64,000 nucleotides of DNA, taken from assembly GCA_947462255.1 (NCBI GenBank), contig CANHOA010000012.1:1-64000 (forward strand). Reading direction: 5' to 3'. The notes under the pieces are model-generated. The model was not told where the DNA came from and searched no databases. It saw nothing but the letters and a program-made list of their open reading frames with translations. The stretch's first letter is position 1. Each line of letters opens with the position of its first letter. This document shows, one piece after another, positions 1 through 64,000 of this stretch. The stretch comes from Flavobacteriales bacterium. Lineage in GTDB: Bacteria; Bacteroidota; Bacteroidia; Flavobacteriales_D; Crocinitomicaceae. The position numbers and the translations under genes are program-made.

Positions 1-1467
1 CCAAGTGTAAGTGCAGGTATCAACCAAACAGTTTGTGCAGGAACAGCAGTAACCTTGAGTGGATCTGGTGCTACCACGTATACATGGAACAACAGCGTGA
101 ACAACGCAATTGCTTTCACCCCAACGTCAACTACAACTTATACGGTAACAGGAACGGATGCCAATGGTTGTAGCAATACAGCGCAAGCTACTGTAACAGT
201 GAATGCAGCACCAAGTGTAAGTGCAGGTATCAACCAAACAGTTTGTGCAGGAACAGCAGTAACCTTGAGTGGATCTGGTGCTACCACGTATGCATGGAAC
301 AACAGCGTGAACAACGCAATTGCTTTCACACCATCGTCAACTACAACGTATACTGTAACAGGAACGGATGCCAATGGTTGTAGCAATACAGCGCAAGCGA
401 CCGTAACGGTTAATGCAGTACCAATTGTAAGTGCGGGCAACCAAACGGTTTGTGCAGGTACAGCAGTAACATTGAGTGGATCTGGTGCAACAACGTATGC
501 ATGGAATAATGGCGTGATCAACGCAGTTGCTTTCACTCCAACGACAACGACAACGTATACGGTAACTGGAACAAACGCCAATGGTTGTAGCAATACAGCG
601 CAAGCTACCGTAACGGTGAATGCAGCACCAAGTGTAAGTGCAGGAGGTAATCAAACGGTTTGTGCAGGAACAGCAGTAACCTTGATTGGTTCAGGTGCTA
701 CCACGTATGTATGGAACAATAATGTGAACAACGCAGTTGCTTTCACGCCAACTTCAACAGCAACGTATACGGTAACAGGAACAAACGCTAATGGTTGTAT
801 CAATACGGCACAAGCGACGGTAACGGTGAATGCAGCACCAAGTGTAAGTGCAGGCAGCAACCAAACGGTTTGTGCAGGTACAGCAGTAATCTTGAGTGGA
901 TCTGGTGCTACCACGTATGCATGGAATAACGGCGTGAGTAATGCGGTTCCTTTCACACCAACAGTTACGACCATTTATACGGTAACAGGAACAGCTACCA
1001 ATGGCTGTAGCAATACGGCACAAGCTACCATAACGGTGAATGCAGCACCAAGTGTAAGTGCAGGAAGTAACCAAACAGTTTGTTCAGGTACAGCAGTAAC
1101 CTTGAGTGGTTCTGGTGCTACCACGTATACATGGAATAACGGCGTGAGTAATGCTGTTCCTTTCACCCCAACCTCAACGACAACCTATACGGTAACAGGA
1201 ACGGCTGCCAATGGCTGTAGCAATACGGCTCAAACCACTATCACGGTTAATTCAATTCCTACTGTTAGCGGTGGTGCAGATGTAAGTATTTGTTCTGGAG
1301 AATCGGTAGTTTTATCGGGTAATGGAGCCAACACCTATTCTTGGTCAAATGGCATACAAAACGGACAAGCATTTGTTCCTACGGTAACAGGGGTTTACAC
1401 GGTAACTGGCACCAATAGTTTTGGATGTATCGATTCTGACGTAGTCAATGTATTTGTTAATTCATCG
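1..1467 (+). repeat. Tandem 210-bp coding repeats
   Basis: Units begin at 1, 211, 421, 628, 838, 1048 and 1258. The spacing is 210 bp except for one 207-bp unit (421-627) that lacks one codon after SAG. Units one and two are almost identical at the DNA level; the seventh is strongly diverged. The array probably continues upstream of the window. Such DNA identity favours slippage or recombination and makes copy number in an assembly uncertain. Confidence 0.93.
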
Positions 1468-2070
1468 AGTACATCAAATTTGACAGAAGTAGCATGTATA
1501 TCTTATGTATTGAATGGCCAAACATACAATCAAAGTGGAATTTATAGCCAAATCATTCCGAATGCTTTTGGTTGTGATTCTATGATTACCTTGAACCTCA
1601 CCTTGAATTTGCCACCAGCTATTCCAGTTGTCTCTTCGACAAGTAGCGGTGAATTATTCACCAATAGCGAGCCTAACAACTCTTATCAATGGATTTTCTG
1701 TGGTTCAGGATTGGCCATAGCCAATGAAACAGACACGATGTATGTTCCAAATCTTAACGGACAGTTTGCTGTTACAGCGATCAATTCATGTGGCACTACA
1801 ACTTCAGATTGTATTACCATTGATAATGTTGGAATAGATGGTATTGAAGTCAATTTAATAGGTCTTTATCCAAATCCTACTTTTGGCTCAGTGTATCTTT
1901 CTGGAGATGTTAAGGTGGGAACCCACTATGAATTGACAGATGCTCAGGGTAGAGTTATTTCCTTTGGAGATTTATTATCAGAGAAAAACATCAATTTATT
2001 TGGTCTAACAACGGGTATTTACTGGATTAAATTGGATGGTCACACATCACTAAAAGTACTCAAGCAATAA
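1..2070 (+). CDS. T9SS-exported repeat surface protein (5' end outside window)
   Basis: The reading frame is open from base 1, so the start lies upstream of the window. The visible part is six near-identical 70-residue beta-sandwich-type repeats (each with an NQTVCAGTAV motif, a TTYxWNN core and TYTVTGTxxNGC), then a seventh diverged repeat (about 1258-1467), a non-repeat linker and a C-terminal T9SS type A sorting domain (starts near LYPNPTFGSVYLSG, ends in a lysine-rich tail KVLKQ). Proteins of this build are large extracellular adhesins or matrix proteins of Bacteroidota, carried across the outer membrane by the type IX system and anchored or released after removal of the C-terminal domain. 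The two Cys per repeat could form a disulfide inside each unit. A strong terminator follows at once. The role (adhesion, gliding, structure) cannot be told from the sequence. Confidence 0.9.
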   Translation, partial: PSVSAGINQTVCAGTAVTLSGSGATTYTWNNSVNNAIAFTPTSTTTYTVTGTDANGCSNTAQATVTVNAAPSVSAGINQTVCAGTAVTLSGSGATTYAWNNSVNNAIAFTPSSTTTYTVTGTDANGCSNTAQATVTVNAVPIVSAGNQTVCAGTAVTLSGSGATTYAWNNGVINAVAFTPTTTTTYTVTGTNANGCSNTAQATVTVNAAPSVSAGGNQTVCAGTAVTLIGSGATTYVWNNNVNNAVAFTPTSTATYTVTGTNANGCINTAQATVTVNAAPSVSAGSNQTVCAGTAVILSGSGATTYAWNNGVSNAVPFTPTVTTIYTVTGTATNGCSNTAQATITVNAAPSVSAGSNQTVCSGTAVTLSGSGATTYTWNNGVSNAVPFTPTSTTTYTVTGTAANGCSNTAQTTITVNSIPTVSGGADVSICSGESVVLSGNGANTYSWSNGIQNGQAFVPTVTGVYTVTGTNSFGCIDSDVVNVFVNSSSTSNLTEVACISYVLNGQTYNQSGIYSQIIPNAFGCDSMITLNLTLNLPPAIPVVSSTSSGELFTNSEPNNSYQWIFCGSGLAIANETDTMYVPNLNGQFAVTAINSCGTTTSDCITIDNVGIDGIEVNLIGLYPNPTFGSVYLSGDVKVGTHYELTDAQGRVISFGDLLSEKNINLFGLTTGIYWIKLDGHTSLKVLKQ

Positions 2071-2073
2071 TTC

Positions 2074-2107
2074 AAATCCCGGTAAGTTCACTTATCGGGA
2101 TTTTTTT
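2074..2107 (+). terminator. Rho-independent terminator of the repeat protein
   Basis: A 13-bp stem (AAATCCCGGTAAG paired with CTTATCGGGATTT, one G-T wobble) with a TTCA loop is followed by a run of seven T. It begins 3 nt after the stop codon. Confidence 0.9.
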
Positions 2108-2127
2108 ATTCAATCAACAAAATAGGC

Positions 2128-2135
2128 TATTTTTG
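2128..2135 (+). promoter_or_regulatory. -7 box directly in front of the aminotransferase start
   Basis: TATTTTTG fits the Bacteroidota -7 consensus TAnnTTTG. Only 5 nt separate it from the ATG at 2141, so the transcript probably begins at or just before the start codon (leaderless or nearly so). No clear -33 TTTG is visible. Confidence 0.55.
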
Positions 2136-2140
2136 TAGCG

Positions 2141-3334
2141 ATGAATCCTTCTGAAAATTATTTTCTTCAGCACTTAGGCCAAACGAATCCTTTTCCTTTT
2201 TTGATAGAGGTTAAAGAAGCTAGAGGTATTTATATTTATGATGTCGATGGCAAAGAGTACATGGACCTTATCGCTGGGCTTGCTGTAAATGCTATTGGTC
2301 ATTGTCATCCTAAAGTTGTTGCAGCGATTAAAAAACAGATTGATAGTCACATGCATGTGATGGTTTATGGAGAGTTTGTTCAAGCTGCTCAGAATCAAAT
2401 GGCACAGCGATTGATCTCGATGTTGCCATCAAATCTAAATGCAGTTTATCCTGTAAATTCTGGGACAGAAGCAAATGAGGCGGCCATTAAATTGGTAAAG
2501 AGGGCTACTCAACGAACAGAAATCGTCGCATTCAATGGGGCATATCATGGAAGTACAAATGGTTCCTTAAGTATTTCTTCTAATGAAAAAAAGAAACAAG
2601 CGTATCAACCTTTATTACCGGAGATAAAATTTATTGATTTAAATGATGAGGAACAATTAAATCAAATTACAAGCGCAACAGCAGGCGTTTTTTTAGAAAC
2701 AATTCAAGGTGATGCGGGTGTAAGAATACCGGACATTTCTTTTATAAAGGCGCTTAGAAATCGTTGTTCAGAGGTTGGTGCTTTGTTGGTTTTTGATGAA
2801 ATACAATGCGGCCTTGGTCGAACAGGAAAAATCTTTGCATTTGAACACTACCATGTGGTGCCTGATATACTAACTTTAGGAAAGGCCCTTGGCGGTGGAA
2901 TGCCCATTGGAGCTTTGGTGAGTTCAAATGAATTATTACATCATTTTGCTCATTCACCGATGTTAGGGCACATAACAACCTTTGGTGGGCATCCTGTTAT
3001 TTGTGCCGCGGCAAATGCCTTTTTAGAGGTGCTAGAAAGTGAGATTGATTTACTTGAAGTAGAACGATTGGGCAAGCTATTAGAAGATATTATCGGTGCT
3101 AATGGTGAGATCATCGCTATTCGCCGATTGGGCTTACTATTTGCCTTTGATATGATTTCTGAGCAACGTGTAGAGAAAGTCGTGAAGCGTTGCTTGGAAA
3201 AAGGATTGATTACTTTTTGGTTTCTATCCCATCCAGCAAGTTTTCGTTTAGCACCCCCCTTAAACATTACTGAAAAAGAAATACTACGCGCGGGCTATCT
3301 TATTGTAGAGGCTATACATGAAACGAGTCGCTAG
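2141..3334 (+). CDS. Class III PLP-dependent aminotransferase (ArgD-like)
   Basis: At 397 aa it has the full length of the acetylornithine/ornithine-type class III aminotransferases. Visible motifs are GHCHPKVV near residue 53, the PLP phosphate-binding NSGTEANEAA (about 107), the Asp of FDEIQCGLGRTG (about 219) and the PLP-lysine motif TLGKALGGGMPIGA (about 247). Related Bacteroidota proteins are usually annotated only as aspartate aminotransferase family protein. The amino donor and acceptor cannot be read from the sequence, and no arginine-pathway gene is nearby. The gene is monocistronic: a terminator lies upstream and a repeat-rich gap downstream. Its last four codons and stop fall inside a hairpin/repeat (3314-3350), so the extreme C-terminus may have been replaced by repeat sequence. 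Confidence 0.85.
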   Translation: MNPSENYFLQHLGQTNPFPFLIEVKEARGIYIYDVDGKEYMDLIAGLAVNAIGHCHPKVVAAIKKQIDSHMHVMVYGEFVQAAQNQMAQRLISMLPSNLNAVYPVNSGTEANEAAIKLVKRATQRTEIVAFNGAYHGSTNGSLSISSNEKKKQAYQPLLPEIKFIDLNDEEQLNQITSATAGVFLETIQGDAGVRIPDISFIKALRNRCSEVGALLVFDEIQCGLGRTGKIFAFEHYHVVPDILTLGKALGGGMPIGALVSSNELLHHFAHSPMLGHITTFGGHPVICAAANAFLEVLESEIDLLEVERLGKLLEDIIGANGEIIAIRRLGLLFAFDMISEQRVEKVVKRCLEKGLITFWFLSHPASFRLAPPLNITEKEILRAGYLIVEAIHETSR

Positions 3335-3350
3335 AAGAAGTTTCATGTAT
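3314..3350 (+). repeat. Hairpin containing the aminotransferase stop; part recurs at 6378
   Basis: Perfect 11-bp arms (ATACATGAAAC at 3314-3324 and GTTTCATGTAT at 3340-3350) enclose a 15-nt loop that contains the TAG stop. The 25 bases 3322-3346 recur unchanged at 6378-6402, there without the left arm. It may act as a terminator-like structure, but no clear T-run follows. Confidence 0.75.
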
Positions 3351-3353
3351 TAT

Positions 3354-3395
3354 AAAATCGGACCTTATTTTCTTTGTCCTTTTGTCTTGATACAA
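3354..3395 (-). repeat. 42-bp dispersed repeat, copy 1
   Basis: The reverse complement of these 42 bases occurs without mismatch at 11088-11129. Read on the minus strand it begins TTGTATCAAGACAAAAGG and ends GGTCCGATTTT. Inside is a weak GGAC/GTCC stem before T-rich sequence, so it could be the terminator-like end of a larger element. Confidence 0.8.
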
Positions 3396-3427
3396 GAATA
3401 ATTCTATTGAAATAAGATTTGGGTACC

Positions 3428-3484
3428 GTGCCTCTCGACTTCGCTCGATGCCCATTAAGTGAATCGAGCGAAGTCGAGAGACAC
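3428..3484. repeat. Long palindromic element with TCGACTTCGCTCGA arms
   Basis: Arms 3432-3449 and 3463-3480 pair perfectly over 18 bp (CTCTCGACTTCGCTCGAT with its complement) and extend by three more pairs beyond one mismatch. The loop is 13 nt. Arms of this kind are, from memory, common intergenic palindromes in Flavobacteriia, so this is likely one copy of a genome-wide family. Confidence 0.8.
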
Positions 3485-3562
3485 TTATATAGAAATCACC
3501 GAAAGGCACCGAAGTTTCGGTATGGCTTAGGATTGGAGAGAAGGAACGCATGCCACTTTCGA

Positions 3563-3662
3563 GTTTTTTTGCTACTTTTTTTGCGGACCTTCGAGAGCCT
3601 CAGTCACCTCAAAAAAAGTAGGGTAATTAGCAGCGATGCGCCTCCGCCGCGGCGGAGCGCAT
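3563..3662. repeat. Compound repeat patch: GCTAC-T7 arm pair and GC-rich palindrome
   Basis: Near 3570 a GCTACTTTTTTT arm faces AAAAAAAGTAG near 3611-3621. At 3636-3662 sits a GC-rich palindrome, ATGCGC-C-TCCGCCGCGGCGGA-GCGCAT, very unlike the surrounding AT-rich DNA. The whole stretch 3335-3731 has no convincing gene and looks like several stacked palindromic elements. Confidence 0.65.
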
Positions 3663-3731
3663 AAAAAAGTCAAGGCGCTGAATTTCTATTTTTCCGTCGA
3701 AGTCGGACACAAACCATTAACTGTGATCGCG

Positions 3732-6242
3732 TCAATACTCCCACTTATCTCTAAAACTATCATAGAAGTTTAATCCAAATTTAAATTGAATGGAAGATTT
3801 ATCAAATGAATTATTCTGACTAACAGCATACAATCCAATTTTAAACAATTGCTTTCTAATTCTAAATTTCCTTTCTAAACCAGCATAAAACTCAACTTGG
3901 GCAAAATTGGAGCTGGGTATAGAGATCAATCCTCCTCCAATCGTTTCTTCTAATTTCAATTTATTAATTAGCCAAATTTTATTAAGAAAATAGCCGTTGA
4001 AATGATGGATAAAATTGAATTGAATGAACGAATTAGACGTATGCAAAGCGGTGTCTAATAACTGCATCGTATTTACAGGATTTGAAAAAAATCCCAAATC
4101 AGATGGTCTAAAAAATTTATTTTCAATTAAACGTAAATCTTGCTTGTGCAGATATTGACCAGCAACAAATCGAAACGAAGAATTACCAAATGACTTTAAT
4201 TTCATGGTATGTGTCGCTTGAAATTCTAAATAACTAAAATCTGCTTCTGCATCAAAAATGGTAGGGATAGCAACCTTATATTTCAAAAAGACCACTGGCC
4301 AAATCGAACCTAAAACCACTTTTTTATGTTTTCGAATCGTATATTTTTGTCGAAAGTGATACTCTAAATCCAAAGAAACCTGCATAATTTTATACGGATC
4401 AAATAATTGAGCAGGCTGAACTTGCTTAAAAATAGCCAACCATTCTGGATACTCTAAATTACCAATTGACTCTCGAAATGAATATAAAACAGACGATTTT
4501 CCATACAAACCATTAACAATTTCTCGAGAAAAAAACGCTTCAAATTTACGATTTCTTACTCTACTACTCGGTGCTAAAGCTCCTACAATATTCTGAGTTC
4601 CTGCGATAAAATCATATACATCCCCTATTTCAAATCCAATTTTAGAAAAATTCATTCGATTATAGAGGACTGAACCTGCAAAAGAACCTTTAAAATCCTT
4701 GTTATAAAATCCATAATCAATATTCGGCGCAATATTTATAATTTTTGAATTTTTAAATTCCTTCTGAAAAGAAATACCAGGTCTATATCGAAATCCACCT
4801 ATTCCAAAAGGAGTAAATTGAGAAATCACTGGCAATATTGTGAATTCATATTTCTTAAATGAATTCACATGACTTATCCCTGAAAAAAAAATCGCGGAAA
4901 AATTGATCACGTTTCGTTTACTATCACTCATCTTCAAATATTCTTCACTTTCGTGGTACAAGATGATACTGTCTTGTTCTTTAATAAATTGTTTTTCAAA
5001 ATCTTTTAAAGTAAAGGGTCTTGTTTCATTCCAATACGATGAATCCTTTTCAAAAGCATCCTCTTTATAAACAGTTGATTCTAACCAGAAATTTTTCAGA
5101 GAATCATCCACTACAAATTTGTAGTCTTGATGAGAAACTCGTATTAAACCATTTATCAAATCTTTTCCTTCTTTTAGGTTGTAAACAAATTCTCTTCGAA
5201 CCGGAACTAAACGCTCTCCTACTTTTTTGTAATCGCAGATGATGTGAATATCTTTAAAATAATTAAGTACTTTTTTATTCACTTGGAGTTCATAAGATAC
5301 CAATTCCCAGCTCCCTTCTCGAATAAATAAGGTTCCTGAAAACAACGCCTCGTAATCAAACTTAGGCTTTACGGTAACCTCATTGATCATTGTTCCTGTG
5401 GAGTCCACAAAAGTATTCTCTAAAAAATAGCTGTAATACATAAATGCATTGTCAGCCATTGGTGAGACCAAAGGATTTTGTGTTAACTTGTTTGACGAGA
5501 TTGAATTATCAAAAAGAGAAAAATGAGCATCCTTAATTCCATTTATAAATAGATACGGATTCGCAGACAAACTTTGTTCTTCTGCTATACTCTGATCCGA
5601 ATTTCCAAAATCAAAACTAACCCCTACTTGTGATGTATTATTAGTCATTGCTGATGAACGATCCGCCAAATCGTTGTAAGCATAAAATTCATCTTTAAAT
5701 TTACCGATGCGCTTGTAAGAGGTTTTTGCTTTCCATTCAATGATGTTTAACTTATCTTTTCCGATGATTGAATCCCTTTCAAGACTATCTAATTTTGCTT
5801 TTTCAAGCGTGGAAAAGCAATATGTTTCGCATTCGTACTCAGCCAACAAATCTTGAAAATAAGACCTTTTCTTAATAACGTCCTTCATTAACTCCTTTCC
5901 TTTGTCTTTTTTACTTTGAGCAAAAACAGTTATCTCATCAAAATCTAGCGTGTTCTCTTTCATTACAACCACCAAACTATTAGCCCGATCGCCAATTTCA
6001 ACTGTATCTGTTTTGGTTTCATAACCCATTGATGAAAAGACCATAACATGCTTACCCTTCTTCAGTTCTAATTGAAAATTTCCTAAAGCATTTGCAACTG
6101 TTCCATATGATTCATTCAATAGAAACACTTTTGCAAAGGGTATTTCAACGGAATCCTTATCCATTATTTTACCTGTCAAAACTTGGGAAAAAGAAATGAA
6201 ACTTGCTAAAACAAAGAGAATACAGAAAATGATTTTATGCAT
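3732..6242 (-). CDS. Outer-membrane protein, carboxypeptidase-regulatory-like plus DUF5686-type barrel
   Basis: With start ATG at 6242 the protein is 836 aa and opens with a clean signal peptide (MHKIIFCILFVLASFISFSQ). Residues about 21-110 form a carboxypeptidase D regulatory-like domain (VLTGKIMDKDSVEIPFAKVFL), followed by a long region typical of the DUF5686/CarboxypepD_reg-like family and a C-terminal half rich in alternating aromatic strands ending in NFYDSFRDKWEY, as expected for an outer-membrane beta-barrel. An in-frame extension up to 6317 would add a poly-lysine stretch from a homopolymer and bury the signal peptide, so I reject it. Exact function is unknown; the family is widespread and undefined in Bacteroidota. 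It stands alone, facing palindromic repeats downstream. Confidence 0.8.
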   Translation of the reverse strand: MHKIIFCILFVLASFISFSQVLTGKIMDKDSVEIPFAKVFLLNESYGTVANALGNFQLELKKGKHVMVFSSMGYETKTDTVEIGDRANSLVVVMKENTLDFDEITVFAQSKKDKGKELMKDVIKKRSYFQDLLAEYECETYCFSTLEKAKLDSLERDSIIGKDKLNIIEWKAKTSYKRIGKFKDEFYAYNDLADRSSAMTNNTSQVGVSFDFGNSDQSIAEEQSLSANPYLFINGIKDAHFSLFDNSISSNKLTQNPLVSPMADNAFMYYSYFLENTFVDSTGTMINEVTVKPKFDYEALFSGTLFIREGSWELVSYELQVNKKVLNYFKDIHIICDYKKVGERLVPVRREFVYNLKEGKDLINGLIRVSHQDYKFVVDDSLKNFWLESTVYKEDAFEKDSSYWNETRPFTLKDFEKQFIKEQDSIILYHESEEYLKMSDSKRNVINFSAIFFSGISHVNSFKKYEFTILPVISQFTPFGIGGFRYRPGISFQKEFKNSKIINIAPNIDYGFYNKDFKGSFAGSVLYNRMNFSKIGFEIGDVYDFIAGTQNIVGALAPSSRVRNRKFEAFFSREIVNGLYGKSSVLYSFRESIGNLEYPEWLAIFKQVQPAQLFDPYKIMQVSLDLEYHFRQKYTIRKHKKVVLGSIWPVVFLKYKVAIPTIFDAEADFSYLEFQATHTMKLKSFGNSSFRFVAGQYLHKQDLRLIENKFFRPSDLGFFSNPVNTMQLLDTALHTSNSFIQFNFIHHFNGYFLNKIWLINKLKLEETIGGGLISIPSSNFAQVEFYAGLERKFRIRKQLFKIGLYAVSQNNSFDKSSIQFKFGLNFYDSFRDKWEY

Positions 6243-6261
6243 ATTAATTTTAATCTTATTG

Positions 6262-6287
6262 TTTTTTTTTTTTTTTTTTTTTTTTTT
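6262..6287. repeat. 26-nt T/A homopolymer upstream of the DUF5686 gene
   Basis: An unbroken run of 26 T (A on the coding strand) lies 19 nt upstream of the start at 6242, in the leader or promoter region. It may be a slippage-prone tract that tunes expression, or a length error from sequencing. Confidence 0.85.
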
Positions 6288-6377
6288 CTTCGCGGTGGAG
6301 TGGGTTATGGTCTCCACTTTTTATTTGTAAATGTAATTGCTTTTAATTAAAATGCATATATTCTTCAACTTGCCAAT

Positions 6378-6402
6378 AACGAGTCGCTAGAAGAAGTTTC
6401 AT
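6378..6402 (+). repeat. Second copy of the GAGTCGCTAGAAGAAG repeat
   Basis: Twenty-five bases identical to 3322-3346, here in non-coding DNA and without the left hairpin arm. The two copies bracket the DUF5686 gene in direct orientation. Confidence 0.8.
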
Positions 6403-6438
6403 AGATTAGCGTTTTATGAAATTTTATTTATCAGTATT

Positions 6439-6756
6439 AAAGCCCTGAAAGGGTGTTTGATCTATTAACGATGGGCAAAGTCCATCGGAAATAGAAATTA
6501 ACTAACATTAACAAAGCCCTGAAAGGGTGTAATATTCAAAGGGGGTAGTTACTAACAATAAAGTATAGTGTAAATCAAAAGGAATTTCATAGAAAAAAAC
6601 AGTTCAAGGAAAAAACACGAATTAGCATATTCAGAACTATCTGTTTGGGATTCATATTTCGCTAATATCACACCCTTTCAGGGCTTTTGACTGCGTGATT
6701 CTAGGTGAATCATTGGGCGAAGCCCAATGATTAGGTATCTAACCCTTTCAGGGTTA
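6439..6756. repeat. Array of CCCT-GAA-AGGG and GGGC-GAA-GCCC hairpins
   Basis: Four copies of a CCCTGAAAGGG hairpin occur: AAAGCCCTGAAAGGGTGT at 6439-6456 and 6513-6530, its reverse complement at 6670-6687, and a shorter AACCCTTTCAGGGTT form at 6740-6756. Two other hairpins lie between: GATGG/CCATC at 6470-6486 and the strong TCATTGGGC-GAA-GCCCAATGA at 6710-6730. The left two copies are in one orientation and the right two in the other, giving an inverted array around about 140 bp of plain AT-rich sequence (6531-6669). There is no gene in 6243-6889. REP-like arrays of this kind are known in Bacteroidota; no transposase is present in the window. Confidence 0.8.
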
Positions 6757-6865
6757 TGAACTACAGTGCACATTATTCGATTTATACAAAAATCATTATG
6801 CCTAGCACCTCAAAATTATATTAAGCATATAAAGTTTTTGATACTTAAATAAAAAGGAAAAGGAT

Positions 6866-6873
6866 TACCTTTG
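6866..6873 (+). promoter_or_regulatory. -7 box of metF
   Basis: TACCTTTG matches TAnnTTTG, 16 nt before the metF ATG. A TTTG at 6837-6840 could be the -33 element, but the 25-nt spacer is long. Confidence 0.6.
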
Positions 6874-6889
6874 TCCCTCTATAATTCAC

Positions 6890-7840
6890 ATGAAAGTAAC
6901 AGATCACATTAAAGAAGCGAAAGACACCTTATTCTCTTTCGAGATTTTGCCTCCTCTAAAAGGTAAAAGCATTCAATCCATTTACGATGGTATAGATCCT
7001 TTGATGGAATTTCAACCTAAATTCGTCAACGTAACGTATCATAGAGAAGAATTTATTTATAAAGAGCGAGAAAATGGCCTATTGGAAAAAATAGCCATTC
7101 GTAAACGTCCAGGAACGGTAGGTATTTGTGCAGCAATAATGAATAAATACAATGTTGATGCGATACCACACCTCATTTGCGGTGGCTTTAGCAAGGAAGA
7201 TACCGAAAATGCCCTAATTGATTTACAATTTTTGGGTATTGATAATGTATTAGCTTTGCGTGGAGACGCCTATAAAACAGAAGCTAATTTTCGCCCTCAT
7301 CCCGACGGTCACCAATATGCGGTTAAGCTCGTTGAGCAAATCACTGAAATGAATAAAGGAAATTACATGATGGACGATGTGCAACTAGAACCAACGAATT
7401 TTTGCATCGGTACAGCAGCCTATCCTGAAAAACACTTCGAAGCAATGAATTTAGCGACTGATTTAATGCATTTAAAGCAAAAAGTAGATGCGGGCGCCGA
7501 ATATATCGTTACGCAGATGTTCTTTGATAATAAAAAATATTTTTCTTTTGTTGAAGCATGTCGAAATATGGGCATAATGGTTCCTATCATTCCGGGACTT
7601 AAGCCACTAAAAACCTTAAATCACATTTCTTTTATTCCAAAATTCTTTCACATTGATTATCCAATTGAGCTTTCTTCGGAGTTGCTAAAATGTAAGGATA
7701 ATAAAGCGGTTGAAAAGTTGGGGATTGAATGGGGGATCCACCAGTCTAAAGAATTAAAAAACGCTGGAGCTCCTTGTATTCACTATTACACCATGTCTAA
7801 TTCTTCCTCAGTAAAAGCTATTGCCTCTGAAGTTTTCTAA
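6890..7840 (+). CDS. metF: Methylenetetrahydrofolate reductase
   Basis: A 316-aa flavoprotein of the MetF family that reduces 5,10-methylene-THF to 5-methyl-THF for methionine synthesis in the cytoplasm. Seen in the sequence: FSFEILPPLKG near the N-terminus, NVTYHREE (about 49), PHLICGGFSKEDTENAL (about 89) followed by GIDNVLALRGD (about 117), and ITQMFFD-type VTQMFFDNKKY (about 207). The length is normal for bacterial MetF (about 290-320). No SAM-responsive leader was recognised in the short upstream region. A small secreted-protein gene follows after 3 nt, so the two are probably co-transcribed. Confidence 0.95.
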   Translation: MKVTDHIKEAKDTLFSFEILPPLKGKSIQSIYDGIDPLMEFQPKFVNVTYHREEFIYKERENGLLEKIAIRKRPGTVGICAAIMNKYNVDAIPHLICGGFSKEDTENALIDLQFLGIDNVLALRGDAYKTEANFRPHPDGHQYAVKLVEQITEMNKGNYMMDDVQLEPTNFCIGTAAYPEKHFEAMNLATDLMHLKQKVDAGAEYIVTQMFFDNKKYFSFVEACRNMGIMVPIIPGLKPLKTLNHISFIPKFFHIDYPIELSSELLKCKDNKAVEKLGIEWGIHQSKELKNAGAPCIHYYTMSNSSSVKAIASEVF

Positions 7841-7843
7841 TTA

Positions 7844-8389
7844 ATGACTATGAAAAAATTCCTTTTTATCGGATGTTTATTTTTGCCTTTGTTCCAATCG
7901 TATGCGCAAGGGATTAAGTTAACAAATGCCTTGATTATTGGTCAGTTTGATAAGCAGGAAGATCGTTTCGCAATTGAAGTTAATGTGACCGATTTATTTA
8001 CTTCGCTTGGAATTAAAGCCATTCCTTCCATTAATATTTTAAAGCAGGGTGCCGATCCACTAATTCTAGCTTCGGATACAATGATAAATGCTTTGAAATT
8101 AAAAGGAATAGACACCTATGTGTTGATTTATGTTAAAGGATATGATCGAAAATTTAAAGGTTCGAATTCAGAATTGTTGTTGGAAGAGGGATTGAAACAA
8201 TCTAGCATTTATAGTCTATTTAAAGACGACATTACTTCCATTACATTTGAATTCAGTGTTTTCAAAGGCGGAAAACGCGTTTATGCAAATGTTTTTAAAG
8301 TTGGTAATATCTCGAACCGAGATGATGTGATTAAGCGCTTTAGAAAAAAAGCACCCAAGTTTATTTCGACGAATTTCGTATCGAAATAA
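7844..8389 (+). CDS. Small secreted protein of unknown function
   Basis: The 181-aa product begins with a signal peptide ending near QSYAQG; a second ATG six bases in (MKKFLFIG) is an equally good start. The remainder (VTDLFTSLGIKAIPSINILKQG, TYVLIYVKGYDRKFKG) is a mixed alpha/beta sequence with no motif I recognise. It lacks a lipobox and a T9SS domain, so it is probably periplasmic. It sits 3 nt behind metF and ends 1 nt before the converging gene at 8391. Confidence 0.75.
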   Translation: MTMKKFLFIGCLFLPLFQSYAQGIKLTNALIIGQFDKQEDRFAIEVNVTDLFTSLGIKAIPSINILKQGADPLILASDTMINALKLKGIDTYVLIYVKGYDRKFKGSNSELLLEEGLKQSSIYSLFKDDITSITFEFSVFKGGKRVYANVFKVGNISNRDDVIKRFRKKAPKFISTNFVSK

Positions 8390-8390
8390 G

Positions 8391-9278
8391 TTAATTGTTC
8401 ATCCTAAAACTCTTTTCTTTTTCCTTGTCGGTTGGATCGCCATAAACCCCGCATTTTGGTGGTCTCTCGAATAACTTAATGAATTTTATCTGTCCATGGA
8501 TAGGCCAATAAGTCGACGAGAACCAGTTCATACGGCCGTTAATTCCATTGTAATCTCGAATACCTATAATGGGAAGTGTAATGTTTGGAACCATCATCCA
8601 AGCGCGATTAAAGCGAATTCCCACACCAATAGAATAATGAAATTGAATTTGAAACTTGTCATGAAATTCAAATGCCCGTTGGTTAATTCCATTTTGGTAG
8701 CTTTCATCGCTACGCATGATATTGTAATCAAAATTGAAACCGATTGCATTATCAATAAAATATTTTCTTGCCTTGTCTATTTTTTTCTTCCCAACATAGA
8801 GTAGGGTATGTGCTGATAATCGGCCATAAATAAACCCGTTGGATAACGTTCCGCTACTTTCCGTACTCGATGTAACCACCCCTAATGCATTGGTATTGTC
8901 AAGATTGGTGGTCTCTGCGCCACGGTATTGCTTGTAACCGATTCCCCAATCCGTATAATCTAGTAAGCGAGATTTTTTTAAGAATTTTATGGGAACTAAG
9001 CCCTTCCATGCGGGAAAATTTACCATGCCTATTTCAGCAAAAAAACCAAGTTTTCCGGCAGGATCTATGGTATATAAACCCCGCTGTCCGCTGTTGTCGG
9101 TAAGGATAAATGGTTCGCTTGTTTTTGGCGTCATTTGATACGTAGCACCAAAATTAAATTGAATGCCGTCATTGGTAACAATGCGATAGGCATCACCTTC
9201 TCGAACTCCTTTTTTAAAACCGCCTTGTGCTAATCCAATGATGGGACAAAACAGGAGGATAAACAGTAATTTTTTCAT
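8391..9278 (-). CDS. Secreted protein, possible small outer-membrane barrel
   Basis: At 295 aa it has a signal peptide (MKKLLFILLFCPIIGLAQG), glycine- and aromatic-rich strands (FNFGATYQM, GIGYKQYRG, FQIQFHYSIGVGIRFNRAW) and a charged C-terminal tail. This suggests a beta-rich envelope protein, but no family is recognised. Its ATG overlaps the stop of kmo by 4 nt, so it is translated from the same message. A link to tryptophan breakdown is possible but unproven. Confidence 0.75.
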   Translation of the reverse strand: MKKLLFILLFCPIIGLAQGGFKKGVREGDAYRIVTNDGIQFNFGATYQMTPKTSEPFILTDNSGQRGLYTIDPAGKLGFFAEIGMVNFPAWKGLVPIKFLKKSRLLDYTDWGIGYKQYRGAETTNLDNTNALGVVTSSTESSGTLSNGFIYGRLSAHTLLYVGKKKIDKARKYFIDNAIGFNFDYNIMRSDESYQNGINQRAFEFHDKFQIQFHYSIGVGIRFNRAWMMVPNITLPIIGIRDYNGINGRMNWFSSTYWPIHGQIKFIKLFERPPKCGVYGDPTDKEKEKSFRMNN

Positions 9279-10642
9279 ACGATAAAATTGAATTTTTTAC
9301 TTTTCTCCTCTAGTAAATCCATTATTTGAGGACTGTCCCAATCGTTTTCAATTCCGGGAATAGCCATGATTTCATCCATAATACCATTTTGAATATTTCC
9401 TTGTTGGTAGGCTACGCTATACCTAATATTGCTGAAGGTTACCTGGGAATACAACGGCATCCATTGTTTTGGATACAAAGCACTAAATTTCGCTTCAATT
9501 TTTTTACGCAAAATAAATGATGGATCGCCAACGAAATCGCGCATAACAAAATAATTATCTAAGGATAAATCTTGCAAGGCATCGCCATCTGCTTTTCTAG
9601 TTCTGCTATATTCCTCAAAAACTTCAGGCCAATTTTCATTATGTTTCTGCATTAATCCCCAAAGTACAGAACAATCTTCGAATCCGGCATTCATTCCCTG
9701 ACCGTAAAAAGGAACGGTGGCATGTGCCGCATCACCCATTAGGGCTACTTTCCCTTTGTGCCAAGGTTGACAACGAATAATCGCTAGGTTGGATAGGGGA
9801 TGGTCTTCCCATGCATCTGCAATGTTAGGCATCATGGTATAAAAATCGGGAAATACCTCCATGAAAAAAGCGTTCACTGCTTCCCGTGAATTGAGTTTAT
9901 CAAAGGCATATTTGTCTCCTTCGTGAGGCATAAAAAGCGTACACGTAAACGATCCATCTTCGTTGGCCAATGCAATCAACATAAAACGTCCTCGTGGCCA
10001 AATATGAAGCGCATTTTTATCCATTCTATAATTTCCGCTTTCATCAGCAGGCAATAAAATTTCTCGATACCCATCTGCTATGAAATTCTGACTGTAGGTA
10101 AAGCGCTGCATCTTTTGCATGGAATTGTAGCGAACATTCGAAAAAGCGCCATCTGCTGCAAATACCACATCAGATTGAACGCTGAATGATTCATTCGTTT
10201 TATTATTTGTCAAATAGACAATTCCCTTTTCTAAATCTACTTTCTCACAGGTGTGTTGATAATGTATGGTAGCACCGCCATGCTTTTCAGCCACATCCAT
10301 CATCGTAGCGTTTACCTTTCCTCTCGATACGGAAAAGATCGCTTCTCCGTCCTTACCGTATTGCTGATAATTTAGGTTTCCCTCGAGGTCGTGCATGACT
10401 CTTCCATACATTGGAATCGCAATTTTTCGTACTTCGTCCCCAACTCCTACTGCATCAAGCGCAGTCCACCCGCGAACGGACAAGGCAAGATTAATGGATT
10501 TTCCAGCACTAATTTCAGCTAAACGGATGTCGGGTCTTCGCTCGTAAATGGTCACTTTATATCCTGCTTTAGCAAGGTATACCGCCCATAGCGATCCTAC
10601 TAATCCTGCTCCAATTATAATTGCGCTTTTATCGTTTTCCAT
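9275..10642 (-). CDS. kmo: Kynurenine 3-monooxygenase
   Basis: A 455-aa FAD-dependent hydroxylase converting L-kynurenine to 3-hydroxykynurenine with NADPH and oxygen. The N-terminus has the Rossmann motif IIGAGLVGSLWAVYLAKAG and YERRPDIR. The second FAD motif GDAAHATVPFYGQGMNAGFED lies near residue 306. The C-terminal region (ISYSVAYQQG-like NIRYSVAYQQGNIQ) is typical of KMO. With the hydroxyanthranilate dioxygenase at 20740-21264 it implies the kynurenine route from tryptophan to quinolinate/NAD; kynureninase and tryptophan dioxygenase are not in the window. Confidence 0.95.
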   Translation of the reverse strand: MENDKSAIIIGAGLVGSLWAVYLAKAGYKVTIYERRPDIRLAEISAGKSINLALSVRGWTALDAVGVGDEVRKIAIPMYGRVMHDLEGNLNYQQYGKDGEAIFSVSRGKVNATMMDVAEKHGGATIHYQHTCEKVDLEKGIVYLTNNKTNESFSVQSDVVFAADGAFSNVRYNSMQKMQRFTYSQNFIADGYREILLPADESGNYRMDKNALHIWPRGRFMLIALANEDGSFTCTLFMPHEGDKYAFDKLNSREAVNAFFMEVFPDFYTMMPNIADAWEDHPLSNLAIIRCQPWHKGKVALMGDAAHATVPFYGQGMNAGFEDCSVLWGLMQKHNENWPEVFEEYSRTRKADGDALQDLSLDNYFVMRDFVGDPSFILRKKIEAKFSALYPKQWMPLYSQVTFSNIRYSVAYQQGNIQNGIMDEIMAIPGIENDWDSPQIMDLLEEKSKKFNFIV

Positions 10643-10678
10643 TTTACTTTTGAAATAAGTTTTTACACTTGTTCAACA

Positions 10679-10686
10679 CAAAATTA
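10679..10686 (-). promoter_or_regulatory. -7 box of kmo
   Basis: On the minus strand this reads TAATTTTG, a match to TAnnTTTG, 36 nt upstream of the kmo ATG at 10642. Confidence 0.5.
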
Positions 10687-10981
10687 AGCGCTTTGTTCTT
10701 TTATAAGTCGATTGCTACAGACAGTTATTCACAACATTTAGTTTGTTTTCTTTTTCAGCTGCTTCAATTGCTGAGTTTTTGAAATTATCACTTTCAGTTC
10801 AATAGCAAAAACCATGAAATTCAAGTCTAGATTCTTTTGGCTATTTAGTTCTCACTTTGAATGAATTCTATGTTGTTAACTTTAAAATATTTTACGAGTA
10901 AGATTGTGAATACTCGAAAAAAACAATAACGATTTGAATAGGTTTCTATCGTCGCCTATTATTCTGATGAAGCGCATCGAA

Positions 10982-11039
10982 TTGAACTACGGGAACCGTG
11001 AAGCAGCTCGTAGAGATCGCTGAAACGGTCTTAGTTCAA
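10982..11039. repeat. Nested inverted repeat (possible structured RNA or mobile-element remnant)
   Basis: Three stems nest around one loop: TTGAACTA/TAGTTCAA (10982-10989, 11032-11039), ACCGT/ACGGT (10995-10999, 11025-11029) and CAGC/GCTG (11004-11007, 11019-11022). Local GC is higher than in the flanks. It lies 49 nt before the 42-bp dispersed repeat. Confidence 0.5.
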
Positions 11040-11087
11040 GAGTGGAGTGAATTGAAGGATAATCAGCGACTTGATTTTTTCGTTCTT

Positions 11088-11129
11088 TTGTATCAAGACA
11101 AAAGGACAAAGAAAATAAGGTCCGATTTT
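11088..11129 (+). repeat. 42-bp dispersed repeat, copy 2
   Basis: A perfect reverse-complement copy of 3354-3395, followed by T-rich sequence (TTTTTTA). Confidence 0.8.
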
Positions 11130-11271
11130 TTATCGCCTGGGCGGAGGATAATAGAGTTTCTTTTACTAAAATTGAACTTCATTTATCCTATTTAATTTTT
11201 TGTCAGACGTGAATTTTTTGTGTCATTTATGTCACATTATCCTTCCTTTAGCGCGTACGCAAAACAATTTG

Positions 11272-11279
11272 TACTTTTG
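11272..11279 (+). promoter_or_regulatory. -7 box of the panB operon
   Basis: TACTTTTG matches TAnnTTTG, 16 nt before the panB ATG. A direct repeat TGTCA-N4-TGTCA (about 11221-11234) lies some 40 nt upstream. Confidence 0.6.
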
Positions 11280-11295
11280 TTTCTAATTTTTAGGT

Positions 11296-12111
11296 ATGTC
11301 TGTTCATAAAAATGTAAAAAAGGTTACCACGCATACGCTTCACGAGATGAAAGCAAATGGGGAACGAATTTCTATGCTGACCGGCTATGATTTTTCCATG
11401 GCTCGAATTTTAGATGAAGCGGGAATTGATGTTATCTTAGTTGGGGATTCTGCTTCGAATGTGATGGCAGGTCACGAAACGACGCTTCCCATTACACTTG
11501 ATCAAATGATTTACCACGGCGCAGCAGTTGTAAGAGCGGTAAGTCGTGCACTTGTAGTGGTTGATTTGCCTTTTGGTAGTTATCAAGGAAATTCAAAGGA
11601 AGCGCTTTCAAGTTCGATTCGAATTATGAAAGAAACAGGCGCTCATGCTGTCAAAATGGAAGGTGGTCAGGAGATTCTTGAATCGATTCAACGAATACTT
11701 ACGGCGGGCATTCCGGTTATGGGACACCTTGGACTTACACCACAATCGATCTATAAATTTGGAACCTATGTTGTAAGGGCAAAAGAGGAAGAGGAGGCCA
11801 AGCGCTTAATTGAAGATGCCTTGGAATTAGAAAAAGCCGGTTGTTTTGCCATTGTTCTTGAAAAAATACCCGCTGTACTTGCCGAAAAAGTAGCGAAAAT
11901 GTTGCAGATTCCTATCATCGGAATTGGTGCTGGATCGGGTGTGGATGGCCAAGTTTTAGTGGCGCATGACATGTTAGGAATTAACAATGAGTTTAATCCG
12001 CGCTTTGTACGGAAGTATAATGACCTTCACAATCAAATGTTAAAGGCGTTTAGTTCGTATATTTCGGACGTGCAATCGGGTAATTTCCCGAATGAAAAGG
12101 AACAGTATTAA
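11296..12111 (+). CDS. panB: 3-methyl-2-oxobutanoate hydroxymethyltransferase
   Basis: The 271-aa enzyme transfers a hydroxymethyl group from methylene-THF to 2-oxoisovalerate, the first committed step of pantothenate synthesis. Typical PanB motifs are [17 protein letters not shown] (about 28), [19 protein letters not shown] (about 50, metal/substrate site), VKMEGG (about 118) and [15 protein letters not shown] (about 141), with [17 protein letters not shown] (about 214). It opens a run of four same-strand genes whose other three members form an ABC importer; the following gene starts 7 nt after its stop. Confidence 0.96.
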
Positions 12112-12118
12112 TACTGCA

Positions 12119-13186
12119 ATGAAATTAATTTTCCTTCTTTGTCTTTTTGGCTTGTTTGCCTGCTCCTCTGAAACTAAAAAAACAGTTGAACCAAAAAGTA
12201 AGCTGGCTTATTCACGTTGGCTTTCCATTACAGAGTCTGAGAATGGGGTTTTAATTAGCATCACAAATCCAGATAATATCACAGAAAAATCCGAGTATTT
12301 TATTGGGGGAAATGGCCCAGCAAACGCTACAACTATTTCTATTAAGCACCATGGACTTGCGGTTCTTTCCTCCACACATGTTGGTATGTTGGGATTGCTT
12401 AATGAAATTGATGCCATTTCAGCCGTAGCGGATAAGAAATTCTGTTATAATAAGGAACTTAATGATCGAATTAATAATGGGAAGGTTGTTTCCTTGGGAC
12501 AAGAAACAGATTTCTCGGCCGAAATGTTATTGAATTCAAATTCGAAATTAGTGGTATATAGCGCTTTCTCAGGAAAATTAGCCATCGATAATAAGTTGAA
12601 AAAACTAGGTATTATAACCATACCAAATTTTGATTGGAGAGAAACGCATCCTTTAGGAAAAGCACAATGGTTATTGCTTTTTGGGTATTTAACGGGCAAA
12701 CAAGACTTGGCTAAAAAGGAATTCGCTGCCATTGTAAAAAGGTACAATGAGGTGAAAAGTCAATCCAAGAAATCGAATGTACCAACCTTAGTGGGTAATT
12801 TAGCTGGTGATTTTTGGTATGCTCCGGCAGGTGGAAGTTACAATGCCACTTTGTTAAAAGATGCAGGGGTAAATTATATTTTTAAAGAAAGCAAAGGAAC
12901 GGGTAGCTTGTCTTTGACCTTGGAATCTGTATTTAGTCAGTTGGATTCAGTTAGTTTATGGCTCAATCCTGGGTTTGTGAGTAAAGAGTTATTACTTGCG
13001 AATAATCCCAAAGCAGCTCATTTTCCGGTGTATTCCAAGGGTGAAATTTATTGTTATGCCTACGATATGAATCGTTTTTGGGAGATGAGTGCTATTCAAC
13101 CGGATCTTGTGCTAAGCGATCTTCAACAAATTATTGATACATTTAATTCAAATAAAAAACTACATTTTTACAAGAGGGTGGAATAA
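12119..13186 (+). CDS. Metal-chelate/cobalamin ABC importer, substrate-binding lipoprotein
   Basis: I place the start at 12119 (MKLIFLLCLFGLFACSS), which gives a lipoprotein signal with a cysteine lipobox; an upstream in-frame ATG at 12092 would overlap panB. The mature protein (about 335 aa) has the BtuF/FepB-type two-lobe pattern: STHVGMLGLLNEID, a DFSAEMLLNSNSKLVV segment, and DVNRFWEMS-like DMNRFWEMSAIQPDLVLSDL near the end. It should capture cobalamin, a siderophore or haem in the periplasm and hand it to the permease encoded 2 nt downstream. The ligand cannot be decided from the sequence, and no cobalamin riboswitch was seen. Confidence 0.85.
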   Translation: MKLIFLLCLFGLFACSSETKKTVEPKSKLAYSRWLSITESENGVLISITNPDNITEKSEYFIGGNGPANATTISIKHHGLAVLSSTHVGMLGLLNEIDAISAVADKKFCYNKELNDRINNGKVVSLGQETDFSAEMLLNSNSKLVVYSAFSGKLAIDNKLKKLGIITIPNFDWRETHPLGKAQWLLLFGYLTGKQDLAKKEFAAIVKRYNEVKSQSKKSNVPTLVGNLAGDFWYAPAGGSYNATLLKDAGVNYIFKESKGTGSLSLTLESVFSQLDSVSLWLNPGFVSKELLLANNPKAAHFPVYSKGEIYCYAYDMNRFWEMSAIQPDLVLSDLQQIIDTFNSNKKLHFYKRVE

Positions 13187-13188
13187 CT

Positions 13189-14181
13189 ATGAAATATCGA
13201 ATTCATTTATTTTTGTTATTTGCAGCGTTTGCCTTGGTGCTTATCTCGCTATTGCATTTATTTGTGGGGCAAATCCCTTTGTCGTTTTCTGATTTTTTCG
13301 CCGCCTTTTTTAAAAATTCGCCGCTGTCTACGAATGAACTATTAATGAGAGAATTCAGAATCCCGAGATTGATCATGGCGATTGTTGGGGGAGGGGGCTT
13401 GGCCTTAGCAGGTATGTTAATGCAAACCTTGTTCAACAATCCTTTAGCGGGTCCATACGTTCTAGGTATTAATTCGGGCTCAAGTTTGTTGGTTGCGCTA
13501 TCTACCTTAACGGGATTTACTTTTTTAGGATCTCAGCTAAATATTGTCTTTGCGGCAATCGTTGGCGCCTTCATTTTTGGGATGATTATTTTACTCTTTT
13601 CGCTGTCGGTTAAATCACATATTTCCTTGCTTCTTATTGGTTTAATGCTTGGCAGTTTTACCTTTGCTGTGGTGTCAATTTTAGAGCTTAGTGCGGCGGC
13701 TGAGCAGTTCAAGTCTTTTGCAGTGTGGGGAATGGGATCCTTACAACAAGTAGAGATGTCCCAAGTTCCATTGATCTTACTCTTCTTTTTTGGAAGTGTA
13801 CTTAGCTCGTTCTTATTGATAAAACCGCTTAATATGTTAGTTTTAGGGGAAGATTCAGCTGTTATGCTTGGTCTGTCTTTGCGCAAGACTAGAATTCTTA
13901 TTATTTCTGTGACAGCCCTTTTTACGGGATTGATTACCGCTTATTGTGGCCCCATTGCTTTTGTAGGGTTGGCAGTTCCCAATATTACTAAGTTATTGTT
14001 CCGGACGCAACAACATGCCTGGTTAATTGGTGGGAATTTAATTATTGGTGCCTTATTTCTGGTCTCTTGTGATGTGCTGATTCAATACCTAGAAGAAACG
14101 ATTCATCTTCCATTAAATGCATTAACATCGATTATTGGCGCTCCATTTGTGATCTTTATTTTGATAAAAAAAGTAAGATGA
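13189..14181 (+). CDS. FecCD/BtuC-family ABC permease
   Basis: A 330-aa polytopic membrane protein with about nine to ten hydrophobic segments. Family signatures are REFRIPRLIMAIVGGGGLALAG (about 49), PLAGPYVLGINSGSS (about 84), GEDSAVMLGLS (about 222) and TAYCGPIAFVGLAVPNI (about 251), the last contacting the ATPase. It forms the inner-membrane channel for the ligand brought by the upstream lipoprotein. Its end overlaps the ATPase gene by 4 nt, a sign of translational coupling. Confidence 0.93.
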   Translation: MKYRIHLFLLFAAFALVLISLLHLFVGQIPLSFSDFFAAFFKNSPLSTNELLMREFRIPRLIMAIVGGGGLALAGMLMQTLFNNPLAGPYVLGINSGSSLLVALSTLTGFTFLGSQLNIVFAAIVGAFIFGMIILLFSLSVKSHISLLLIGLMLGSFTFAVVSILELSAAAEQFKSFAVWGMGSLQQVEMSQVPLILLFFFGSVLSSFLLIKPLNMLVLGEDSAVMLGLSLRKTRILIISVTALFTGLITAYCGPIAFVGLAVPNITKLLFRTQQHAWLIGGNLIIGALFLVSCDVLIQYLEETIHLPLNALTSIIGAPFVIFILIKKVR

Positions 14182-14882
14182 TTTGCTTTAAAAACACGCA
14201 TGTTGGATATAAAACTAGTTTATTTGAAATAAATGACGTGTGTTTATATACGGGCAAAATGTATTTGTTAGCGGGAAAAAATGGGACGGGAAAAACGACC
14301 TTGCTAAAGTCACTCGTTCGCTCAATTCCTTTACATGGTGGGCGTATTGAGCTTAATGGAAATGACTTACATCAGCTAGAAAAAAGAATGCTCCCTCAAC
14401 TCGTCGCCTTTGTGGAAAGTCGCTTCAATGGCATTCCATTCCTCACCTTAAAAGACTATGTTTCATTAGGAAGATCACCACACACGAATGCATTTGGGCG
14501 CTTAAAAGAAAGCGATACCCAGAAAACGTTGGAAGTCATGAGGCTTCTAAATATTAGTGATTATCAAGATAAATTTACGGATGAATTAAGCGATGGGATT
14601 CGTCAGTTGGGTGCTATTGCTCGCGCTTTGGTGCAGGAAGCGCCCATATTATTGTTAGATGAGCCGACTGCTTTTTTGGATTTTGAAAACAAGGATTTGT
14701 TGATGAAAACGCTAAAAGAAATTGCTGTTTCTCAAAACAAATGCATCATTTGTTCTTCACATGATCTAGATTTAAGCATTGAATTAGCTTTGTCAACCTT
14801 AGCGGTGTCTTCCAAAGAAAATAAACTTGTCTTATTGGAGTCTCCACAAAACAAACAGGAAATAATCGGGCTTATTTGCTAG
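14178..14882 (+). CDS. ABC transporter ATPase of the metal-chelate importer
   Basis: The 234-aa nucleotide-binding subunit has Walker A AGKNGTGKTTLLKSL (about 32), a Q-loop region, the signature LSDGIRQLGAIARAL (about 136) in place of the usual LSGGQ, Walker B PILLLDEPTAFLD (about 156) and the H-loop ICSSHDLD (about 193). LSDG variants are familiar in Bacteroidota FecE-like proteins, so the protein is likely active. At 234 aa it is slightly shorter than BtuD/FepC (about 250). It converges with the hydrolase gene at 14884. Confidence 0.92.
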   Translation: MICFKNTHVGYKTSLFEINDVCLYTGKMYLLAGKNGTGKTTLLKSLVRSIPLHGGRIELNGNDLHQLEKRMLPQLVAFVESRFNGIPFLTLKDYVSLGRSPHTNAFGRLKESDTQKTLEVMRLLNISDYQDKFTDELSDGIRQLGAIARALVQEAPILLLDEPTAFLDFENKDLLMKTLKEIAVSQNKCIICSSHDLDLSIELALSTLAVSSKENKLVLLESPQNKQEIIGLIC

Positions 14883-14883
14883 G

Positions 14884-16266
14884 TTAATTAACGGAAAATT
14901 TCTTGGTTGTGTAGCGCCCATTTTCATAAATCTTGAGTAGGTAAGCGCCTTTTGATAAATTCGAGCAATCAATTTTTAGTTGATTTGAATTCACAGCTTC
15001 TTTCGTTAATGTCCTACCTGAAATGTCTAAAATTTCATAGTTTCCATGAAGCTGTTTTTGAAATTCCACATGTAACATGGCATTCGTTGGGTTAGGATAA
15101 AGATTAAAGTTTAGCTGCGCTTCACCAACGCCTCCTTGTAGGGTAATAAAATTACTGGTGTCGCATCCATTTGCTGACATAACAGAAACGGTAAAGGTCC
15201 CACCGAAATCCATTGGAATCAAAAGGGTATCATTTGTTTCACCTAGCATTATTTGTCCGTTGACATACCATTGGTAATAATCACCAGGCGTTGGGGTGCT
15301 CATCATTTGAGAATTGTCAAAATTAATAAGCGCATTGATGCCAGGTTGGGCACAAGTTGTTTGATTAACCGTTCCGGCCGTATTAGTTAAACTCGCCTGA
15401 AAATCAGCTAAGGCATAACAATCGGTATTTAATACATAATTCAACCAAGGATCTAAAATTTGAAAGGTTTTTTGCTGTTGTTGAGCACGCGTTATTGAAA
15501 TCCCTTGCGAAGAGGTGCTTTCTCCAAAGTCGCAATTGAAATTTGAATTGGCGAAATAACAATGCGCCCCACCTGTAATACTCACGAATGATTTACACGA
15601 TGACGCCAATCCTTGGTACATGGGTAGGTGGTTATCGATCGGGGGTGTTACACCATCATTACTTCCTGAAAAAATAAGCGCAGGAACATTGATGTTTCCA
15701 CACACAGAAACCGCTGAAGGATTTGTTTCTGCTGGGGCAAGTCCCACAATTCCGGCAATCGAAGCATTGTTTTGAGCGGCAAGCATGGTGGCTCCTCCAC
15801 CCATGGAGTGGCCCATGATAACGACTTTTTGCTTTACTTTTCCATTGAATGGAGAACCAGCAGTTCCATTCAAAGCCAACATTTTTGCGGCAACCAGTGC
15901 CAAATCGGCGCCGAAATCCCCATGACTGGGAGCAGGAATTAAACTTCCTTCCGTGCGCACAAAGGCTAAGATATATCCTTGAGGGGCCAAGTGCTCCCAA
16001 ATGTTAGCGTAGGCATCCCATCCCATCGCGAAACCATGGCCAAATACAATGACAGGAAAATTGGGAAAGGTGGCAACTGCGGTATTTTCTCCAGCGGTAT
16101 AACTGGGATAGTAGATTTCCGTTTGAATTTGTCGGCCAGGCCCACCACCCGAGCCAAAGCCCCCACTGCGAGAAGGATCATTGAAAGTGATGGTGCTATG
16201 CCCGATTTGATATTGACCAATTATGCAAAAAGGAACTGAGAATAAAAGCAGTAAAATATTCTTCAT
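14884..16266 (-). CDS. T9SS-exported cutinase/PETase-like alpha/beta hydrolase
   Basis: The 460-aa product has a signal peptide (to about residue 18), an alpha/beta hydrolase domain (about 45-285), a linker or Ig-like part and a T9SS type A domain (from about NLYPNPTNAMLHVEF). The catalytic triad is readable: Ser154 in GHSMGGGAT, Asp204 in SGSNDGVTPP and His235 in TGGAHCYF. The GHSMGGG elbow and the 31-residue Asp-to-His spacing match bacterial cutinases and polyester hydrolases (LCC/PETase type); the loop FGHGFAMGWDAY occupies the oxyanion position. The aromatic residue those enzymes carry after the beta-strand (W in TPWH) is replaced here (LAPAET), so polyester activity is uncertain. A secreted esterase is the safe call. 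Promoter at 16283-16290. Confidence 0.85.
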   Translation of the reverse strand: MKNILLLLFSVPFCIIGQYQIGHSTITFNDPSRSGGFGSGGGPGRQIQTEIYYPSYTAGENTAVATFPNFPVIVFGHGFAMGWDAYANIWEHLAPQGYILAFVRTEGSLIPAPSHGDFGADLALVAAKMLALNGTAGSPFNGKVKQKVVIMGHSMGGGATMLAAQNNASIAGIVGLAPAETNPSAVSVCGNINVPALIFSGSNDGVTPPIDNHLPMYQGLASSCKSFVSITGGAHCYFANSNFNCDFGESTSSQGISITRAQQQQKTFQILDPWLNYVLNTDCYALADFQASLTNTAGTVNQTTCAQPGINALINFDNSQMMSTPTPGDYYQWYVNGQIMLGETNDTLLIPMDFGGTFTVSVMSANGCDTSNFITLQGGVGEAQLNFNLYPNPTNAMLHVEFQKQLHGNYEILDISGRTLTKEAVNSNQLKIDCSNLSKGAYLLKIYENGRYTTKKFSVN

Positions 16267-16282
16267 GGATTGGATTTAAACT

Positions 16283-16290
16283 CAAATGTA
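16283..16290 (-). promoter_or_regulatory. -7 box of the secreted hydrolase gene
   Basis: The minus strand reads TACATTTG, a full match to TAnnTTTG, 16 nt before the ATG at 16266. Confidence 0.6.
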
Positions 16291-16446
16291 ATGAGAAAAA
16301 TCCAATTTTAATGTTCTTTTGGAACATCACATAGCAATACTAACTATTGACAAAGGCAATAGCATTTTTTGTTGGTGATAATTAGCATAAAAAATAACGG
16401 CTTCTGCAAAGCGCTTTTCTAAGTTGGGAGACCTGCTAGGGCGCTA

Positions 16447-16884
16447 TTATAGATCGGTCACTGCCATTGTTTGATTGAACGTTTGGACAATCGTAAGGTC
16501 ATAATAATCGTCATGCCATTGATATACAAATAGATTTTTAGAGCTGTCTACTGTAAATTTTGTCATTAATATTGTTCCATCGTAGATGTTTTTATCTTTA
16601 ATGGTAATAACATATTCATTACCGTTTTTTTCGATGGTATTAAATTTCAGCGTATTAATTTTAATACCGTCCATGTAAACAGTGGACGTCTTTTTATTTA
16701 AATCCAACCTATACTTTACATCTGTAGCTTGCTCCTTAGTAGTGTCTTGGGCTTTGAGAATCTCAAGATAACTAAGCTTACCGTGTTTTTGGAATGAATA
16801 AGTTTTGGTGATGTTAACACTAATTACTTGTGAATAGATGCTTGAAGTTAATATTAACGACAAAATAAGAAGTGTTTTTTTCAT
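16447..16884 (-). CDS. Small secreted protein of unknown function
   Basis: The 145-aa product has a signal peptide (MKKTLLILSLILTSSIYSQ) and a beta-rich mature part with no recognised family (VKYRLDLNKKTSTVYMDG, EYVITIKDKNIYDGTIL). It resembles the many short periplasmic proteins of Bacteroidota. It stands alone, with 104 nt to the upstream gene on the same strand. Confidence 0.65.
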   Translation of the reverse strand: MKKTLLILSLILTSSIYSQVISVNITKTYSFQKHGKLSYLEILKAQDTTKEQATDVKYRLDLNKKTSTVYMDGIKINTLKFNTIEKNGNEYVITIKDKNIYDGTILMTKFTVDSSKNLFVYQWHDDYYDLTIVQTFNQTMAVTDL

Positions 16885-16988
16885 CCATTGATTTTAGTCT
16901 TATAAACTGTAATGTGGGAAAGGTTACATAGAAGGGAATTTGTTGAACAGCGGTTGTTTCCCGATGCAAGTACGGAAAACATATAAAA

Positions 16989-17504
16989 CTACTGCTCCTT
17001 TTTAAATCCAATTTTTTCACGCTGTTTTTGTGTAATAATTTTTTTATCTTTTTGAATAAGGTAATTCAGAGCTTGATGAATATCACTGAATTTTTGATTG
17101 TATTTTATTTCTATCTCGTTTAATCTTATAATTAATTCTTGATTAGAAAGTGTAAATTTCTTTAAAGCAATAAATGCCCTTACGATTTCTACACTTATCA
17201 ATCTAGCTTTTATACTTTTTAAGACATTTGATAACATGGCAACTCCATGCTCGGTAAATGCAAACGGCAATGCAGAATTTGGGCGTTTTGTTTTTGATGT
17301 CATCACAATTTGTGATGACATGTTTTCATATTCTTCTTTCGTTAATTGAAACATGAAATCACTCGGAAATAATTCTTTATTTCTTTTTACAGACTGATTC
17401 AATACTCGTGTCTCAACTTCATACAATTCTGCCAAATCCCTGTCTAGCATTATTTTTACACTCCTTACTGTATAGATTTTTTGATTAATTATTGCTAATT
17501 CCAT
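16989..17504 (-). CDS. ORF6N-domain DNA-binding protein
   Basis: The 171-aa protein carries an ORF6N domain over about residues 8-95: VRSVKIMLDRDLAELYEVETRVLNQSVKRN, then FPSDFMFQLTKEE and FAFTEHGVAMLSNVLKS. A charged, partly coiled C-terminus follows (KYNQKFSDIHQALNYLIQKD). The domain comes from phage antirepressors and is spread through Bacteroidota chromosomes; it probably binds DNA or acts as an antirepressor. No other phage gene is visible. A 480-nt gene-free stretch lies upstream, which fits an eroded mobile-element remnant. Confidence 0.88.
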   Translation of the reverse strand: MELAIINQKIYTVRSVKIMLDRDLAELYEVETRVLNQSVKRNKELFPSDFMFQLTKEEYENMSSQIVMTSKTKRPNSALPFAFTEHGVAMLSNVLKSIKARLISVEIVRAFIALKKFTLSNQELIIRLNEIEIKYNQKFSDIHQALNYLIQKDKKIITQKQREKIGFKKEQ

Positions 17505-17984
17505 AATTTAATTTTTACTTTAAGTTAGTGAAATAGTTGATTTCAAACAAGAAAAAGACTAAAATTTTGAGTTGTTATTAGTTGATTTTTAAAATTTTAA
17601 CAAATTGTAAAATTTCCGTAATTCTGTTTGTTTTTAGTCAACGTTTTGAAAATCAAAGAATATAATGATCAAGAGCTGGATTTACGGTGACCAATGAGGG
17701 TAAGGCGTGGGCTCACGAATTCATATGGTTTAGCGGTTTAAATCACGATATGCATAAGAATACAAAATTATATGTGCGTGCAGTTCGGTCTTTTTAACCA
17801 GTTACCTTTCCACATTAATTACTCCCCCAATTTCCTTTATCCAAGCTCCTAAACTGGATCGCTTCGGCGATGTGAGTAAATTAATTATGGTAAAAAAAAC
17901 AAGAATTTGTTGAACTCAAAGAAATAAAAGATTGACTATACATATAGGGCGCAGTGTATTGGATGCCCTTTTTTATCCCTCACT
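17505..17984. other. Gene-free interval next to the ORF6N gene
   Basis: No open frame of useful length. The DNA shows short coding-like fragments in several frames and one tight hairpin (ATCGC-TTCG-GCGAT at 17858-17871). It may be decayed sequence; nothing else is recognised. Confidence 0.5.
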
Positions 17985-18746
17985 CTACCGCAAACAAAAC
18001 CCTAAAACAGCATGAATAAATTCCTCTTGTGCTTCGGCATGCACCCAATGTCCGGCACCTGAAATGGTTTCAAATTCGCTGTCGGGAAATATATTTTCTA
18101 TGTCGGGAATATCTTCGTCTAAAATATAATTAGACAGTTCGCCCCTAATGAAAATCGTTGTTGTAAGCACAACTTGTTTCGGAATCGCGCTAAGTATTTC
18201 GCCCATCTTTTTTTCAAGAATAGGTACGTTCATACGCCAGGCTAATTCGCCTTTCGTTTTCCAATAAAGGTTTTTTAGTAAAAACTGCCGAACTCCGGGA
18301 TTTTCTAGGTGTACTTCTAAAACTCGTTCTGCCTCACCACGAGAAGCGTATTCGGAGAGATTTAGACTCTTAATTCCTGCTAATATATGTTGATGGTGCA
18401 TGGGGTATTCCTTTATTCCCATATCAACCAATATAAGTTTCTTGAGGATAGTTGGATGCTGTTGTGCGAATGTCATGGCGACTTTTGCCCCCATGGAATG
18501 CCCTAGTAAAATAATATTTTTAAGGTTCAATTCTTCAGTCAAAACCCGTAAATCCTTAGCCATTAATGCATAAGAATGTTCTTCTGACCAAAAAGAATGA
18601 CCATGATTTCTAAGGTCGACAAGATAAACGGTATAAAATTCAGCGAATATTTTAGCTTGTGATTGCCAATTGTCAGACGAACCAAACAGCCCATGTAGAA
18701 TAACCAAGGGATCTCCTTTTCCGAGCACCCGATAGTGGAGCATCAT
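17985..18746 (-). CDS. Alpha/beta-fold hydrolase (YbfF-like)
   Basis: The 253-aa cytoplasmic hydrolase has the oxyanion HG motif in LHGLFGSSDNW (about 18), the region VDLRNHGHS (about 44) and the nucleophile elbow LLGHSMGAKVAM (Ser about 87), with a late His in GAGHWVHAE (about 232). The pattern fits the YbfF/acyl-esterase group, which acts on short acyl esters, but the true substrate is unknown. Its ATG overlaps the stop of the upstream heavy-metal-domain lipoprotein by 4 nt, so they share a message. Confidence 0.85.
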   Translation of the reverse strand: MMLHYRVLGKGDPLVILHGLFGSSDNWQSQAKIFAEFYTVYLVDLRNHGHSFWSEEHSYALMAKDLRVLTEELNLKNIILLGHSMGAKVAMTFAQQHPTILKKLILVDMGIKEYPMHHQHILAGIKSLNLSEYASRGEAERVLEVHLENPGVRQFLLKNLYWKTKGELAWRMNVPILEKKMGEILSAIPKQVVLTTTIFIRGELSNYILDEDIPDIENIFPDSEFETISGAGHWVHAEAQEEFIHAVLGFCLR

Positions 18747-19120
18747 TTTTTATCGCTGATGTATGAAGATTCAGAAATGGCTTGAGCTGTAAATTGCTTG
18801 TCGTTCATCTCGTTAATCACCTTGAGAAGCTTATCTTTTGAAGAGCGTGAATTATTGTAATACACAGTTATCAACTGAGATTCGTTGTCTTCAACGAAAT
18901 CAACATCTACTTTTTCAACAGCATTTGTCGCTAATAATTCCTTTCTTATTGAACCACCGCAACCCATTTTACAAACCATTCCCTGCACACTTAATGCTAA
19001 TTTTGTGTTTGCAGTATTGGAGGTAGTAGGCACGATTTTACTTGCTTTTTTTTCAATCGTTGAATCGTTGCAAGCAGCTAAAAATAATAAGCTAAACAAA
19101 AAATAAAGGGCTGTTTTCAT
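18743..19120 (-). CDS. Heavy-metal-associated-domain lipoprotein
   Basis: With start ATG at 19120 this is a 125-aa lipoprotein (MKTALYFLFSLLFLAAC). Residues about 42-110 form an HMA-like ferredoxin fold whose metal loop reads GMVCKMGCGGSIRKEL, i.e. C-x3-C instead of the classic C-x2-C; this spacing is common in periplasmic Bacteroidota versions. It may bind copper or another soft metal in the periplasm. An in-frame TTG at 19141 is rejected because it lies inside the -7 box (19139-19146). It is coupled to the downstream hydrolase by a 4-nt overlap. Confidence 0.83.
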   Translation of the reverse strand: MKTALYFLFSLLFLAACNDSTIEKKASKIVPTTSNTANTKLALSVQGMVCKMGCGGSIRKELLATNAVEKVDVDFVEDNESQLITVYYNNSRSSKDKLLKVINEMNDKQFTAQAISESSYISDKK

Positions 19121-19138
19121 ACTAAATATTTGATGATG

Positions 19139-19146
19139 CAAAGTTA
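19139..19146 (-). promoter_or_regulatory. -7 box of the heavy-metal lipoprotein operon
   Basis: The minus strand reads TAACTTTG, matching TAnnTTTG, 18 nt before the ATG at 19120. It fixes the start choice of that gene. Confidence 0.6.
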
Positions 19147-19209
19147 ATCTCTTTTAATCGTACTATTTTAAATTTTCTACTTATTTTCGCCGAACTAAAA
19201 CTTTTAAAA

Positions 19210-19650
19210 ATGAAAAAAACTCTCTTTTTTAGTGTGCTTTCGTTGATCGTAGCCACTTCATTCTTATCTTCTTGTAGTAAATATGACGAAGGTTCAAAAT
19301 TTACTTTGCTGTCAAAAAAGTCGCGTATGGTGAATGATTGGCACCTGATTTCCCAAACAGAAAACGGTTTTGCTTTAAATCTATCTGGAGTTAGTTGGCA
19401 TTTAACTTTAAGTAAAGATGGCACGGCAAAAACAACTTTCAGCTATACAATTGCGGGACAAACTTTAACTAATGAAATAAACGGAGAATGGTTATTTAGC
19501 AATGATAAATCTAAGCTCATATTAGTAGATTCTAGTAACAACACTTCAGAAGAATATACAATTATAAAACTTACTAGTAGCGAATTAAAAGTTCAGCAAA
19601 TAGATTCTAGTAATGGTGATATTACTATTCAAACATGGGAGACTATGTAA
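19210..19650 (+). CDS. Lipocalin-like lipoprotein, paralogue 1 of 3
   Basis: The 146-aa product has a lipoprotein signal (LSSCSK, Cys about 19) and starts its mature part SKYDEGSKFTLLSKKSRMVNDWHLIS, then shows alternating strands as in small lipocalin-like lipoproteins of Bacteroidota. The opening C-[SD]-KY-x4-[KS]-[FY]-x-L-[LR]-[ST]-K-[KN] is shared with the two genes that follow. The ligand is unknown. A strong terminator follows, so it is a separate unit from paralogue 2. Confidence 0.8.
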   Translation: MKKTLFFSVLSLIVATSFLSSCSKYDEGSKFTLLSKKSRMVNDWHLISQTENGFALNLSGVSWHLTLSKDGTAKTTFSYTIAGQTLTNEINGEWLFSNDKSKLILVDSSNNTSEEYTIIKLTSSELKVQQIDSSNGDITIQTWETM

Positions 19651-19667
19651 ATTCATATTTCAACTTG

Positions 19668-19695
19668 AGCCGCCTTTTTGGCGGCTTTTTTTTTT
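19668..19695 (+). terminator. Rho-independent terminator after lipoprotein 1
   Basis: AGCCGCC and GGCGGCT form a perfect 7-bp GC-rich stem with a TTTTT loop, followed by ten T. Confidence 0.92.
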
Positions 19696-19760
19696 GCAAT
19701 AAATTTTAGTATTTCCTACATGTAACCAAACAAAGTGCTTAGCGTATTTTAAAATTAAAA

Positions 19761-19768
19761 TAGTTTTG
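19761..19768 (+). promoter_or_regulatory. Possible -7 box touching the start of lipoprotein 2
   Basis: TAGTTTTG matches TAnnTTTG but lies only 2 nt before the ATG. Either the transcript is leaderless or the match is a coincidence; no alternative start would keep the signal peptide. Confidence 0.4.
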
Positions 19769-19770
19769 TC

Positions 19771-20214
19771 ATGAAAGTTTTGTTTCTAGCGAGTTTAATG
19801 CTCTTTTTCACGCTAAGTTCTTGCAGTAAATACAAGGAAACCACTAAATACGCGCTCCTATCTAAGAATCAGCGAATAGCAAAAGATTGGAAATTAATGT
19901 CGCAGTCTGAAAATTTAAGGGCCAAAGACTTAACCGGTTTTGAAATTCATTTGGACTTACATCAGGATAATAGTTATGTGTCAAGTACACGATATTTGCT
20001 TTTTGGGCAAGTTCTTCGCACAGAGAAAAAAGGCACATGGCATTTTAGCACCGATTCAAAATCCTTACTTTTGAATGAAACAAATAACCAAAAAATAGAT
20101 CGCCTGACAATTGTTTTGTTAAAGAAGGGAGAGTTGCAATTACAGCAAATTATTCCTGTCGACCTTGAAAAGAAATCCGTTGTAACTAAGTTATTTATCT
20201 TTAAAACGAAATAA
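19771..20214 (+). CDS. Lipocalin-like lipoprotein, paralogue 2 of 3
   Basis: The 147-aa product has a lipoprotein signal ending LSSCSKYKETTKYALLSKNQ. The mature part aligns by eye with paralogue 1: KDWKLMSQSEN against NDWHLISQTEN, and a WHFSTDSKSLLLN segment against WLFSNDKSKLILV. The two look more alike than either does to paralogue 3. Function unknown. A short AAAACGA/TCGTTTT hairpin covers its stop codon. Confidence 0.8.
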   Translation: MKVLFLASLMLFFTLSSCSKYKETTKYALLSKNQRIAKDWKLMSQSENLRAKDLTGFEIHLDLHQDNSYVSSTRYLLFGQVLRTEKKGTWHFSTDSKSLLLNETNNQKIDRLTIVLLKKGELQLQQIIPVDLEKKSVVTKLFIFKTK

Positions 20215-20223
20215 ATCGTTTTT
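20203..20223 (+). terminator. Weak terminator over the stop of lipoprotein 2
   Basis: The 7-bp AT-rich stem AAAACGA/TCGTTTT has a 6-nt loop that includes the stop codon region, then three more T. Confidence 0.45.
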
Positions 20224-20253
20224 CTAAAAATACTTCTCTTTAGCTGATTTTTT

Positions 20254-20284
20254 TTTGGAGACAAAATATTAATCACTACATTTG
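20254..20284 (+). promoter_or_regulatory. Promoter of lipoprotein 3 (-33 TTTG, -7 TACATTTG)
   Basis: TTTG at 20254-20257, a 19-nt spacer, then TACATTTG at 20277-20284. This is a textbook Bacteroidota promoter, 14 nt before the ATG. Confidence 0.8.
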
Positions 20285-20298
20285 ATAAAATTAATACC

Positions 20299-20739
20299 AT
20301 GAAAAAATCCTTTCGCACTGTTGTTATAGCAAGTTTTTTACTTGTATTATTTGCTTCTTGTGATAAATATCCTAATGGGCCGAGCTTTTCGCTTCGTACC
20401 AAAAAGGCTCGTCTTTGTAATGAGTGGGTATTAACTAGCTATCAAGTAAATGGGAATGAATTTATTGAAAATCAACCAGATGTAAAAATGGCAATTGACA
20501 AGGATGAAACCTATTCTATTTCAAGAACCACTTCATCATTAGGTCAAATTCAAACGGATTATGAGCATGGGACATGGACATTGGATTCAGAAGGAACTGT
20601 TTTATCGCACTTAATAAGTGGCGAAGAATTTCCAGTAGATTTTACGATTAATGAATTACGCAATAAATCCCTAACGCTTCAGTATTATAATGTGCAAACA
20701 AATAACACGTACATTATGGTTTACAAGCAGGCGGAGTAA
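20299..20739 (+). CDS. Lipocalin-like lipoprotein, paralogue 3 of 3
   Basis: The 146-aa product has a lipoprotein signal (LFASCDKYPNGPSFSLRTKK). The shared motif is followed by RLCNEWVLTSYQVNGNE and a core strand GTWTLDSEGTVLSHL that matches GTWHFSTDSKSLLLN of paralogue 2. It has diverged most of the three, keeps its own promoter, and ends against the converging dioxygenase gene with no spacer. Ligand unknown. Confidence 0.8.
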   Translation: MKKSFRTVVIASFLLVLFASCDKYPNGPSFSLRTKKARLCNEWVLTSYQVNGNEFIENQPDVKMAIDKDETYSISRTTSSLGQIQTDYEHGTWTLDSEGTVLSHLISGEEFPVDFTINELRNKSLTLQYYNVQTNNTYIMVYKQAE

Positions 20740-21264
20740 TTAGCTAAACCTAGGATCCGTTTCCATTACATGACCGCATGCCGAGCATGTTCTCATTTCT
20801 TCAGAAGCATAAAATTCTCTAAACCGGCTAATAAAATCCTTTTCGATATTTTCTAATGGGAATTGATACGATTTTAACGGATTATTGCACGATTCACAAA
20901 ACCACATTAAGCCATCTTGTAATTCGCTTCCTTTTCTAACCCTTTCAATCACTAGACCAATTGTATTTTCACCTCGAATAGGAGAATGTGGCACCTTGGC
21001 GGGCAATAAAAATATATCTCCTTCGTGAATTTCAATATTCTTTGCTTGCCCATCTTCTTGAATTCTAACAGTAATCGACCCCTCTATTTGAATGAATAAT
21101 TCTTCACTTTCATTGTAATGATAATCTTTTCTTGCATTTGGTCCACCGACAATCATTACGATAAAATCACCCGCTTCGACATAAAGATTTTTATTAGAAA
21201 TCGGGGGTTTTAATAAATCGCGGTTTTCAGCAATCCATTTCTTAAGGTTGAAGGGTGCCAACAT
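20740..21264 (-). CDS. nbaC: 3-hydroxyanthranilate 3,4-dioxygenase
   Basis: The 174-aa cupin opens the ring of 3-hydroxyanthranilate, giving the precursor of quinolinate and NAD. Iron ligands are expected in DYHYNESEELFIQIEG (about 45-60) and FLLPAKVPHSPIRG (about 87-100). The C-terminal pair of CxxC motifs (FCESCNNP and CSACGH) is the extra rubredoxin-like iron site of bacterial HAAO. The gene lies 39 nt downstream of folA on the same strand, an uncommon link between the kynurenine route and folate/thymidylate genes. kmo is about 10 kb away. Confidence 0.95.
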   Translation of the reverse strand: MLAPFNLKKWIAENRDLLKPPISNKNLYVEAGDFIVMIVGGPNARKDYHYNESEELFIQIEGSITVRIQEDGQAKNIEIHEGDIFLLPAKVPHSPIRGENTIGLVIERVRKGSELQDGLMWFCESCNNPLKSYQFPLENIEKDFISRFREFYASEEMRTCSACGHVMETDPRFS

Positions 21265-21303
21265 ATCAATGAGTTTTGGTTAAAATTAAAAAGATTATTG
21301 ATT

Positions 21304-21816
21304 TTAATGCCGAATCAAGGCATAATGTTTTGTAATAAAACGATAAGGATGTTTATCATCTATTTCTTGCGTATTGATGGTGCTGCTTTTCCAATCGTCT
21401 AAGGTGATTTCTGGAAAAAAAACATCTGCGGAAAAGGTCGCTTCGACATGTGAGATAAACATTTCATCGATGCATTTCTCCTGTAAAGCCAGTTTGTAAA
21501 TTTCTCCGCCACCAATAATAAAAAGTTTTTCTTTCTCATCATGAAAATGCATTAAACAAGCTTGTAAGGTATTAAAGACTAAACAGCCCTGAATCTTCAA
21601 GGTGCTATCTCGACTTAAAATTACATTTGTTCTATTTGGTAAAGGGCGATATTTTTCAGGGATTGACTCATAGTTTTTTCTTCCCATAATGACAACGTGA
21701 TGCATGGTTGTTTCTTTGAAAAAACGCATATCATTGGGCAGGTGCCACATTAAATCATTGTTTTTGCCAATGCCATTTTCGGCATCCATTGCTACTATTA
21801 TTGTGGCTTTTCTCAA
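21304..21816 (-). CDS. folA: Dihydrofolate reductase
   Basis: The 170-aa NADPH-dependent enzyme regenerates THF after thymidylate synthesis. Motifs: [25 protein letters not shown] (Met-20 loop and catalytic Asp), [11 protein letters not shown] (about 43), and [13 protein letters not shown] (about 97). Length and order are standard for bacterial DHFR. The ATG overlaps the thyA stop by 4 nt, the common thyA-folA coupling. Confidence 0.97.
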
Positions 21817-22607
21817 ACTGCTACGATTCCTTTAATGTGTGGATGTGGGTCATAATTTGTCAATTCAAAATCATCGATTGTAAATTCAAATATATCCTTC
21901 ACACTAGGATTGATCTTCATGGTAGGCAAGTGTCTTATTTCTCTAGATAGTTGTAATTCAACTTGTTCAAGATGGTTAGAATACAAATGAGTATCGCCAA
22001 AGGTGTGAATGAATTCTCCCACCTGAAGCTCGCACACTTGAGCTATCATCATTGTAAGTAATGCGTATGAAGCGATATTAAAGGGAACGCCAAGAAAAGT
22101 GTCGGCACTTCTTTGGTATAACTGACAACTTAATTTTCCGTCTGCAACATAAAATTGGAACAAACTGTGGCAAGGTGGCAATGCCATTTGGTTGACATCG
22201 GCCACATTCCATGCTGAAACTATTAGTCTTCTTGAATCGGGATTGGTTTTTATTTGATGAATCAATTGCGAAATTTGATCGATTGTACCGCCATCTTTTG
22301 TTGGCCAACTCCGCCATTGATGCCCATATACAGGACCGAGATCCCCATTTTCATCAGCCCACTCATCCCAAATACGGACATTATTTTCTTTTAAGTATGC
22401 GATATTAGTATCGCCTTTCAAGAACCATAAAAGCTCATGAATAATTGATCGAAGGTGTAGTTTTTTAGTAGTAAGACAAGGAAACCCTTTGTTAAGGTCG
22501 AAACGCATTTGATATCCAAAAACGGAAAGTGTACCTGTTCCCGTTCGATCTTCTTTTTTTACACCGTTTTCAAGAATGTGGCGCAGTAATTTGTGGTATT
22601 GATCCAT
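21813..22607 (-). CDS. thyA: Thymidylate synthase
   Basis: The 264-aa enzyme methylates dUMP to dTMP using methylene-THF. It shows [20 protein letters not shown] (phosphate-binding Arg), the catalytic Cys in [14 protein letters not shown] (about 146), [20 protein letters not shown] and the C-terminal substrate-closing IKGIVAV. The length equals the E. coli enzyme. First gene of the thyA-folA-nbaC run; promoter at 22627-22634. Confidence 0.98.
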
Positions 22608-22626
22608 GCTTATAAAACTTACACTA

Positions 22627-22634
22627 CAAAATTA
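22627..22634 (-). promoter_or_regulatory. -7 box of thyA-folA-nbaC
   Basis: The minus strand reads TAATTTTG, a match to TAnnTTTG, 19 nt before the thyA ATG. Confidence 0.6.
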
Positions 22635-22728
22635 ATGTAAATCACCACCACTCTTAGTTCTTTTAATGACGATTTTTGAACAAGTTAATAACCGAAATCA
22701 ATAGGATAGAATTATGTATCTTCGTGGC

Positions 22729-23133
22729 ATGTTAAAATCAATAATGATTTTAGGGATTGTAGCTTCTTGCCTTTCGTTTTATGCGCAGGAGGCCGTTTTC
22801 GTTAAACGAAAATGGTTGGGCACCTACAATGGAATCGTGCCAGCTTATCGTTTGAATACCGGGAATGAATTACTAGATGTCGAATCAGATAAGCTCAGCA
22901 TAATTCTTTCAAAGGCATCTTTTAGCATCAGTTTTGGAGCGTTTTCCTATACTGGTCAATATACAGCTGTTGTTAAGAAAAAAAATAAATTGCGCATTGA
23001 AGGGAAGATTGAGGGGCGCACCGTAAACGAGTATTTTTTAATCGATCGAAAGAAGAAACAACTAACGCGGTCAGGAATTATTCCACAACCAGATTCAACC
23101 CTTGATAAGCTAAGAAAAAAACAAGGTAAATGA
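22729..23133 (+). CDS. Small secreted protein of unknown function
   Basis: I choose ATG 22729, which gives 134 aa starting with a signal peptide (MLKSIMILGIVASCLSFYAQ). The earlier in-frame ATG at 22714 precedes a -7-like box (TATCTTCG, 22717-22724) that ends 4 nt before 22729. The mature part is basic and beta-rich (KWLGTYNGIVPAYRL, YTGQYTAVVKKKNKLRIEG) with no known family. Its last 24 nt overlap the 3' end of the converging histidine kinase gene. Confidence 0.65.
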   Translation: MLKSIMILGIVASCLSFYAQEAVFVKRKWLGTYNGIVPAYRLNTGNELLDVESDKLSIILSKASFSISFGAFSYTGQYTAVVKKKNKLRIEGKIEGRTVNEYFLIDRKKKQLTRSGIIPQPDSTLDKLRKKQGK

Positions 23134-24441
23134 TGTCCCTTTTCCGATGTTACTTTTAACTTCGATTTTCCCTTGGTGAGCATCCATAATTAATTTCACG
23201 TAATACAAGCCTAAGCCAAATCCTTTAACATTATGAATATTACCCGTAGGTACACGGTAAAATTTCTCGAAAATATCACGTTGATTTTCTTTCTTAATAC
23301 CAATGCCATTATCTATAATTTCTATTTTTAAGCCATTGCGTTCATTGCTAGTTTTAATTATGATGGTTGGATTCCCTTCGCAATACTTTACAGCGTTATC
23401 AAGTAGATTGTAAATCACATTTGTAATGTGAACAGGATCGGCATGAATGTCTGAAACGGTAGCTAATAGGTCTAATTTAATAGATCCACCCTTGCTTAAA
23501 TGATGTAATTCAAAATTGTCTTTGACCTCCTGTAATACATCATGCACATTAAATAATTCTTTATCCAAAACAACTTGATCCTTATCTAATTTTGCTACGT
23601 TTAACACTCGCTCTACTTGCTGCTCCAGGCGCTTATTCTCTTTAAAGATAATGCCAGCATATTTATTTACTTTTTCAAAATCTGACACTTCCAAGCGCAT
23701 GAGCATTTCACTCGATAAACTGATGGTTGAAATAGGCGTTTTTAGTTCATGTGTCATGTTATTAATAAAATCGTTTTTTATTTCCGATAAGCGATTTTGA
23801 CGAATGATGATGGATAAGCTAAAGCCAAAAAAGATCAAAATAAGAAGCAGAATAACGCATATATATATCCATGGAGAAATTAGCGTTTCGGATTTTATCG
23901 ACTTAATCTTGAGATCAGGAAAATAGACAGTGAAGTAGTGCCCATCTTTTTTTAGATTTAATTTCTCTGGGGTTATGCCATGTGTTTTATCTGGAACAGA
24001 AGCATACAAGGAATCTTTGGTGTATTTAATAAGGCTCCCCAAAACAATTGAATCGGTGAAACAATCATAGATTCCGTAAATGAAATCTTGATGTATATTT
24101 TGATTATCGAATTCCTTTTTTAATAAGGTTTCTAAATAATATGGCTGAAGATCTTCTTGAATATCAACGGTAAAATGGTTGGTTTTAAGTTCTTTGACGG
24201 CTCCATATACCTCGTAGTTCACATTTGTGTTTAAATTAATTTGTTTCAATACTTTTTTTAGCGAAACTTCTACTTGCTGTGTAAATTCCTTGAGGTTTAA
24301 ACTATCTGCTTTAGCCTGAATCGCGATATTGGTTTCTTGAATCCGAATGGTTTTTTCCATCCATAACAACTGAACGGTCAAAATCGTTACCAAGGATAAT
24401 ATCCCTAGAATAATGACTGTATGGATGGTTCTATTTTTCAT
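23110..24441 (-). CDS. Membrane sensor histidine kinase
   Basis: The 443-aa protein has two transmembrane helices (about 8-27 and 190-213) enclosing a periplasmic sensor of about 160 residues. The kinase core follows: H-box NNMTHELKTPIS (about 229), N-box NVIYNLLDNAVKYC (about 337), G1 DNGIGI, F-box FEKFYR and G2 GFGLGLYYVK (about 408). This is a classical HisKA/HATPase_c enzyme. No response regulator lies next to it on this strand, so it is an orphan here or its partner is elsewhere. The signal is unknown. Confidence 0.93.
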   Translation of the reverse strand: MKNRTIHTVIILGILSLVTILTVQLLWMEKTIRIQETNIAIQAKADSLNLKEFTQQVEVSLKKVLKQINLNTNVNYEVYGAVKELKTNHFTVDIQEDLQPYYLETLLKKEFDNQNIHQDFIYGIYDCFTDSIVLGSLIKYTKDSLYASVPDKTHGITPEKLNLKKDGHYFTVYFPDLKIKSIKSETLISPWIYICVILLLILIFFGFSLSIIIRQNRLSEIKNDFINNMTHELKTPISTISLSSEMLMRLEVSDFEKVNKYAGIIFKENKRLEQQVERVLNVAKLDKDQVVLDKELFNVHDVLQEVKDNFELHHLSKGGSIKLDLLATVSDIHADPVHITNVIYNLLDNAVKYCEGNPTIIIKTSNERNGLKIEIIDNGIGIKKENQRDIFEKFYRVPTGNIHNVKGFGLGLYYVKLIMDAHQGKIEVKSNIGKGTSFTLFFS

Positions 24442-24483
24442 ACCTAATTCAAACGAAGGTACAACGAAATAGCTAAGCTGACA

Positions 24484-25494
24484 TTAAAATCCTTGCACAC
24501 CATTTACTGTGGTATATTTTAAGATGTTTTTTTTATCCGGATAAATTCGCGAAAAGGCAGATTGCACTGCCAATGTTCCTTCGTGAAAACCACAAAGAAT
24601 CAATTTCAATTTATTTTGATAGGTATTCACATCTCCAATAGCATATATTCCCGGGATATTTGTTGAATAATCTAGTGTATCCACTTTAATTGCTCCTTTT
24701 TCAATTTCTAATCCCCAATCTGCAATGGGACCAAGACTTGGTTTTAGGCCAAATAATGGGATAAAGTGATCGGTATTTTTCACGATTTCGCCATCTTTCT
24801 GATGATGAATAATCACGCTTTCAAGGGCATCTTTTCCTGAAAGTCCAACAACCTCCGCTTCGGTTATCAATTCTATTATACCTCGTTGTGCTAAATCGAT
24901 GACTTTTTGAACTGAGTCCAAGTGCCCACGAAAAGAACTATTACGGTGAACCAAAATCACTTTTTTGGCAATTTTTTGTTCCGCTAAAAATATCGACCAA
25001 TCCAGTGCAGAATCTCCCCCTCCTGCAATTACGCAGGTTTTATCCTTATAAAAATCGGGTTCTTTGATGATGTATTCTACTCCTTTGTCTTCATAATCGA
25101 GGATGTTTTCAATAGGAGGTTTCCGTGGTTCAAAAACACCAAGTCCACCAGCAATCATGACGATTGGCGCCTTGTGCTTTGTCCCTTTTATGCCAGTGAC
25201 TATAAAAGTGTTATCTGCTTGTTTTTCAATACTTACAGCTGCCTCTCCAAGGGTAAATCCAGGCTTGAAGGGTGCGGCTTGCTCCATTAAATTATCAATA
25301 AGTTCTCCTGCTAAAATAGTTGGAAAACCAGGAATGTCATAGATTGGTTTTTTGGGATATATTTCTGAACACTGCCCTCCGGGTTGTGGCAATGAATCAA
25401 TCAAATGACATTTAAGTTTTAATAAGCCCGCTTCAAAAACGGTAAATAAGCCCACCGGACCTGTTCCAATAATGATAATATCTGTTTCTATCAT
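24484..25494 (-). CDS. Thioredoxin-reductase-type ferredoxin/flavodoxin-NADP+ reductase
   Basis: The 336-aa flavoprotein has FAD motif IIIGTGPVGLFTVFEAG at the N-terminus, PGGQCSEIYPKKPIYDIPGFP (about 38) and NADPH motif CVIAGGGDSALDWSIFL (about 155), with YAIGDVNTY (about 288). The redox-active CxxC of true thioredoxin reductase is absent (GGGDSALDW without Cys pair), which places it with YumC-type ferredoxin-NADP reductases. It is the middle gene of a three-gene minus-strand run with the aldo/keto reductase upstream and the kinase downstream. Confidence 0.9.
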   Translation of the reverse strand: MIETDIIIIGTGPVGLFTVFEAGLLKLKCHLIDSLPQPGGQCSEIYPKKPIYDIPGFPTILAGELIDNLMEQAAPFKPGFTLGEAAVSIEKQADNTFIVTGIKGTKHKAPIVMIAGGLGVFEPRKPPIENILDYEDKGVEYIIKEPDFYKDKTCVIAGGGDSALDWSIFLAEQKIAKKVILVHRNSSFRGHLDSVQKVIDLAQRGIIELITEAEVVGLSGKDALESVIIHHQKDGEIVKNTDHFIPLFGLKPSLGPIADWGLEIEKGAIKVDTLDYSTNIPGIYAIGDVNTYQNKLKLILCGFHEGTLAVQSAFSRIYPDKKNILKYTTVNGVQGF

Positions 25495-25545
25495 ACTTCT
25501 TTTTATCTACTTTCTTAACATTTTTAGTAGGCGAATTGTTTATTT

Positions 25546-26535
25546 CTAATAATCTGGTTTGCGTGGTTTGTTTTCCATGATTAATTCAATTCGTTCCATG
25601 ACATCTGTAGTAAGTAATTCCTGCGCTGAAATCGCTTTAAGATTTTCGCTTAACTGACTTGTTTTACTTGCGCCTAAAATTACGGTACTCACATTGTTGT
25701 TTTTTAGACACCAAGCCAAGGAAAGAACGGGAAGGCTTAGGCCAATTTCAGCAGACAACTTCGTCAGTTCAATCGCTTTTTGAATTTTTCCTTCGGTAAA
25801 GTTTTTATCCTTTAACCAATCTAAACCATCCATGCCCAATCTCGTTTCTGTTGGAAAACCATCGTTGTATTTTCCAGTTAAAATCCCACTAGCCAATGGC
25901 GACCAAATGGTGGTTCCGAGTCCTACCGTTTTATATAATTGTTCGAATTCTACTTCAATTTTATGTCGAGTAAAAAGGTTGTATTCGGGTTGTTCTACTA
26001 CTGGCCCAATTAGATGGTTTTGTTTCGCAAACATATGTGCTTCCATTATTTCTTGTGCTGACCATTCGCTGGTTCCCCAATATAACACTTTTCCTTGTGC
26101 AATAAGGTGATGCATCGCCCAAACAGTTTCCTCAATTGGGGTTGCTTTATCGGGTCGGTGACAAAGGTAAAGATCTAAATAATCAACCTGTAAACGTTTA
26201 AGCGCTTGGTGACAAGCTTCAAATACATGTTTTCTATTTAATCCTTTTTGAGTAGGTAATTGTCCGCCGCTGCCAAAAAATACTTTACTGCTTACAATAT
26301 AACTATCGCGTGACCATCCCGCCTTAGTTAGAATCTTGCCCATTACCTCCTCACTCATCCCGCGTGAATAAATTTCAGCGTTATCAAAGAAATTAATGCC
26401 ATTGTCATACGCAAGCGTCATCAGATCTTCGGCAATGCTAGTGTCAATTTGTTTTCCAAAGGTTAGCCAAGACCCAAAGGATAATCGGCTTATTTGTAGC
26501 CCTGTTTTACCTAAAGCAACGTATTCCATAATCAT
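25546..26535 (-). CDS. Aldo/keto reductase (Kv-beta/YghZ-like)
   Basis: The 329-aa TIM-barrel oxidoreductase uses NADPH to reduce carbonyl compounds. Seen: the start LGKTGLQISRLSFGSWLTFG, the tetrad Asp/Tyr in FFDNAEIYSRGMSEE (about 50), Lys in VSSKVFFGSGG (about 84), His in LYLCHRPD (about 124), and the C-terminal cofactor loop VILGASKTSQLSENL (about 286). It resembles the potassium-channel beta-subunit branch of the family. Start may be six bases downstream (MEYV). Confidence 0.92.
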   Translation of the reverse strand: MIMEYVALGKTGLQISRLSFGSWLTFGKQIDTSIAEDLMTLAYDNGINFFDNAEIYSRGMSEEVMGKILTKAGWSRDSYIVSSKVFFGSGGQLPTQKGLNRKHVFEACHQALKRLQVDYLDLYLCHRPDKATPIEETVWAMHHLIAQGKVLYWGTSEWSAQEIMEAHMFAKQNHLIGPVVEQPEYNLFTRHKIEVEFEQLYKTVGLGTTIWSPLASGILTGKYNDGFPTETRLGMDGLDWLKDKNFTEGKIQKAIELTKLSAEIGLSLPVLSLAWCLKNNNVSTVILGASKTSQLSENLKAISAQELLTTDVMERIELIMENKPRKPDY

Positions 26536-26548
26536 TAATTTTTGAGTG

Positions 26549-26556
26549 CAAAAATA
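26549..26556 (-). promoter_or_regulatory. -7 box of the aldo/keto reductase gene
   Basis: The minus strand reads TATTTTTG, matching TAnnTTTG, 13 nt before the ATG at 26535. Confidence 0.55.
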
Positions 26557-26696
26557 GGCATTTTCACCAAATACTTAGCCAGTATTTATTTGAATTCTTT
26601 GGTTCTTTTTAGTAAGTTTGTCACAACTAACTTGTTTCTTATCGACGGAAAGAAGTGTGTATTAGAAAGGTAAATCCATGAATAATTAACACTGCA

Positions 26697-29363
26697 ATGA
26701 AAAGTAATGATGCCTTGAATATTGAATTACAACGAACATTAGAGGTATTAAACTTTGCGAATCCTTTTTACTTATTGCTCAATGTTAATGGGAAAATAAT
26801 TGGTGTAGGAGATGCTTACAAGAAGCTCCTGCCGAAACTTAAGGCATTAGATGATTTTTCCGAGCATTTTTTTTGGGAAAAGGGATTGTCAACACCTCGT
26901 CTAGATAAGGCACTGAGCAATCAAGTGCTGCACACACGTCTAAAAAACGATGCCTATGATGTTTCAATTAGAAATACCTCATTTGGTGTTCTAATTTTAA
27001 ACACGCAAGGTGATTCAAACGCCGCATCAGAAAGGATTAAAACCAAAAAAACTGCAGCCTTACCGCATGAAAATCCGAATCCTGTTTTGCGATTTTCCAA
27101 TAAATTAGAGCTCTTATATGCAAATAAAGCTGCTGAACAAGGATTTTTAACCGATTTCCAAATACATTCAGATGGTGTAAAGGACTATGATTTGAAAATT
27201 AATTTATTGAATTGTTTAAAGCGTAATGTCCCTTCGTTGAAGATTTTTTTATCCAGAGCTGGAAAAAATTATATGATTAGTATTATTAATGTTATCGATC
27301 AGGGATATTTAAATATTTATGCGAATGACATTTCTCTTTTTATTACCCAAGTTGAAGAAAAGGAGGAAGAGTTGCGGAGATTAACGATCACAAATGATGA
27401 GCAGCGTAATTTTTATGAATATATACTAAATAATCTACCATCCGATATTGCAGTTTTTAGCCCGGAGCATAAATACCTATTTATAAATCCTCAAGCTATT
27501 AAAGATAAGGAGACGCGCGAATTTATGATCGGGAAAGATGATTTTGATTATTGTAATTTAAAAGGCATTCCAACGGATTCTGCTAAATTTAGACGTGCCG
27601 CTTTTAGTAAGGTAAAAGAAGGTAATAAAGAAATCGAATGGGAGGATGAGTTATTTGATTTAGCAGGTAATCGTAAGGTGGTTTTGCGTAAACTGGCTCC
27701 TGTTTTTGACAAAGATGAACAACTTCGTTATGTGGTTGGATATGGAATTGACATAACAGCGATTAAATTGTCGAAGGATATACTTCAAAAAAACAATCTT
27801 TTTCAAGCTACTTTAATGGATCTGGCAACAAAATACATCAATTTGCCAATCGAAAAGATGGATGTTACAATTAACGAGTCCTTGTCGCAATTAGGAAATT
27901 TTGTCCATGTTGATCGAGTTTATATTTTCACCTATGACCATAAGTCAAAAACAGCTTCAAACACTTATGAATGGTGCGCAGAAGGTGTCGGACCACAAAT
28001 AGATAATTTACAATTTATACCATTTTCAAGTATTCCATTTTGGATAGAAACACATGCAAAAGGAGATGAAATAATTATTGAAAAAACGACTGAATTACCT
28101 GATGGAACAGTTAAAGAAATGCTGCTTGAACAAGACATAAAGAGTGTATTTGCCCTTCCTTTAATGAAAGGAAATAAATGCATCGGATTTGTCGGATTTG
28201 ATGCTGTGCTTAACTACAGAGTATTTTATGAAGATGAGAAGGATTTGCTTCGATTGTTTGGGAAAATGCTCGTTAATTTAGAGATTCAAACTAATTTCCT
28301 CAAACAAATTAGTGCTAAAACAGAAGAAATTCAAAACATAAATACCGATTTGGAATTGATTGTAGCTGAGAAAACCAAACGAAATATTGAATTGTCCAAA
28401 TCAATAACGGATCAAGAAAAATTAGTAACCATCGGTGAAATTGCTTCAGGGATTGCTCATGATTTAAATACGCCATTGGGCGCAATTAAAATTGGAGCCG
28501 AAAGCATTCGATATACTTTAAGTGAATTACTAAAAAATATCGTTTGGAAGTGTTCTGAAGAGCAAATAAAATTCGCATGTGAAAGATCCGCGCAAAAACA
28601 AGGTGAATTATTTTTAGGTGGACTCCAGTTACGGAGAGAAATAAAAGAATTTGAAGATTATTTATCCCTAAATTTTCCTGAATTCAAAGCAGAATCTAAC
28701 GAAATCGCAGGCCTGTTTGTTAAAAGTAGAATCTCACTTTCCGAAACTCAATTAATTAAACAGTGTATGGAAACAGTAAACAGAAAAGATTTTCTGTTGC
28801 TGATTTATCATATTCAATTAAATAGAAATTTTATTGATACCATTCTATCGTCTAGTGAAAGAGGTGCTAAGGTGGTGCAAGACCTTCGCTCTTTTATCAA
28901 AGAGCCCCAAAACAAGAGTAAAGGAATGGTTAATCTTCGAGAAAATATCACGACTGTTTTAACAATTTTTAATTATGAACTGAAGCGAAACATCGATGTT
29001 GAATTTACTGTGCCTGATTCCTTATCAATACTTGGGTTCGATATAAAGCTTTTTCAATTATGGTCTAATATTATTAAAAATGCAATAGAAGCGATGGATG
29101 ATAAAAAGGAACGTGGAAAATTGATAATTAATGGTAAAAAGACTAAAAAAGGCATTGAACTTAGCATTGAAAATAATGGACCACTTATTCCTGAGAAAAT
29201 CCAACAAAAGATTTTTGAAAAGTATTTTACCACCAAATCAGGCCAAAATGGTTCTGGATTGGGATTGAGCATTGTTAAAAATGTGTTGAGTATGCATAAT
29301 GCGACCATATCGCTAAACTCAACTTCAGTCTCAACTACTTTTACAATTTTCTTTAATGATTAG
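26697..29363 (+). CDS. Soluble PAS-GAF sensor histidine kinase with enlarged DHp region
   Basis: The 888-aa kinase has no transmembrane helix. Order: a PAS-like N-terminal part (about 1-220), a coiled stretch, a PAS domain (about 235-360, YILNNLPSDIAVFSPEHKYLF), a GAF domain (about 370-535), a coiled coil, then H-box GEIASGIAHDLNTPLGAIK with His588, N-box WSNIIKNAIEAMDD with Asn795 and G2 GSGLGLSIVKN (about 848). The 207 residues between His and Asn are roughly twice the usual distance, so an extra helical insert sits in the dimerisation/histidine domain. A response regulator follows 63 nt downstream and is the likely partner. It should sense a cytoplasmic signal. Confidence 0.92.
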   Translation: MKSNDALNIELQRTLEVLNFANPFYLLLNVNGKIIGVGDAYKKLLPKLKALDDFSEHFFWEKGLSTPRLDKALSNQVLHTRLKNDAYDVSIRNTSFGVLILNTQGDSNAASERIKTKKTAALPHENPNPVLRFSNKLELLYANKAAEQGFLTDFQIHSDGVKDYDLKINLLNCLKRNVPSLKIFLSRAGKNYMISIINVIDQGYLNIYANDISLFITQVEEKEEELRRLTITNDEQRNFYEYILNNLPSDIAVFSPEHKYLFINPQAIKDKETREFMIGKDDFDYCNLKGIPTDSAKFRRAAFSKVKEGNKEIEWEDELFDLAGNRKVVLRKLAPVFDKDEQLRYVVGYGIDITAIKLSKDILQKNNLFQATLMDLATKYINLPIEKMDVTINESLSQLGNFVHVDRVYIFTYDHKSKTASNTYEWCAEGVGPQIDNLQFIPFSSIPFWIETHAKGDEIIIEKTTELPDGTVKEMLLEQDIKSVFALPLMKGNKCIGFVGFDAVLNYRVFYEDEKDLLRLFGKMLVNLEIQTNFLKQISAKTEEIQNINTDLELIVAEKTKRNIELSKSITDQEKLVTIGEIASGIAHDLNTPLGAIKIGAESIRYTLSELLKNIVWKCSEEQIKFACERSAQKQGELFLGGLQLRREIKEFEDYLSLNFPEFKAESNEIAGLFVKSRISLSETQLIKQCMETVNRKDFLLLIYHIQLNRNFIDTILSSSERGAKVVQDLRSFIKEPQNKSKGMVNLRENITTVLTIFNYELKRNIDVEFTVPDSLSILGFDIKLFQLWSNIIKNAIEAMDDKKERGKLIINGKKTKKGIELSIENNGPLIPEKIQQKIFEKYFTTKSGQNGSGLGLSIVKNVLSMHNATISLNSTSVSTTFTIFFND

Positions 29364-29414
29364 TTATGAACATAAAAAAACTGTTCCAACTGCTCAATAA
29401 TTTATATTTATATC

Positions 29415-29422
29415 TACTTTTG
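29415..29422 (+). promoter_or_regulatory. -7 box directly in front of the response regulator start
   Basis: TACTTTTG matches TAnnTTTG and ends 4 nt before the ATG at 29427, suggesting a separate, nearly leaderless transcript for the regulator. Confidence 0.55.
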
Positions 29423-29426
29423 TCGC

Positions 29427-29837
29427 ATGGATGAAATAAAATATGCTGTCGTTTGTGTAGATGATGATGCCTTTATACTACAAATGTTAGGCTTTCAATT
29501 ATCAAAAATCGTTGATCAAAAGTATACGCTCTTGGAGTATTTTACAGATCCTTCAGAGGCGCTTGTAAACATCGACCAATTAGTTGCTGAAAAAATAGAT
29601 ATTATTTTTATTATCGTAGATTACTTAATGCCTAAAATGACAGGCGCCGAATTAATTCGTGAGATTAAGGCAAAACATCCTAATCTTAAATGTGTCATGC
29701 TCTCAGGGCATGCTAATCCAATTTCGATAGAGGCCTTAAACAAAGAAAATATGCTTGAGTCATTTATTTCGAAACCTTGGAATGAGGAAGAGCTTTTTGA
29801 TACGATTCGCCCAATTTTAGAAGGCTACACTCGATAA
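29427..29837 (+). CDS. Single-domain response regulator
   Basis: The 136-aa protein is a receiver domain only: acidic pocket VCVDDDAFIL (about 9), phospho-acceptor Asp in IIVDYLMPKMTGAELI (about 68), Thr/Ser switch in VMLSGHA and conserved Lys in ISKPWNEEEL (about 114). Without an output domain it must act through protein contact, as in a phosphorelay or CheY-like role. It follows the PAS-GAF kinase and precedes saccharopine reductase by 9 nt. Confidence 0.92.
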   Translation: MDEIKYAVVCVDDDAFILQMLGFQLSKIVDQKYTLLEYFTDPSEALVNIDQLVAEKIDIIFIIVDYLMPKMTGAELIREIKAKHPNLKCVMLSGHANPISIEALNKENMLESFISKPWNEEELFDTIRPILEGYTR

Positions 29838-29846
29838 TCTTTTTTC

Positions 29847-31184
29847 ATGAAAACAATTCTGCTTCTTGGCGCTGGAATGTCATCTTCCTCCTTGATTCGA
29901 TACCTGTTAGAAGAGTCCGAGAAATTTGATTGGAAACTAAACGTTGTTGATCAAAATACAGCGCTTGTTTTGAAGAAAATAGCCAATCACCCCAGAGCAG
30001 AAGCACTCTCTTTTAATGCGCTTGATACAACGGAAAGAAGAAAAAATATCGAAGAAGCAGATTTGGTAATTTCTATGCTCCCAGCTCGATTTCACCCCGA
30101 TATTGCAAAAGACTGTATTGAGTTAAAAACGAATTTAATTACACCTTCTTACCTTGCTCCAGAAATGAAAGCGCTAACGGAAAAAGCTGTTCAGGCGGGT
30201 GTCATTATAATGAATGAAGTTGGTGTTGATCCAGGAATTGATCACATGAGCGCTATGCAGATTATTCATAAAATACAAGAGATAGGAGCTGAAATGGTGA
30301 GCTTTAAATCGTTTTGTGGTGGATTAATAGCGCCAGAATCAGATAATAATCCTTGGCATTATAAATTTACATGGAACCCTAGAAATGTAGTTTTGGCTGG
30401 ACAAGGATCAGCTGCTGCGTTTATTCAGAATAATGAGTTCAAATATATTCCCTACAATCAATTGTTTAAAAGAACGGAACGGTTCGTAATTGGTGATTTT
30501 GGAGAATTTGAAGGATACGCAAATCGCGATTCATTTGCCTATCGTGAAACCTATGGATTATTTGATATTAAAACCATCTATCGTGGTACTCTGAGAAGAC
30601 CAAATTTTTGCGATGCTTGGAATGTTTTTGTTGAGTTGGGCATGACAGATGACAGTTACTCATTATTCGAGTCGCATAAAATGTCGCCACGAAAATTTGT
30701 GAATTCATTTCTGCCGTATCATCAAACTAAAACAGTGGAGGAAAAATTTCATAATTTTCTAGGAAGCGAAAGGACTCATCTTTTTCATCAATTTGAATGG
30801 CTTGGTTTGTTCGATGATGAGCGTGTTCTTGGATTAGAAAAAGCAACTCCAGCCCAACTCTTAGAAAATATACTGATTGGTCGTCTATCCCTGAGCCCGG
30901 GAGATAAGGACATGTTGGTCATGTATCACGAGTTTGATTATATTCTAAACGGGTCGCAGAAACAAATTCTTTCTTCCATGATTTGTTTAGGTGCCGATCA
31001 AACCTATACCGCAATGTCTGATACAGTCGGATTACCAGTAGGGATGATGGCTAAATTAATCCTTAATGGTGAATTTAATAAGCCTGGAATTCATATTCCC
31101 GTAGATCGTGAAGTATATGAACCTATTTTAAGCGAATTAAAATCCTTTGGGATATCTTTTCAAGAAATCGAAAATGATTTGTAA
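29847..31184 (+). CDS. Saccharopine dehydrogenase/reductase family protein
   Basis: The 445-aa enzyme resembles LYS9-type saccharopine reductase: Rossmann start LLLGAGMSSSSLIRYL, ISMLPARFHPDIAKDCI (about 74), NEVGVDPGIDHMSAMQ (about 125) and SFCGGLIAPESDNNPWHYKFTWNPRNV (about 154, saccharopine site). It would interconvert saccharopine and aminoadipate semialdehyde plus glutamate; in Bacteroidota this usually means lysine degradation. It starts 9 nt after the response regulator and may be co-transcribed with it. Confidence 0.9.
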   Translation: MKTILLLGAGMSSSSLIRYLLEESEKFDWKLNVVDQNTALVLKKIANHPRAEALSFNALDTTERRKNIEEADLVISMLPARFHPDIAKDCIELKTNLITPSYLAPEMKALTEKAVQAGVIIMNEVGVDPGIDHMSAMQIIHKIQEIGAEMVSFKSFCGGLIAPESDNNPWHYKFTWNPRNVVLAGQGSAAAFIQNNEFKYIPYNQLFKRTERFVIGDFGEFEGYANRDSFAYRETYGLFDIKTIYRGTLRRPNFCDAWNVFVELGMTDDSYSLFESHKMSPRKFVNSFLPYHQTKTVEEKFHNFLGSERTHLFHQFEWLGLFDDERVLGLEKATPAQLLENILIGRLSLSPGDKDMLVMYHEFDYILNGSQKQILSSMICLGADQTYTAMSDTVGLPVGMMAKLILNGEFNKPGIHIPVDREVYEPILSELKSFGISFQEIENDL

Positions 31185-31207
31185 ATTCGTCACTAGATAC
31201 TAAAATT

Positions 31208-31513
31208 ATGCAAAACGAAGAAAACCAAATGAACATAGAATTATCTGAGGAAATAGCCTTAGGTATTTATTCAAACCTAGCCATTATTACACATTCTCCT
31301 GCTGAAGTAGTGTGCGATTTTGTTCAAATCATGCCCGGAATGCCCAAAGGAAAGGTGCGGTCTCGGGTGCTGATGACGCCTCAGAATGCAAAGCGATTTC
31401 TGCACGCATTGACCGAAAACATTCAGAAGTTTGAACAAAGTTTTGGCGAGATAAATGATCCACAACAAGGTTTTCCTCCCATGAATTTTGGCACGCCAAA
31501 TACAATGGCCTAG
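31208..31513 (+). CDS. DUF3467 family protein
   Basis: A 101-aa soluble protein matching the DUF3467 pattern: IELSEEIALGIYSNLAIITHSPAEVVCDFVQIMPG, then a RSRVLMTPQNAKRFLHALTENIQKFE segment. Function is unknown. From memory the gene usually follows rpoC directly in Bacteroidota; here it is about 11 kb upstream of rpoB, between saccharopine reductase and a glycosyltransferase (24-nt and 18-nt spacing). Confidence 0.85.
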   Translation: MQNEENQMNIELSEEIALGIYSNLAIITHSPAEVVCDFVQIMPGMPKGKVRSRVLMTPQNAKRFLHALTENIQKFEQSFGEINDPQQGFPPMNFGTPNTMA

Positions 31514-31530
31514 TAAATTTTAAAACCAAT

Positions 31531-32445
31531 ATGGACGTATCCGTTTGCATTCCTGTATTTAATTCGGATGTCAAAAAATTGGTCACGGCACTTGCTGAGC
31601 AAATTGCACTCAATCAACTTTCAGCTGAAATTGTCGTTTTAGACGATGCTTCATCGATTGAGATAGAAGCCCAAAATCGTGCTGCGCTGGAAGGGCTGAG
31701 TCATACTCGGTATTTTTCTCTTCCAAAAAATGTGGGTAGATCTGCGATTAGAAATCGTTTCATTGATCTTGCTACAGGTGATTTTCTTTTGTTTATTGAT
31801 GGCGATTCAGAAATAATAAATCCTAATTTCTTAGAAAATTACACGAAAACATTAAGTTTATCACCCATTGATTTACTGTATGGTGGAAGTGTTTATTCAG
31901 AAGATGCCCCCCAAGCAAATTATTTTCTGAGGTGGAAGTATAGCTGGATAAGGGAATCGAAGTCGGCTCAAGAACGATCGATAACTCCTTATGGATTTAA
32001 AACCAATAATTTTATTATCAAAAAATCTGTCTTTTCTAGTTTCCCCTTTGATGAGCGTATTCAAGGTTATGGCCATGAGGATACTCTTTTTGGATTTATA
32101 CTTTGTAAAAATAATATTGTGCTAAATCATGTCGAAAATCCAGTATTAAATAGCTGTTTAGACACCAATGATATTTTTCTCTCAAAAACGGAGGAGGCAA
32201 TAAAAAACCTATGGTACATTCATAAAAATATTGCCACGGAAATCGATTTTGTGGCAAATGTTCGTTTGTTAAAGGCTTATTATTGGCTAAAAAATAGGGG
32301 TTTGCTTCCACTACTGAAACTTAGTAATTATTTAGTTGGAAAGTACAATAAGCGCCTCTTGCTTTCAGGGCGATTCACTATACGAATGTTTGATTTTTTT
32401 AAGCTTTCAATGCTTTTAAAACAAGCGTCTACTCAGGATAAATAG
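31531..32445 (+). CDS. Family 2 glycosyltransferase
   Basis: The 304-aa GT-A enzyme has the nucleotide-sugar site VCIPVFNSDVKKLV and VVLDDASS (about 37), the metal-binding DGD in FLLFIDGDSEI (about 90) and the acceptor-side GYGHEDTLFGFIL (about 179), like GT27-type C-terminal domains. Substrate is unknown; it probably builds an envelope polysaccharide or O-linked glycan. The gene lies 17 nt behind DUF3467 and overlaps the converging GT4 gene by 17 nt. Confidence 0.88.
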   Translation: MDVSVCIPVFNSDVKKLVTALAEQIALNQLSAEIVVLDDASSIEIEAQNRAALEGLSHTRYFSLPKNVGRSAIRNRFIDLATGDFLLFIDGDSEIINPNFLENYTKTLSLSPIDLLYGGSVYSEDAPQANYFLRWKYSWIRESKSAQERSITPYGFKTNNFIIKKSVFSSFPFDERIQGYGHEDTLFGFILCKNNIVLNHVENPVLNSCLDTNDIFLSKTEEAIKNLWYIHKNIATEIDFVANVRLLKAYYWLKNRGLLPLLKLSNYLVGKYNKRLLLSGRFTIRMFDFFKLSMLLKQASTQDK

Positions 32446-33547
32446 TTCGCATGATAGCCTCTAACTTAGGCTTTTCATTTCCCCAATGTTCTATTTCTGC
32501 CGCTTTATTGCAGTTGCTTCGTAAAGACGAAAGTAAGGTGGTATCGTGTTGCAACGTTTTGATCGCATGTGCGATTTGTGCCGGACTTACCTCAGAAATA
32601 ACCAGGCCGATTTCATATTTCTGCACTAATGATTTTATTTCAACTAAATCCATGCAAATAATAGGCGTGCCAGCTTGGAGGTAATCAAATACTTTATTCG
32701 GCAGGGCAAATTGGTGGTTTTTACTACTAGGTTTATCTATTGCAAGACCGCAATCAGCTAGTTGAGTAAATGCCATTAGTTCTTGGTATGGGCGCTTACC
32801 AAAAAAATGCACCCTTTTTTCTAAGGAAAGATTAGCCACTATTTTTTTTGCTTTTGGCAAAACATCTCCATCTCCAACAATCAATAAATCAACATTCTCA
32901 AGCAATAAAATCGCTTCGATGGCTTCTTCAATCCCTCGATCAACATTTAATCCTGAGCCCTGAATGATAACCTTAAACGAATTACTAGGAATCTTTTCTA
33001 TTAGTAATGCATCCATCTTCGGAATCGTTATTCTTTCGGGAACATTGCGGATAACATGAAAGACAACACCGTACTTTTCCTCAAAAATAGCTGCGAGCGA
33101 CTCATTAACCGTGATGCAGTGCTTTAACTTGGGAATGATGCGTTTTTCAACAAATGCCCAAATGCCTTTTTTGAAAGGCGAATGCTCTAATTCGGGCACC
33201 TCTGTAAATAATTCGTGGGAATCATAAATTAGGGGAGTGCGCTTGAGTTTAGAAATAAGATAATTGGGTAATAAGGTGTCAAGGTCATTAGAATACAGTA
33301 TATCGACACGCTTAAAAAGTAGATAGAAAAATAACCGAAGTTGAAACGCAGCATAAAACAACACGCCCGTTTTGAAAATAAGACGGAATCTTTTGATGGC
33401 ATATGACCTTGTAACATCTTGGCTTTTAGGTAGTTTACGTCCTACCAACAGCACCTCAAAGCCTAAGGATTGCGCGACAATGCAGCTTCGATTTACTCGA
33501 TTATCTGTCGCAAGATCATTCGTTACGCTAAAAATTATTCGCTTCAT
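32429..33547 (-). CDS. Family 4 glycosyltransferase
   Basis: The 372-aa GT-B enzyme has an N-terminal half with SVTNDLATDNRVNRSCIVAQSLGF and the C-terminal nucleotide-sugar half starting VIIQGSGLNVDRGIEEAIEAI, then LLIVGDGDVLPKAKKI, VHFFGKRPYQEL and FALPNKVFDYLQAGTPIICMD. It should add sugars to a lipid or polysaccharide on the cytoplasmic side. It converges with the GT2 gene (17-nt overlap) and diverges from the tRNA-tuf cluster. Confidence 0.9.
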   Translation of the reverse strand: MKRIIFSVTNDLATDNRVNRSCIVAQSLGFEVLLVGRKLPKSQDVTRSYAIKRFRLIFKTGVLFYAAFQLRLFFYLLFKRVDILYSNDLDTLLPNYLISKLKRTPLIYDSHELFTEVPELEHSPFKKGIWAFVEKRIIPKLKHCITVNESLAAIFEEKYGVVFHVIRNVPERITIPKMDALLIEKIPSNSFKVIIQGSGLNVDRGIEEAIEAILLLENVDLLIVGDGDVLPKAKKIVANLSLEKRVHFFGKRPYQELMAFTQLADCGLAIDKPSSKNHQFALPNKVFDYLQAGTPIICMDLVEIKSLVQKYEIGLVISEVSPAQIAHAIKTLQHDTTLLSSLRSNCNKAAEIEHWGNEKPKLEAIMRTIYPE

Positions 33548-33623
33548 TGTTCGCCGTAAATTTAGAAATAACTTTATCGCTATTTTTAGCTTTGTAATAT
33601 TTTAAAAAAAAAACCTAAAATCC

Positions 33624-33653
33624 TTTGCGATAAAAAAAACTTTCGTACATTTG
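33624..33653 (+). promoter_or_regulatory. Promoter of the tRNA-tuf cluster
   Basis: TTTG at 33624-33627, an 18-nt spacer and TACATTTG at 33646-33653: both Bacteroidota elements match fully. It lies about 60 nt before the first tRNA. Confidence 0.85.
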
Positions 33654-33713
33654 CAGTCCAAAATTTAAGGAAGTTTAGGGAAAAAGTTCTTTATATTAGT
33701 GATTTCAACATTC

Positions 33714-33787
33714 GCCGATGTAGCTCAGTTGGCCAGAGCAGCTGATTTGTAATCAGCTGGTCGGGGGTTCGAATCCCTCCATCGGCT
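33714..33787 (+). tRNA. trnT: tRNA-Thr (anticodon TGT)
   Basis: Acceptor GCCGATG pairs with CATCGGC, the anticodon loop TTTGTAA in a GCTGA/TCAGC stem gives TGT (codon ACA), and the T-arm is intact (GTTCGAAT). CCA is not encoded. First of four tRNAs before tuf. Confidence 0.95.
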
Positions 33788-33795
33788 CGAGTATT

Positions 33796-33878
33796 GGGGA
33801 GATACTCAAGTGGCTAACGAGAACAGACTGTAAATCTGTTGGTGCATACCTTCGCAGGTTCGAATCCTGCTCTCCCCA
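33796..33878 (+). tRNA. trnY: tRNA-Tyr (anticodon GTA)
   Basis: Acceptor GGGGAGA/TCTCCCC, anticodon loop CTGTAAA gives GTA, and a long class II variable arm is present, as expected for bacterial tRNA-Tyr. Length 83 nt. Confidence 0.95.
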
Positions 33879-33891
33879 CAGTTAGTATTAA

Positions 33892-33964
33892 GCGGGAGTA
33901 GCTCAGTTGGTAGAGCTTCAGCCTTCCAAGCTGAACGTCGCGAGTTCGAGTCTCGTCTCCCGCT
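33892..33964 (+). tRNA. trnG: tRNA-Gly (anticodon TCC)
   Basis: Acceptor GCGGGAG/CTCCCGC and anticodon loop CTTCCAA in a TCAGC/GCTGA stem give TCC (codon GGA). The T-loop GTTCGAG is normal. Confidence 0.95.
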
Positions 33965-33980
33965 CAAAATTGCTTTCTGC

Positions 33981-34052
33981 GCCGGTGTAGCTCAGGGGTA
34001 GAGCGCTTCCTTGGTAAGGAAGAGGTCATGAGTTCAATTCTCATCATTGGCT
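33981..34052 (+). tRNA. trnT: tRNA-Thr (anticodon GGT)
   Basis: The anticodon loop TTGGTAA in a CTTCC/GGAAG stem gives GGT (codon ACC). Acceptor GCCGGTG pairs with CATTGGC through two adjacent G-T wobbles at positions 4 and 5. T-arm ATGAG/CTCAT is intact. It directly precedes tuf. Confidence 0.92.
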
Positions 34053-34139
34053 CAAATGAATAAATAAAAAGACATTGGATTGCTAAAGTGTAGTCCTTTT
34101 AAAATAGGTTGTATTTATTAACAAGTAACAAACAAAAAA

Positions 34140-35327
34140 ATGGCTAAGGAAAATTTTGATCGTTCCAAACCGCACGTGAACATTGGTACCATTGGGCACG
34201 TTGACCACGGTAAGACTACATTAACTGCTGCAATTTCAAGTGTATTAGCATCTAAAGGATTGGCTCAAGTAAGAGACTTTTCTTCGATTGATAATGCTCC
34301 TGAAGAAAAAGAACGCGGTATTACTATTAACACGTCTCACATTGAGTACGAAACAGTTAATCGTCACTATGCTCACGTAGATTGTCCAGGTCACGCGGAT
34401 TACGTGAAGAACATGGTTACGGGTGCTGCTCAAATGGATGGTGCTATTTTGGTGGTTGCGGCTACTGATGGACCAATGCCACAAACACGTGAACACATCT
34501 TATTAGGACGTCAAGTTGGTGTTCCTCGTTTGGTTGTATTCATGAATAAAGTGGATAGCGTTGATGACGAAGAGTTATTAGAATTAGTAGAAATGGAAGT
34601 AAGAGAATTGCTTTCTTTTTACAAGTATGATGGTGATAACGCTCCAGTAATTCAAGGTTCTGCTCTTGGTGCACTTAACGGTGAGGAAAAGTGGGTAGCG
34701 AAAATTGAAGAATTAATGAATGCCGTTGATACATATATTGAATTGCCTCCTCGTGATAGAGATAAGCCGTTCTTAATGCCAGTTGAAGATGTATTTACGA
34801 TCACTGGTCGTGGTACAGTAGCAACAGGTAGAATTGAAACAGGTGTAATTAACTCAGGTGAAGGTGTTGACATTCTTGGAATGGGAGACCTTAAATTAAC
34901 GTCTACTGTTACAGGTGTTGAAATGTTCCGTAAAATTTTGGATAGAGGTGAAGCAGGTGATAACGTTGGTCTTTTATTAAGAGGTATTGAAAAATCTCAA
35001 ATTAAAAGAGGAATGGTTATTTGTAAGCCAGGGTCTACAACTCCTCATCATGAATTCAAAGCTGAAATATATGTTTTGAAGAAAGAAGAAGGTGGTCGTC
35101 ACACTCCATTCCACAATAAATACCGTCCGCAATTCTATTTCCGAACTACTGATGTTACAGGTGAAATTAGCCTAATCGATGGTCGCGAAATGGTAATGCC
35201 AGGTGATAACGTAACAATCAATGTGAAATTGATCGTTCCAATTGCAATGGACAAAGGATTACGTTTTGCAATCCGTGAAGGAGGTAGAACTGTTGGAGCA
35301 GGTCAGGTTACTGAAATAGTAGCTTAA
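34140..35327 (+). CDS. tuf: Elongation factor Tu
   Basis: The 395-aa GTPase delivers aminoacyl-tRNA to the ribosome. G1 [14 protein letters not shown], switch [15 protein letters not shown]3 [13 protein letters not shown]4 MNKVD and the domain II/III sequence up to the C-terminal [10 protein letters not shown] are all present; the length is normal. It sits in the conserved order tRNAs-tuf-tRNA-Trp-secE-nusG, is probably driven by the promoter at 33624, and is followed by a terminator. Confidence 0.99.
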
Positions 35328-35351
35328 TTTATTATATAAATAAAGTTTAGT

Positions 35352-35376
35352 AAGGGGAGTAAAAGCTCCCCTTTTT
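35352..35376 (+). terminator. Terminator or attenuator after tuf
   Basis: AAGGGGAG/CTCCCCTT form an 8-bp stem with a 6-nt loop, then five T. It lies 2 nt before tRNA-Trp, so it probably lowers rather than blocks read-through into the secE-rpoC genes. Confidence 0.85.
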
Positions 35377-35378
35377 AA

Positions 35379-35451
35379 ACGGGTGTAGCTCAGCTGGTAG
35401 AGTGGTGGTTTCCAAAACCATTGGTCGTGGGTTCGAATCCTACCGCCCGTG
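35379..35451 (+). tRNA. trnW: tRNA-Trp (anticodon CCA)
   Basis: Acceptor ACGGGTG pairs with CGCCCGT (one G-T), anticodon loop TTCCAAA in a GTGGT/ACCAT stem gives CCA, and the T-arm is GTGGG/CCTAC. Its place between tuf and secE is conserved across bacteria. Confidence 0.95.
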
Positions 35452-35471
35452 CAACATTTAAAACGTATTCA

Positions 35472-35696
35472 GTGTCAAAAATTAAAACATATTTTAACGA
35501 GACCTACCATGAAATGGTTCATAATGTTACATGGCCAACATGGAAAGAGCTTCAAAACAATACTATCATTGTTGTTATCGCATCAATTATGATTGCTTTA
35601 ATGATTTTTGTAATGGATTTCTTGTTCGGAATCTCGCCAGCTAAAGATCCTTTTTGGAAGGGATTACTCGGTTATTTTTATACCATTAAATTTTAA
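35472..35696 (+). CDS. secE: Protein translocase subunit SecE
   Basis: With GTG start at 35472 the protein is 74 aa (first residues MSKIKTYFNETYHEMVHNVT). It has the amphipathic WPTWKELQNNTIIV segment and one transmembrane helix (VIASIMIALMIFVMDFLFG), as in single-helix SecE. It stabilises SecY in the inner membrane. The open frame runs back into tRNA-Trp, so the upstream ATG at 35421 is not real. nusG follows after 2 nt. Confidence 0.92.
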   Translation: MSKIKTYFNETYHEMVHNVTWPTWKELQNNTIIVVIASIMIALMIFVMDFLFGISPAKDPFWKGLLGYFYTIKF

Positions 35697-35698
35697 AA

Positions 35699-36250
35699 AT
35701 GTCTGAGATAGTAAAAAAGTGGTTCGTCGTACGCGCTGTAAGCGGTAAGGAAAGGAAAGTGAAAGAACAACTTGAATTGGAAATTTCACGTCAAAAATTG
35801 TCTGATTATGTTGGACAAATTTTAATTCCTACTGAAAAAGTTTTTCAAATACGTAATGGTAAGAAAATTAATAAAGAGAAAACGTATCTACCAGGATATG
35901 TACTTGTTGAGGCGGCCTTAATTGGAGAAGTTCAGCACGTTATTAAAGGCATTACGAATGTTATCGGTTTCCTAGGTGGAAAAAAAGGTGGAGAACCTAT
36001 TCCAATGCGCTTATCTGAGGTGAATAGAATCTTAGGAAAAGTAGATGAGCTTTCTGAAACAGAAGAAGAATTGAGAATTCCATTTACCATTGGTGAAGCC
36101 GTTAAGGTCATTGATGGTCCTTTTAATAACTTTAGTGGAGTCGTTGATGAAATTAACGAGGAAAAGAAGAAGTTAAAAGTAATGGTTAAAATATTTGGTA
36201 GAAAAAACTTGCTAGAACTTAGTTATATGCAAGTTGAAAAAGATGTTTAA
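35699..36250 (+). CDS. nusG: Transcription termination/antitermination protein NusG
   Basis: The 183-aa factor has the NGN domain (KKWFVVRAVSGKERKVKEQLE, LPGYVLVEA, VIGFLGGKKGGEPIPM) and a C-terminal KOW domain (VKVIDGPFNNFSGVVDEIN, ending ELSYMQVEK). It binds RNA polymerase and links it to Rho or the ribosome. Directly behind secE as usual. Confidence 0.98.
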   Translation: MSEIVKKWFVVRAVSGKERKVKEQLELEISRQKLSDYVGQILIPTEKVFQIRNGKKINKEKTYLPGYVLVEAALIGEVQHVIKGITNVIGFLGGKKGGEPIPMRLSEVNRILGKVDELSETEEELRIPFTIGEAVKVIDGPFNNFSGVVDEINEEKKKLKVMVKIFGRKNLLELSYMQVEKDV

Positions 36251-36266
36251 ATAGTTTATTAACCCG

Positions 36267-36312
36267 TAGGAGTGAGGAAATCGATTAAAGCTTCCCGAAA
36301 ATACTCACGTTT
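36267..36312 (+). promoter_or_regulatory. Possible structured leader of rplK (L1 autoregulation site candidate)
   Basis: In the 83-nt nusG-rplK gap GTGAG (36272-36276) can pair with CTCAC (36304-36308) around an inner GGAA/TTCC pair. In other bacteria L1 represses rplK-rplA by binding a leader here; whether this hairpin resembles the L1 site is only a guess. Confidence 0.3.
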
Positions 36313-36333
36313 GACTACATAATTTGTATACAT

Positions 36334-36786
36334 ATGGCTAAAGAAGTAGCAGCGTTAATAAAGCTACAAATCAAAGGAGGAGCGGCCAACCCTTCACCAC
36401 CGATTGGACCCGCATTGGGTGCAAAAGGAGTGAATATCATGGAGTTTTGCAAGCAATTTAATGCGCGAACGCAAGACAAACCAGGTAAGGTTGTTCCCGT
36501 TGTTATCACCGTTTATGGTGATAAGTCTTTTGATTTCGTGCTTAAAACTCCCCCAGCAGCAGTGCAAATCACGGAGTATTCCAAAATCAAAAAAGGGTCT
36601 TCTGAACCCAATCGAGTTAAAGTTGGTTCTGTTACGTGGGATCAAGTGAGGCTTATTGCAGAAGATAAAATGCCGGATTTGAATTGTTTTACAGTGGACT
36701 CAGCCATGAAAATGGTTGCAGGCACAGCAAGAAGCATGGGAGTTACAATTAAAGGTGGAGTAGCACCGAAAACCAAAAAATCATAA
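36334..36786 (+). CDS. rplK: Ribosomal protein L11
   Basis: 150 aa. It opens [20 protein letters not shown] with the proline-rich [16 protein letters not shown] that binds 23S rRNA and thiostrepton-type drugs, then [14 protein letters not shown] and the RNA-binding C-terminal domain ([13 protein letters not shown]). Part of the GTPase-associated centre. The rplA gene follows after 3 nt. Confidence 0.99.
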
Positions 36787-36789
36787 GAC

Positions 36790-37485
36790 ATGAAAAGAGT
36801 TTCTAAAAAAAGAAAGGAGGTTTTGTCTAAATTTGATTTGACAAAATCATACACATTAGTGGATGCTTGCGATTTGGTTAAGGTAATTACTACCTCTAAA
36901 TTTGATGCATCTGTCGATATTTGTGTTCGTCTAGGAGTTGACCCGCGTAAAGCTAACCAAATGGTTAGAGGTACCGTAGCGCTTCCTCACGGTACAGGTA
37001 AAGATATTCGCGTTCTCGTACTTTGTACACCAGATAAAGAAGCCGAAGCAATTGCTGCAGGTGCTGATTTTGTAGGTTTAGATGATTACATCGAAAAAAT
37101 CAAAGGCGGTTGGACGGATATTGATGTTATTATTACCATGCCTGCAGTAATGGGGAAGGTTGGTGCATTAGGTCGAATTCTTGGACCTCGTGGATTAATG
37201 CCTAATCCTAAAACGGGAACGGTAACAATGGATGTTGCTAAGGCAGTAGTGGAAGTGAAAGCTGGAAAAATCGACTTTAAAGTTGATAAATACGGTATTA
37301 TTCACTCTTCAGTTGGTAAGGTAAGTTTTGAAAAAGAAAAGTTGCGTGAAAATGCAAGTGAATTAATCTTAACACTTATTAAATTGAAACCATCCGCAGC
37401 TAAAGGAACGTACATTAAAAGTATTTATCTAAGCTCTACAATGAGTGCAGGAATACAAATTGATACTAAATCTGTAACAGCTTAA
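36790..37485 (+). CDS. rplA: Ribosomal protein L1
   Basis: 231 aa, the usual length. Signatures: [38 protein letters not shown], and [21 protein letters not shown] (about 122-142), then the closing lobe. It forms the L1 stalk for tRNA exit and may repress its own operon. Only 12 nt separate it from rplJ, so there is no long L10 leader. Confidence 0.99.
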
Positions 37486-37497
37486 AACTTAAGTAAA

Positions 37498-38019
37498 ATG
37501 ACAAAAGAAGAAAAAGCAATTTATATTGAAGATTTAGCATCAGAATTAGCAGGATCTAGTGTTTTATATTTAACCGATACAGCTGAATTAACAGTAGAAA
37601 CAATTAACTCGATTAGAAGAAGATGTTTTCAATCAAACGTTACTTTGAGAGTAGTTAAGAATGCCCTACTGCAAAAAGCAATGGACAGAGTTGAAGGCAA
37701 GGATTATGGTAAATTACGAGACATTTTAAAAGGCTCAACATCTATCATGATTAGTGCTGAAGCAAATCTACCAGCAAAATTAATTCAAGAATTCCGAAAG
37801 AAAAATGCGAAACCGATTCTTAAAGGTGCATACATTGATGAGGCCATATTTATTGGTGATGATCAATTAGTAGTACTTGAATCGTTGAAAAGCAAAGAGG
37901 AATTGGTTGGAGAAATTATTGGATTATTATTAAGCCCTGCTAAGAATGTGTTGTCAGGTTTGCAAGGAGCTGGCGGAAAAATTGCAGGTATATTGAAAAC
38001 GCTCGAGCAACGAGCATAA
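37498..38019 (+). CDS. rplJ: Ribosomal protein L10
   Basis: 173 aa. The N-terminal domain (VLYLTDTAELTVETINSIRRRC, LRVVKNALLQKAM) binds 23S rRNA; the C-terminal helix after AKNVLSGLQGAGGKIAGIL carries L7/L12 dimers. Standard size and place before rplL. Confidence 0.98.
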   Translation: MTKEEKAIYIEDLASELAGSSVLYLTDTAELTVETINSIRRRCFQSNVTLRVVKNALLQKAMDRVEGKDYGKLRDILKGSTSIMISAEANLPAKLIQEFRKKNAKPILKGAYIDEAIFIGDDQLVVLESLKSKEELVGEIIGLLLSPAKNVLSGLQGAGGKIAGILKTLEQRA

Positions 38020-38059
38020 GTTAATTAATTATTAAACCCTTTATTAAAATTTAAATAAA

Positions 38060-38437
38060 ATGGCTGATTTAAAGCAAATTGCAGAAACACTAGTTAACCT
38101 AACTGTTAAAGAAGTTAGTGAGTTAGCTACAATATTAAAAGACGAATACGGTATCGAACCTGCTGCGGCAGCACCAATCATGATGGCTGGTGGTGGAGGC
38201 GCTGCGGAAGTAGTTGCTGAAGAGAAAACAGAATTTGATGTTATCTTAAAGTTCGGTGGTCCTAATAAATTAGCAGTAGTTAAACTTGTAAAAGAACTTA
38301 CTGGTATGGGATTGAAAGAATCTAAAGATTTAGTAGATGCTGCTCCTTCTCCAGTTAAAGAAGGTGTTTCTAAGGACGAAGCTGAGGGACTAAGAAAGTC
38401 TCTTGAAGAGGCTGGTGCCGAGGTTGAAGTTAAATAA
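38060..38437 (+). CDS. rplL: Ribosomal protein L7/L12
   Basis: 125 aa. N-terminal dimer domain ([20 protein letters not shown]), an alanine/glycine-rich hinge ([17 protein letters not shown]) and the factor-recruiting C-terminal domain [35 protein letters not shown]. Multiple copies form the flexible ribosomal stalk. A hairpin follows before rpoB. Confidence 0.99.
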
Positions 38438-38452
38438 TATTTTCGATTAAAT

Positions 38453-38495
38453 ACAGAACAGGCAACCGTTTTTGCGGGTGCCTTGTTCTGTTTAT
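38453..38495 (+). terminator. Attenuator-like hairpin between rplL and rpoB
   Basis: ACAGAACA (38453-38460) pairs with TGTTCTGT (38484-38491), continued by GGCA-CCG against CGG-TGCC with small bulges, and is followed by a TA-rich tail with few T. Partial termination between rplL and rpoB is known in E. coli and lowers polymerase relative to ribosomal protein output; a like role is inferred. Confidence 0.65.
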
Positions 38496-38534
38496 TATTA
38501 AGTATTTTTCATTCTACACTAAAAAATTTACGCA

Positions 38535-41500
38535 TTGGCAACAACGAGTAATTCAACAAGAATTAATTTTGCTTCAAGCAAAAATCAATTTGATTATCCT
38601 GATTTCTTAGAAATCCAATTAAAATCTTTTAAAGAGTTCTTTCAATTAGAAACTACTCCTGAAAATAGAGACAGTGAAGGCCTTTTTAAGGTTTTTGCTG
38701 AAAACTTTCCAATTACTGATACGCGAAATCAATTCGTATTGGAGTTTTTGGATTATTTTATCGATCCGCCTCGCTACACAATTGAAGAGTGTATCGAAAG
38801 AGGATTGACGTATAGCGTTCCGCTAAAAGCAAAATTGAAATTGTATTGTACCGATCCTGAGCACGAGGATTTTGAAACCATCGTGCAAGATGTATACTTA
38901 GGTACAATTCCTTATATGACTCCGAAAGGGTCTTTCGTTATTAATGGTGCTGAACGTGTTATTGTATCCCAATTACACAGATCACCAGGTGTTTTCTTCG
39001 GTCAAAGCCGTCACGCGAATGGTACAAAATTGTATTCTGCTCGTGTTATTCCATTCAAAGGTTCTTGGATTGAATTCGCAACAGATATTAATAGTATCAT
39101 GTATGCTTACATTGATCGAAAGAAGAAATTGCCTGTAACTACATTGTTTAGAGCGATTGGTTATGAAACTGATCGTGATATTTTAGAGATTTTCGGCCTT
39201 GCTGATGAAGTGAAAATTGCCAAAGCTACTATCAAGAAACTCGTTGGTAGACGTTTGGCTGCTCGTGTTCTTAAAACTTGGATTGAAGATTTCGTTGATG
39301 AAGACACTGGTGAAGTTGTTTCTATTGAGCGAAATGAAGTGGTGTTAGATCGTGAATTAGCGATTGAAGAATCTCACCTTGAGCAGATACTTGACTCAGG
39401 TGCAAAGTCGGTTATTTTGCATAAAGAAAATGCGAACTCAACGGATTATACCATTATTTATAATACGCTTCAGAAAGATACTTCCAACTCAGGAAAAGAA
39501 GCAATCGAACATATTTATCGTCAATTACGAAATTCCGATCCGCCCGATTTTGAAACGGCAAGAGGTGTTTTTGAAAAATTATTTTTCTCAGATACTCGTT
39601 ATGATTTAGGTGAGGTTGGTCGTTATAGACTTAATAAAAAGTTAAAAATTGACGCTACCGAAGCATCCCGTGTTTTAACGAAAAATGATATTATCCAAAT
39701 CGTAAAGTACTTAATCGAATTGATTAACTCTAAAGCTGATGTTGATGATATCGATCACTTATCGAATAGAAGGGTTAGAACTGTTGGCGAACAATTATAT
39801 TCGCAATTTGGTGTTGGTTTAGCTCGTATGGCTCGTACCATTCGCGAACGAATGAATGTACGCGATAACGAGGTATTTACACCAATTGACTTAATTAATG
39901 CGAAAACATTATCGTCTGTGATTAATTCGTTTTTTGGAACGAATCAGTTGTCTCAATTTATGGATCAAACAAATCCATTATCTGAAGTAACACATAAACG
40001 TAGGCTATCTGCTCTAGGGCCAGGTGGTTTATCGCGTGAAAGAGCAGGTTTTGAGGTGCGCGATGTCCACTATACGCATTACGGTCGTTTGTGTACCATA
40101 GAAACTCCGGAAGGTCCAAATATTGGTTTGATTTCCTCTCTTTGTGTATTTGCGAAAGTAAATAAACTAGGTTTTATTGAAACTCCTTACCGAAAAGTAG
40201 AAAAAGGAAAGGTTATCTTTAATGAAGAACCAATCTATTTGGCTGCAGAAGAAGAAGACACTAAAATAATTGCGCAGGCTAATGCGGTTATCGATGATAA
40301 AGGAAATTTCTTGTCTAATCTGGTAAAAGCTAGATTCGAAGGTGATTTTCCTGTTGTACAACCGGAAAAATTGACTTTAATGGATGTTGGTGCAAATCAA
40401 ATTGCATCAATTGCAGCTTCGTCTATTCCATTCTTAGAGCATGATGATGCCAACCGGGCACTTATGGGATCTAACATGCAACGTCAAGCTGTACCTTTAT
40501 TACGCCCGAATTCACCAATAGTAGGTACCGGAATAGAACGTCTTGTGGCGCGCGATTCTCGTGTTCTTATTAATGCTGTTGGTAAAGGTGTTGTAGAATA
40601 CGTTGACGCAAATGAGATCGTTATTCGCTATGATTGGACTAAAGAAGATAAGTTAGTTAGCTTTGATAGTGAAGTAATTCATTATTCTTTAACGAAATTT
40701 AGAAAAACAAACCAAAGTACTTGTATCAACCTCAAACCAATTGTTGAAAAAGGCGATCGAGTTGAACAAGGTCAAGTGCTTTGCGAAGGATATGCTACTC
40801 AAAATGGCGAATTGGCCCTGGGCCAAAATCTAAAAGTAGCCTTCATGCCTTGGAAAGGATATAATTTTGAAGATGCAATCGTGATTTCTGAAAAGGTTGT
40901 TAGAGATGATATTTTTACGTCTATTCATATCGATGAATATTCCTTAGATGTTCGTGATACTAAACGTGGAATGGAAGAATTAACTTCTGATATTCCAAAT
41001 GTAAGCGAAGAAGCAACTAAGGATTTGGATGAAAATGGATTGATTCGTATTGGTGCGGATATTAAAGAAGGAGATATTTTAATTGGAAAAATTACACCGA
41101 AAGGTGAAACAGATCCTTCTCCGGAAGAAAAATTATTACGTGCTATCTTTGGTGATAAAGCGGGTGATGTAAAAGATGCATCGCTAAAAGCTGGACCATC
41201 TCTTCGTGGAACTGTTATTGAGAAAAAATTATTTTCTCGTGCAGTGAAAGAACGAAAAGCCAAAAATCAAGATAAGTCTGTTCTTGAAGCAATTGATGCC
41301 GAATATCAACGAGATTTCATCCAATTGAAAGAAAAATTGGTGGAGAAATTGATGATGATTCTTGGCGATCAAAAAGCAAATGGAGTATACAATAATTTCA
41401 AGGAAGAATTGATTAAAAAGGGAACGAAGTTTTCTGAAAAAGCTCTTCTAGCGATTGACTATACTATTATTAATCCGCTTAATTGGTCTGCTGATACTAC

Positions 41501-42344
41501 TATAAATCAATTGATCTCGAGAGTGATTCATAACTATAGTATCAAAGCAAATGATTTATTAGGAAATTATAAAAGACGTAAATTCCACATCTCTGTTGGA
41601 GATGAGCTTCCTGCTGGTATCGTGAAATTAGCTAAGGTTTATGTAGCTAAAAAGCGTAAGCTTAAAGTAGGTGATAAAATGGCTGGAAGACACGGAAATA
41701 AAGGTATTGTTGCCAATATCGTTCGTCAAGAAGACATGCCTTTCTTGGAAGATGGAACGCCAGTTGATATTGTATTAAATCCATTGGGTGTACCGTCAAG
41801 GATGAACCTAGGACAGATATACGAAACAGTATTAGGTTGGGCCGGAGAAAAAATGGGTGTTAAATTTGCAACCCCAATTTTTGATGGTGCAACGCCTGAT
41901 CAAATCAACGAGTTAACTGATAAAGCAGGTGTGCCTAGATCTGGTAAAACCTATCTTTATGATGGTGGCACTGGAGAACGTTTTCATCAGCCTGCAACTG
42001 TGGGAATCATTTATATGTTGAAATTATCGCATATGGTGGATGATAAGATGCACTCACGTTCAATAGGACCATATTCCTTAATTACGCAGCAGCCACTTGG
42101 TGGTAAAGCGCAGTTCGGAGGCCAGCGTTTTGGTGAAATGGAGGTATGGGCAATCGAGGCTTTCGGTGCTGCTAATATCCTTCAGGAAATCTTGACAATC
42201 AAGTCAGATGATGTTAATGGACGATCCAAAGCTTACGAGGCAATTGTGAAAGGGGATAATATTCCTGATCCAGGAATTCCTGAGTCTTTCAATGTATTGC
42301 TGCATGAATTAAGTGGCTTGTGCTTAAATGTAAGCATGGATTAA
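38535..42344 (+). CDS. rpoB: RNA polymerase beta subunit
   Basis: 1269 aa from a TTG start. Residues after it ([32 protein letters not shown]) align with the N-terminus I recall for Flavobacteriia RpoB, and no ATG lies closer, so TTG is probably genuine. Seen: the rifampicin region [41 protein letters not shown] (Asp, His, Ser all wild type), the trigger-adjacent [29 protein letters not shown] and the C-terminal [18 protein letters not shown]. It is followed by rpoC after 34 nt. Confidence 0.98.
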
Positions 42345-42378
42345 TTTTAGTTTTTAACGAAATTATACGGTAAAAAAA

Positions 42379-45300
42379 ATGACCTTCAAAAAAGAAATGC
42401 CAAAAAAACAAAGTAGTTTTAGTAAAATTACAATTTCACTTGCTTCGCCTGAGCTTATTCTTAAGCAATCTAGTGGAGAGGTATTAAAGCCAGAAACAAT
42501 CAATTATAGAACATATAAGCCAGAAAGAGATGGCTTGTTCTGTGAACGAATTTTTGGCCCTGTTAAAGATTATGAATGCCATTGTGGTAAATATAAGCGT
42601 ATTCGTTACAAAGGAATTGTGTGTGATCGTTGTGGTGTTGAGGTAACTGAAAAAAAGGTTAGAAGAGAAAGAAGAGGACATATTTCTTTGGTCGTTCCTG
42701 TAGCTCATATTTGGTATTTTCGTTCTTTGCCAAATAAAATTGGCTACCTATTAGGGCTTCCTACTAAAAAGTTGGATCAAATTATCTATTACGAGCGCTA
42801 TGTTGTTATTCAAGCAGGAGCAGCGGCGAATATCGAAGGAGAGGAATTGGCTCATATGGATTTTATTGAGGAGGAAAAATACCTTGATATATTGGAAGAT
42901 CCTTCCATGAAAGATAATCATCACTTGGAAGATACAGATCCGAATAAATTCATCGCCAAAATGGGTGCTGAGGCTTTACATGATCTATTGAAGCGTTTAG
43001 ACCTTGAAGATATGTCTTACAAGCTTCGTATCAAGGCGGAAACGGAAACATCTGTTCAACGAAAAAATGAGGCATTGAAAAGATTGCAAGTGGTTGAGGC
43101 TATGCGCGATTCTCAGAAACGCATCGAGAATAATCCAGAATGGATGATTGTTAAAGTTGTTCCGGTTATTCCACCTGAATTACGACCTCTTGTTCCATTA
43201 GATGGTGGGCGTTTTGCTACTTCCGATTTAAATGATTTATATCGTCGTGTTATTATTAGAAATAATCGTCTAAAACGATTAATCGAAATTAAAGCGCCTG
43301 AGGTTATCTTAAGAAATGAGAAAAGAATGTTGCAAGAATCGGTTGATTCATTGTTTGATAATTCTAGAAAATCAAGCGCGGTTAAAACGGAATCCAACAG
43401 GGCATTAAAATCACTTTCTGATTCATTAAAAGGAAAGCAAGGTCGTTTCCGTCAGAATTTATTAGGAAAACGTGTGGATTATTCTGCGCGTTCGGTTATT
43501 GTTGTTGGTCCTGACTTAAAATTACACGAGTGTGGTTTACCTAAGGATATGGCAGCAGAACTATATAAGCCATTTATCATTCGTAAAATGATTGAACGCG
43601 GTATCGTGAAAACGGTTAAGTCTGCGAAAAAAATTGTTGATCGAAAAGAACCAGTGGTTTGGGATATCCTTGAAAACATATTGAAGGGGCACCCTGTCTT
43701 ATTGAATAGAGCGCCTACTCTTCACCGATTAGGAATTCAAGCGTTCCAGCCGAAGCTTATCGAAGGAAAAGCAATTCGTCTTCACCCGCTTGTTACAACG
43801 GCTTTCAACGCGGATTTTGATGGTGACCAAATGGCGGTTCATTTACCTCTTGGAAATGCTGCTATCTTGGAAGCGCAAATGTTGATGCTTGCTTCACATA
43901 ATATTCTTAACCCAGCTAATGGTGCACCTATTGCCGTTCCTTCTCAGGATATGGTTCTTGGGCTTTATTACATTACTAAAGGGAAAGTTTCTACGAAAGA
44001 TGAGGTCTTAAAAGGTGAAGGAAGTATTTTCTATTCACCGAAAGAGGTCATCATTGCTTTTAATGAAAAACAATTAGATCTTCATGCTCACATTAAAGTG
44101 AAAACGTATGATTTGAATGCGGATGGTGTTCCTGAACTTCGAATTCTTGAAACAACTTGTGGACGTATTTTATTTAATGAAAATGTGCCGAGAGAGGTGG
44201 GTTATATCAATGATGTACTAACCAAAAAAGCACTTCGTGATATTATTGGTGAAGTCTTGAAAATTTCTGGAACGTCTAGAACAGCGAAATTCTTAGATGA
44301 TATCAAAGAATTAGGATATGAAATGGCGTTTAGAGGTGGTTTGTCGTTTAATTTAGATGACATTATCATACCAAAAGAAAAAGAAGCCTTAGTATTGAAG
44401 GCAGAGAACGAAGTGAAGGATGTTATGATGAATTATAACATGGGATTAATTACGAACAATGAACGATATAATCAAATTATCGATATTTGGACGCATACTA
44501 ATTCGCGCTTAACGGCGACTTTGATGGATCAGTTGAAAACGGATAGACAAGGTTTCAATTCGATTTATATGATGTTTGATTCTGGTGCACGTGGTTCAAA
44601 AGAACAAATTCGTCAGCTTTCAGGAATGAGGGGATTAATGGCGAAACCACAGAAATCAGGTGCTAGCGTTCAAGAAATTATTGAAAATCCAATTCTTTCT
44701 AACTTTAAAGAAGGTCTTTCAATTCTTGAGTACTTTATTTCTACTCACGGTGCTCGTAAAGGTCTTGCTGATACGGCTTTGAAAACGGCGGATGCTGGTT
44801 ACTTAACTAGACGACTTGTCGATGTAGCTCAAGATGTTGTAATTAATTCAAACGATTGTGGCACACTACGAGGTATTGTTGCTACTTCCCTAAAGAAAAA
44901 TGACGAAATCGTTGAGCCTTTATATGATCGTATCTTAGGTAGAACATCTGTTCATGATGTTTATATACCGGATACGGATAATTTAATTGTTGCTGCAGGC
45001 GAAATCATTACAGAGTCATTCGCAAAAGAAATAGAAACTTCAGGTATTGATGAAGTAGAAATACGTTCGGTACTTACTTGTGAAATGCGACGAGGTGTTT
45101 GTTCAAAGTGCTACGGTAGAAATTTATCGAATCACAGGTTAGCTCAAATTGGAGATGCAGTAGGTGTAATTGCAGCGCAATCTATTGGTGAGCCTGGTAC
45201 GCAGTTAACCTTGAGAACATTCCACGTGGGTGGTACAGCGTCAAATATTGCAGATATTTCTGATATGAAAGCGAAGGCTAACGGAAAATTAGAAATGGAA

Positions 45301-46677
45301 GAATTAAGAACAATCGACAAGAAAAATGCTGATGGTTCTATTAAGCGTATCGTTGTTGGGCGTTCTGCAGAATTAAAAATTACAGATGAAAAAACAGGTA
45401 TTGCTATCATGAATGCTAATGTTCCTTATGGTTCAGAATTAATGGTAGAAAATAACATCAAAATTAAAAAAGGTGATGTTATCTGTAAATGGGATCCATA
45501 TAATGCCTTAATTATTTCTGAGGTAGCTGGAAAAGTGGTGTTTGATGGTATTGTTGAAGGACTTACCTTCCGTGAGGAAGTGGATGAGCAAACTGGATTT
45601 ACTGAAAAAGTAATTACAGAATCACGTGATAAAAAACGAAGTCCTGCAATTCATATTATTGATCCAAAAACGAAAGAAGTATTACGCGAATATTCACTTC
45701 CTGTTAATTCACATATTTCTGTGAATGTAGGAGATAAATTGGAAGCGGGTGATACCTTAGTGAAAATTCCAAGATTAGCGGGTAAAACCGGAGATATTAC
45801 TGGTGGACTTCCACGTGTTACGGAATTATTCGAAGCTAGAAATCCTTCCAATCCTGCAGTTGTTGCAGAAATTGATGGAACAGCTTCATTTGGTACAATT
45901 AAAAGAGGAAATAGAGAGGTTATTATTACGTCTAAATTAGGCGAAGTAAGAAAGTATTTAGTTTCCTTATCTAAACATATCCTTGTTCAACAAAATGACT
46001 TTATTCGTGCTGGCCAACCGTTATCTGATGGTGCAATTACGCCGAATGACATTTTAAATATTGAAGGTCCAACCAAAGTGCAAGAATATATCGTTAATGA
46101 AATCCAAGAGGTATATCGTCTTCAAGGTGTAAAAATTAATGATAAGCATTTCGAGGTAATTGTACGCCAAATGATGTTGAAAGCTGAGATAATGGATTCT
46201 GGTGATACGCGCTTCTTAGAAGGGCAATCGATTCACAAGGCAGATATCATGGAAGCAAATGACGAATTATTCGGAATGATGTTGGTGACGGATGCTGGAG
46301 ATTCTTATGATGTAAAAAGTGGTCAACTTATTTCCGTTCGGAGATTTAGAGATGAAAACTCTAAATTGAAACGCGAAGATAAAAATTTAGTGGTGGCTCG
46401 TGAAGCGATTTCTGCCACTTCGACTCCTTTACTTCAAGGTATTACAAGGGCATCTTTGCAAACTCAATCATTCATCTCTGCGGCATCTTTCCAAGAAACG
46501 ACGAAAGTCTTGAACGAAGCAGCAATTTCTGGAAAAGTAGATCACTTACTAGGATTGAAAGAAAATGTAATCGTTGGTCACTTAATACCAGCAGGAACAG
46601 GTGTTCGTAGTTTCCAAAAAATGATTGTCGGTTCGCAAGAAGATTATGATGTATTGGTGGAAGCCGCTGCAGAATAA
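42379..46677 (+). CDS. rpoC: RNA polymerase beta' subunit
   Basis: 1432 aa; the start could also be the ATG at 42397 ([10 protein letters not shown]). N-terminal zinc ribbon [20 protein letters not shown] (about 67), clamp, catalytic [16 protein letters not shown] (three Asp holding Mg, about 475), bridge helix/trigger-loop part ([23 protein letters not shown]) and second zinc site [13 protein letters not shown]. The length fits Bacteroidota beta'. Terminated by the hairpin at 46700. DUF3467, which normally follows rpoC in this phylum as I recall, is absent here. Confidence 0.98.
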
Positions 46678-46699
46678 TTAATCGATAAAGATAAAATCA

Positions 46700-46729
46700 A
46701 AAAGGAGCATAATATGCTCCTTTTTTTTT
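46700..46729. terminator. Terminator of rpoC, facing recG
   Basis: AAAAGGAGCAT/ATGCTCCTTTT form a stem of about 11 bp with a 3-nt loop and nine T. The A-run on the other side makes it work in both directions, serving rpoC and the converging recG. Confidence 0.9.
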
Positions 46730-48824
46730 ACCCTATCGTTCCCCAGTTGGGACGTTCCTTTAATAAGGTGATGACTTTTTCACGAAGTTTTTGATGCGCA
46801 GGTAATAGGAGGTCAGGATCATTTTCAATAAGTTGCTTTGCTGTTTCTCTCGCACTATTAACAATCTCTCCATCTTTTGATAAATCAGCAATTTTCAATT
46901 CTAAAATACCGCTTTGCTGTGTACCCATTAAATCACCTGGCCCACGCAATTGTAAATCAACTTCGGCAATTTCAAATCCGTCACTTGTTGCAACCATCGT
47001 TCCCATTCGCTTTTTTGCTTCTTTTGAAAGTTCATAGCCTGTCATTAATATGCAATAGGACTTTTCTGCTCCTCGACCAACTCTTCCCCGCAATTGGTGA
47101 AGTTGTGCTAAACCAAAGCGCTCGGCACTTTCGATGATCATGACGGATGCATTGGGTACGTTTACACCAACCTCTATGACGGTTGTGGCAACCATAATAT
47201 GCGTTTCTCCTTTTATAAAGCGCTGCATTTCGTATTCTTTTGCATCTGGCTTCATTTTCCCATGAACAATGCTGACTTGATATTCTGGCATTGGAAAAGA
47301 GCGTGAAATCGCTTCAAATCCATCCATTAAGTTATTAAAGTCTAATTTTTCACTCTCTTTTATTAAGGGATATACAATGTAGATTTGCCTCCCTAAAGCA
47401 ATCTCTTTGCGCATAAAACCAAATAAGGCTAAACGGTGGCTATCAAAGCGATGAATCGTTGAGATTGGTTTTCTCCCTGGAGGTAATTCATCGATGACTG
47501 AGACATCGAGGTCGCCATAAAATGTCATGGCCAAAGTTCTCGGAATAGGCGTCGCTGTCATGACTAATATATGAGGTGGAATGCTATTTTTTCTCCACAT
47601 TTTTCCACGTTGGGCCACACCGAAACGGTGCTGCTCATCAATGACCACGAACCCTAAATTATGAAATTGAACAGGATCCTCTAATAAGGCATGGGTACCA
47701 ATTAATATATTTATTTCTCCTTTTTCCAATGCGGCAAATAGAGGTATTCTAGCCGCTTTTTTTGTTGAACCAGTTAAGAGGGCTAGTTTAATGTCAATAT
47801 CTTTTACTAATTCACGAATGGTTTCGTAATGTTGGTTTGCTAAAATTTCTGTCGGGGCCATTATACAGGCCTGAAATCGATTGCCAACAGCAATAAGCAT
47901 AGCAATAAGTGCAACCAACGTTTTTCCGCTACCAACATCGCCTTGCAACAAACGATTCATGTGATGGCCTTTTAAGAAGTCTTTACGGATTTCTTTTATG
48001 ACGCGTTTTTGGGCATTGGTTAATTCAAAAGGTAAATGATGAGCGTAAAATTGATTCAGTAATTCTCCAGATTGTTCGAAAACATGCCCTTTAATCGCCT
48101 GTATCCGAGTGCCTTTTCGAATCAGCATTTCTAATTGTAAAAAAAATAGCTCTTCGAATTTTAATCGAAATCTTGCTTGCTTAATGTCTATTTCGTTGTT
48201 GGGTCGATGTATTTTTTTTAAGGCTTCTGATCTAGAAATTAGTTCCTGTTCTTTTATGATGTTCTCCGGCAGAAATTCCTTGGTTTGGATATCGTGCTGA
48301 AAAAATAAGTGTTGAACGAGTTTCTCTATTCCTTTTGTGTTTAATCCTTTTTGGTTTAATTTTTCTGTACTGGAATAAAAGGGCTGAAATCCTGCCTTTT
48401 TCGATACTTCGTTCATCGGAGTAAGTTCAGGATGAGGAATAGTCCAAACGCCATTGATTACTTTTGCTTTGCCAAAAGCTTGATAGGGTAAACCTGCGAC
48501 AAGCATTTGCTTAATCCATTGACCTCCTTGAAACCAAATAAACTCGATGCTACCAGTTGAATCGGTGAAGCGTGCACTTAAGCGTTTGAAACGAGTAGTG
48601 CCAACTTCCTTAATGTTATCAATGGTTCCTACTAATTGAACATAGGAATCAATGTAGGGTAATTCACTGCATTTATGATAAATGGAGCGATCAAGGTACC
48701 GATATGGATAGGTGTGGAGCAAATCTCCATAGGTGAATATTCCTAATTCTTTTTGAAGCAGTTGAGCACGTTGAGGACCTACTCCCTTCAGAAATTCAAT
48801 CGGTGTTTGAAGTAATTCACTCAT
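46728..48824 (-). CDS. recG: ATP-dependent DNA helicase RecG
   Basis: The 698-aa helicase reverses stalled replication forks and processes Holliday junctions. N-terminal wedge/OB-fold (YPYRYLDRSIYHKC, VQLVGTIDNIKEVG), Walker A LLQGDVGSGKTLVALIA (about 293), VVIDEQHRFGVAQR (DEQH, about 396), MTATPIPRTLAM, and the motif VI area ERFGLAQLHQLRGRVGRG (about 590). Full length. It lies 24 nt behind accA on the same strand. Confidence 0.97.
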   Translation of the reverse strand: MSELLQTPIEFLKGVGPQRAQLLQKELGIFTYGDLLHTYPYRYLDRSIYHKCSELPYIDSYVQLVGTIDNIKEVGTTRFKRLSARFTDSTGSIEFIWFQGGQWIKQMLVAGLPYQAFGKAKVINGVWTIPHPELTPMNEVSKKAGFQPFYSSTEKLNQKGLNTKGIEKLVQHLFFQHDIQTKEFLPENIIKEQELISRSEALKKIHRPNNEIDIKQARFRLKFEELFFLQLEMLIRKGTRIQAIKGHVFEQSGELLNQFYAHHLPFELTNAQKRVIKEIRKDFLKGHHMNRLLQGDVGSGKTLVALIAMLIAVGNRFQACIMAPTEILANQHYETIRELVKDIDIKLALLTGSTKKAARIPLFAALEKGEINILIGTHALLEDPVQFHNLGFVVIDEQHRFGVAQRGKMWRKNSIPPHILVMTATPIPRTLAMTFYGDLDVSVIDELPPGRKPISTIHRFDSHRLALFGFMRKEIALGRQIYIVYPLIKESEKLDFNNLMDGFEAISRSFPMPEYQVSIVHGKMKPDAKEYEMQRFIKGETHIMVATTVIEVGVNVPNASVMIIESAERFGLAQLHQLRGRVGRGAEKSYCILMTGYELSKEAKKRMGTMVATSDGFEIAEVDLQLRGPGDLMGTQQSGILELKIADLSKDGEIVNSARETAKQLIENDPDLLLPAHQKLREKVITLLKERPNWGTIG

Positions 48825-48848
48825 GTTTAGCGTTTAGGTGGCTGTTCG

Positions 48849-49802
48849 CTACTTCCAAACACCCATTTTATTGAATTTTTCAATCCTGTCGTTTATGCGT
48901 TTCTCAGGTGTTTGCTGATCTAACTCTTTTAAATAAGATAAAATCGCCCGCTTTACATTTCCAAAATTTTCTTCTTGTGAACGATGTGCTCCATTGACAG
49001 GCTCAGGAATAACAGCATCTACTAAACCATTTTTTTTCATGTCGGTGGAGGTTAGCTTTAAGGCTTCAGCTGCTATTTCTTTGTAGTCCCATGATCGCCA
49101 AAGAATCGAAGAACATGACTCAGGTGAAATCACCGAATACCACGTATTTTCTAGCATAACGACTTTATCCCCAACGCCAATGCCTAATGCACCACCCGAA
49201 GCCCCCTCGCCAATAATGATACATATTACGGGAACTTTCAAGCGCATCATTTCATAAATATTTCGAGCAATGGCTTCTCCTTGACATCGTTCCTCTGCTT
49301 CTAATCCTGGAAATGCTCCAGGCGTATCGATAAAGGTGACAATGGGCTTATTGAATTTCTCTGCCAACTTCATCAATCGTAATGCCTTTCTGTATCCTTC
49401 TGGATTGGGCATTCCAAAATTTCGGTATTGTCTCATTTTAGTATTAATACCTTTCTGTTGACCAATAAACATAACACTTCGGCCATCAATAGCACCAAAT
49501 CCTCCGATCATGGCTTTGTCATCTTTTACTCCTCTATCTCCATGTAATTCCAAAAAATTACCACCCGTTATGGCATCAATATAAGCTAAAGTATATGGTC
49601 GATCAGGATGTCTTGATAACTGAACGCGCTGCCAAGGACTTAGGTTTGAAAAAATTTCTTTTGAAGTAGCTTTTAGCTTTTTTTCTAATTCTATTATTTT
49701 ATCCTGCATGTCTACGCTAGTAGAAATACCGATTTCTTTGGTTTGTAAAATTTGTTCTTCAAGGGCGCGTATAGGCTCTTCAAAATCTAGATAAGTCGAC
49801 AT
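48849..49802 (-). CDS. accA: Acetyl-CoA carboxylase carboxyltransferase alpha subunit
   Basis: 317 aa, normal for AccA. With AccD it transfers CO2 from biotin to acetyl-CoA, giving malonyl-CoA for fatty-acid synthesis. Motifs: [59 protein letters not shown], and [22 protein letters not shown] (oxyanion glycines). Probably co-transcribed with recG; its promoter region is shared with the divergent ispE. Confidence 0.97.
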
Positions 49803-49821
49803 ATTGTATCAAATTAATACA

Positions 49822-49857
49822 CAAAATTAAGAAAATTGCTTTGTTCTTCTAATTTTG
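49822..49857. promoter_or_regulatory. Divergent promoters of accA and ispE
   Basis: Minus-strand TAATTTTG (49822-49829) lies 19 nt before the accA ATG; plus-strand TAATTTTG (49850-49857) lies 4 nt before the ispE ATG. The same 8-mer serves both directions across 59 nt, with a normal leader for accA and almost none for ispE. Confidence 0.6.
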
Positions 49858-49861
49858 TACT

Positions 49862-50668
49862 ATGATCTTATTCCCAAATGCTAAAATTAATTTAGGATTA
49901 CATGTATTACTTAAGCGTAATGATGGCTTTCATGAAATTGAAAGTTGCATGTATCCTATACCGCTTTGTGATATTTTGGAAATTATTCCAGCACAGAAGT
50001 TTTCCTTCGTGCAAACTGGTATCTCTTTTCCGCCAAGTGCTGAAAAAAACTTATGCGAAAAGGCTTACGATTTACTTTCTCAAAATTTTAATGTCCCACC
50101 GGTATATATCCATCTTCGAAAACAAATTCCTTCCGGAGCAGGACTAGGGGGAGGGTCATCGGATGCTGCATTTGTACTTAAAGGATTAAATGAATTATTT
50201 TCTTTGAACTTATCGAACGAAACGTTAGAAACCTTGTCCGCAGAATTAGGAAGCGACTGCCCTTTCTTTATTGCCAACGTTCCTTCTATTGTAAGAGGGA
50301 GAGGGGAAATTCTATCTCCATTCAATCTTGATTTGAAAGGAACATTTTTAGTGCTCATAAATCCCGATATTCATGTCAGTACCAAAGATGCTTATGCTAT
50401 TGTTAGGCCAAAAAAAGCGGTCAATAAATTAGAGGAAGTACTTTCATATAATCGAAACGAATGGAAATCGTCTCTTATAAATGATTTTCAAGATTCTATT
50501 GCTCAAAATTATCCTGTAATCTCTGAGACAATCGATTTCTTATATCAAAATGGCGCCAATTATGCCGCTATGTCTGGAAGTGGTTCAACGGTATTCGGCC
50601 TTTTTGATTTCACTCCTCCCGCTGAAATTCGAATTACAAAAGCGCCTATTTTTATCGGAGAGCTCTAA
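49862..50668 (+). CDS. ispE: 4-diphosphocytidyl-2-C-methyl-D-erythritol kinase
   Basis: The 268-aa GHMP kinase of the non-mevalonate isoprenoid pathway. Start FPNAKINLGLHVLLKRNDGFHEIESCMYPI, the ATP-binding PSGAGLGGGSSDAAFVLKGL (about 91) and the C-terminal GHMP loop AAMSGSGSTVFGLF (about 237) are clear. Slightly short but within the usual range for Bacteroidota. It diverges from accA. Confidence 0.96.
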   Translation: MILFPNAKINLGLHVLLKRNDGFHEIESCMYPIPLCDILEIIPAQKFSFVQTGISFPPSAEKNLCEKAYDLLSQNFNVPPVYIHLRKQIPSGAGLGGGSSDAAFVLKGLNELFSLNLSNETLETLSAELGSDCPFFIANVPSIVRGRGEILSPFNLDLKGTFLVLINPDIHVSTKDAYAIVRPKKAVNKLEEVLSYNRNEWKSSLINDFQDSIAQNYPVISETIDFLYQNGANYAAMSGSGSTVFGLFDFTPPAEIRITKAPIFIGEL

Positions 50669-50750
50669 TATAAAGAACGGTCAATAAGTTTTTTTTCCAA
50701 AAAAAATACACTTATGTTTGCTTATTGTATTATTATTTTTAATTTTATGT

Positions 50751-50787
50751 TGTCATTTTGACACTAAGTATTATTTTTTTAACCTTT
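50751..50787 (+). promoter_or_regulatory. Promoter/operator region of the alpha-glucan locus, site 1
   Basis: The palindrome TGTCATTTTGACA (50751-50763) is followed by CTAAG. Its TTTTG may serve as the -33 box. A clear TAnnTTTG is missing (nearest are TATTTTTT at 50772 and TAACCTTT at 50780). The same palindrome-plus-YTAAG layout recurs before susC at 60170. Confidence 0.5.
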
Positions 50788-50800
50788 TAAATCTTTTTTT

Positions 50801-51541
50801 ATGAAAAAAATCTTTACGCTAATTTCTGCTTGTTTAGTGGGTGCTGTGGCTATCGCTCAAGCAGACGTGACTTTTCAAGTAGATGTCACTAACTACGTTG
50901 CTGGAGGAGCAACAATCGACGGTACAGGTATTCGTGTTGCTGGTAATTTTTCTGGTAATGGTGCTAGTGCCAATGGAGGTCCTATGGCCGATTGGTCACC
51001 AACAAATGCTGGTTCTGCCATGACAGACATTGGAAACAATATTTGGGAAATTGTGGTTACATTCCCTGCTGCTGGTGGAAACCTAACGTACAAATTTGTA
51101 AATGGTAACTGGGGTATGAATGAAGGTACAGATCCAATGAGCACAATCGCTACTGGTGGTTGTGGTGTAGATGATGGCGCTGGAAACATTAACCGCACGA
51201 TGGTTATCCCAAGTGTTGGAACAACTGTACGTTACTGTTGGGACATGTGTTTGTACGCATGCAACGGAAGTGGAGCAAATGTTACAGAAGGCAGCATCTC
51301 TAATTTAGTGGTTTCTCCAAATCCTGCTACTGATGTAACTACTTTTGCATTTGAAACAAATGAAAACAATGCGACCGTTACTTTATTTGATCTTTCAGGT
51401 AAAACAGTAGCTGAGCAAACTGCCGTTACAGGTGCATCTAATCAAATTGAGGTGAATACCGCTAATTTAATGGCTGGTTATTATATCTATTCAGTGAAAG
51501 CTGGAGACGATGTTGTTACAGGTAAATTAATGAAGAAATAA
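50801..51541 (+). CDS. T9SS-exported starch-binding-like protein
   Basis: The 246-aa secreted protein (signal peptide to about 20) has one beta-sandwich module, VTFQVDVTNYVAGGATIDGTGIRVAGNFSG through WEIVVTFPAAGGNLTYKFVNGNW, of the kind seen in starch-binding (CBM20/48-like) units, and a T9SS type A domain from LVVSPNPATDVTTF to KLMKK. It has no enzyme motif. As first gene of the alpha-glucan locus, directly before a secreted amylase, it likely binds starch at the cell surface, a functional counterpart of SusE/SusF built on the T9SS. A terminator follows, so it should be made in excess over the genes behind it. Confidence 0.8.
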   Translation: MKKIFTLISACLVGAVAIAQADVTFQVDVTNYVAGGATIDGTGIRVAGNFSGNGASANGGPMADWSPTNAGSAMTDIGNNIWEIVVTFPAAGGNLTYKFVNGNWGMNEGTDPMSTIATGGCGVDDGAGNINRTMVIPSVGTTVRYCWDMCLYACNGSGANVTEGSISNLVVSPNPATDVTTFAFETNENNATVTLFDLSGKTVAEQTAVTGASNQIEVNTANLMAGYYIYSVKAGDDVVTGKLMKK

Positions 51542-51560
51542 TCTTTATTGTTCTTTTTTG

Positions 51561-51590
51561 AAAAGCCTATGTGAAAGCATAGGCTTTTTC
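51561..51590 (+). terminator. Terminator after the starch-binding-like gene
   Basis: A perfect 11-bp stem AAAAGCCTATG/CATAGGCTTTT with a 6-nt loop and a T-rich end. It stands 15 nt before the amylase gene, which has no visible promoter of its own, so part of the message must read through. Confidence 0.9.
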
Positions 51591-51604
51591 TTTACCTTAT
51601 TCTT

Positions 51605-54373
51605 ATGAAAACGAGATTTAAATCACTTTTCTTTTTACTTGTTTTAACGTTTTCGTTAAATGGACAAATTTTAGAGCTTAGTCCCGCTTTTCCTACGGTA
51701 AATGATGTGGTTACTATCGTTTATGATGCGTCTCAAGGCAATGCTGCCCTGCTCGGTGTAAACCAAGTGTATTGTCATGCTGGATTGATTACTTCTACAA
51801 GTACCTCTCCAACCAATTGGCAGTATGTTCAAGGAAATTGGGGGCAAGCAGACCCACAGGTTCAAATGACCAACCTTGGCAATAATAAGCATTCAATAAC
51901 CATTAATATAGCTACTTTTTATGGTTTTCCAGTGAATACAAATGTCTTGAAATTGGCGTTTGTTTTCAGAAATCAAGCGGGAACAACAGTAGGTCGCGCT
52001 GCCGATGGCAGTGATATTTATTATGATATTTACCCCGTTAACGGTGGCCTTCAAGCGGCTATCTTCAATCCTATTCCGCCCTTACTGATAGATTTAAATC
52101 AAAGTTTCATCTTCAAAGGGCAATCCAATCAAATCGCAAGTCTAAGCCTTAAACAGGATGGATTGCTTATTCAAGCAGCTAATAATACAACTGTTTTGAA
52201 CTACAATATGACGGCAACTTCTGCGGGAACGCATACCTTATTATTTGAGGCAAACAATGGAACCACCATTCAAAAAGATAGCCTTGTTTATACTGTAAAT
52301 CCGTCGGTTTCTTATGTAAATCCGCCACTAGGCATTAAAAATGGAGCAAATCACATCAATGATTCGACCGTTATATTTCAACTTTATGCACCCGAAAAAA
52401 ACCATGTTTACCTGATCGGTGATTTCAATAATTGGACGGCTACTGCGCCTTATCACATGAACTGTTCAATCGACTCAAGCCGTTGGTGGTTGATGTTAGA
52501 TAACCTAAATCCAGGTCAGAAATATGCCTATCAATATTTAATTGTCGGTCAAGCAGCTTATGCTGATCCACTCAGCACCCTTATACTAGACCCCAGTAAC
52601 GACGGTTTTGTGGGTTCAATAACTTTTCCAAATATGCATCCTTACCCAACTGGTTTGACTACTGGGATGGTATCCGTTTATGAAACCACCCCCCAAGTGT
52701 ATAATTGGCAAAATTTATTCATTCGCCCGGAGAAGAAAGATTTGGTGATCTACGAACTTCTTATCAGGGATTTTGTCACTGCCAGAAACTACCAAACCCT
52801 AATTGATACCATTGCTTATTTGGATCAATTGGGAATCAACGCCATTGAATTGATGCCTAATTTTGAATTTGAGGGCAATCAAAGTTGGGGCTATAACCCT
52901 TCTTTTCACCACGCTTTAGATAAATATTACGGTACCGCTCAGAAATTCAAGGAATTTGTAGATACGTGTCATGGAAGAGGAATTGCTGTTATTACGGACA
53001 TGGTTTTAAATCATGCTTTTGGACAAAATCCCATGGTTAACATGTATTGGGACGCTTTAAATAGCAGGCCCGCAGCAAATAACCCTTGGTTCAATGCGGT
53101 TTGTCCACATCCACCAAACTGCTGGGGATATGACTTCAATCACTCAAGCTCTGCGACCAAAGAATATGTTGATCAGGTCAATCGGTATTGGATTCAGGAG
53201 TACCATATCGACGGGATTCGTTTTGATTTCACCAAGGGTTTTGCTAATACCGCTGCAAGTTACAGTATCGAGCGCATCAATAATATCAAACGCATGTCTG
53301 ATAGCATTTGGTCCTTTGACCCTAGTCAGTATGTGATTCTTGAGCATTGGTGCGACAACAACGAAGAAGAACAATTGGCTGATTACGGTTGTATGCTGTG
53401 GGGGAATGTTACTTTTGGTTATCAAAATGCTGCCAAAGGGTTTATCGCTAATTCGAGTTTAATGAATGGTATCTATACCAGTAGAACATGGGCCCTGCCT
53501 CATCTTATTACCTATATGGAAAGTCACGATGAAGAAAGATTGATGTACGAAGCCATTACCTACGGTAACGCGACAAATCCTTTACACAATGCGAAGGATC
53601 CATATACGGCCTTGGGTAGAATGCAAGGATTAGCGGTGAGCTTCTTGACCCAACCCGGACCGAGAATGATTTGGCAATTTGGTGAAATCGGCTACGACAT
53701 TTCAATAGATTATCCTTGCCGAACGTGCAACAAACCCATTCTTTGGAGCTATTTACAACAAGGCCGACGCCAACAACTACTCGATGTTTATAAAGCTACT
53801 TTGGCTTTGCGCAACAATTACGAAACCTTTCGCTCCTTGAATTTTCAAGCCAGTTTAGGAGCAGGTATCAAACGCATGATTATGAATCATTCTAGCATGA
53901 ACGGAATTTCATTGGTGAATGTGGATGTAAACGTGGCTTCAGCTGTTCCAGCTTTTCAGCATACCGGTTGGTGGTATGAATATTTTTCAGGAGATAGCCT
54001 CAACGTTAGCAATGTGAATAGTGGAATCGTTTTACAAGCTGGCGAGTACCGCGTATACACCGATATCAAATTACCTAAACCATACATTACCTCCGTGGCG
54101 AGTTTAGAAGAATTGGAGACCGAAGCGTTTGAGTTTAAGGTTTATCCTGTTCCTTTTGATGAAAGCTTGAGCTTTTCCTTCGACGCAGATGGCTTTTTGC
54201 CCTACGAGATACAATGGTATACTTCTGAAGGACAACTAGTAGATTCCAAAAAAGGATTCTCTAATTATGGTCTAAATACCTTGGATTGGAAAAATATTCA
54301 AGTTCCTCCAGGAACGTATTTGATCGTGCTGCAACTAGGAAATCAATTCACTTCAAAAATTATAGTAAAATGA
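51605..54373 (+). CDS. T9SS-exported GH13 alpha-amylase family enzyme
   Basis: The 922-aa secreted enzyme has a signal peptide (to about 20), N-terminal beta domains, an E-set/CBM48-like module (about 255-330, HVYLIGDFNNWTA), the GH13 barrel (about 378-760) and a T9SS type A domain (FKVYPVPFDESLSF to TSKIIVK). Conserved regions: I ITDMVLNHAF, II GIRFDFTKG with nucleophile Asp541, III ILEHW with acid Glu580, IV MESHDEER with Asp642. It should cut starch or glycogen outside the cell. The stop overlaps the start of the CotH gene (ATGA), coupling the two. Confidence 0.92.
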   Translation: MKTRFKSLFFLLVLTFSLNGQILELSPAFPTVNDVVTIVYDASQGNAALLGVNQVYCHAGLITSTSTSPTNWQYVQGNWGQADPQVQMTNLGNNKHSITINIATFYGFPVNTNVLKLAFVFRNQAGTTVGRAADGSDIYYDIYPVNGGLQAAIFNPIPPLLIDLNQSFIFKGQSNQIASLSLKQDGLLIQAANNTTVLNYNMTATSAGTHTLLFEANNGTTIQKDSLVYTVNPSVSYVNPPLGIKNGANHINDSTVIFQLYAPEKNHVYLIGDFNNWTATAPYHMNCSIDSSRWWLMLDNLNPGQKYAYQYLIVGQAAYADPLSTLILDPSNDGFVGSITFPNMHPYPTGLTTGMVSVYETTPQVYNWQNLFIRPEKKDLVIYELLIRDFVTARNYQTLIDTIAYLDQLGINAIELMPNFEFEGNQSWGYNPSFHHALDKYYGTAQKFKEFVDTCHGRGIAVITDMVLNHAFGQNPMVNMYWDALNSRPAANNPWFNAVCPHPPNCWGYDFNHSSSATKEYVDQVNRYWIQEYHIDGIRFDFTKGFANTAASYSIERINNIKRMSDSIWSFDPSQYVILEHWCDNNEEEQLADYGCMLWGNVTFGYQNAAKGFIANSSLMNGIYTSRTWALPHLITYMESHDEERLMYEAITYGNATNPLHNAKDPYTALGRMQGLAVSFLTQPGPRMIWQFGEIGYDISIDYPCRTCNKPILWSYLQQGRRQQLLDVYKATLALRNNYETFRSLNFQASLGAGIKRMIMNHSSMNGISLVNVDVNVASAVPAFQHTGWWYEYFSGDSLNVSNVNSGIVLQAGEYRVYTDIKLPKPYITSVASLEELETEAFEFKVYPVPFDESLSFSFDADGFLPYEIQWYTSEGQLVDSKKGFSNYGLNTLDWKNIQVPPGTYLIVLQLGNQFTSKIIVK

Positions 54374-55794
54374 GGATTTTGTTCTCTGTTCTATTTATAG
54401 TTCTTGCATTCGGTTCTATTTCACAATTGGTGCATCCTGCCAATACGCCTGCCTTTAAACAAGATGAGGTGGCGAAAATTTACATCACGATGAACTCCCA
54501 AGATTTTAATACCATGGTTGGCGATAGTTTGGGTTCAACTTACGAATTCCCTGCATCGTTCATTTATATCAGTAGTACACTTACGGATACATTGTCCTCC
54601 ATAGGTATTCGGCTGCGCGGAAATACCTCCTTGCAATCTGCTAAAAAATCTTTTAAATTAGATTTCAATGCTTATGTTCCCGGTCAGAAGTGGGAAGATT
54701 TAAAATCTATGAATCTCAATGGAGAACACAACGACGTTTCCATTATGCGTGCTCGCACTTGTCATGAAATGCTCAGATGGGCAGGCTGCCCTGTTGCGCG
54801 AAGCTCTTATGTAGAATTGTATATAAACGGAACCTATAAAGGATTATACCTCAATGTTGAACACTTTGACGATCAGTTTTTAGAAGCCCGCTTCATTGGA
54901 AACGCTGGTGGGAATTTATACAAGGCCCACTATGGGGCTGATCTTACTAATTTGGGTAGTAACCCCAATGACTATGCCCCACTGTATGAACTTAAAACCA
55001 ACCAAGATACCAATGATTATTCAGGATTGATTCATTTTATAGAGGTTTTAAACAACACTTCTAATGCAGAATTTCCTTGCGCCATTCAAGAAGTATTGGA
55101 TGTGGACCTTTGTCTAAAAACCATGGCGCTGGAGGTATTGGCTGCCCATTGGGATGGTTATATTGTGAATAAAAACAATTACTATCTCTACCAAAGACCA
55201 TCAGATGGCAAGTTCGTTTACATAGAGTACGATGTGGATAATACATTCGGAGTTGATTGGTTCTCAATTGATTGGCAAACACGCAATATTTATTTATGGG
55301 CATTGCCAAATACCCAACGCCCTTTGTACTATCGTTTAATGCAAGTGCCTTATTTTAAAGATCGATTTTCCTATTATATAAATTTGCACTGTCAACAGTT
55401 TTTCAATCCTACTTTTTTACTTTCCGTATGGAACCAAACCCAAGCTGTTATCGCGCCATCTGCCCTTGCGGATACATATAAAGGATTAGATTATGGGTTT
55501 ACCAATGCTGATTTTATGTCTGCCATTTCTCAGAATTGGGGTAGTCACATTCCTGTTAGCCTAAATGAGCACGTTACTTTGCGACATTCATCGGCATTAA
55601 GTCAATCTTCTTACCTAGGCTTGGCGAATCCTTGCTCACTCAGTTTGACGGAATCCATTGATTTGAATGCCCCAATTCCAGTTTCATACTATGATGTACT
55701 TGGTCGTATTTTGTTAGCACCACCTGCAAATCAAGTTTATTTGGTGCGGTATATCGATGGTAGTATCCGACAATTCTATTCCGTAGCACCATGA
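54370..55794 (+). CDS. CotH-family secreted protein kinase
   Basis: From ATG 54370 (inside the stop of the amylase gene) the product is 474 aa with a signal peptide MRILFSVLFIVLAFGSISQ. CotH motifs: IRLRGNTSLQSAKKSFKLDF (glycine-rich loop and Lys, about 83), VELYINGTYKGLYLNVEHFDD (Glu), the catalytic-loop-like AAHWDGYIVNKNNYYLY (Asp and Asn) and the metal motif IEYDVDNTFGVDW. All residues expected for an active kinase are present. The C-terminus (SYYDVLGRILLAPP, VYLVRYIDGS) resembles a T9SS domain without its usual NPxxx start. It overlaps both flanking amylase genes by 4 nt; such a kinase in a starch locus is unusual. Confidence 0.88.
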   Translation: MRILFSVLFIVLAFGSISQLVHPANTPAFKQDEVAKIYITMNSQDFNTMVGDSLGSTYEFPASFIYISSTLTDTLSSIGIRLRGNTSLQSAKKSFKLDFNAYVPGQKWEDLKSMNLNGEHNDVSIMRARTCHEMLRWAGCPVARSSYVELYINGTYKGLYLNVEHFDDQFLEARFIGNAGGNLYKAHYGADLTNLGSNPNDYAPLYELKTNQDTNDYSGLIHFIEVLNNTSNAEFPCAIQEVLDVDLCLKTMALEVLAAHWDGYIVNKNNYYLYQRPSDGKFVYIEYDVDNTFGVDWFSIDWQTRNIYLWALPNTQRPLYYRLMQVPYFKDRFSYYINLHCQQFFNPTFLLSVWNQTQAVIAPSALADTYKGLDYGFTNADFMSAISQNWGSHIPVSLNEHVTLRHSSALSQSSYLGLANPCSLSLTESIDLNAPIPVSYYDVLGRILLAPPANQVYLVRYIDGSIRQFYSVAP

Positions 55795-57701
55795 TTCTTA
55801 GAATTTTCTTATTTTTTTCATTGGCTCTAGCATGGCAAGGGCACACTCAGAAAAATATCTTGAGCCATGTCGAGCCAGGTAATTGGTGGGTAGGAATGAA
55901 GCACCATCAAGTTCAAGTTTTATTGCATGGACCACAAATTGCAAATTATTCACCAAGCGTACAAGGATTGAATGTGCTTGGAATTATTAAAACTGAAAAT
56001 CCGAATTACCTTTTTATTACTGTTGAAACGCAAGATAAAAATGCAGGAACATATCCAATTATTTTGTCAGATAACAAGAAGAAGGAAGTAGCGCGTTTTG
56101 AATTTAAATTAGAAGAACGAATCTATCAATCAGCTAATCGAGAGGGATTTTCGTCTAAGGATGTGATTTACTTATTAATGCCTGACCGTTTTGCGAACTT
56201 GTATCCAGGCCAAGACACCTACGCGGGAATGACAGAACCAGGTAATCGCGATTTACCAGGCGGTCGCCATGGTGGAGATATTCAGGGAATAATAGAACAT
56301 TTAAGTTATATCAAGGAATTAGGTGCAACAACCATTTGGACGACCCCCTTGCTAGAGGATAATGAACCTACTTATTCCTATCATGGTTATGCGCAATCTG
56401 ATTTATATAAAGTAGATCCGCGCTATGGCTCGAACGATTGGTTTAAGGGAATGGTGCTAGAAGCGCACCGCCAAGGCTTAAAAGTAATCAAAGATGAGGT
56501 GCCCAATCATTGGTCCAGTAAGCATTGGATGATGAATGACTTGCCAACCAAAACATGGATTCATGAATTCCCTACTTTTACGCGCTCAAGTTACCGCACT
56601 AGCACACAAATGGATCCCTATGCGTCAGAAAGCGACGTTCGCGCATCCGAAGATGCTTGGTTCGATACTTCCATGCCCGACATGAATCAATCGAATCCTT
56701 TACTTTTGAATTACTTAATTCAAAATACGCTTTGGTGGATCGAGTTTGCCTGCCTTGATGGACTTCGGGTAGATACGTATTCGTACAATGATAAACAGGC
56801 CATTGCAAAATGGACTCAATCCATCATGGAGGAATACCCCAATCTAAATATTGTTGGAGAAATCTGGCTGCACAATCAAGCGCAAATTTCTTATTGGCAA
56901 AAAGACAGTCCCATTGGTGCTCTTGAATCATACAATAGTGGTTTGCCTTCGGTGATGGATTTTACCCTACATGATGCAATCACTCAAGCATTCAGTGAAA
57001 CAAAACAGGGTTGGGATCAAGGAATGGTGCGTATTTATGAGAATTTCGTAAATGATTTTCTCTATAAAAACCCTAACAACTTGCTCGTATTTATGGAAAA
57101 TCATGACATCAAAAGGTTTAATGAGATCTATCCAAATCTTGCAGATTATAAACTCGCCCTTACTTTACTATCAACAACGAGAGGAATACCACAGATTTAT
57201 TATGGTTCTGAAATCGGAATGAAAGGATCTAAGGAAGTGGGAGATGCAGATATCCGAAGGGATTTTCCAGGTGGATGGGGTACAGACAAACAAACAGCTT
57301 TTTATGCTAACGATGATAAACGAAGATATGGACTCGAGGGAAGAACTCCTGAACAAGAAGCCTACTTTCAGTTCACAAAAAAACTATTGAATTGGCGCAA
57401 AAATAAAGAAGTCATTCATGAAGGTAAATTGGTTCAGTATGTACCGGAAAACAATGTATATGTCTATTTCAGAATTCAAGAAAGTAAAAATGGCCTTCAA
57501 AGTACAAAACGTCTTATGGTAGTATTAAATAATTCATCGGATGAGCAAAAGATCAACTTAGATCGATTTGAGGAGTCATTCGATGTATCTCAACTCAAAA
57601 GCGTTCCAATTAGAAAAGAGATTTTAAGTGATTTACCTATAGATTTTTCGCAGAAAACATTAACTATTCCAGGAAAAACGGCATGGATAATCGAACTCTA
57701 A
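55791..57701 (+). CDS. SusA-like periplasmic GH13 (neopullulanase/cyclomaltodextrinase type)
   Basis: The 636-aa enzyme has a signal peptide (to about 20), an N-terminal cyclomaltodextrinase-type domain (VEPGNWWVGMKHHQVQVLLHG), then the GH13 barrel: DRFANLYPGQD, region I IKDEVPNHW, region II GLRVDTYSY with nucleophile Asp328, region III IVGEIWL with Glu357 and region IV MENHDIKRF with Asp439. There is no T9SS domain, so it stays periplasmic, where it would cut imported maltooligosaccharides as SusA does. Overlaps the CotH gene by 4 nt and the next gene by one base. Confidence 0.93.
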   Translation: MILRIFLFFSLALAWQGHTQKNILSHVEPGNWWVGMKHHQVQVLLHGPQIANYSPSVQGLNVLGIIKTENPNYLFITVETQDKNAGTYPIILSDNKKKEVARFEFKLEERIYQSANREGFSSKDVIYLLMPDRFANLYPGQDTYAGMTEPGNRDLPGGRHGGDIQGIIEHLSYIKELGATTIWTTPLLEDNEPTYSYHGYAQSDLYKVDPRYGSNDWFKGMVLEAHRQGLKVIKDEVPNHWSSKHWMMNDLPTKTWIHEFPTFTRSSYRTSTQMDPYASESDVRASEDAWFDTSMPDMNQSNPLLLNYLIQNTLWWIEFACLDGLRVDTYSYNDKQAIAKWTQSIMEEYPNLNIVGEIWLHNQAQISYWQKDSPIGALESYNSGLPSVMDFTLHDAITQAFSETKQGWDQGMVRIYENFVNDFLYKNPNNLLVFMENHDIKRFNEIYPNLADYKLALTLLSTTRGIPQIYYGSEIGMKGSKEVGDADIRRDFPGGWGTDKQTAFYANDDKRRYGLEGRTPEQEAYFQFTKKLLNWRKNKEVIHEGKLVQYVPENNVYVYFRIQESKNGLQSTKRLMVVLNNSSDEQKINLDRFEESFDVSQLKSVPIRKEILSDLPIDFSQKTLTIPGKTAWIIEL

Positions 57702-60154
57702 TGAAGTTAGTGCTTGTTTTTGTGGCCATGGTGTTTAACACTGTTGCCTTTGGTCAAAATCCAAACAGACAGTTTAAAAGTATTGAGTCAATAAATGCCG
57801 GTGTTCAGGTATCGGTGTCAGATGGAGTATATATCTTCAGAACCTATGGGCCTAATATCATTGAAACGACGTTTATTCCGAACGGACAAAAACACGAAGC
57901 GAATTCACATGCAGTGGTTACACAACCTGACAATAATCCATTCACTTGGTCGGCATCTTCAAACCAATTCATTCCCCCCCATATATTTATATATAGCAAA
58001 TCAGCGAAAAGCAAAGGAATAAATCCATCTATTATTGTACAAACCAATCCGTTTCAAATTTCATATTTCTATAAAGGAAAGTATCTACTATCAGAACGTT
58101 GGGGCTATGATGTGGATTCTACAATGGAAAAAATCCAGTTTAATTTAAGCGAAGGAGAAAAGTTGTTTGGAACAGGAAATCGGGTACTTGGTATGGATAG
58201 AAGAGGGTATAGGCTAGCCTTGTACAATAGGGCGCACTATGGTTATGAAACCCATTCGGAACAAATGAATTTCTCTATGCCGTTGGTAATTTCTGATCGG
58301 CTGTATGCCCTTCATTTTGATAATTCGTACACTGGCTTTTTGGATTTAGATTCAAAAAAAGACAGCAGTCTGACCTATGAAATGACTGGGGGAAGAAAAA
58401 CCTATCAGGTGATTGCAGCAAGTGATTATAAAGAGTTGGTTTCAGCTTACACTAGCCTTACGGGGCGCCAACCCATGCCCCCGAGATGGGCCTTTGGTAA
58501 TTTTGCGAGCCGTTTCGGTTACCATTCGGAACAAGAAGCGCGTGCGGTGGTTTCTAAATTTAGAGCGGATAGCATTCCCTTAGATGCGATTGTTTTTGAT
58601 TTGTATTGGTTCGGGAAAGATATTCAAGGAACATTGGGCAACTTTGCCTTTTATACAGATTCCTTTCCTACTCCGCAAAAAATGATTAATGATTTTTCAA
58701 ATCAGAATGTCAATACTGTATTGATTACAGAACCATTTATTCTTACCACATCCAATCGTTGGCAGGAGGCGAAAGATAAAAAATTACTGGCTGTTGATAG
58801 TTTGGATAACCCTTTCACCTATGATTTTTATTTCGGAAATACTGGCCTAATTGATATCTATGCTCCCCATGCGAAAAAGTGGTTTTGGGATATCTATACT
58901 GAGTTAGCAAATATGGGGGTGAAGGGCTTTTGGGGAGATCTTGGTGAACCAGAGGTTCATCCTAGTAAATTACTGCATGCCAATGGCGTATCAGCGGATC
59001 AAGTACATAATATTTATGGGCACGATTGGGCACGATTAATTTATGAAGGATACAAAAGTACTTTTCCACTCGAACGGCCATTTATTTTAATGCGGGCTGG
59101 TTATTCAGGTTCTCAGCGTTTTGGAATGATCCCATGGACAGGTGATGTTAATCGCTCATGGGGAGGATTGAAACCTCAGATGGAACTTACCATGCAGATG
59201 GGCATGCAAGGAATTGCTTATATGCATTCAGATTTAGGAGGATTTGCTGGAGCAAACGATGATCCTGAATTGTATGTTCGCTGGCTTCAATATGGCGTGT
59301 TTCAACCTATTTTCCGACCGCATGCGCAGCAGGAAGTGGCTAGTGAAGCCATTTTTAAAGATGAAAAAACAAAACAACTTGCCAAAGAAGCCATCGAATT
59401 ACGCTATCAATTGCTTCCTTATAATTATACCTTGGCTTTTGAAAATCATCTCAATGGCACGCCACTTATGCGCCCTATTTTTATGGAAAATACTCAGGCA
59501 TCGTGGGCGGATACGATCACAAACGAATTCATGTGGGGACCGAGTTTGTTGGTGAAGCCAATCACAAATCCAATCCTAAAAAATACGCTGCCTCTTCAGG
59601 ATGTAAGAGCGCCAAACGGAACATGGTATGATCTGCGAAGTGGAAAACAACGCATTGAAAACTATCAGCCAAATCAAAATAATCAAAAAGCGTATTACCT
59701 CATACCAGGCGATTTATCTGGTATTCCTGTTTTGGTAAAAGGCGGGGCGTTTATCCCAATGTCACCTACGATTCAATCAACTAAAGAGTATGCTGATTCA
59801 TCGGTAACGATTCATTACTATGATGACAAGGATATTAAGACAAGCCAAGCACAATGGTATGAAGACGATGGTTTGACCAATGAGGCTTACGAGAAGGGCT
59901 TATATAAACTTCTTCGCATGACCATGAAACAATCGAATCGACAATCAACTTTGCTTTTTATTCCCGAATATGGAAAAAGTTGCTCGCAAATGTCTTTTTC
60001 ATTTGAAGTATGTATCCATTCTAAACGAATACCCAAAAAACTCATTTTAAATGGAAAGAAAAATGTACCGTTCGTGGTGGATCAAAAAACCCAAACCATT
60101 CGTTTAACAACGCATTTGAGCGAAAAACAATCGCGTTTAAAAATTAAATGGTAA
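57701..60154 (+). CDS. Periplasmic GH31 alpha-glucosidase
   Basis: From ATG 57701 (sharing its A with the preceding stop) the protein is 817 aa with signal peptide MKLVLVFVAMVFNTVAFGQ. GH31 features: N-terminal beta-sandwich, GTGNRVLGMDRRGYRLALYN, barrel start MPPRWAFGNFASRFGYHS, nucleophile Asp413 in KGFWGDLGEPEVHP and acid/base Asp482 in WTGDVNRSWGG, then the C-terminal beta domains. It would release glucose from maltooligosaccharides, the job that SusB (GH97) does in Bacteroides. No T9SS domain is present. Confidence 0.92.
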   Translation: MKLVLVFVAMVFNTVAFGQNPNRQFKSIESINAGVQVSVSDGVYIFRTYGPNIIETTFIPNGQKHEANSHAVVTQPDNNPFTWSASSNQFIPPHIFIYSKSAKSKGINPSIIVQTNPFQISYFYKGKYLLSERWGYDVDSTMEKIQFNLSEGEKLFGTGNRVLGMDRRGYRLALYNRAHYGYETHSEQMNFSMPLVISDRLYALHFDNSYTGFLDLDSKKDSSLTYEMTGGRKTYQVIAASDYKELVSAYTSLTGRQPMPPRWAFGNFASRFGYHSEQEARAVVSKFRADSIPLDAIVFDLYWFGKDIQGTLGNFAFYTDSFPTPQKMINDFSNQNVNTVLITEPFILTTSNRWQEAKDKKLLAVDSLDNPFTYDFYFGNTGLIDIYAPHAKKWFWDIYTELANMGVKGFWGDLGEPEVHPSKLLHANGVSADQVHNIYGHDWARLIYEGYKSTFPLERPFILMRAGYSGSQRFGMIPWTGDVNRSWGGLKPQMELTMQMGMQGIAYMHSDLGGFAGANDDPELYVRWLQYGVFQPIFRPHAQQEVASEAIFKDEKTKQLAKEAIELRYQLLPYNYTLAFENHLNGTPLMRPIFMENTQASWADTITNEFMWGPSLLVKPITNPILKNTLPLQDVRAPNGTWYDLRSGKQRIENYQPNQNNQKAYYLIPGDLSGIPVLVKGGAFIPMSPTIQSTKEYADSSVTIHYYDDKDIKTSQAQWYEDDGLTNEAYEKGLYKLLRMTMKQSNRQSTLLFIPEYGKSCSQMSFSFEVCIHSKRIPKKLILNGKKNVPFVVDQKTQTIRLTTHLSEKQSRLKIKW

Positions 60155-60169
60155 TATTTTTTTTCTTTG

Positions 60170-60203
60170 TGTCAAATTGACATTAAGAAATATTTTATAT
60201 TTG
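60170..60203 (+). promoter_or_regulatory. Promoter/operator of susCD, site 2
   Basis: Palindrome TGTCAAATTGACA (60170-60182) followed by TTAAG and, 13 nt after the palindrome, the -7 box TATATTTG (60196-60203). The TTG inside the palindrome could be the -33 element (16-nt spacer). The ATG of susC is 32 nt further. Confidence 0.6.
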
Positions 60204-60235
60204 TTAAACAGATTTAATTTTAAATTGACTTTGCT

Positions 60236-63200
60236 ATGATAAGAAAACTACTTTTTACACTACTTTCATTATTATTTGTTTCCCTAGCTGCACATGGGCA
60301 AACAGCTAGTATTATTGGGAAAATAACTGATGTTGAGGGACTTCCAGTTTATCCAGCAACCCTTGTATTAGAGGGAAAAGGCATGGGTGCACAAACCAAT
60401 GAGAATGGTGAATTTGAAATTAAATTTGTTCCTATAGGAACTGTTGTTCTAATCGTTCGTTCCACAGGTTTTGTTACTTATAATCAAGAAATTATTGTTT
60501 CTTCGGGTACTGTTCTTAATCAAAATATCACTTTATCAAAAGAAGCGAAAGAGTATGATGAGGTTGTTGTGATCGGTTACGGAACAACAAGGACCAAAGA
60601 TTTGACAGGAGCGGCTACCGTTATTACAGAAAAAAACTTTCTTCAGGGCTCGTTAGCGACACCAGAACAGTTGATTATGGGAAAAGTGGCCGGATTGAAA
60701 GTTACTTCAAATGACGGAGCTCCAGGTTCTGGAAGTACTTTGCGTCTCAGAGGAGGAACCTCAATCAATGCCAGTAATGATCCCTTGATTGTTATCGATG
60801 GTGTTCCAATTGATAATGGTGGAATTGCTGGTGCCGCCAATCCTTTGTCATTGGTTAACCCTAACGATATTTCCTCTTTTGTTATTTTGAAAGACGCTTC
60901 TGCCACTGCTATCTATGGTGCACGTGCGGCCAATGGTGTTATTCTCATTACCACCAAAAAAGGTAGCGCAAGTCAAAAAGAGGTTCATGTAACCTTAAAT
61001 TCCAAGATTTCCATTTCCACCATTTCAAAATATGCTGAGGTATTATCTGGCGACTCGCTTCGAAAACTTATAAATAGACAAGGAAGCCAGCAACAAATAG
61101 ATCTTTTAGGCGCTGCGAGTACAGATTGGCAGAAAGAGGTGTTTAGAACGGCTATTACCACAGATAATAACGTATCCATTACAGGTGGTATTATCGGATT
61201 GCCGTACCGTTTATCAGTAGCGAATCGATTTGAAAATGGTTTGCTTAAGCGCGATAACATGAACAGAACATCATTGGGGCTTAACCTAAATCCAACGTTT
61301 CTCGATGGAAATTTACAATTGGAAGTTAATCAGAAAATGGTTCAATCACGTGCCTTTTTTGCCAACAGAGGCGCTTTAGGTGCTGCTTTCTTCGATCCAA
61401 CTCAAGCGGTGCAATCAGGAAATAACAATCTCTTTGGCGGCTATTTTGAATGGATAGATAATGGCAAGCCCAACGTTTTATCCGCTCGTAATCCTCTGGG
61501 TTTAATTATGCAGTCTGAAGATAGAAGTGTGGTCAACCGCTACATTGGAAATGCTAAAGTAAGCTACAAAATGCCTTTTCTTCCAATGCTAAAGGCGACA
61601 GTCAATTTAGGAACAGATCAATCAGAAGGAACGGGCTATACCATCACCGATTCCTTATCTGCTGCGGGTTATTTTACTCAAGGAAGCTACAGTCCTTATC
61701 GCCAGACCAAAGGAAATAAATTAATTGAGGCGTATGCTAATTTTAATACGGGTGAAAAATACAAAGATCATCTCTTAGATTTAACTGCTGGGTATTCCTA
61801 CCAAGATTGGTATACCTCAAGTCCTAATTACGCAGGCTATAACCAAGCTAAAACCGATACTATTGTTCTGCCGGCAGCTAATCCTTTTTATACCAAAAAT
61901 GCCTTGCTTTCTTTCTATGCGAGGGGGATTTATACGTTTAAAAATCAATTTGTTGTGAATTTGTCGATGAGAAGAGACGGATCCTCCCGATTCAGTTCAG
62001 AGCAGAGATGGGGCTGGTTTCCTGCCGCTTCTGCTGCTTGGTTGCTCAGCGAGGGTTTCTTGAACGACGTTAAAGAAATCAGTATGCTAAAAATCAGGGT
62101 AGGTTATGGAGTTACAGGGCAACAAGATGGAATTGGAGACTATGCCTATATTGGAAATTATTTTGAGGGGGCGGCTAATGCCCAATACGCCTTTGGTGGA
62201 CAATACTATACGGTTTTTCGTCCTGCAGGATACGATGCCAATTTGAAATGGGAAACTACCAGTAGTATCAATATCGGATTAGATTTCGGATTATATAAAG
62301 ATCGCTTCTCAGGGTCAATTGATGTGTATAGAAAATCAACATCCGATTTGTTGGCGACAGTAGCGGTGCCAGCAGGAACCAACTTTACAAATCAAATTTT
62401 AACGAATGTAGGTGGCATGCAAAACCAAGGAATTGAGGTGAGCCTAAACACGGGTTTGATCGCAAAAAAGAATATGCGCTTAGATTGGATGGTCAACTTT
62501 ACCAGAAATTTTAATGAAGTGACCAAGTTGTCGCAAATCGAAGACCCTAATTCACCGGGAATTTTAGTCGGAGGCATCGCAGGAGGAATTGGAAATCAAG
62601 TACTGATTCACCAAGTGGGACAACCTACTTTTACCTATTTTGTGTATGAACAGCAATACGAGCAAGATGGATCACTCATTGAAGTAGGTCAACAAGCTTC
62701 TATTGATATGAATGGAGATGGTACGATTAATACATCAGACAAATGGAAGGATACAAACGCATTTGTTGATCGAAATAACGATGGCATCATTAATGTCAAA
62801 GACCGCTACTATGCTGGCCAAGTGGCACCGAAGTTTTTTATGGGAACCGCGCTTAATTTTCAATGCGGGAAATGGAATGCGGGTGTGTCTATGAGAAGCG
62901 AGATAGGCGGAACCATCTATAATAATATCCACTCGAATTCGGCCACATTCAGTGCCATTGATGGCACCAAAAAGTATTTAAGCAACATCAGTTCCTTGTT
63001 TTATGAGGACGAAGTGCAAAAAACAACAACCAATCAACTTTTATCAGATCATTATCTCGAACGGGCAGATTTCCTGCGAATTGATAATATCAGTGTAGGG
63101 TATAATTTTGGTAAATTAGGATTCACCAAGGATAAAGTTGGGGTAAATGTTGGTTTTTCCGTTCAAAATGTTTTCGTGTTCACCAAGTACTCTGGACAGG

Positions 63201-63283
63201 ACCCTGAGGTTGGCGGTGGTGTTGACAATAATTTTTATCCAAGACCAAGGGTGTATACCTTGAATCTAAACTTTGATTTTTAA
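60236..63283 (+). CDS. susC: SusC/RagA-family TonB-dependent outer-membrane transporter
   Basis: 1015 aa. Signal peptide MIRKLLFTLLSLLFVSLAAHGQ, a carboxypeptidase-regulatory-like domain (about 25-105, IIGKITDVEGLPVYPATLVLEG), the TonB-box/plug region (EVVVIGYGTTRTKDLTGA, then LIVIDGVPIDNGG, ASATAIYGARAANGVILITTKKG) and a 22-strand-type barrel ending TLNLNFDF. An extracellular loop near residues 822-860 has two Ca-binding-like DxNxDG motifs, common in SusC. In this setting the ligand is probably maltooligosaccharide; it works with the SusD encoded next. Confidence 0.94.
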   Translation: MIRKLLFTLLSLLFVSLAAHGQTASIIGKITDVEGLPVYPATLVLEGKGMGAQTNENGEFEIKFVPIGTVVLIVRSTGFVTYNQEIIVSSGTVLNQNITLSKEAKEYDEVVVIGYGTTRTKDLTGAATVITEKNFLQGSLATPEQLIMGKVAGLKVTSNDGAPGSGSTLRLRGGTSINASNDPLIVIDGVPIDNGGIAGAANPLSLVNPNDISSFVILKDASATAIYGARAANGVILITTKKGSASQKEVHVTLNSKISISTISKYAEVLSGDSLRKLINRQGSQQQIDLLGAASTDWQKEVFRTAITTDNNVSITGGIIGLPYRLSVANRFENGLLKRDNMNRTSLGLNLNPTFLDGNLQLEVNQKMVQSRAFFANRGALGAAFFDPTQAVQSGNNNLFGGYFEWIDNGKPNVLSARNPLGLIMQSEDRSVVNRYIGNAKVSYKMPFLPMLKATVNLGTDQSEGTGYTITDSLSAAGYFTQGSYSPYRQTKGNKLIEAYANFNTGEKYKDHLLDLTAGYSYQDWYTSSPNYAGYNQAKTDTIVLPAANPFYTKNALLSFYARGIYTFKNQFVVNLSMRRDGSSRFSSEQRWGWFPAASAAWLLSEGFLNDVKEISMLKIRVGYGVTGQQDGIGDYAYIGNYFEGAANAQYAFGGQYYTVFRPAGYDANLKWETTSSINIGLDFGLYKDRFSGSIDVYRKSTSDLLATVAVPAGTNFTNQILTNVGGMQNQGIEVSLNTGLIAKKNMRLDWMVNFTRNFNEVTKLSQIEDPNSPGILVGGIAGGIGNQVLIHQVGQPTFTYFVYEQQYEQDGSLIEVGQQASIDMNGDGTINTSDKWKDTNAFVDRNNDGIINVKDRYYAGQVAPKFFMGTALNFQCGKWNAGVSMRSEIGGTIYNNIHSNSATFSAIDGTKKYLSNISSLFYEDEVQKTTTNQLLSDHYLERADFLRIDNISVGYNFGKLGFTKDKVGVNVGFSVQNVFVFTKYSGQDPEVGGGVDNNFYPRPRVYTLNLNFDF

Positions 63284-63293
63284 CTAATTAGCT

Positions 63294-64000
63294 ATGAAAA
63301 AAATAATCATTTTCTCTCTGTTACTTACCGGCATCTCTGTTTCATCGTGTAAGAAACAATTAAACCAAGCGCCAAAATACGGATTAAATGCTGAGGTAGT
63401 GTATAGCGATCCCGCTAACTATATCAAGGTATTGGCAAAACTGTATGCTGGGCTTTCTATGACAGGAAATCAAGGTCCTGCGGGTCAGGCGGACATTGCG
63501 GGCATTGATGAAGGATTTTCCGCCTATGTTCGCGTTTTGTGGAACTTGCAGGAACTACCTACCGACGAAGCCATTTGTGGTTGGAATGATCCAGGTATTC
63601 CAGAATTAAATAAATCTCAATGGAATGCTGAAAATGTTTGGGTTAAGGGAATGTACTACCGGATTTATTATCAAATCACACTTTGTAATGAATTCATTTG
63701 GCAAGCAAGAGATGAGAAATTAGCGGAAAGAGGTTTTAGCACTACAGATGTTGAGATGATTCGTAAATTTAGAAATGAAGCTCGCTTTTTACGGGCCCTG
63801 AGTTATTACCATGCTTTAGATCTATTTGGTAATGTGCCTTTTGTAACCGAGTTGGATCAAGTAGGTGCTTTTCAACCGAAACGAATAGAGAGAGCGGCAT
63901 TATTTGAATATGTAGAGAATGAGTTACTTGCTATTGAAGACCAATTGTTACCTGCTTCTTCCGCACCTTATGGACGAGCATCTCAAGCTGCTGCACAGTC
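63294..64000 (+). CDS. susD: SusD/RagB-family starch-binding lipoprotein (3' end outside window)
   Basis: ATG 63294 opens a frame with no stop before the window ends (235 codons seen). Lipoprotein signal MKKIIIFSLLLTGISVSSCKK, then the SusD N-terminal part: LYAGLSMTGNQGP, MYYRIYYQITLCNEFI, FRNEARFLRALSYYHALDLFGNVPFV (the family's best-known helix motif). It caps the SusC barrel and binds the glycan. It lies 10 nt behind susC, clearly the same message. Confidence 0.94.
   Translation, partial: MKKIIIFSLLLTGISVSSCKKQLNQAPKYGLNAEVVYSDPANYIKVLAKLYAGLSMTGNQGPAGQADIAGIDEGFSAYVRVLWNLQELPTDEAICGWNDPGIPELNKSQWNAENVWVKGMYYRIYYQITLCNEFIWQARDEKLAERGFSTTDVEMIRKFRNEARFLRALSYYHALDLFGNVPFVTELDQVGAFQPKRIERAALFEYVENELLAIEDQLLPASSAPYGRASQAAAQ

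Follow-up and report, generated by a model that had tools for sequence, protein, structure and literature searches.

Gene content of the locus

The window (the whole stretch of DNA analysed, 64,000 nucleotides) ends in a block of genes on the forward strand in which a gene encoding a CotH-family kinase-fold protein lies between two GH13 glycoside hydrolase genes. The features of this block are as follows.

50801..51541, + strand: small X25/CBM-like protein (Pfam Por_Secre_tail 3.3e-12, X25_BaPul_like 3.4e-05)
51560..51589, + strand: strong 13-bp hairpin with a trailing T-run, in the interval from the X25 gene to the upstream GH13 gene
51605..54373, + strand: upstream GH13 (DUF4961, CBM48, alpha-amylase domain and T9SS type A C-terminal domain)
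54370..55794, + strand: CotH-family kinase-fold gene, 474 aa (PF08757, 7.6e-59)
55791..57701, + strand: downstream GH13 of the alpha-amylase family, cyclomaltodextrinase/neopullulanase type, SusA-like (Pfam)
57683..60154, + strand: GH31 alpha-glucosidase (Pfam), its start overlapping the downstream GH13 gene
60236..63283, + strand: SusC/RagA TonB-dependent receptor (TIGR04056, 7.7e-189)
63294..64000 in the window, continuing to contig position 64862, + strand: SusD lipoprotein (PF07980, 2.6e-31)

With a SusC/SusD pair, two GH13 enzymes and a GH31 enzyme the locus is Sus-like, and its content of GH13, GH31, CBM48 and X25 domains points to starch as the substrate. The SusC/SusD pair, the neopullulanase-type GH13 and the GH31, as well as a surface GH13 and a SusE/F-like binder, are shared with the Sus-like loci of Bacteroidota (SusA, SusB, SusC, SusD, SusG); unlike those loci, this one has a kinase-fold gene between its two GH13 genes, and its predicted surface amylase and binder bear T9SS tails. 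The upstream GH13 enzyme is probably surface-exposed or secreted, because it combines CBM48 with a T9SS tail; the downstream GH13 enzyme is probably periplasmic, because it has a signal peptide only and no T9SS tail. The X25 protein, which has a signal peptide and a T9SS type A tail and whose orthologue in a related locus (L061) matches SusF_SusE (2.8e-6), is a probable surface starch binder resembling SusE/F. Its gene is the upstream neighbour kept among relatives' loci, where orthologues of the upstream GH13 also occupy the same position.

The sequence-only reading had described ATGA overlaps on both sides of the CotH gene, and both are present, with the upstream GH13 gene at 54370-54373 and with the downstream GH13 gene at 55791-55794; they suggest that the three genes are translationally coupled. 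The block from the X25 gene to susD may nevertheless hold more than one transcript, because the hairpin at 51560-51589 interrupts it near its beginning and a Bacteroidota-type -7 box (TATATTTG) is found at 60196, ahead of the SusC gene. Another such box (TATGTTTG) lies at 50713, ahead of the X25 gene. The hairpin is likely a terminator or attenuator, and as such would allow the X25 protein to be made in excess.

Fold, active site and export of the CotH protein

The protein encoded between the two GH13 genes is a genuine CotH-family kinase-fold protein. It matches PF08757 with 200.3 bits (curated cut-off 23.8, E 7.6e-59) and none of the NCBIfam models, and its sole significant match in the PDB by phmmer is CotH of B. 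cereus (3.5e-16). An AlphaFold model built from 30 homologues has a mean pLDDT of 90.3, and among solved structures it most resembles 5jd9 and 5jda, of which 5jda (Z 41.2, rmsd 2.1 over 347 residues) is B. cereus CotH with Mg and AMP bound; the structure check that had been proposed for the kinase fold thus came out in its favour. Bacillus CotH (PF08757; 5jd9/5jda) has this fold (Z 41, 22-24% identity) and the catalytic Asp/Asn/Asp set in common with the window protein, in which the loop from catalytic Asp to Asn is 3 residues longer. The next structural matches are PI4K, HipA, CtkA and Fam20 kinases, with Z 10-13.

Fam20B and other secretory-pathway kinases phosphorylate sugars. The fold neighbours include sugar-bound Fam20 (5xoo, Z 10.5) and lipid kinases, and the cotH gene sits among glucan-processing enzymes, features that would suit a kinase acting on alpha-glucan, another envelope glycan or a lipid instead of a protein. 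This seems very unlikely, however: the matches in question fall far short of the CotH match (Z 41) and do not exceed those to Fam20C-type protein kinases (Z 10-11), and a phosphorylated glucan would be expected to hamper cleavage by GH13 and uptake by SusC. The Golgi Fam20 kinases, which have a kinase-like fold in the secretory route, are distant relatives only (Z 10-11 to the CotH model); the Golgi has ATP, whereas none is known to be available in the Gram-negative envelope, in the periplasm or at the surface.

Three active-site motifs had been cited in the sequence-only reading as kept, and all were located:

54610..54630, + strand: RLRGNTS, glycine-rich loop, residues 81-87 (G84, N85 and S87 invariant in 30 orthologues)
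55147..55179, + strand: HWDGYIVNKNN, catalytic loop, residues 260-270 (D262 and N270 equivalent to D166 and N171 of PKA)
55231..55242, + strand: DVDN, residues 288-291 (D288 equivalent to metal-binding D184 of PKA)

Equivalences were taken from an alignment to 5jd9, and the roles in CotH of the residues equivalent to D166, N171 and D184 of PKA have been reviewed (PMC12189002). D262, N270 and D288, together with K185 and E164, are invariant in the set labelled A1 and in 30 orthologues, and in a broader alignment D262 and D288 are identical in 93 of 93 homologues and N270 in 99%. All 13 active-site positions examined are invariant in the 30 genus and family orthologues, in which 25% of kinase-domain positions overall are invariant. 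Because the active site is so strictly conserved, catalysis by CotH is favoured. Counting against an active kinase, Tyr142, which stacks on adenine in B. cereus CotH, aligns with Lys185 (invariant in A1). The second stacking residue of B. cereus CotH, Trp245, has an aromatic counterpart here, Tyr287.

The CotH start was placed at ATG 54370, which gives a Sec signal peptide (MRILFSVLFIVLAFGSISQ) without a lipobox, and the protein, earlier described as secreted, is accordingly predicted to be exported. A TTG start at 54286 (502 aa) in the mechanical list of open reading frames was rejected, as the signal peptide and the starts of orthologues point to ATG 54370. At E<=1 the window protein matches neither of the C-terminal domain models TIGR04183 and PF18962, but hhalign relates its C-terminus to the T9SS tails that homologues carry (E 3e-5, probability 73%). 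The same models do match CotH homologues about 740 aa long, and those in families f4 and f9 consist of CotH, a lamin-tail domain (LTD) and a T9SS tail (codes such as g1, f1, f4, f9 and f62 are the tool's group labels, not taxon names). The short tail of the window protein appears to be derived from a T9SS domain, with uncertain function.

These surface-type architectures bear on the main rival of a kinase role, that CotH is a non-enzymatic structural or binding module that anchors or scaffolds amylases at the surface. LTD and T9SS domains, borne by homologues outside the genus, are typical of surface proteins, and cellulosomal CotH has been discussed as a structural component or plant-wall binder (PMC12484212, PMC8665504). 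Nor does the locus offer an obvious substrate: no 40-residue stretch of its seven proteins exceeds 0.375 S+K+R, and unlike the Bacillus module it lacks a CotB/CotG-like substrate with Ser/Lys/Arg repeats, a criterion that belongs to the Bacillus module and not to the CotH family. A purely structural domain would, however, be expected to lose some active-site residues, and here 13 such positions have stayed invariant in 30 orthologues while about 75% of kinase-domain positions vary, which makes a scaffold alone unlikely.

Conservation of gene order and co-occurrence with GH13

Of 36 relatives in the genus, 24 carry a CotH orthologue (49-72% identity). Orthologues (59-99% identity) also occur in 12 named metagenome-assembled genomes of Flavobacteriales and Crocinitomicaceae, the isolate names of which suggest mostly lakes, reservoirs and ponds. 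A survey of genomes had been proposed for recurrence of CotH near GH13 and SusC, and recurrence was found: each of the 30 loci of the genus that are readable on either side of CotH has the order GH13-CotH-GH13, which persists across about 50% protein divergence. The overlaps between CotH and GH13 genes are not due to chance, since junctions in these 30 loci range from -14 to +13 bp; a chance neighbourhood of the two genes is ruled out by the order kept in 30 of 30. Beyond the genus, CotH directly adjoins the same GH13, SusC and SusD in families f4 and f9, and lies near them in family f62, which is outside the order. Of the 36 relatives in the genus, 24 have both CotH and the upstream GH13 (counting G001, in which the upstream GH13 is a contig-end fragment only) and 12 have neither, a pattern that would also be expected from loss of the operon, which removes both genes.

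Additional genes were noted at some of these loci. In family f4, CotH occurs with an X25/CBM starch-binding T9SS protein (L082 8480-13824, L083 8526-12484), and in L082 it is also directly associated with a T9SS esterase (PF00756), which L084 retains along with CotH but without GH13. In family f9, the gene directly upstream of CotH-GH13-SusCD (L080 9093-9815, L081 9084-9815) encodes a NUDIX-HTH regulator of the NrtR type (Pfam match in L080), a candidate for sugar responsiveness.

The co-occurrence of CotH with the upstream type of GH13 was examined across 396 genomes of the class, with genes within about 8 kb regarded as linked; one computation took 397 genomes, which altered nothing of note. 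Upstream-type GH13 is encoded by 36 of 40 genomes with group A CotH, compared with 104 of 356 without it. Counted by genus, the figures are 20/20 and 62/178 (Fisher 5e-9, p-values being guides only because genomes of the same genus are phylogenetically non-independent), and counted by family, 13/13 and about 18/63. The two genes are unlinked in 15 of the 20 genera that have both. Genomes with only group B CotH, which serve as an internal control, carry upstream-type GH13 in 3 of 32 cases, a count that includes G334, whose match may be group A.

The type IX secretion system was rejected as a common cause of this association, its sortase being nearly universal (368 of 396 genomes). A polysaccharide-degrading life style does account for part of the link, since GH16, a polysaccharidase of another kind, is enriched in the same genomes (33/40 with group A CotH, 181/356 others), but as the whole explanation it fails, for the link to GH13 survives stratification, both among GH16-positive genomes (30/33 versus 88/181) and among GH16-negative genomes (6/7 versus 16/175). 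Group A CotH is an accessory of the amylase rather than a requirement, because 104 of the 140 genomes with upstream-type GH13 carry no group A CotH.

The window's genome carries 8 CotH genes, six of which have no GH13 match nearby in the stretches read, while a seventh lies beyond SusD on the opposite strand. This abundance, and the occurrence of the same CotH subfamily unlinked to GH13 in many families, are points in favour of a passenger, a general T9SS or envelope CotH caught in the operon by chance and with no role in starch use. Such an origin is quite improbable in view of the gene order kept across about 50% protein divergence and of the co-occurrence with GH13 in genera that have the two genes apart. 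It is also at odds with a tree of 87 CotH proteins, in which GH13 linkage occurs in three separate branches; as a label it needs 4 changes and is confined to group A, with no group B locus in the tree carrying it.

The CotH gene beyond SusD (66322-68499 on contig C12, minus strand) is just past the end of the window, and its product has a T9SS tail. It is preceded by genes for a 252-aa prealbumin-like/Cna-B-like protein and a DUF2490 protein, the set being convergent with SusD (contig C12 64870-68499, L009), and contig C16 (L013) holds a comparable set of CotH, lipoprotein and DUF2490 genes.

Possible role in a starch utilisation system

The reading preferred here, to which we give about an even chance, is that the exported CotH kinase serves a Sus-like system for starch or alpha-glucan as a dedicated accessory, active on a partner in the envelope. 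CotH would be co-produced with both GH13 enzymes, the surface amylase and the periplasmic one, and, being catalytically active, would transfer phosphate to Ser/Thr of the partner during export. The partner would most likely be the T9SS-secreted GH13, the X25/SusE-like binding protein or CotH itself, and phosphorylation would stabilise or organise the complex of surface amylases, the part that CotH plays for the proteins of the spore coat. More tentatively, as a possibility somewhat short of even, phosphorylation of the surface amylase or binder by the exported kinase may control or assemble the Sus-type starch machine, the CotH branch being specific to the lineage and having co-evolved with the amylase across Bacteroidia. 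The analysis suggests, then, that phosphorylation outside the cytoplasm may help to build or tune the starch machinery. This hypothesis, like the proposal of the sequence-only reading that an amylase, the starch-binding protein or SusCD is phosphorylated, is weakened by the lack of an SKR-repeat substrate, by the problem of extracytoplasmic ATP and by the genomes that have this GH13 but no group A CotH.

The coat proteins that CotH phosphorylates in Bacillus are CotB and CotG, and coat structure is disturbed when CotH is in its inactive D228Q form (PMC7821199). Together with the missing SKR-repeat protein and the ATP problem, the shortened, T9SS-derived tail argues that the window system does not simply copy this one. 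The Bacillus cotB-cotG-cotH module and the window locus are alike in that the kinase gene clusters with partner genes in the context of a surface structure (PMC7821199); unlike Bacillus CotH, the window protein has a signal peptide for export and is encoded beside amylases and SusCD. If this CotH is active, a nutrient-uptake system of Gram-negative bacteria would be subject to Ser/Thr phosphorylation beyond the cytoplasm, which would raise the question of the source of ATP.

No report of CotH in a Sus locus was found in the open-licence papers searched, in agreement with the earlier statement that no described sus-like locus is known to include a kinase. The CotH family and this type of Sus locus are both known, and it is their fixed combination, with a CotH branch that tracks one type of amylase across Bacteroidia, that was found nowhere described in the open-licence literature. 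Secreted CotH-like kinases occur in many polysaccharide degraders, cellulosomes included. The window locus is a case that is both compact and conserved, and candidate partners are encoded right beside its CotH gene.

CotH proteins are common in cellulosomes, where a structural or a regulatory role has been discussed for them (PMC12484212, PMC6083626, PMC8665504). The clostridial and fungal examples (CseP/Cthe_0044; Cthe_0239, with LTD-LTD-Fn3-CotH; dockerin-CotH proteins of anaerobic fungi) resemble the window protein in being exported and tied to a multi-enzyme apparatus for polysaccharide degradation, and the combination of LTD with CotH occurs both in cellulosomal proteins and in homologues of the window protein. 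The cellulosome, however, is a dockerin-cohesin assembly on plant cell walls, whereas the window encodes a T9SS/SusCD starch system, and its CotH has no dockerin. In family f60, group A CotH proteins reach about 1150 aa (L114 245-3706, L113 2300-5722), and that of L114, with a dockerin type I match (6e-8) and a T9SS-like tail, recalls cellulosomal CotH.
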